A model generated the notes under the pieces. That model worked only from the letters and a program-made list of their open reading frames with translations, was not told the DNA's origin and searched no databases. Of a stretch of DNA of 22,564 nt, positions 1 through 22,564 are shown piece after piece. How positions within the stretch are numbered: the first letter of the stretch is position 1; each line of letters starts with the position of its first letter. Source of the stretch: a virus. The position numbers were made by a program, and so were the translations under genes. The stretch covers positions 1-22,564 of the IMG/VR virus record IMGVR_UViG_3300034092_002209; one strand, written 5' to 3'.

Positions 1-762
1 TTGACCGTCTGATAAAAATGGAAATGCTTTTACTACACGTTTTAAACCCACACCATCTAGTCCAGGTATGTTGTCGCTAACGTCACCTTCCATAACTCTG
101 TATAAAACAAAGTTATTGCAAGTAATTCCATATTCATCCACTATTTCTTTACAACCAAAAATTTTCTTTTTTACAGGACTCCAGATTTTAATCTTGTCAC
201 TTGCTAGTTGAAGAAAATCTTTATCGGTAGACATAATTGTTACATTACTGTCCTTAAAAGTTTCTTTAGCTAAATAAGCAATTGTGTCGTCCGCTTCTAT
301 TTGATCAATTGCCATAACTGTTACAGGCAATGTGTCCAAATAATTTACAGTACGAATCAATTCTTTTTTGAAGTTAACAGATTCAATCTGCGATGAAGAT
401 AATTCTTCGTAATTACGGTTGAGACGAATATCGGTCTTTCTACCGTTTTTGTAACCTGGATATATCTTTCTACGTTTCTGACTACCACCTTTACCATCAA
501 ATACAATAATAACTCGGGTAGGAGAAATCAATTTAATTGCATATCCAATGCTCTTCAAGAAACCAGCAATACCCCCGGTATGTAATCCGTCTTCATTGAG
601 TGAAGGAATGGCCATAAAACTACGAATGTAAGTATTAAGGCCATCAACAAGGAGGATGTCAGAATTAATGTTCTTTTGTAGACCATCATTTCCAACACCC
701 CCCTTGATATTTTCAAACAAGGAGAACAGTTTCTTCTTTTCAGATGAACTGAATCCACTCAT
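1..762 (-). CDS. rnh: 5'-3' exonuclease / flap endonuclease (FEN, T4 RNase H type), 3' end cut by window
   Basis: The 254 codons in the window give the N-terminal and central part of a FEN-family 5' nuclease; the C-terminus lies beyond base 1. Such enzymes remove RNA primers and 5' flaps during phage lagging-strand synthesis. Acidic metal-site positions are visible: D40 in ILLVDGLNTY, D89 in VIIVFDG, E157-A-D159-D in DQIEADDT, and D180/D182 in MSTDKDF. The helix-hairpin segment DNIPGLDGVGLKR is at about 230-241. The run of basic residues around 95-113 fits the helical arch. T4 RNase H is about 305 residues, so most of the protein is present. The ATG lies two bases after the recombinase stop, so the two genes are probably cotranscribed. 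The spacing of the acidic residues resembles T5/T7 and cellular FENs at least as much as T4 RNase H. The family is clear; the gene symbol is by role. Confidence 0.9.
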   Translation of the reverse strand, partial: MSGFSSSEKKKLFSLFENIKGGVGNDGLQKNINSDILLVDGLNTYIRSFMAIPSLNEDGLHTGGIAGFLKSIGYAIKLISPTRVIIVFDGKGGSQKRRKIYPGYKNGRKTDIRLNRNYEELSSSQIESVNFKKELIRTVNYLDTLPVTVMAIDQIEADDTIAYLAKETFKDSNVTIMSTDKDFLQLASDKIKIWSPVKKKIFGCKEIVDEYGITCNNFVLYRVMEGDVSDNIPGLDGVGLKRVVKAFPFLSDGQ

Positions 763-764
763 TT

Positions 765-1910
765 TTATTCTTCGTTGCCTGCAGTTTCTTCGTGTGTATC
801 CACAACAGCATCCTCAACGATTTGACTATTGGGATCTTTGTATTTCATAATTACAGCATCACAAATCTTCAGGTAAATTTCTTCACCCAATTGTTTGTCA
901 CTCTGCATTACACTTACAAAGTCTTTGGATTGGAACTTCCATTCGCTTCCATCGTTCTTTTTATAAGTGTAATAAGCACCACCCTGTTTAATTAGATTCT
1001 GTTCTTTTAGAACTTTAATCCAACTGCCATAGTCAGCAATTCCACTATCAAAATAGATATCAAAATTAGCCTGACGTTGAGGTGGTCCCATACGATTCTT
1101 GATAACAACTGCCTTACACTCATTTCCGATGACTTCTTCACCCTTCTTGAGTTTACCGGCATTATTCAAACGAACACGTACACTACAATGATATGCTAAA
1201 GCCTTACCACCACTTACTACGTACTTATCACCAAATGCCATAGCATTTAGATTCTGACGTAGTTGATTAGTAAATACAGTCAATACTTTCTGTTTACCAA
1301 TCATAGTAGTAATCTTACGCATTGCCTTACTGATAATAATAGATTTACCCGTTGCAAATCCATCCTTACCGTGATCACTTTCCAATTCAACTTTAGTAGA
1401 TGCTGCTGCTACAGAATCTACAATGATTGTAAGAATACGATCTTTGTTGCTCTTACGAACAATCGCGATCATCTTCTCCATCTGAGCAAAAATATCTTCA
1501 ACGGTTTCACATTGAACATATAGTAGCTTAGACAAATCTACACCAAGACTCTTCCAGAACTCAGGCGCAGCTGCGTTTTCAGTATCAATTACTACAGCGA
1601 CTCCACCCTTCTTCTGTGTATCTGCGACAACGTGTGCCGACAATAGACTCTTACCAGTACCTTCAAGTCCGTTGAATTCAACCATCTTACCAACTGGTAG
1701 ACCGCCGTGTGGACGATTACTAATTGCAAGATCCAAAATAGAAGAGCCAGTACTAATCCAATCAGTAATTTCTGAAGGATTATCTTGTTCATCTAGGAAA
1801 TGTGCAATTTTACCACCATCTTTATTTGCTTTGTTAAGCTCATTCGCCAACATTTCGATTAATTCGTCACGTTGACCCGATGTATCTTTTGTAACACTTT
1901 TCTTTGCCAT
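765..1910 (-). CDS. uvsX: RecA/UvsX-type recombinase
   Basis: This 381-residue protein is a RecA-fold ATPase that forms filaments on single-stranded DNA for strand exchange and recombination-dependent replication. Walker A is GLEGTGKS at about 81-88 and Walker B is TIIVD at about 161-165. The L2/QLR segment NQLRQNL follows near 215, and VVSGGKALAYHCSVRVRL matches the part of cellular RecA that follows its NQIR motif. Around L2 and the core it looks closer to bacterial RecA than to T4 UvsX, though its genome position beside gp32 and the 5' nuclease is that of UvsX. The acidic C-tail (about 365-381) is typical of the family. The chosen start is the MAKK methionine at 1910. A reading 14 codons longer would begin inside the upstream terminator hairpin and is rejected. 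No Shine-Dalgarno is seen. The 5' nuclease starts two bases downstream. Confidence 0.93.
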   Translation of the reverse strand: MAKKSVTKDTSGQRDELIEMLANELNKANKDGGKIAHFLDEQDNPSEITDWISTGSSILDLAISNRPHGGLPVGKMVEFNGLEGTGKSLLSAHVVADTQKKGGVAVVIDTENAAAPEFWKSLGVDLSKLLYVQCETVEDIFAQMEKMIAIVRKSNKDRILTIIVDSVAAASTKVELESDHGKDGFATGKSIIISKAMRKITTMIGKQKVLTVFTNQLRQNLNAMAFGDKYVVSGGKALAYHCSVRVRLNNAGKLKKGEEVIGNECKAVVIKNRMGPPQRQANFDIYFDSGIADYGSWIKVLKEQNLIKQGGAYYTYKKNDGSEWKFQSKDFVSVMQSDKQLGEEIYLKICDAVIMKYKDPNSQIVEDAVVDTHEETAGNEE

Positions 1911-1926
1911 AACGTATATAACTAGA

Positions 1927-1958
1927 AAGCCGGTGGGGTATAAAAACTCCACCGGCTT
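1927..1958 (-). terminator. Hairpin between gp32 and recA/uvsX, probable terminator
   Basis: AAGCCGGTGG at 1927-1936 pairs perfectly with CCACCGGCTT at 1949-1958. The stem extends inwards by a G-U, a G-C and a T-A pair to a small AT loop. On the minus strand it lies just after the gp32 stop and is followed by TTTCTAGTTATA. On the plus strand its tail is a much better T-rich tract. It may terminate in both directions, or act as a leaky terminator or 3' stabiliser that keeps gp32 mRNA abundant over recA. Confidence 0.75.
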
Positions 1959-1969
1959 ATTTTTATTTT

Positions 1970-2806
1970 TTAGGAGTTAAACAAGTCATCAAATGCTTGT
2001 TCTACACTGTCTTTACCCTTTGCTTTGGCAGCAGTTGGTGAAGCTGGTGCCTTAGCTGTAGCAGTTGCGGTTACCGCTGGTGATGTTGAAAACGGAGCTT
2101 CATCATCATCTCCACTAGGAGTAGGTTCAGCTGCAACTTCGGTTGCGGCTGATTCTGGATTCAACCACTTATCCATAACTTCCTTCAAGTCATCATAGGA
2201 TAGTTCTTCAAACAAATCCAAGATGTTTACTTGTGCCTTTAGAGCATCCAAGAGTTGGGTATTCTTTGGATCTACGGCGACACTTACATTTGGCTTAACA
2301 CGAATGCTGGTTTCTGGGAAACTAGCTCCGCCTTCAGCTGTCTTGAATTCTACAACGATATCACGACCGTTGGTTAGATCGGTAATATCACCGAAATCAG
2401 GATCACTGATGATTGAAAGAAGTTCTTGATAAACTTGCTTTCCAAATCCCCAGAACTTGACACCTTCTCCTTCTTCACCACGAACAATAACTGGTACGAA
2501 AGTACGCATCTTTGGCTCCATCTTACGACCCATCTGCCAATCTTCCTTTGAACCAGTCTTCTTCAGACGGTTAGCAAATTCAACGATTGGATCTGGACGA
2601 CCAAAACTATCAGGAGATAGATAAGTCTTGTTATTGATGTTGTAATGAAACTTTAGTTCGATAAACGGATTCTCAGGTACGTACTTATATGGTACGATAC
2701 GAACTACTTGTTTACCTGGCTTTGGTTTCCAAATCAAGTTGGATTTTTGATTTGTGTTTGAAAGGGAGTTCAAACGACTCTTTAGTTTACTTAGATCTAA
2801 TGCCAT
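1970..2806 (-). CDS. gp32: Single-stranded DNA binding protein, gp32-like, without zinc site
   Basis: A 278-residue gp32-type protein that coats single-stranded DNA in replication, repair and recombination. The N-terminal basic segment (LSKLKSRLNSL, 5-15) and the core resemble gp32: VVRIVPYKYVPENPF (about 34-48), VIVRGEEGEGVKFWGFGKQV (about 106-125) and DITDLTNGRDIVVEF (about 140-154). An Ala/Pro/Thr/Lys linker (about 216-265) leads to an acidic tail ending EQAFDDLFNS, like the partner-binding tail of T4 gp32. T4 gp32 (301 residues) binds zinc through a His and three Cys. This protein has no cysteine at all, and the matching stretch reads SFGRPDPIVEF, so the zinc site is gone. The assignment rests on pattern, tail and location between replication genes. 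Its leader holds a hairpin and UUAA-type repeats that may mediate autoregulation. Confidence 0.88.
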   Translation of the reverse strand: MALDLSKLKSRLNSLSNTNQKSNLIWKPKPGKQVVRIVPYKYVPENPFIELKFHYNINNKTYLSPDSFGRPDPIVEFANRLKKTGSKEDWQMGRKMEPKMRTFVPVIVRGEEGEGVKFWGFGKQVYQELLSIISDPDFGDITDLTNGRDIVVEFKTAEGGASFPETSIRVKPNVSVAVDPKNTQLLDALKAQVNILDLFEELSYDDLKEVMDKWLNPESAATEVAAEPTPSGDDDEAPFSTSPAVTATATAKAPASPTAAKAKGKDSVEQAFDDLFNS

Positions 2807-2864
2807 AATTATTTAATGTTTAATTGTTAATTAGTTAATTACTTCAACGGATCACTCGACCCGT
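2807..2864 (-). promoter_or_regulatory. gp32 mRNA leader: hairpin plus AU-rich UUAA repeats, candidate autoregulatory operator
   Basis: In the minus-strand transcript, ACGGGUC and GAUCCGU (2847-2864) form a 7-bp stem, one pair being G-U, around a GAGU loop about 41 bases upstream of the gp32 ATG. From there to the start codon the leader is almost only A and U, with repeated UUAA/UUAAA units and no Shine-Dalgarno. In T4, gp32 represses its own translation by nucleating on a leader pseudoknot and spreading over an unstructured A/U-rich stretch. The resemblance is suggestive. A full pseudoknot is not evident. Confidence 0.45.
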
Positions 2865-2884
2865 CATATAACCAACCTAAAATC

Positions 2885-2913
2885 AGTCTACACTATGTAT
2901 AGATTGAAATCAA
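2885..2913 (-). promoter_or_regulatory. Candidate promoter for gp32
   Basis: TTGATT (2913-2908), a 17-base spacer and TAGACT (2890-2885) match sigma70 boxes at 4 of 6 positions each. The predicted start near 2878 would give a leader of about 70 bases including the hairpin at 2847-2864. The motif TAGACT(T)GATTT occurs twice here, at about 2881-2890 and 2908-2918, so a direct repeat may explain the similarity instead. Confidence 0.3.
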
Positions 2914-2927
2914 GTCTAAAATATATA

Positions 2928-3323
2928 TCAAATTTCTTGGATAGAAAACAATTTTAATGGAACTATTTTTACACCAATTTCGTTGGTTAGTATAATACTG
3001 TTTTTATATAGTTCCCAATTTAATTGGAAGTTCTTATCAAATACACCATTGTTTTCGTCAGCAATCAACTTATTCATTGCGTTGAGCGTATATAGTGTAT
3101 TTGTTTGTTTCTTACGATGAATACTTATAGTACCTTTGTAACGATTATTACGTTCGGTTTTTTCTACATTAAACGTTAAGTACAATTCCCGAAGATTATT
3201 CTCATTTGCAAATATAAAAATCTTATTATCGATCAATGTATATTGTTGAGTTATCTCTTTAATTGTTTCAGTATAATTTAAGCTATTTGCAAATGTGCAA
3301 AGTAGTTGTTTTTGAGATATCAT
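2928..3323 (-). CDS. Hypothetical protein (131 residues)
   Basis: I do not recognise this protein. It is small, basic and Asn/Lys-rich. It has no signal peptide or membrane segment, and alternating hydrophobic and polar residues suggest beta strands (FIFANENNLRELYLTFNVEK at about 37-56, NSIILTNEIGVKIVPLKLF at about 108-126). Its ATG overlaps the stop of the upstream 789-residue gene as ATGA, so translation is probably coupled and the two products may work together. The start is fixed by that overlap and there is no Shine-Dalgarno. About 120 bases of leader and promoter sequence separate its stop from gp32. Confidence 0.7.
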   Translation of the reverse strand: MISQKQLLCTFANSLNYTETIKEITQQYTLIDNKIFIFANENNLRELYLTFNVEKTERNNRYKGTISIHRKKQTNTLYTLNAMNKLIADENNGVFDKNFQLNWELYKNSIILTNEIGVKIVPLKLFSIQEI

Positions 3324-5689
3324 ATTTTATTTACAAATTTGTTACCCTCGACTTTAAAACTAAATCCACTACCGCTTTCGCTTCTCATTTCATACACGAC
3401 ATAAATAGGAGTAACTTGATCATCTTCGGTTTCTATTCCAAAGAACAAATATAAATATATAACCAAATAAGCATTAGCTTCAGGTTCAAGTCTTACGGTT
3501 AATTTGCCTAATTTTAAATCAGGTATTTTTTCAGGTATTGTTACTTTGTATTGATTTTTATATCCGAGTCTTTCAAGTTTATCGCCTGTAAATTTAATAA
3601 GCGGAAGACTTACGTTGCCTCCAAATATAGCCTCCGTTGATAAAATCGAGGCCAGATTTATAAATTCTTTTTGTATTTTATCGGGATCAGACAGATTTGT
3701 GTCTTGTAAAACTTTTTTCATTATCAAATCAATATATTGTAATGCTAATGCATTTCCTCTATAGATTAATACAGGAGCTAATTCGTCTCTAGATATACAA
3801 GTTTGTTTTGAAGACGACAATTTTTTGATTGTTGATTTAATGTTTTGTTTTATAGATTTAACTTGCGATAACTCTTCAGGATTTACATCAAATATAAAAT
3901 ACTTGGATACTGTCGGATTTTTTGCCGTCTCGACTATTTTATTTAAAATTACATCGTCAGTGTTATTAACACTCAATAGTTTTTCATAATCCTCCAAATT
4001 TTTAAGTAAAGCTGGAGATAAATCTGTAGATTTAGTACCACACGATTTGTTACTTTTTTCATTTAAAGATCCAATTTCTTGTGTGATTTTATCTTCTATT
4101 TTTTTCAACTCTTTAAGAGAATGAGTCTCAATATTTTTAACCTCGCCATTTAAATTATCAAACAAATCCTTCTTTACTTTATCTATGAATCCACCTGTAA
4201 GTTTAGAGAAATCATCAATCATCCCCCTATATTTTTCTTTTATAGTATCTGATATTTCTTTATACTTGTTAATGTAACTATCAAAAGTGTTTTTAATTCT
4301 AGTAAAGAATCCCTCTGTTAATCGTGTCTCTTTTACTATTTTTTGATATTCTCCAGATGGCTGCGTTTCTACATCCGCTTCCAAATATCCCCTTAATTGA
4401 GTCAAAACCTTGCCTACTCGACCAGACATAGCTTTCAAACTAACTAAAGCAAAATAAATGTCTTTGCCTTTTATTTTTGACACTGAATCGCTTACGTCTT
4501 CAATTGACCCACTATCAAGTGCAGCATATACATCATTTTTAGTGCCACCATAAATTATTACCACATCCGCTGTGTTTTTCTTATTTTTTTCTCCACCGGA
4601 AAACTTATTATCGTATGTTTTTGCGTGCGCATAAAATTCGCCTATAGAATTATGAATAAACTCCGTTGGAGATTTAGATGTGATGTTTTTTAAAGAAACG
4701 CCGCCCATGCCACCAATTTCATACAAAGATTTTACAACAGCATCGTATATTTGCAAATTCTCCGATTTTTTGATTGGATCAGATATTTTTTCCAAAGTGC
4801 TTTTAAAATTGCCTACTTTTGCAAAAAAATCTACCGCTCTAGGTACAGAATCGCCACCTAAACTTTTAGCATTACTTAAATTGTAAATGTCATATAACAC
4901 TAACAATGGAAGCGTTTCATATAAATCGGTTTTAAACGCGTCATCTTTACCTTCAACCGCACCAGTCTTTAATATTTGTAATATTTCGGCAAATTCACTA
5001 TGTAATACGTTGATTTTTTTTAAAGCCTTTGTTGTCAACGCAGATAAATTTGCTTCGTTTTTTGCTTTTATTAAAACTTTACTAATATTTTCATCGTATA
5101 TCTGTTCACCTATTAAATCTCCATTAGTATCAAACCATTTGAATCCTTTGTTGTAAAATCCATAACTTTTAGCTTCATCTACACTATAATTAACAAGTGG
5201 CGTTTGGCCTGTTAATATAGCTTCCACTCCCCAAGCATCTTGTTTTTTCTCGGTAGGTGTTCTTTTGTCTACACCACTATCACCTTCGATATCTTTATCT
5301 AATGTTTGATCTAACGTGGCAGGTTGTTTCTTAGATGGTTCTGAATCTGTTTGCGCATCAGTTCCTTGTTCGCCATCAGCTTTAAAAATATTAGCTTGAG
5401 CCTTTTTGGGATTTTCAGCGAAGTGAGTACCTTTATTAACAGCTCTATCTCTGTATTGTTTATTGGGAAATGTTACAAGTATACCATCTTTATTATATGC
5501 TTGTCGATCTGGAAATCTACCCGCTTCAAATAACTTAGCGGTCTTTTCTACTATCTCATCGATATTATATCCAGCTTTCTCTAGATATTCCTGCAATATA
5601 AAAACGTGATCTTCGTTCTTAAGATCCAATACACCGTTCTTAATACGATTGTCACAACAAATTTCGTTTACTAATGATTTAAAGTTCAT
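3320..5689 (-). CDS. Large hypothetical protein (789 residues), possible virion or nuclease-like protein
   Basis: The family is not recognised. The N-terminal 100 residues are charged (NKQYRDRAVNKGTHFAENP at about 76-94) and are followed by a Gln/Asp/Lys/Pro-rich linker (100-150). A compact central part holds NTADVVIIYGG (372-382), then YFALVSLKAMSGRVGKVLTQL (412-432). A long helical, Lys/Glu-rich section (450-660) includes likely coiled coil, and the C-terminus is beta-rich, ending near EMRSESGSGFSFKVEGN. The central pair ADVV...VSLK recalls the D...(D/E)xK core of PD-(D/E)XK nucleases, but the acidic residue before xK is Ser, so this is a weak hint only. The gene lies between a polymerase-like gene and gp32 and overlaps the next gene by ATGA. 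TATTTAT sits five bases before its ATG. Large multi-domain proteins of this kind in T4-like phages are often virion-associated (inference). Confidence 0.75.
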   Translation of the reverse strand: MNFKSLVNEICCDNRIKNGVLDLKNEDHVFILQEYLEKAGYNIDEIVEKTAKLFEAGRFPDRQAYNKDGILVTFPNKQYRDRAVNKGTHFAENPKKAQANIFKADGEQGTDAQTDSEPSKKQPATLDQTLDKDIEGDSGVDKRTPTEKKQDAWGVEAILTGQTPLVNYSVDEAKSYGFYNKGFKWFDTNGDLIGEQIYDENISKVLIKAKNEANLSALTTKALKKINVLHSEFAEILQILKTGAVEGKDDAFKTDLYETLPLLVLYDIYNLSNAKSLGGDSVPRAVDFFAKVGNFKSTLEKISDPIKKSENLQIYDAVVKSLYEIGGMGGVSLKNITSKSPTEFIHNSIGEFYAHAKTYDNKFSGGEKNKKNTADVVIIYGGTKNDVYAALDSGSIEDVSDSVSKIKGKDIYFALVSLKAMSGRVGKVLTQLRGYLEADVETQPSGEYQKIVKETRLTEGFFTRIKNTFDSYINKYKEISDTIKEKYRGMIDDFSKLTGGFIDKVKKDLFDNLNGEVKNIETHSLKELKKIEDKITQEIGSLNEKSNKSCGTKSTDLSPALLKNLEDYEKLLSVNNTDDVILNKIVETAKNPTVSKYFIFDVNPEELSQVKSIKQNIKSTIKKLSSSKQTCISRDELAPVLIYRGNALALQYIDLIMKKVLQDTNLSDPDKIQKEFINLASILSTEAIFGGNVSLPLIKFTGDKLERLGYKNQYKVTIPEKIPDLKLGKLTVRLEPEANAYLVIYLYLFFGIETEDDQVTPIYVVYEMRSESGSGFSFKVEGNKFVNKI

Positions 5690-5716
5690 CTATTATAAAT
5701 ATAGATATAAATATAT

Positions 5717-7015
5717 TTACAATTGGACTAATTTCAAATCATTATAATTATTTCCCGTGTAAGTCTTTACCTTAAATCGCTTGTTTTTAAAGATCTCAAT
5801 CAAATCGGTAATATCTTGTCTATCCACATCATTGTGAATATCAAACACTATCGAATCATATACATACAGAATAGGTACGATCTTTTTGTTACTAACAAAC
5901 TTAATACACTTACTTAAGCTGTCAATTCCATATTCAGTTTCAGCAGCTTGAATAATATAAGCAAACAACTTGTTTTTGTTGGCATCAACTATATGTTTAT
6001 TTGTTATCTTTCGTTTATATATCGGAGTTGTTATATACCCATTCTTCTCAAACTTTTTCCAATATTTATCCTTTAACTGTTCAACTTTGTGAAAATAAGG
6101 AATATCACAATATTGATTGGAAATCTGACCATATAGATTTACCATCGTTAATTTCTTTGATTTACCAATATCATCAGCTGTTACATTGACAATGTTAAAG
6201 TAATATTTAGCTAAATGTTCATATATTGTTTCTTCTTCGGGTACTTTGTACTCCACAAGATTTGCTACAATGTAAGGATGGAATCCTGTAAAATCGATCA
6301 TCATCAAATGACCGTCTTGTCCGTATCGTGAAACAAAACTAGCTCTCGACCCATCATCTTTTTTAAGAGCTACATAATTGATGGTATCATATGAATTACT
6401 TGGTCTTCCAGTTGGATTGTATATGTTATAGTTGGTATATACAAATTTATTATAAGTTTTGCTCTTGAAATATTTTGGAAAAACATCAACGTCTACTTTG
6501 ATTCCATTCTTTTCTACTTCAAACAATGTATCAGATATAACATTGTTAAAAAATTTAAAACAATAACTCTCAGTTTCCTTTGAATCCAAGTGTTTGATTT
6601 GTTCTACCTCTTTATCAAAGACCTGTTGATGTATAACATATGGTAATATCAAATTAAAGTTATTGATATTGTAGTAACTATGCTGTAGAAAATTTCTGCT
6701 AAGGTTTTCCACTTCATCCAATGTTTCATTGTTGTCTATAAATCCAAATAGATTAACATCAATTAATTTACAGTTTAACCAATACTTATATGTCTTTTTA
6801 TTGTTAACGTATACTGTAATATCTTTTGATTCGATACCCAGTTTAAATTGATCAAACGAACAATCCACAGGCAAATCGCCGTGGGAAAAATTTAAATAAT
6901 GTTTCTTACCGTCTTTAAAATCATAAATAAAAGCTGCAATAATATCATTACAAGCATTATGATAATTATTGTGCTTTGTTACTAATTTTAGATAGATTTT
7001 AGACGAATACTCCAC
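5717..7015 (-). CDS. Compact family A DNA polymerase-like protein with degenerate exonuclease domain
   Basis: The 432-residue product carries the polymerase signatures of family A (Pol I/T7 type). TGRPSN (202-207) stands for the TGRLSS motif, followed by RASFVSRYGQDG (224-235). Motif A is MMIDFTGFHPYIVANL (238-253) with D241. The O-helix motif K287-x7-Y295-G has the Pol I spacing, IIQAAETEYG (354-363) matches the QGTAAD region, and motif C is LYVYDSIVFDI (383-393) with D387. Two changes stand out: the motif A Glu (DYSQIE in Pol I) is His246, and motif C reads YDS instead of HDE. The N-terminal 140 residues keep a trace of the 3'-5' exonuclease fold (AAFIYDFKDGKKHYLNF, ITVYVNNKKTYKYWLN) but lack its acidic metal ligands. 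The whole is far shorter than Pol I or T7 polymerase. The start is GTG at 7015; an upstream in-frame TAA limits alternatives. It could be active, a specialised gap-filler or regulatory. Confidence 0.82.
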   Translation of the reverse strand: MEYSSKIYLKLVTKHNNYHNACNDIIAAFIYDFKDGKKHYLNFSHGDLPVDCSFDQFKLGIESKDITVYVNNKKTYKYWLNCKLIDVNLFGFIDNNETLDEVENLSRNFLQHSYYNINNFNLILPYVIHQQVFDKEVEQIKHLDSKETESYCFKFFNNVISDTLFEVEKNGIKVDVDVFPKYFKSKTYNKFVYTNYNIYNPTGRPSNSYDTINYVALKKDDGSRASFVSRYGQDGHLMMIDFTGFHPYIVANLVEYKVPEEETIYEHLAKYYFNIVNVTADDIGKSKKLTMVNLYGQISNQYCDIPYFHKVEQLKDKYWKKFEKNGYITTPIYKRKITNKHIVDANKNKLFAYIIQAAETEYGIDSLSKCIKFVSNKKIVPILYVYDSIVFDIHNDVDRQDITDLIEIFKNKRFKVKTYTGNNYNDLKLVQL

Positions 7016-7021
7016 ATCTTT

Positions 7022-7049
7022 AGTGTATACTGTTTACACCAAATGTCAA
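7022..7049 (-). promoter_or_regulatory. Weak candidate promoter before the polymerase-like gene
   Basis: A perfect TTGACA (7049-7044) is followed after 16 bases by TACACT (7027-7022, 4 of 6 matches). Transcription would begin near 7014-7017, at the GTG codon itself, giving an essentially leaderless message. The short gap here has no other feature. The closeness to the start codon makes this uncertain. Confidence 0.3.
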
Positions 7050-7054
7050 TTGAT

Positions 7055-7438
7055 TTATTTGTAGAACTGAGTAAGATTGGTTAGAACATCGTTGGTTCCG
7101 TTAATCACTGTATTTATTTGTTCCACTTGCTTCTTGTTGTAGTCAATTACTCCTTGTTCCAGTAGCATCTTACCATCATACTTACTGTTTAACGGACCTG
7201 TTATTTTCCATTTCAATTTGGCTTTTCTGAAAAAATTTGAGTCTATTTTGTTGTAAACGTCGCCTGATACTTCTGTTATTTCCGAGTAGTTGATCTTGGA
7301 AACTAGATATCTTTCTATATACCCCACCTTGTAATCTTTTTCTTGTGGTTTTGGCAAAAACGTATTTGGTAAATTAATGTTAAAATTACCCAGATTTAAT
7401 TTTGTTTTGGTTGCAACATCAACATCTTTTATAATCAT
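7055..7438 (-). CDS. Hypothetical tail-cluster protein (127 residues)
   Basis: No family is recognised. The protein has a short beta-rich N-terminal part (NLGNFNINLPNTFLPKP, about 15-31), a basic middle (FRKAKLKWKI, about 70-79) and a C-terminal helix rich in Asn and Gln (QVEQINTVINGTNDVLTNL, about 105-123) that could pack in a small oligomer. Its ATG overlaps the stop of the 954-residue hub-like gene as ATGA, implying coupled translation and probably a structural or assembly role at the baseplate. No signal peptide or membrane segment is present. It is the last gene of the tail block before the polymerase-like gene. Confidence 0.72.
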   Translation of the reverse strand: MIIKDVDVATKTKLNLGNFNINLPNTFLPKPQEKDYKVGYIERYLVSKINYSEITEVSGDVYNKIDSNFFRKAKLKWKITGPLNSKYDGKMLLEQGVIDYNKKQVEQINTVINGTNDVLTNLTQFYK

Positions 7439-10299
7439 ACAGGTATTAGTTCAATGTTTTGATCCGCTACACATCTTGCCAAACATCCAACAACAGTTTC
7501 CCATTTGCCATTGCCAGCTGTAACATAATGTGTAACATCTGTTATCATAAATATTACATTCTCAGGAATATAAGGTTTTGGAAAATTTGAAATACCAAAG
7601 TGTTGAAACATTCTAAATCCAAATATGCCATCAAATGTTACTGTCAACGAAAAGTTAGGAGAGATTCCACTATATAAAGATAAATTGTTTTCTATATCTT
7701 GATCGTCTATTATTTGTCCCAACTTGTCTTTTAAATCTGTAGATAAATTCAACTGCTTGTAATTTTTAGCGGCGTCATTTGGGTTTTCACCATCTACAAT
7801 ATAAGCACTTGTTAATGTTAATACCTTGTCTATTGTTCCGTGCGTTTGTATTGCGGATATTAATGGGTTTTGATCTACTGTAATTTCTTCTTGCGAAGGC
7901 ACTGTATTACTTTCGCCAGTGCCTGTTTCTTCTTCATTGAAGACATCCAATCTATCTATAAAACTGGTAGCAGGCACACTTGAATTCTTAGCACTCATCG
8001 ATGTGTCAGAAGAATCTGGTTTGTTGATACCCGCTTGAAATAATGTCAACGTAGCTTGTTCGCTCGTCAAAGAAGTATCTAAACTAATGTTTTTTATGCA
8101 GGAATCAGTGCCACCAGCATCAAAGACATATACTTGTTTTAGACTAGGCGATTTGTCACCTAAATCAATATAATTGTTATCTAATATAGATAATCCACCC
8201 AAATCATCTTGTGATATTTGGAATTTCCAAAATCCATTAGAAGCTTCATTAATAACATTCATTATTGCGTTTGCGAACTGTTGCCAAGTTTGAACTTCTT
8301 TATTTTCTACAATTTCCAAGACTTTGGTTTTGCTTATGTATATGTTTTTTAAATTGCCATATCTAAACTTCTTGTATGTTCTTTTAATTGACTGCGATCT
8401 TGTTTTTTGGGGATCGGCTAATACAAGTTCTTCACCTGTCAATACAACTTCTTTGTCATAAATAAAAGGAAATGATATATTGTCACTTGGACTATTTTCA
8501 CTTATACCACCAATATCATAGTACAATCTATTGATAACAGTATCTAAATTATCTCTATAAGCACCCGCTGTTTTAAATACGGTTTCAACTTTTTTAGCAG
8601 CTCTATAAAGTTCGTCGTTTACATTAGTTACCTCGACATCATATTTTGATTTTAAAAACGCATTTTGATTTGGATCACCATTTTTCAAATATCCACCAGA
8701 CTTGATTTCATTTTCAACTCGACTTTGTGCAGTTGGATCCAATTTGTTATTTTTTACAGTATTTAAGTAACTTTCATCTGGAAGTTTTTTGCCAATATTA
8801 AATTTAGGAGCGATTCCATTTGGTATTAATACGTGTGGATCACAACTTATTAAATTTGGATGTGCATTTATTATCTTATCTACATTAATAGTAAATGTTT
8901 TATTTGATACAACAGAACAGAATTTGTTAGCAACTTCAAAAAGAAAATCCAATTGCATCCACACTTCATCGTCGCCTTTGGTATCAAAATCACAACGATC
9001 ATCTTTATATGATACAGCTTTGTAATTTACTCCACCAATATTAGTTGATTTATATGATATATTTTCTTCTCCAACTGGTACAGCTGGTTTTTTATATACA
9101 TTAGGCGCATCTGTTCTTCCTATAAAGATTCTATTTTCAACTTTACCATCGTAAAAAGATTGTTGTTTTATAAAATGTTGATTTATTGAATTATCATAAT
9201 CGTCTGAATTGGATATACCGTTTGTAGCAATATATTCCATAAAATTTTTACGATCAATAACAACTTGCTTTAACTTGGGTAAAGCGGTTTTCAAAAACGT
9301 TTTTAATCCTGTATATTCTTTTGTTTCTGTTGGTATTTTTTTGCCATTGGAATCGGTCTTTGAATTTGTTGTGGTACTTACATTGTTTTCCGCAGGCATA
9401 CCAGCAAATAATGCTTGTCGAGAAGTTAGTTCCACATTGCAATCATATATAGTGCCGTCTTGTGTTGAAAAATTATACTTGGTTACGATCCCAGTAATAC
9501 CACCATAGTTACCATACGATTGGTACCATTTATCCATTATTTTTTGTGGAGATTGTATTATTGACCAACATTCATTTTTGCTGGATAAATCAATCAGTGA
9601 ATTGATATTAAACAAATTCCATCCTATTTCAACAAACACATTTATTCTGGGTGTCAAAAAGAATGGTGCTAGATATTCCAACTGAGCCAATCCATAACAT
9701 TTGAATTTTATGGTAGCAAACGACAACATATCTTTGCTAGTTTTTATTTCTATACTTTCTAAATTTGGCGGCGGTAATATAGAAGATACTTCGGATTTTT
9801 GAACGCTTTCAATAATGTTTCCGTTTTTGTTAAATGTACTTGGCCACTTGTAAGAAAATTGAGTTCTATATCTAGAGTCTATATAATGTGGGTTTCCATT
9901 AGCTTCATATCCAATAATAGACTTGTCTTGTTTTAATACATTGCCATCTTGTTTAAAACCATACATTTCATAAAATCCGCTGCCAGGCATAAACAAAAAT
10001 CCATCATAACTCTTTTCTTCTCCGTTTTTATTTAGTATCGTGCTACGAGGTACCAATCCATTTCCAGCTATACCAGTGCCGTTTGAAAAAACTCGTACCC
10101 ACGGAGTCATTGGTCCTTTGTACTGACCATGCTTATTGAAGAAATCATATACAACACCACTTGGATCGCCTGAAGATGGGTAGTTAAAACCAATATTATT
10201 TGAGTTTTTTCTACGTCTTAATTCACGAATTAATGCAACAGGAATGTTTTGTACTTCCCACCATCTAGGTTCTTCTGCAATTTCATCCTCGTATGCCAT
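7435..10299 (-). CDS. Putative baseplate hub / tail structural protein (954 residues)
   Basis: A large beta-rich protein, probably at the centre of the baseplate. Residues 178-231 show a pattern seen in hub-type tail proteins: ESIEIKTSKDMLSFATIKFK, then LAQLEYLAPFFLTPRINVFV and an EIGWNLF ending, where a Glu-x-Gly-Trp motif follows a strand. The C-terminal portion (about 875-954) runs through LTVTFDGIFGFRMFQHF and VIFMITDVTHYVTAGNGKWET to a final short strand, much like the C-terminal domain of hub proteins that closes on the tube. The middle (about 300-800) is Asn/Lys/Asp-rich and unassigned and may hold inserted domains. It sits directly after the gp53-like gene with a 5-base gap and overlaps the next gene by ATGA. 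Its place downstream of the tape measure gene supports a hub or wedge role. I cannot separate a gp27-like hub from another large baseplate protein by eye. Confidence 0.68.
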   Translation of the reverse strand: MAYEDEIAEEPRWWEVQNIPVALIRELRRRKNSNNIGFNYPSSGDPSGVVYDFFNKHGQYKGPMTPWVRVFSNGTGIAGNGLVPRSTILNKNGEEKSYDGFLFMPGSGFYEMYGFKQDGNVLKQDKSIIGYEANGNPHYIDSRYRTQFSYKWPSTFNKNGNIIESVQKSEVSSILPPPNLESIEIKTSKDMLSFATIKFKCYGLAQLEYLAPFFLTPRINVFVEIGWNLFNINSLIDLSSKNECWSIIQSPQKIMDKWYQSYGNYGGITGIVTKYNFSTQDGTIYDCNVELTSRQALFAGMPAENNVSTTTNSKTDSNGKKIPTETKEYTGLKTFLKTALPKLKQVVIDRKNFMEYIATNGISNSDDYDNSINQHFIKQQSFYDGKVENRIFIGRTDAPNVYKKPAVPVGEENISYKSTNIGGVNYKAVSYKDDRCDFDTKGDDEVWMQLDFLFEVANKFCSVVSNKTFTINVDKIINAHPNLISCDPHVLIPNGIAPKFNIGKKLPDESYLNTVKNNKLDPTAQSRVENEIKSGGYLKNGDPNQNAFLKSKYDVEVTNVNDELYRAAKKVETVFKTAGAYRDNLDTVINRLYYDIGGISENSPSDNISFPFIYDKEVVLTGEELVLADPQKTRSQSIKRTYKKFRYGNLKNIYISKTKVLEIVENKEVQTWQQFANAIMNVINEASNGFWKFQISQDDLGGLSILDNNYIDLGDKSPSLKQVYVFDAGGTDSCIKNISLDTSLTSEQATLTLFQAGINKPDSSDTSMSAKNSSVPATSFIDRLDVFNEEETGTGESNTVPSQEEITVDQNPLISAIQTHGTIDKVLTLTSAYIVDGENPNDAAKNYKQLNLSTDLKDKLGQIIDDQDIENNLSLYSGISPNFSLTVTFDGIFGFRMFQHFGISNFPKPYIPENVIFMITDVTHYVTAGNGKWETVVGCLARCVADQNIELIPV

Positions 10300-10304
10300 A
10301 TAAC

Positions 10305-10598
10305 TTAACTATTAATCTGTTTGAGATTCTGTAATATATTTGGTAAATTGCCTGGAATTCTTAATTGTTTATTTGCATTGACGGACAATTTGCCATCAGA
10401 TATGTTGTTAGCCAAAGCAATTATCCACCAGTACATTTCATCACCATAATACTTTTTGGCTAAAGCATCCAAATAATCTTCATTGGATGCGGTAATGTAT
10501 ATATCGTCCTCGGTTTCCGGTATATTGGGATAATACGTGGTCTTAAATACCAATTTCCCATCATATCTTTTTTCAGTTGGCGTAAATTGATATCTCAT
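10305..10598 (-). CDS. gp53: gp53-like baseplate wedge protein with LysM-type fold (97 residues)
   Basis: This short protein matches the pattern of LysM-like baseplate proteins such as T4 gp53 or tail protein X. An N-terminal strand region (YDGKLVFKTTYYPNIP, 13-28) is followed by a LysM-like segment, ITASNEDYLDALAKKYYGDE (35-54), the aromatic stretch MYWWIIALANNI (55-66) and a final LRIPGNLPNIL. In such proteins the YYGD...WW..IA.AN...LRIP series is the hallmark. In T4 gp53 helps fasten wedges to the hub. T4 gp53 is longer (196 residues), so this is a minimal version. The start overlaps the upstream stop as ATGA, and AAGGA lies seven bases before it, one of the few clear Shine-Dalgarno sequences in the window. 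Confidence 0.75.
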   Translation of the reverse strand: MRYQFTPTEKRYDGKLVFKTTYYPNIPETEDDIYITASNEDYLDALAKKYYGDEMYWWIIALANNISDGKLSVNANKQLRIPGNLPNILQNLKQINS

Positions 10599-13207
10599 TT
10601 ATTTCCTTGTCTGTCAACATCATATCGCATATTCATAGAGAAATCATTATTAGCTACATCATTATAATCTTTATCGCCATAAAGATCGGTTGTACCAAAT
10701 GTAGATACAGTAGCAGTTTCTCCAGCATCCGCCTGAGTCATAGTTGCAACAGGAGCATTTCCCCACAAAGCTCTTCCTGTTTTTGGTCTGTCTTTTTCCA
10801 TCAATGACATATTGATAGTAATTTCGGCTTCTCTTGGAAATTGCGCAACTTTACCTTTCATACTGGTTTTGTCAAATGTAAATATATTTCCTAAATTATA
10901 ACTCCAATCTTGTTGTTGTACAGTACTTTCGTTAATTAATTCCCAAGATGCGTCTTCAGGTATACTAACATTGCACGAATTTAAAACCACACAATGGTTT
11001 TTGTAAAAATCTCCAAGTGTAAATTGTACCATCGGTGGTATCATAAATCCGCCATTTACAGTGGAAGTATAATTAGAAGGTCTGGTTAAACCCACCAAAT
11101 AGTTTACACGTTGCCACATAGGCAGTAATTCTTTAACAGAATGTGCAACCACTTTAAAATTGAAACTAACGTCTCTGGTAAATCCTTTGTAATAGTATAA
11201 CTTATCAGGTCTACCCAAGTATTCAATTGGTTCCCAAGTAGATGTATTGTTTTCTTGCAACCCTTTTACAGTAGCATTAAACGGTATAAATCTGTTGTTA
11301 ACTATATCGTAGAAGTAAAACTTAACCAAGTCAGGGCCCAATCCGTTAAATTGATCATTGTATTTTTCAGCAAATTCATCCGCATTTAATACACCCAAAC
11401 TGTTAACATAGTCAACATTGTTGGTGGGTCTTATAAATCTGTCTCTACCTTCTTTTTTACCCAATAGAGTTGGAAACTTTTCTTTTCTTTCATATCTGAT
11501 TCGACCAGTATAAGTGTATTGATTTGCACTATCAGATCCATCAGGATTGGTTCTGTCTGATTTTACTTTTGCTAAATAATTAAAACCAACATCATCTGTA
11601 GCATACTGTTGTGTTTTTCCAAATATAGGATCTACACCATACTTTAAATTGTCGTTTCCAGCAATTTTGGTTTTTAAAATTCTACTTAAATCTTGAATAT
11701 ATTCTACAGTTTTATCTGTTTTATCTGAAAGTGTGCGTTGATAGTTTACAGATAATTTAGGATCGGTATATTGTTTATAGTTTAACAATTGATCACTATA
11801 TTCTACATCTCCATCTATTTTAACTAAATCACCATATCTGTTTGTATTAGCTCCGTCTACAGAACTAATTTCAACATTACTAATTGTATACGAATCTGTT
11901 AATTTACCAACGCCAGGTGTAGTTGAATATGTAACAGATAAAAAGCTGTTGTTTCTTAAATTTTTATTGCTTTGAACATATAGTCTCAATCGTTTAGAAA
12001 CTATGTTTGTCAGAGGAGTGGCAAAAAATCTCATTCCACTTGTACCACTGCTGTTTCCTCCTGTTATTTGTTGTAATCCAACTGCTTTTAACAATCCACC
12101 AATAAAACCACCTTTTGATTTTGGTTGTGTGCCTGTATATAACAAATTGTTACCCTGATTTAAATTAACATTTAGATTAGCACTCTTCTTACCACTTGTT
12201 CTGTCGTGTGTAATAGAATTACTCCATCTATTGGTATTTAACATCAGATCATATGTATCTTCATCAGCTCTGTAATTTAATCCTGCTATTGGTTGAGTAG
12301 GTGGTAACAATCCACCTAGAATTGTATTATTCTTTAAAAATGACCCAGCTGATTTTAGTAGATTACTAAAGAATCCGCCTTTGCCTGTAGAATTACTCAT
12401 CAAACTCTTATATCGTTTGTTGTTGTAACCAGCAGTAGCTGTATTACCTCTTAGTAATCCTTTAACACCATCTCGACCTGTAATAGGCATTACTTGATCT
12501 GCTTTGTCGCCACCTCCAAGTAATCCTGTAAAATTGAAAAATCCACCCAATCCACTCTTTGGCTCACTAGCTGCACTAGCCACACTACTACGTGGCGGAG
12601 ATGGATTGCCTTCGGTTGCACCAAACAATCCACCAATAGCTTTTGTAATACCACCTATACCGGCAGCACCCATTAATCCACCAACAATATTGCTACTATC
12701 TATAAATCTGGTGGGTCTTTCTATAGCACCAAATGTTGATAATCTAACCGCAGCCAAAAGAGGACTTGCTGGATTATAAATCTTGGTTTCGTCAAATGGA
12801 GCAAATCCTTGTAATAGTATTTGTTTTGTTAAAAAAGTACCACCTTTACCAGATCCTAGAAATCTTCTGATTCTGGTACCGTCTCTCAATGCGGATTGTA
12901 TAGGAAACGATCTGCTAACATTTATCTTCTGACGTTGACCTTGATTTGGATTTGCGTAAAAAGGAGGTGCTAATTCGCTGCTAATTAATCCTCTTGCGTA
13001 TAAATCAGTTGGTTTATTCTTGCTATATAATACTTCATTGTTATTATTAGTATTGAATAATGTTTCTAATTTACCAGGCGCTCTTAGATTTATATATTGT
13101 TCGGCATTTGGCGGCAAAGATAAACCCGCACCTTGTATATTAGAAAGTGTGGTAACTTGCGCACCATCATTACCTATTGCGCTAGAATATGTATTACTAT
13201 TTGCCAT
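10595..13207 (-). CDS. Putative gp48/gp54-like tube-initiator or baseplate protein (870 residues)
   Basis: The C-terminal third resembles T4 gp48/gp54, the baseplate proteins on which the tail tube is built. A strand-rich segment (GFTRDVSFNFKVVAHSVKEL, about 665-685) leads into a helix MWQRVNYLVGLTRPSNY, then HCVVLNSCNVSIPEDASWEL, and finally FPREAEITINMSLMEKDRP (790-808), which parallels the last strands of gp48. The N-terminal part is Gly/Ala/Ser-rich with low-complexity runs (about 174-235, for example GGLMGAAGIGGITKAIGGLF), like the flexible N-terminus of gp48 but much longer. T4 gp48 has 364 residues, so this protein is more than twice as large and may have absorbed other modules. TATTTAT lies five bases before the ATG. 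The stop overlaps the gp53-like start as ATGA, and the tape measure stop is 17 bases upstream. Confidence 0.66.
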   Translation of the reverse strand: MANSNTYSSAIGNDGAQVTTLSNIQGAGLSLPPNAEQYINLRAPGKLETLFNTNNNNEVLYSKNKPTDLYARGLISSELAPPFYANPNQGQRQKINVSRSFPIQSALRDGTRIRRFLGSGKGGTFLTKQILLQGFAPFDETKIYNPASPLLAAVRLSTFGAIERPTRFIDSSNIVGGLMGAAGIGGITKAIGGLFGATEGNPSPPRSSVASAASEPKSGLGGFFNFTGLLGGGDKADQVMPITGRDGVKGLLRGNTATAGYNNKRYKSLMSNSTGKGGFFSNLLKSAGSFLKNNTILGGLLPPTQPIAGLNYRADEDTYDLMLNTNRWSNSITHDRTSGKKSANLNVNLNQGNNLLYTGTQPKSKGGFIGGLLKAVGLQQITGGNSSGTSGMRFFATPLTNIVSKRLRLYVQSNKNLRNNSFLSVTYSTTPGVGKLTDSYTISNVEISSVDGANTNRYGDLVKIDGDVEYSDQLLNYKQYTDPKLSVNYQRTLSDKTDKTVEYIQDLSRILKTKIAGNDNLKYGVDPIFGKTQQYATDDVGFNYLAKVKSDRTNPDGSDSANQYTYTGRIRYERKEKFPTLLGKKEGRDRFIRPTNNVDYVNSLGVLNADEFAEKYNDQFNGLGPDLVKFYFYDIVNNRFIPFNATVKGLQENNTSTWEPIEYLGRPDKLYYYKGFTRDVSFNFKVVAHSVKELLPMWQRVNYLVGLTRPSNYTSTVNGGFMIPPMVQFTLGDFYKNHCVVLNSCNVSIPEDASWELINESTVQQQDWSYNLGNIFTFDKTSMKGKVAQFPREAEITINMSLMEKDRPKTGRALWGNAPVATMTQADAGETATVSTFGTTDLYGDKDYNDVANNDFSMNMRYDVDRQGNK

Positions 13208-13224
13208 TAATTATAAATATCAGA

Positions 13225-16200
13225 TTAATTGGTTGTTGCTTGACCAAATGAACCAAATTTTGAGTTACTTGTTGCTAATAATTGATTTGCACGTTGACCA
13301 TCAATATACACAGCAATTTGACCAGATGCCATCATAGAAGTCAATTTATCAAGTTTTTCTGCTAAAACTCTATTGGAATTTACAATTGTATTGATCAATA
13401 AATCATCAGTTTTTACACTTGTTTTTGATTCAGTCGCAGTTTTTGATGGAGTTTCTTCTGATGTTCCGACTATTCTACCAACAAAACTAAAAGTTTTTCC
13501 TATTGTATCAGATATAAATGAACCAATACCTTTCATTTTTTCCCATACTTTTTCAAGAGCACCAATAATAAAAGTAAACGCTCCACTGAATGTGTCTTTG
13601 AGAAAAGCGCCCACTTCAGATACAGCGGACTTTATTAGTTCAAATCCTTTTTTAAATGGATACGTAATCAAATCAAATATTATATCTACAACTGATTTAA
13701 AAGCGTCAACAAATGTTGTTTTTAAAATATTTATAATCTCTGGTATAATTTGAGCGGCTTTTTTAAATGGATATGTAATTACATCAAATAACATATCTAC
13801 TACAGATTCTATACCATCGACGATTGCTAAACCAATTTTTGATGGAGATTTACCGCCTAATAGATCCATTATCCAATTATATGCCTTTTCAAATGGAGAT
13901 TTGAGTATAGTATATATATCATTTACTACTGCCTTTATACCTTTCAAAATATCTTCTCCCCAAACGGCTTTTATAATCCATTCGCCAATATCAATAAATG
14001 GTTGTATTAATGTATCATACAAAGCACCATAAAGCCCAACAACAGATGCAAATATTTTTTGTCCAATGTTTAAATTTGGATCATTAAATATTACACTAAT
14101 TCTTTTCCACGCATTATATATAAATTCTATAGCCATTATTATTTCACCCAAAATAGGAACAGCTGTTAAACCAAGTTTTCCGATTTTTAAAAAGCCTAGT
14201 AAAGGTTTTAAAAATTTAGATCCTTCTCCAACAGATTTAAACGCACCTATTATCGGTTTAATTGCGTTTGTAATAGGTGAAAATATTGATGATACAAATG
14301 TTTTAAAAATATTAAATTTGGATATTACAAAATCAATTGGCACCGCTATTCCGGCCAAAACTTTTCCTATTTTTGAAAAAATCCCACCAACCGCATTTCC
14401 AGCCGATAAAAAAGACTGTGCAAAATTTGTACCTAACGATCTGACATACTGAAAGTTTCCTATAAAAAGTTTTGTTTTTTCTATCAACATTGTTATCGGC
14501 AATAACAAATTTTTAATCCACCCAACCTCTCCTAACTTAGATAGATATCCACTTGCAACTCTAAGTGGAAACAATAAAGATTCACGAAGCGCGGTACCAA
14601 CCGATGTAAACATCAATTTTATTCGTATTAAAGGGCCTATTAATTCTTCAGGATTAAACTTTTCAAAAATATATACAATGCCATCCATCGTTTTAGAAAT
14701 AAATTCTAAAACAGGTAACATTAATTTTTGCAACGCATCATTTATTTTATTTTGTACTATAGCCAATCTTTCTTGGTTCGCTTTAGTTTTCAAATCTTGT
14801 TCAAATTTTTGTTGAGCTAATTTACTATTAGTTTTCAATAAATTTTGTTCTTTTAATCTTTCTTGTGCTATTTTTCTAACAACAGGATCCTGTGAGTTCA
14901 GTGCGTCTTTTATACGAGTTTCTGCCTCCAACATATCTTGCAATTCTTTTACAGACTTACCAGCAGCTTTTGCAAATGCTTCTTGTGCAATTGGATTTAA
15001 CTGATTAAACTTAATTTTCTTAGCTTGATCCAATATTAGTTTATTTGCTTCAACAACTTTGCCTTGGAATGCCAATCTACGAGCTTCATTGAAGTTAATA
15101 TTTTTACCAATCAAAGCACTAGCTTTTAATTCCGCTTGAATACTACTTTCAAAATCAAGTAGACCTTTTGTGGTTCTTGACATATTATCAAGAGTAGTAC
15201 CCATTTGTCTAGCTTGAGCTGCGGCTCTAACCATTTCATCGGCGTTTTTACCAGCATACATTCTAGCTTCTTCAGATGCATTTGCAACGTCGGCCATCAC
15301 ATCGTCCAATCCAACACCATAAGCTTTTGCTGAAGCGCCAGCTAAACCCAACATATTTTTGTTAGCAACTGCGCTCTGACCTTTAATTCCACCGATGGTT
15401 TTAAGAAAACCAACACTTCTATCAGATGTAATTCCCATTTGTTTGGATAACAGTGTTATATCACTAACCAATGATGTATTTGCAATATCAATCGAACTAA
15501 ACGCTGATCCTATAGATTTTGATGTTGATGCCACATCTTTAGCCGCAACTCCAAATTTAGCAAGATCCGTACTTATATTTTTAATATTTTTCTCTATATA
15601 TTCGGCATCTTGTCTAAATAACGCAAATGTTTGACGAACTTCGGTCGCAGTTTTATCAATTTCTTTGAATCTTTCATATGTTTGTTTTAACAGGCTACTA
15701 AAAGACGCTGGAATTTTTAATTCACTCATTATATCACCAATTAACTTTGAAATCTTTGAAGTAGCAACCAAATCAATATTAACATCTGATATGTTTTTTC
15801 GTTCTTGAACTAATTGACCATTGACCAATTTAAATTGTTCCTCGATTTTTTTTCCTTGATTTTTTTGTTTTTCATATACTTTAAGATTACCAGCTAAAGC
15901 AATATTTTGTAACAAGAAAGAATCTATCATCTCCTTCGCTTTTTTGTGTTGGTCACGTGATAAAGCACCAGAATTTATAGCTATTTCTAAAGCTTCTGTT
16001 TGAGCGCTTAAAATTTTCTGTTGAAGTTGTAATCGATCATTTTCTAAATTAAAAGATGCCTCGTCATATACAATCGACGCTTTTTTTTGCTCACTTATAG
16101 TAGCAGATATATCAGATTGAAGATTTGAAAGAACATTTAATCGACGTTGGTTTTTTTCTTGTTCACTTAAATTTTTACTTATATCTGCCCAATCTGATTT

Positions 16201-16284
16201 AAGCTTTTCAGTTATATTACTGGCAGCACCTAAATTTTTAAGTGCATTGGCCAGAGCGGTTGGATCAAATGGTTGTGCTGCCAT
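13225..16284 (-). CDS. Tail tape measure protein
   Basis: This 1019-residue, almost fully helical protein has the composition and place of a tape measure, the ruler that sets tail length inside the tube. Residues 40-160 are charged coiled coil. Residues 300-480 form a soluble domain (GLAGASAKAYGVGLDDVMAD, ARRLAFQGKVVEANKLILDQ) common in phage tape measures. Residues 530-960 alternate hydrophobic stretches (about 645 VLAGIAVPIDFVISKF, about 708 AVPILGEIIMAIEF) with amphipathic repeats containing ITYPFKK (about 838 and 875). T4 gp29 has 590 residues. At about 0.15 nm per residue this protein predicts a tail of roughly 150 nm. It follows the gp26-type chaperone gene and its frameshift extension, as tape measure genes do in most tailed phages. 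TATTTAT lies seven bases before the ATG. No Shine-Dalgarno is seen. Confidence 0.88.
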   Translation of the reverse strand: MAAQPFDPTALANALKNLGAASNITEKLKSDWADISKNLSEQEKNQRRLNVLSNLQSDISATISEQKKASIVYDEASFNLENDRLQLQQKILSAQTEALEIAINSGALSRDQHKKAKEMIDSFLLQNIALAGNLKVYEKQKNQGKKIEEQFKLVNGQLVQERKNISDVNIDLVATSKISKLIGDIMSELKIPASFSSLLKQTYERFKEIDKTATEVRQTFALFRQDAEYIEKNIKNISTDLAKFGVAAKDVASTSKSIGSAFSSIDIANTSLVSDITLLSKQMGITSDRSVGFLKTIGGIKGQSAVANKNMLGLAGASAKAYGVGLDDVMADVANASEEARMYAGKNADEMVRAAAQARQMGTTLDNMSRTTKGLLDFESSIQAELKASALIGKNINFNEARRLAFQGKVVEANKLILDQAKKIKFNQLNPIAQEAFAKAAGKSVKELQDMLEAETRIKDALNSQDPVVRKIAQERLKEQNLLKTNSKLAQQKFEQDLKTKANQERLAIVQNKINDALQKLMLPVLEFISKTMDGIVYIFEKFNPEELIGPLIRIKLMFTSVGTALRESLLFPLRVASGYLSKLGEVGWIKNLLLPITMLIEKTKLFIGNFQYVRSLGTNFAQSFLSAGNAVGGIFSKIGKVLAGIAVPIDFVISKFNIFKTFVSSIFSPITNAIKPIIGAFKSVGEGSKFLKPLLGFLKIGKLGLTAVPILGEIIMAIEFIYNAWKRISVIFNDPNLNIGQKIFASVVGLYGALYDTLIQPFIDIGEWIIKAVWGEDILKGIKAVVNDIYTILKSPFEKAYNWIMDLLGGKSPSKIGLAIVDGIESVVDMLFDVITYPFKKAAQIIPEIINILKTTFVDAFKSVVDIIFDLITYPFKKGFELIKSAVSEVGAFLKDTFSGAFTFIIGALEKVWEKMKGIGSFISDTIGKTFSFVGRIVGTSEETPSKTATESKTSVKTDDLLINTIVNSNRVLAEKLDKLTSMMASGQIAVYIDGQRANQLLATSNSKFGSFGQATTN
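13648..13809 (-). repeat. Direct repeat within the tape measure gene, 111-base period
   Basis: About 50 bases starting at 13648 recur at 13759, nearly identical and offset by 111 bases (37 codons). Both copies encode the segment (D)xITYPFKK with flanking helix. Related but weaker copies (IQPFIDIGEWIIKAVWG, LKSPFEKAYNWIMDLLG) lie further towards the N-terminus. The pair looks like internal duplication that lengthened the tape. Confidence 0.7.
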
Positions 16285-16319
16285 ATAATATATAAATATG
16301 ACAACTATATTATTTTACA

Positions 16320-16532
16320 CTAAAAAGGCTTATCTACTTTACCCGACTTTTTAGCAGGTTCTTTGTAACTATCACTTTCTTTGTTCTTTATATTTGCTAA
16401 TTGAGCATAGTAAAAATTACGCAAAAATACCGGTAAATTATACGCAATTTGTACATTTACCGCTCCTTGCGAGAAATAACTCAATTCAAATATTTGACCG
16501 TGAACTTGTAACTTATATTCAGGACTCAGGCC
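16320..16532 (-). CDS. Frameshift-expressed C-terminal extension of the gp26-like tail assembly chaperone (70 codons)
   Basis: This reading frame overlaps the last codons of the gp26-like gene in the +1 (equivalently -2) frame and has no ATG or GTG. It is open from a TGA at 16548-16550 down to the TAG at 16320. From the shift point it encodes GLSPEYKLQVHGQIFELSYF, then SQGAVNVQIAYNLPVFLRNF and YYAQLANIKNKE, closing on a Lys-rich tail. The motif NLPVFLRNFYY fits the (M/L)P-x-x-LR-x-FY pattern I associate with the second domain of tail assembly chaperones. The codons read like a real protein. A fusion product would have about 340 residues. It ends 35 bases before the tape measure start, exactly where the T part of G/GT chaperones lies. 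Independent initiation from a TTG or CTG is a less likely alternative. Confidence 0.72.
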   Translation of the reverse strand, partial: GLSPEYKLQVHGQIFELSYFSQGAVNVQIAYNLPVFLRNFYYAQLANIKNKESDSYKEPAKKSGKVDKPF

Positions 16533-17343
16533 AAAAAAACTGTACCGTCATCGGTACATCCATCCTTTCCACCTCACCACAGTGTTCACATACAAAGTCA
16601 AATCCCATATCCAATTCAGGCGCAATTGTTTTAATATAAGCTCTTAGTGCCATACTGTCTTTTGACAACAACTCATTGTCAACAAATTTATTAATAGCTG
16701 CAATATCTGGTTTTCCATCTATACTTACAATCAGCTTTTTAAGTCTGGTAGTTACTTCTGTGCTGGCTTGTTTTTTGATCTTGGTCATCGCTTTGATATC
16801 ACGATCAATGCTTTCTTGATCACCAGATGTAACGAGCTTAAATATTATTCTACGTTTACAATATGGAAACTCAAATTCAAATTCATTACTACCCTTCTGA
16901 AACTTATTGAAGTCCACTTCTTTTTCATTTAATGTACTTAAATCAATATATGTTTTGTTTTCGGTATTACATTTTTTGCACTCAATTTTAACAGGTCCGT
17001 ATTTGTCACCATATGCCAAACGTCTAGCAGCAACAAACAGTGCATTTTTGTCTACCATCAACAAATCTTGTGTTCTTACGCCGGGTGTAACAATTAAGGA
17101 TTCAAGCAATTTATCCAATACGGTACCGTTTTTGATGAAGTTTTCATTGGTTAAAATGTCTTCTTCTCTAGCAGTCATCATCTTTAATTCCACACTACCT
17201 TTGCTTAGTGGACTAGACTCATCATAGAAATATCCTTTAGATGGCAATTCTATTGTTTCCGCAGGATAACTTGTATGTGCAGCTGTTGTTGATGCAGTTG
17301 AATGCTGTTGCTTTAATTTTTGAATTATAATTTCGTCACTCAT
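16519..17343 (-). CDS. gp26: gp26-type baseplate protein / tail assembly chaperone (274 residues)
   Basis: The protein matches the T4 gp26 baseplate family. AETIELPSKGYFYDE (28-42) is the hallmark N-terminal motif. VELKMMTAREEDILTN (51-66) and LLESLIVTPGVRTQDLLMVD (79-98) follow. Paired cysteines C122-x2-C125 and C252-x2-C255 probably bind one zinc, and the end is PMTVQFFWPES. It stands directly before the tape measure gene, the position of the tail assembly chaperone, which coats the tape measure during tube growth. T4 gp26 has 208 residues, so an N-terminal extension of about 25 Ser/Thr/Ala/His-rich residues is present. Its last codons contain a hairpin and a U7 run that appear to let some ribosomes or polymerases shift frame to make a longer product. 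No Shine-Dalgarno precedes the ATG. Cotranscription with the tape measure gene is very likely. Confidence 0.86.
   Translation of the reverse strand: MSDEIIIQKLKQQHSTASTTAAHTSYPAETIELPSKGYFYDESSPLSKGSVELKMMTAREEDILTNENFIKNGTVLDKLLESLIVTPGVRTQDLLMVDKNALFVAARRLAYGDKYGPVKIECKKCNTENKTYIDLSTLNEKEVDFNKFQKGSNEFEFEFPYCKRRIIFKLVTSGDQESIDRDIKAMTKIKKQASTEVTTRLKKLIVSIDGKPDIAAINKFVDNELLSKDSMALRAYIKTIAPELDMGFDFVCEHCGEVERMDVPMTVQFFWPES
16533..16558 (-). promoter_or_regulatory. Recoding site: hairpin followed by a U7 slippery run
   Basis: In the minus-strand message, UGUACCG and CGGUACA form a perfect 7-bp stem with an AUGA loop (16541-16558). One G follows, then seven uridines (16539-16533), then GGCC. Phe tRNA in the P site can re-pair perfectly after a +1 or -2 shift along U7, and both shifts open the downstream 70-codon frame. 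The -1 frame meets a UGA two codons later. The hairpin plus U7 also looks like an intrinsic terminator, a known trigger for RNA polymerase slippage. Confidence 0.7.
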
Positions 17344-17392
17344 AACTTTATAACAATATATAGAACATTATATAACTTTTTAATTATTATAT

Positions 17393-18289
17393 TTAACTTG
17401 GCGTTGATTGTACTGCAACTTTTTTACTATCCACCGAAGCCTTCTTTATTTTTACATTTGCCTCAGCTGCAGCTTTTTCCTCTGGAGTCGTAGCCGATGA
17501 TAAATTATCATTTGCTTTTTTTAAATCTTCTTCAGCACCGTCGAGTTCCGCATTTCGAAGATCCTTTTCAGCTGCATTTCTTTTTTCTTTGGCAGAATTT
17601 ATTTTAGCTTCGTCTTCTTTTAAGATACCCACAATCAATTTCTTTAATAACTTCTTTTGCTTTTCAGTTAATTTACCGGCGTTGTTACCCAATCTATTGT
17701 TTAGTATATTATGAACATTTGTATTGTAATTACCAAACAAATCAGTAATAAAAGCCTTTTGTTGTTCTGGGGTTAATGTAGCATATTGAGATCTCAATTG
17801 ACTTGCACTTCTAGCTGGTAACCCTAGTACTGTAAAATCTGTAGTTGGCACTGTTATCAAGTATCCGTGTTTTATGGCTGGGTCCAATTTAGATTGATTT
17901 TTTGGCAATGGTTGCAAATAGGAAGGAGACCCATCTTTTTTTACAAAGTTTTTGAATCGTGGATCTTCAGCCATATCCTTTTCACTAACTGCAAAAATAA
18001 TACTATCACGTTCTATATTGATCGGTATTTGACCAGCTACACTTTGCAAGTTGTAGTTGTTTTTGACATTTAGTATTTTGTTGGCCGGTATGCCAGTTGC
18101 CATCATCATTTCTTTTTTCTCGTCAAATGAAAAAGGTGACTTTGGCAATTCAACTACTCCGGTGGTTGTTATATATACGTCGTTGCCACCAAATTTGGTG
18201 CTTAAATAGTTATACACACCCTTGTGACCTGCGTGAAAAGGATGAAATCTACCAGGATAAATGACGAATACTTTCTTGCCCATTTGCAT
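17393..18289 (-). CDS. Cytidylyltransferase-fold nucleotidyltransferase (NMNAT-like) with C-terminal coiled coil
   Basis: The first 170 residues are a HIGH-family nucleotidyltransferase of the NMN adenylyl-/cytidylyltransferase type. FVIYPGRFHPFHAGHKGVYN (8-27) contains the HxxH-type ATP-binding motif (H16, H19, H22). ITTTG (40-44), an FAVSEKDM strand (99-106) and ARSASQLRSQYA (159-170) complete the fold, the last replacing the ISSTxIR signature. Enzymes of this type transfer a nucleotide from ATP or CTP to a phosphorylated substrate such as nicotinamide mononucleotide. The substrate here cannot be told. Residues 205-298 are an Ala/Lys/Glu-rich coiled coil of unclear role, unusual for the enzyme family. 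The first ATG is preferred over a second four bases downstream of it, because TATTTAT lies six bases before it. The gene lies between tail tube and chaperone genes, just after a terminator hairpin. Possible roles are NAD metabolism or a virion-associated enzyme. Confidence 0.8.
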   Translation of the reverse strand: MQMGKKVFVIYPGRFHPFHAGHKGVYNYLSTKFGGNDVYITTTGVVELPKSPFSFDEKKEMMMATGIPANKILNVKNNYNLQSVAGQIPINIERDSIIFAVSEKDMAEDPRFKNFVKKDGSPSYLQPLPKNQSKLDPAIKHGYLITVPTTDFTVLGLPARSASQLRSQYATLTPEQQKAFITDLFGNYNTNVHNILNNRLGNNAGKLTEKQKKLLKKLIVGILKEDEAKINSAKEKRNAAEKDLRNAELDGAEEDLKKANDNLSSATTPEEKAAAEANVKIKKASVDSKKVAVQSTPS

Positions 18290-18305
18290 ATGTTAATAAA
18301 TAGAA

Positions 18306-18329
18306 AACCCCACAAATAAATGTGGGGTT
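18306..18329 (-). terminator. Terminator after the tail tube gene
   Basis: AACCCCACA (18306-18314) pairs perfectly with TGTGGGGTT (18321-18329) around a six-base AT loop. On the minus strand it follows the tube stop and leads into TTCTATTTATT. On the plus strand it leads into CTTTTTG. It can stop transcription in both directions, limiting tube readthrough into the transferase gene, whose ATG is 17 bases further on. Confidence 0.8.
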
Positions 18330-18350
18330 CTTTTTGATTTGGCAAAAATA

Positions 18351-18842
18351 TTAATATTGAAGAATTGCGTAATCGTATGCAATTGATAGGCTGATCATTT
18401 GAGCAGCACCATCATCGCTCCAATCCATTTCTTGGAAATCGGCGCTTACGATAAATGAACCTACCAACTTCCATTCTTCTACTTTGTCACCTACTGGACC
18501 CAAGACGTTAATTGTTAACTCCTTCTTATAAAAGTCTTGGTAACCATCACGACCAGTAACTGATTCGTGGTGTAAACGTACCCATTCCATTACTGCTTGA
18601 GCACCGGATGGCACAATTGGATCATAAAGTTCCATACTGATTTCATCCCATACACTCTTACCTTTATAGTAAGATTTTGTATTGATGTGATCAAGTTCCT
18701 TCTTGGCTTGTGTTAGTTTAGGACGATTGACCTTTTTGATGATGAATGATGGAATACCATCAACATAAAGAATAAAACGATTCTTTACTTTTGGTTCGAA
18801 TGCCGTAGCGAATATTTCACTTGGATTTAGTAGTTCTGCCAT
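18351..18842 (-). CDS. gp19: Tail tube protein, gp19-like
   Basis: The 163-residue protein is the same length as T4 gp19, which polymerises into the hexameric tail tube. Family features include the N-terminal NPSEIFATAFEPKVKNRFIL (6-25), YVDGIPSFIIKKVNRPKL (26-43), a central SYYKGKSVWDEISMELYDPI (57-76) and the strand-rich end VEEWKLVGSFIVSADFQEMD (121-140) followed by ISLSIAYDYAIL. The gene is set apart: a plus-strand homing endonuclease lies upstream and a strong hairpin terminator downstream, fitting abundant, separately terminated expression. AAAGG lies 11 bases before the ATG, a weak Shine-Dalgarno, and a TATTTAT is present 22 bases upstream. In T4 the sheath gene gp18 precedes gp19. No sheath gene is found here, so contractility cannot be read from this window. 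Confidence 0.93.
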   Translation of the reverse strand: MAELLNPSEIFATAFEPKVKNRFILYVDGIPSFIIKKVNRPKLTQAKKELDHINTKSYYKGKSVWDEISMELYDPIVPSGAQAVMEWVRLHHESVTGRDGYQDFYKKELTINVLGPVGDKVEEWKLVGSFIVSADFQEMDWSDDGAAQMISLSIAYDYAILQY

Positions 18843-18889
18843 AAATTATATACCTTTCTTTATAATAAATATTAAAATTTAAATTTAAT

Positions 18890-18917
18890 TTGATTTCTGG
18901 TAATAATTTGTTAATAT
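18890..18917 (+). promoter_or_regulatory. Weak candidate promoter for the homing endonuclease
   Basis: TTGATT (18890-18895), 16 bases and TAATAT (18912-18917) match sigma70 boxes at 4 of 6 positions each. Transcription would start near 18925, about 20 bases before the ATG, with AAAGG at a suitable distance. The region is very AT-rich, so chance matches are likely. Confidence 0.28.
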
Positions 18918-18945
18918 ATATCTATGTATGAACCAAAGGTAAATT

Positions 18946-20451
18946 ATGAGCAGACCTAAAAATAATCCGGATTTTATTGAAAAGGTATGTGGAACTTGTA
19001 ATATAAAGTATAAAATTTCCTTTTACAAGCGAAATACATCAATATACTGTAGCAAACAGTGTTCAAATGCAAACGTTAAAGTTTTAAATAAAATACGTGA
19101 ATCACAGAAAAAAACGTATTCGCAAAAATATAATGGAATGCATCCAATGCAAACCGAAGAAACAAAGAAAAATTTTAAAAATGCTATTTTGGATAAATAC
19201 GGAGTTGAATCGTATAGTAAATTAGTTGTATATAAACAACGTGTTAAAAACACTAAATTTAAAAAATATGGAGATGAAAATTATAACAATATTGAAAAAA
19301 TAAAATCCACTTGTCTTACAAAATACGGAGTTGATAATGCTTTAAAAGATGTTACCATAAGGAAAAATATTGCGGATAAATCTAAAATAGAACGTTTTGG
19401 TTTTATTAAAAATTACTGTGAGGTTAGAAATATATCTCCTTTATTTTCTGAATCTGAGTACAATGGTTATTTATATAAAAATAAATATAAATTTTTGTGT
19501 ACAAAGTGTAACAAGGTATTTGAAACGGACGTTTATAAATTAAATCATATATTTTGTAGTTACTGTAATCCATTAGACAAAGATACGCTTGAAAATGAAA
19601 TATATCACTTTATCAAATCTATTGTGCAAGATGATATTATTGTAAAGAGAAAAGATAGAACTGTACTTAACGGTAAAGAGTTAGATATTTATGTACCGTC
19701 TAAAAATATAGCTATTGAACTAAATGGATTGTATTGGCACAGTGAAAACGGTAACGGTATTAAAAAACATTATCATTTAAATAAAAGTCGCAGTTGTAAT
19801 TCAAAAGGCATACGACTAGTACACATATTTGAAAATGAATGGATTCATAAAAAAGAAATTGTTAAATCTGTACTTTGTTATTTGTTTAAAACTAATATTA
19901 ACAAAATTTACGCGCGTGAATGCGATGTTCGGTTGGTTTGCGAAGATGAAAAAAACACGTTTTTAGAACACAATCACTTACAAGGAAAAGATAAATCTTC
20001 TATAAAATACGGATTGTATTATAAGAATGAATTGGTCTCTTTGATGACATTTGTTAAGTCTAGATTTGACAAAAAAATACAATACGAAATGTATCGCTAT
20101 TGCAATAAACTAAACACATCTGTTATAGGATCCGCATCAAAATTATTTAAAAGATTTATCCACGATCATACACCTAAGAGCATTATATCTTATAATGACA
20201 AAAGGTATTTTGATGGCATAGTATACCAAAATTTAGGTTTCAATTTTATCGAAAATACTACACCTAACTATTGGTATATAAGTCCAGATTATAAAATATT
20301 ATTTAATCGAATGTCATTTCAAAAACATAAATTAAATAAGATATTGAATAAGTTTGAGTCAAATTTAACAGAATGGAAAAATATGCAGTTAAATGGTTAT
20401 GATCGTATCTGGGATTGTGGAAACGGAAAATGGGTATGGACTTCCGTGTAA
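18946..20451 (+). CDS. Free-standing homing endonuclease with VSR-like nuclease domain (501 residues)
   Basis: This is the only plus-strand gene. The modules in order are: a Cys4 zinc finger (C15-x2-C18, C35-x3-C39); about four short helical repeats each carrying KYGV or a variant (61, 84, 107, 126), probably DNA-binding; a second zinc finger (C185-x2-C188, C204-x2-C207); a VSR-type nuclease core, LDIYVPSKNIAIELNGLYWH (246-265), HYHLNK (275-280) and GIRLVHIFENEW (288-299), with D247, E258, H265 and H293 as likely active-site residues; and a C-terminal part (325-465) common in phage mobile endonucleases. Such enzymes cut alleles lacking them and are copied in by repair. Both neighbours appear intact, so it occupies an intergenic site. 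Shine-Dalgarno AAAGG lies six bases before the ATG. Its stop is only five bases from that of the convergent phosphatase-transferase gene, with no terminator between. Confidence 0.87.
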   Translation: MSRPKNNPDFIEKVCGTCNIKYKISFYKRNTSIYCSKQCSNANVKVLNKIRESQKKTYSQKYNGMHPMQTEETKKNFKNAILDKYGVESYSKLVVYKQRVKNTKFKKYGDENYNNIEKIKSTCLTKYGVDNALKDVTIRKNIADKSKIERFGFIKNYCEVRNISPLFSESEYNGYLYKNKYKFLCTKCNKVFETDVYKLNHIFCSYCNPLDKDTLENEIYHFIKSIVQDDIIVKRKDRTVLNGKELDIYVPSKNIAIELNGLYWHSENGNGIKKHYHLNKSRSCNSKGIRLVHIFENEWIHKKEIVKSVLCYLFKTNINKIYARECDVRLVCEDEKNTFLEHNHLQGKDKSSIKYGLYYKNELVSLMTFVKSRFDKKIQYEMYRYCNKLNTSVIGSASKLFKRFIHDHTPKSIISYNDKRYFDGIVYQNLGFNFIENTTPNYWYISPDYKILFNRMSFQKHKLNKILNKFESNLTEWKNMQLNGYDRIWDCGNGKWVWTSV

Positions 20452-20456
20452 TTGTA

Positions 20457-21620
20457 TCATTTACTCAAATTTTTATCTGTAATATTTGTGATAGCATCTT
20501 TTAGTTGATTGACGTAACCTGTGGATCTTAAAAGTTTGAATACCAAGTTTTCTGTACTATACTCGCCGCTCTTACTTAACCCAGCTTCTCTCATTTCATA
20601 CAAACGTTTAACCAAACGCTTTAATTTATCTAAATTTTGTTCTTTTATAGCTGTGGAAATAAACGAAACATATTGTTTGTATTTCTTTGTAATAGCATCT
20701 TTATCAATCTGAATGTCTTCTATTTTTGGCTTTTTTACCCATTCATTTTTCATCAAACTATATACAGCTTGACTTCTATTGACCTCTTTAATATCTTGAA
20801 TGTAAACTTCCACAGGATGATTACCTATTCTAATGTTGTGGTTTTCATTCCATTTGCTTTTTAAGCCATCCACATAATTCTTAACCAATTCTTCATTTGG
20901 ATCAATTTTGGAAAAATCCACAACCAAATGTAAGTCAATATCACTTGTTGGTGTCCAATTATATCCAGCAGTACTACCAAGAAAGTATATATTCTCAAGC
21001 GGTACATTCAAATCAGTATCTTTGTAAAAAGTATTTGCAATAGTTAATAACTTGTTTAGTACTTCAGGTTTAATAGCATTTTCAGTAGCCCATATCTCAG
21101 GATTTAAAATACTATTATAAATTCTATGTTTTTCTTTGATACCCAACATTTCTTTTAGTTGATTGATAGTATCTATAGCATTTTTATGCAATATTGCTTT
21201 ACCACCAGCATTAATAAAATCATTTACATTGTCTTCTCGGTCATCTATCAAGATACTATCAGCAGTTGCAAACTTCGCTTTTAAGTTTCTATGCGGTACC
21301 AAATTAGTTTTAATATCTATCTTATTATTAGCTAACCATTGCTTTTTACCAATATAAGATAACTTGGTAGGCGCATGACTTAATATTTCTACAGGCAAAT
21401 GTGAAACAAAATTATAAAGCAATTTGCCATCTTTCATCCAAGGCATACTAGCATAATACTCAGGACAGTTTTTATCTACAAACTTAAATCTATTTTTCTT
21501 ACCGTGTTCAGCATCATAAGTTTCTACAGGCACACCACCACTATAGCGCTTAAATTGTGATTCCCAATCACTTATTACGCCATCCATATCCAAATATATT
21601 TTATGTTTATTAGTAATCAT
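20457..21620 (-). CDS. HAD-type phosphatase fused to a pol-beta-like nucleotidyltransferase (387 residues)
   Basis: Two enzyme domains are joined. The first 160 residues are a HAD phosphatase of the 5'-nucleotidase/deoxyribonucleotidase type: IYLDMDGVISDW (8-19) gives nucleophile D11 and acid D13, S81 lies in LSHAPTK, and LIDDREDNVNDFINAGG (124-140) supplies motif IV, D126-D127. Residues 200-300 are a minimal nucleotidyltransferase: YFLGSTAGYNWTPTSDIDLH (212-231) has the G-S motif and D227/D229, and HPVEVYIQD (268-276) gives the third acid, probably E271. The rest is helical. T4-like phages often carry either domain, but the fusion is notable. A role in nucleotide salvage, or in phosphatase plus nucleotidyl addition at RNA or nucleotide ends, is possible but unproven. 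A near-consensus promoter inside an inverted repeat precedes it. TATTTAT is five bases before the ATG. Confidence 0.85.
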   Translation of the reverse strand: MITNKHKIYLDMDGVISDWESQFKRYSGGVPVETYDAEHGKKNRFKFVDKNCPEYYASMPWMKDGKLLYNFVSHLPVEILSHAPTKLSYIGKKQWLANNKIDIKTNLVPHRNLKAKFATADSILIDDREDNVNDFINAGGKAILHKNAIDTINQLKEMLGIKEKHRIYNSILNPEIWATENAIKPEVLNKLLTIANTFYKDTDLNVPLENIYFLGSTAGYNWTPTSDIDLHLVVDFSKIDPNEELVKNYVDGLKSKWNENHNIRIGNHPVEVYIQDIKEVNRSQAVYSLMKNEWVKKPKIEDIQIDKDAITKKYKQYVSFISTAIKEQNLDKLKRLVKRLYEMREAGLSKSGEYSTENLVFKLLRSTGYVNQLKDAITNITDKNLSK

Positions 21621-21635
21621 TTATAATAAATAGTA

Positions 21636-21732
21636 GCATATCAAGCGCTTAACTTTAATTTAACTATCAATAATTTAGTATTATTTAATTAATATTTAAC
21701 AATCACTTAATTCAACAAGCGCTTGCTTATGC
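21636..21732. repeat. Interrupted inverted repeat with two copies of CAAGCGCTT around the leader
   Basis: GCATA-T-CAAGCGCTT (21636-21650) is mirrored by AAGCGCTTG-CT-TATGC (21717-21732), giving 14 paired bases with a small bulge around 66 bases of AT-only-like sequence. Each inner core is itself palindromic (CAAGCGCTTG at 21716-21725). The right arm abuts the -10 box and overlaps the likely transcription start; the left arm lies 16 bases before the start codon. It could be a pair of operator sites for a dimeric regulator with looping, or an RNA stem in the 5' leader. Confidence 0.7.
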
Positions 21733-21760
21733 TTATACTTTATATAAAAACAAAAGTCAA
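21732..21760 (-). promoter_or_regulatory. Sigma70-like promoter for the HAD-nucleotidyltransferase gene
   Basis: TTGACT (21760-21755), a 17-base spacer and TATAAG (21737-21732) each match the sigma70 consensus at five of six positions with ideal spacing. It lies directly after the fiber stop and drives a leader of about 105 bases. Host RNA polymerase recognition suggests expression early in infection, unlike the surrounding late genes (inference). Confidence 0.6.
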
Positions 21761-21774
21761 GTGTTATATTAAAT

Positions 21775-22564
21775 TTAATTTGAAAATAATACTCTAACAT
21801 AATCGCAATCGTATAATACGTTATCAGAACCAGGCGTAGAAATTCTACAACTACCAGCTAATTGTGCTGTAGGTCTTCTTGGTACTGCAATAAACATATT
21901 ATTTATAGATTGACCGGGATTTTCATATTGATAAGTTGCTGTACCAGCTACCACATAATTTGCATCAGAAAATGCAGTGGTAAAGTTAATTGTATAATCG
22001 CCGGTACCATTATCAGTTATGGATGATACGTTATTAGACGCGTTAGATGATGGTGTGCCTGTTCCATTAAAGTGAATCCATGCTTTTATATTTGTGACAC
22101 CGCTAGTACCACTGGTACCAGTAATACCACTAGACCCAGCATTACCATTTGCGCCACTAGTGCCACTGGTACCTGGATTACCATTTGCGCCACTGGTGCC
22201 ACTCGTTCCATTGGTACCACTGCTACCCGCACCACCTGGACTGCCATTTGCGCCACTGGTGCCACTTGTTCCACTAGCGCCACTTGTTGATTTATGTACT
22301 ACGCCGGTTGTATTATCAACTGTTAAAAAGTAACCAGTTGCGTTACTTGTCAGTCCTTCCAATTTAAGTGGTAAATTTGTAGAAGATCCACTTATATGCA
22401 ATTTATTAGCAGGACTTGTTGTACCTATACCAACATTACCCGTCAAACCTTTTATAGTAACAAAAGTGGTGTAATTAGTTGCAGCGGAATCAAGACTATT
22501 AATTTTAAAATCAAAATCATTACTTGCAGCTGAATTTTGATTTGTTGTTAATCTCCATCTATCT
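21775..22564 (-). CDS. Tail fiber / receptor-binding protein with collagen-like repeats, 5' end cut by window
   Basis: The visible 262 codons are the C-terminal part of a fiber; the reading frame is open to the window edge. The order is: a beta-rich stretch (WRLTTNQNSAASNDFDFKIN), a linker with GNVGIGTTSPANKLHISGSS, about 60 residues of collagen-like Gly-X-Y (GTSGTSGANGNPG), then a globular tip beginning AWIHFNGTGTPSS and including DYTINFTTAFSDANYVVAGT, and ending CDYVRVLFSN. VGIGTTSP-K modules occur in many phage and bacterial surface fibers, and tips like this one usually carry receptor contact. A TTG at 22446 is internal and is not the start. The Gly-X-Y tract forms a trimeric rod in related proteins. 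A promoter for the next gene begins right after the stop, and I see no terminator. Confidence 0.85.
   Translation of the reverse strand, partial: DRWRLTTNQNSAASNDFDFKINSLDSAATNYTTFVTIKGLTGNVGIGTTSPANKLHISGSSTNLPLKLEGLTSNATGYFLTVDNTTGVVHKSTSGASGTSGTSGANGSPGGAGSSGTNGTSGTSGANGNPGTSGTSGANGNAGSSGITGTSGTSGVTNIKAWIHFNGTGTPSSNASNNVSSITDNGTGDYTINFTTAFSDANYVVAGTATYQYENPGQSINNMFIAVPRRPTAQLAGSCRISTPGSDNVLYDCDYVRVLFSN
22094..22290 (-). repeat. Collagen-like coding repeat in the fiber gene
   Basis: Imperfect 9- and 18-base units encode GTSGTSGANGNPG-like triplets. The block CCATTTGCGCCACT (plus strand) recurs at about 22146, 22190 and 22248. Such tracts expand and contract by slippage or recombination, changing rod length. 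Gly codons vary in the third base, so the protein repeat is under selection and not a recent simple-sequence expansion. Confidence 0.8.

Follow-up and report, generated by a model that had tools for sequence, protein, structure and literature searches.

Upstream RNA elements and a UUU-Y slip site in phage gp26-like genes suggest +1 frameshifting to a longer tail assembly chaperone

The comparison of phage tail genes offers a view of how one start codon may serve two proteins. In this study, we have explored a gp26-like gene in the virus record IMGVR_UViG_3300034092_002209 (positions 1 to 22,564, the whole stretch of 22,564 nt being called the window hereafter) and in its homologues. The gene probably gives, from a single start, a short tail assembly chaperone of 274 residues and a long one of 340 residues, the latter through a ribosomal +1 shift at UUU-U that would be stimulated by a Shine-Dalgarno (SD)-like motif and a hairpin. 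The conserved +1 frame, the UUU-Y, and a hairpin and SD-like motif beyond what the protein demands are established by sequence comparison. That frameshifting occurs, its level and frequency, and the ratio and function of the two forms are inferred, all of the evidence being comparative, without expression, mass-spectrometry or RNA data. To this extent the homologues support the original prediction, made from the letters of the window alone, that a recoding site with an upstream hairpin leads to a longer gp26-like chaperone, its expression remaining an inference.

In the window, the gp26-like gene (16519..17343, minus strand) encodes the short form of 274 aa and matches Pfam PF12322 T4_baseplate (E=1.2e-11) and phrog_150 baseplate hub (E=1.5e-13). 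Its end reads GAA AGG ATG GAT GTA CCG ATG ACG GTA CAG TTT TTT TGG CCT GAG TCC TGA, the frame-0 stop TGA being at 16519..16521. On the same strand, an SD-like stretch TGAGGTGG-AAAGGA (16563..16576) is followed by a hairpin of 7 bp with an ATGA loop (TGTACCG-ATGA-CGGTACA, 16541..16558), a single G at 16540, and the T7 run (16539-16533), then GGCCT. The run is the slip site UUU UUU U (16533..16539), with UUU in the P site and a +1 move to UUU. The +1/-2 frame entered there reads FF-GLSPEYK...KVDKPF over 70 codons plus the stop (16320..16532, stop 16320-16322), without ATG or GTG and with a TTG at 16484 (the first TTG is at codon 16), and the computed trans-frame fusion has 340 residues. Direct reading confirmed the layout first described, namely the 7-bp hairpin with loop ATGA, one G and U7 near the gene end, the frame open for 70 codons without ATG or GTG (it does contain the TTG), and its end 35 bases before the tape measure ORF, which starts at 16284. 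The conserved SD-like element upstream of the hairpin was absent from that description. In a terminator-type scan of 16200-17500 the hairpin with its T run was the sole match; as 0.6 such matches are expected by chance, this match alone is no evidence.

Homologues were drawn from five viral-contig scans, one of which contributed its best 80 of 599, and from tblastn of phage records (six taken). The resulting set holds 165 loci that include the gene end, 109 of them distinct over 150 bases around the stop, and many nearly duplicate the window; loci truncated ahead of the gene end (L048, L049, L078, L149, L183, L184) and repeat copies of the same contigs (L151-L164) were dropped before counting. 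Beyond the frame-0 stop the +1 frame is open in 162 of the 165 (153 complete, with 59-101 codons, and 9 open to the contig end), the exceptions being L054, L176 and L180, and in these 162 loci the -1 frame closes within 44 codons (median 10). Conservation sets in at the slip site in alignments of the homologues, and what follows is a conserved domain with the consensus GLTPEYR..LF.QIHEIVFHGKGGYDY.TVYNMPIWLR.FTF.... Over 17 pairs, chosen by hand and with some members common to several pairs, differences at +1 codon positions 1, 2 and 3 numbered 87, 39 and 290, i.e. 290 of 416 at third positions, and codons with a single difference were synonymous in 224 cases and non-synonymous in 65, where 20% synonymous would be expected. 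Judged by its substitutions, the extension is evolving as a protein in the +1 frame. Four +1 extensions compared with Pfam or PHROGs gave no named function (best E 0.0039), and one that was searched in phage records matched only the frameshift place of its relatives (6 records). The long form is unannotated in the Immutovirus, LIS04 and SP-15 records examined.

The slip site was counted in the 158 loci whose +1 frame extends 40 codons or more beyond the stop, a selection that omits 7 of the 165 (L054, L176 and L180, without a +1 ORF, and L024, L115, L117 and L182, where the contig ends with the frame still open). All 158 have, within the overlap, an in-frame UUU followed by U or C. The classes are TTTTTTTGG (98 loci), TTTCTTTGG (35), TTCTTTTGG (15), TTTCTATGG (4) and six others with one locus each; every one of them is compatible with tRNA-Phe moving +1 from UUU onto UUU or UUC, the A-site codon is mostly UGG, and no stop follows UUU in any of the 10 classes. 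U7 is present at 98 of the sites and missing at 60, and 57 sites, including the 35 of the TTTCTTTGG class, have no T run longer than 4. In that class, slipping on CUU-U as in RF2 could add to the +1 shift. The original prediction had proposed that homologues be aligned for the downstream frame, the T7 run and the stem: the open frame holds throughout almost the whole set (162/165), the T7 run does not (98/158), and the stem does so in part, since it is not universal.

The upstream elements were examined in 35 representatives that are less than 80% alike across 60 nt. Complementarity to the anti-SD peaks in 9-nt segments that begin at -33 to -27 relative to the slip; the best value is -5.8, an advantage of about 2.5 kcal/mol over synonymous recodings, against 0.6 for the next best elsewhere. 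Of the 35, 32 have a duplex at least as stable as -5 kcal/mol and 3 do not; its spacing to the slip has a median of 23.5 nt (interquartile range about 20-26 nt), and this becomes 5.5 nt when the predicted fold is looped out (30/35), the folds not always being the same hairpin. When the 27 nt before the slip were folded against synonymous recodings, the natural sequences folded better (Fisher p=3e-8, kinship uncorrected), with p<0.05 in 11 of the 35 representatives, p>0.5 in another 11, and p=0.008 in the window. The suggestion that codon choice is constrained to form the hairpin therefore holds against recodings, both in the window and across the representatives. The hairpin does not occur in every member (the folding value is zero for L053 and L097), and stems in the family are mostly of 5-7 bp. 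Along 183 nt, the lowest mean z is that of -24..0 (-1.19), and all windows ending at -6 or earlier lie between -0.4 and +0.25. On the downstream side, the two windows next to the slip have z of about -0.7 to -0.8, and -0.75 occurs once at +114; we leave these values uninterpreted because frame 0 still reaches into the windows nearest the slip. If the window slips at the second UUU, and the immuto type at the first, the stem would end 1 nt before the E-site codon.

Covariation was followed in 55 distinct sequences with x-P-x-G codons, in which the innermost varying stem pair joins two third-codon bases. This pair is formed in 42 of the 55 (shuffle mean 30.3, with 0 of 10,000 shuffles as high), and its double changes fill 15 cells, a number reached in 0 of 500 shuffles; in the same set, the number of pairs with a double change (422/500 shuffles) and the pair types (153/500) are not unusual. 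The L047 group displays four Watson-Crick combinations (ACG-GGC, ACA-GGT, ACT-GGA and ACC-GGG), L137 and L138 being unpaired there. In a tree test, both sides of the stem change on 8 branches where 4.25 are expected (p=0.02), and 7 of the 8 end paired. Among the 8 sequences of the window's own group three stem pairs show double changes; two of five covariation measures stand out (16/500 shuffles), and the other three are not unusual in this group (52, 158 and 444 of 500). None of the shuffle tests corrects for kinship. In L052, a 484-kb phage, a perfect 7-bp hairpin of other sequence stands between an SD-like AGGAGGTGA and UUU C.

The direction and the agent of the shift had been left undecided in the original prediction, between ribosomal +1, ribosomal -2 and polymerase slippage. 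The homologues favour ribosomal +1 on UUU-Y, because 57 of the 158 sites have no T run above four, and the 60 sites without U7 disfavour the other two as a common mechanism. A -2 shift of the ribosome on U7, giving FFFGL, is permitted by the window, and Mu-type -2 shifting is the precedent that had been named for it. It is nevertheless scarcely credible for the family, as 54 of the 158 sites (TTC TTT TGG, TTT CTT TGG and TTT CTA TGG) allow no standard, cognate -2 re-pairing and carry the same kind of conserved extension; at the TTC TTT TGG and TTT CTA TGG sites (19/158) +1 is possible and -2 is not. If RNA polymerase slipped instead, a nascent hairpin beside U7 would force forward realignment and yield U6 transcripts, whose ordinary translation would run into the extension. 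The terminator-like geometry of the window and the 98 U7 sites agree with this, and there is a precedent in Roseiflexus IS630, where a 6-bp hairpin with a tetraloop directly 5' of T5C5 is described, in the sections available of a large review, as causing polymerase slippage (PMC5009743). Yet some members lack a run able to realign, so that slippage on U7 cannot be the common mechanism (57/158 sites again); by our reading the 35 TTTCTTTGG sites would need an rC:dA mismatch, which the same sections call inviable for T5C5 slippage (PMC5009743); and the SD-like element would be left without a role. We thus regard polymerase slippage as improbable.

Two further readings concern the hairpin and the extension. 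The hairpin might be a functionless by-product of a conserved peptide, the shift then resting on UUU-Y and the SD-like motif alone, which does not exclude +1 shifting. The peptide I/V/T-P-x-G/T-V is indeed nearly palindromic by codon, Pro and Gly dictate the CC and GG of the stem, and p>0.5 is found in 11 of the 35 representatives. We hold this to be unlikely, without dismissing it, since the synonymous recodings retain the peptide and the excess of folding is seen even so, the covarying pair sits at two third-codon bases, and the stem persists with other peptides and registers (L052, the window, L047). It is also conceivable that no fusion exists and that the extension is a small separate protein, made from an internal start or by coupling. 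L176 and L180 have an ATG close to where gp26 terminates, and at least one ATG, GTG or TTG is found in many +1 ORFs, frequently 5' of the slip site. As a general account this is very unlikely: in 39 of 113 distinct +1 ORFs, that of the window among them, ATG, GTG and TTG are all missing through codon 10 past the slip; 69 of the 113 contain no ATG through codon 20; conservation sets in at the slip site; and in T4 gp51 the same two parts form a single chain. L176 and L180 themselves lack UUU-Y and have the extension domain behind that ATG; an independent start is likely in these two, and a separate small protein is a possible third way of making the extension.

A ribosomal +1 shift would add to gp26 a domain that T4 carries in a different protein. 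PF12322 is common to the window protein and T4 gp51 (gp51 residues 1-201), and phrog_634 corresponds to gp51 residues 147-246. In profile comparisons the trans-frame +1 products matched gp51 at E=1.6e-6 and gp26 at 8e-5, and six other T4 proteins gave at least 0.18. The +1 extension profile alone reaches gp51 only at E=0.0095, and for this reason the link rests on the whole product together with the extension of -1 relatives (E=7.9e-7). Three criteria of a G/GT-type chaperone hold: homology to known chaperones; a position between the genes for the tail tube and the tape measure protein (with a nucleotidyltransferase-like gene also intervening in the window); and, as far as sequence can tell, a conserved second frame that a slip close to the 3' end would join to the gp26-like product. 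The chaperone role itself is inferred from the homology to T4 gp26/gp51 and from the place before the tape measure gene. The model of the frame-0 protein (pLDDT 86.8) gave, as the top of 446 chains aligned, YqbN (3klu; Z 5.0, rmsd 7.8, 94 aligned), then the HK97 tail assembly chaperone (2ob9; Z 4.7, rmsd 4.1, 96 aligned), both below the level of trust and only suggestive; YqbN is presumably a protein of the same kind, a tail assembly chaperone. Foldseek found nothing in the PDB at E<=0.001 (E at least 1) and 62 matches at E<=0.001 among predicted viral structures, the best 50 of the 62 being largely gp26-type or unnamed proteins.

The two forms appear to be made differently across this family. 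T4 has been called an exception to chaperone frameshifting among long-tailed phages, in the parts available of a large review (PMC5009743), and some T4-like phages are reported to have the short and long chaperone as two genes (Vladimirov 2022, as relayed in an excerpt of PMC10885494). The long form of T4 comes from a separate gene (gp51), unlike that of the frameshifted gp26-type genes. The two reported genes are, we assume, gp26 and gp51, which agrees with the profile and domain matches. Genes of the lambda G/GT type use a -1 shift, whereas the gp26-type genes studied here would use +1 on UUU-Y, with the conserved stimulators found upstream (SD and hairpin). Thirteen further named phages had a -1 ORF in 10 cases, a +1 ORF in 2 (RM378, SP-15) and an unresolved arrangement in 1 (IME-SM1). 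An in-frame U UUU UUC/U goes with the -1 ORF in 8 of the 13 (S13, ZPAH1, nt-1, S-SM1, P-HM2, pf16, phiN3, OLIVR5); P46FS4 and D533 have the ORF without the motif. An ORF in the -1 frame is annotated as gp51 or hub assembly catalyst in S-SM1, P-HM2, phiN3 and OLIVR5, and the two -1 extensions that were searched each gave a match to phrog_634, baseplate hub assembly catalyst. In the eight -1 relatives there was no excess of an upstream hairpin (Fisher p=0.20; phiN3 alone p=0.018), and in 4 of them the strongest SD-like site begins 15-16 nt upstream and forms a weak duplex (-4.4 to -6.9 kcal/mol). The window itself was considered as a -1 X_XXY_YYZ frameshift, and this was ruled out, its extension being in the +1 frame. 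Cyanophage gp51 is annotated as an ORF of 30-60 aa starting after gp26 (L196:1504-2402, L197:1501-2381), and the sequences suggest that it is a -1 extension of gp26 at U UUU UUC. A 595-kb phage relative (L054:4600-4800) has a -1 ORF after GGT TTT TTC TTC, and its frame 0 continues well past before a stop. Taken together, the +1, -1, separate-ATG and two-gene cases suggest several routes to one and the same two-part chaperone.

Our proposal for the +1 sites would involve the following events. The anti-SD of the ribosome would hold the SD-like motif; the intervening RNA, on leaving the mRNA channel, would fold into the hairpin, which would shorten the tether and pull the mRNA toward the exit; the P-site tRNA would then land one base ahead, peptidyl-tRNA-Phe on UUU re-pairing on UUU or UUC, so that a fraction of ribosomes would shift +1 at UUU-U and add the C-terminal domain. 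The direction of the force is inferred. We put forward tentatively, being not quite half persuaded of it, that this is a natural +1 signal in which the anti-SD tail holds the mRNA at an anchor point about 23 nt upstream, and a hairpin folding downstream of this anchor, before the P site, acts as a winch that pulls the message by one base, and that within one gene family the passage from -1 (8 cases without hairpin excess, 4 of which have a weak SD-like site beginning 15-16 nt upstream) to +1 (distant SD and hairpin) went with this change of geometry.

The anchor and winch are proposed because of precedents with upstream hairpins; their combination at a frameshift site is our inference. Upstream hairpins beside the E site stimulate +1 shifting on 70S ribosomes, and a stable 12-bp GC-rich one is about 60% as effective as an SD, according to the passages available; the designed hairpin worked only without RF2 at CUUUGA, and a weakened form was much less active (PMC6321510). 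That published stem, GC-rich and of 12 bp, differs from the gp26-type stems of mostly 5-7 bp. The excerpted review speaks of an upstream stem loop in T4 gene 60 as a motor pulling mRNA (PMC5009743). In T4 genes 25 and 38, as far as the accessible text goes, a hairpin brings a distant SD near, from 27 to 11 nt and from 22 to 5 nt (PMC3014915); in these split ribosome binding sites the SD lies 22-27 nt away with a hairpin in between, a layout that the gp26-type sites share. Unlike them, where initiation takes place at an AUG, the window extension has no ATG or GTG start after the SD and hairpin. The end of T4 gene 26 (L136:7800-7900, minus strand), where gene 25 starts, carries a 7-bp hairpin (CTCAAAG-AGTT-CTTTGAG) together with an SD-like stretch ahead of gene 25; this is the place of the published split ribosome binding site, the same design used for initiation.

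The RF2 gene prfB shares with the gp26-type sites a P-site YUU able to re-pair forward (UUU-Y in 158/158) and an upstream SD, and UUU instead of CUU before UGA is recorded for 21 genomes in the portion available of one study (PMC12421855). The SD of RF2 lies 3 nt from the slip codon, in the review as excerpted (PMC5009743), unlike the median of 23.5 nt found here. RF2 also has a stop in the A site, which the gp26-type sites do not, and the published passages at hand describe no hairpin for prfB, whereas many gp26-type sites have one. Influenza PA-X is made on eukaryotic ribosomes and has no SD. Its +1 site, given as UCC_UUU_CGU in the consulted extract (PMC3498833), is similar in its UUU to UUC slip, and UUU CGU is found in L053 and L186. 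HSTV-2, an archaeal myovirus, is alike in the +1 direction, its chaperone frameshifting being rated very likely in the available part of the review (PMC5009743).

Chaperones made by frameshifting are already known, and it is the +1 design of SD, hairpin and UUUY that appears to be new. Among sources available only in part, and with most subscription journals outside the scope, no paper was found that deals with frameshifting of gp26-type genes or with a +1 signal built from an SD and a hairpin; Vladimirov et al. 2022 may mention frameshifting relatives. As many gp26-type genes have conserved frameshift signals, frameshifting looks widespread in the gp26-type family, and the two genes of T4 look like one solution among several (+1, -1, separate gene). 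Stimulation of +1 shifting by an upstream hairpin has been demonstrated with a designed hairpin, judging from the passages available (PMC6321510), and the gp26-type sites would be a natural system for it, with a distant SD in addition. They make directly testable the question of how upstream RNA pushes ribosomes forward.

The neighbouring genes of the window are in keeping with a tail gene block. Directly downstream, the tape measure protein gene (13225..16284, minus strand) matches phrog_58, tail length tape measure protein (E=1.4e-20); upstream, the gp19-like tail tube protein gene (18351..18842, minus strand) matches phrog_4542 tail tube (E=8.7e-26) and PF06841 (E=2e-5, below its cut-off). 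Between the tail tube and gp26-like genes lies the nucleotidyltransferase-like gene (17393-18289, minus strand; PF01467 E=3.7e-4), which has a long charged tail. An ORF of 501 aa (18946-20451, plus strand) stands on the opposite strand within the block and, by eye only, looks like a free-standing homing endonuclease. Near the end of the window, an ORF at 21775-22446 (minus strand), listed from a TTG, contains collagen-like GTSGTSG repeats, and its true start may lie outside the window.
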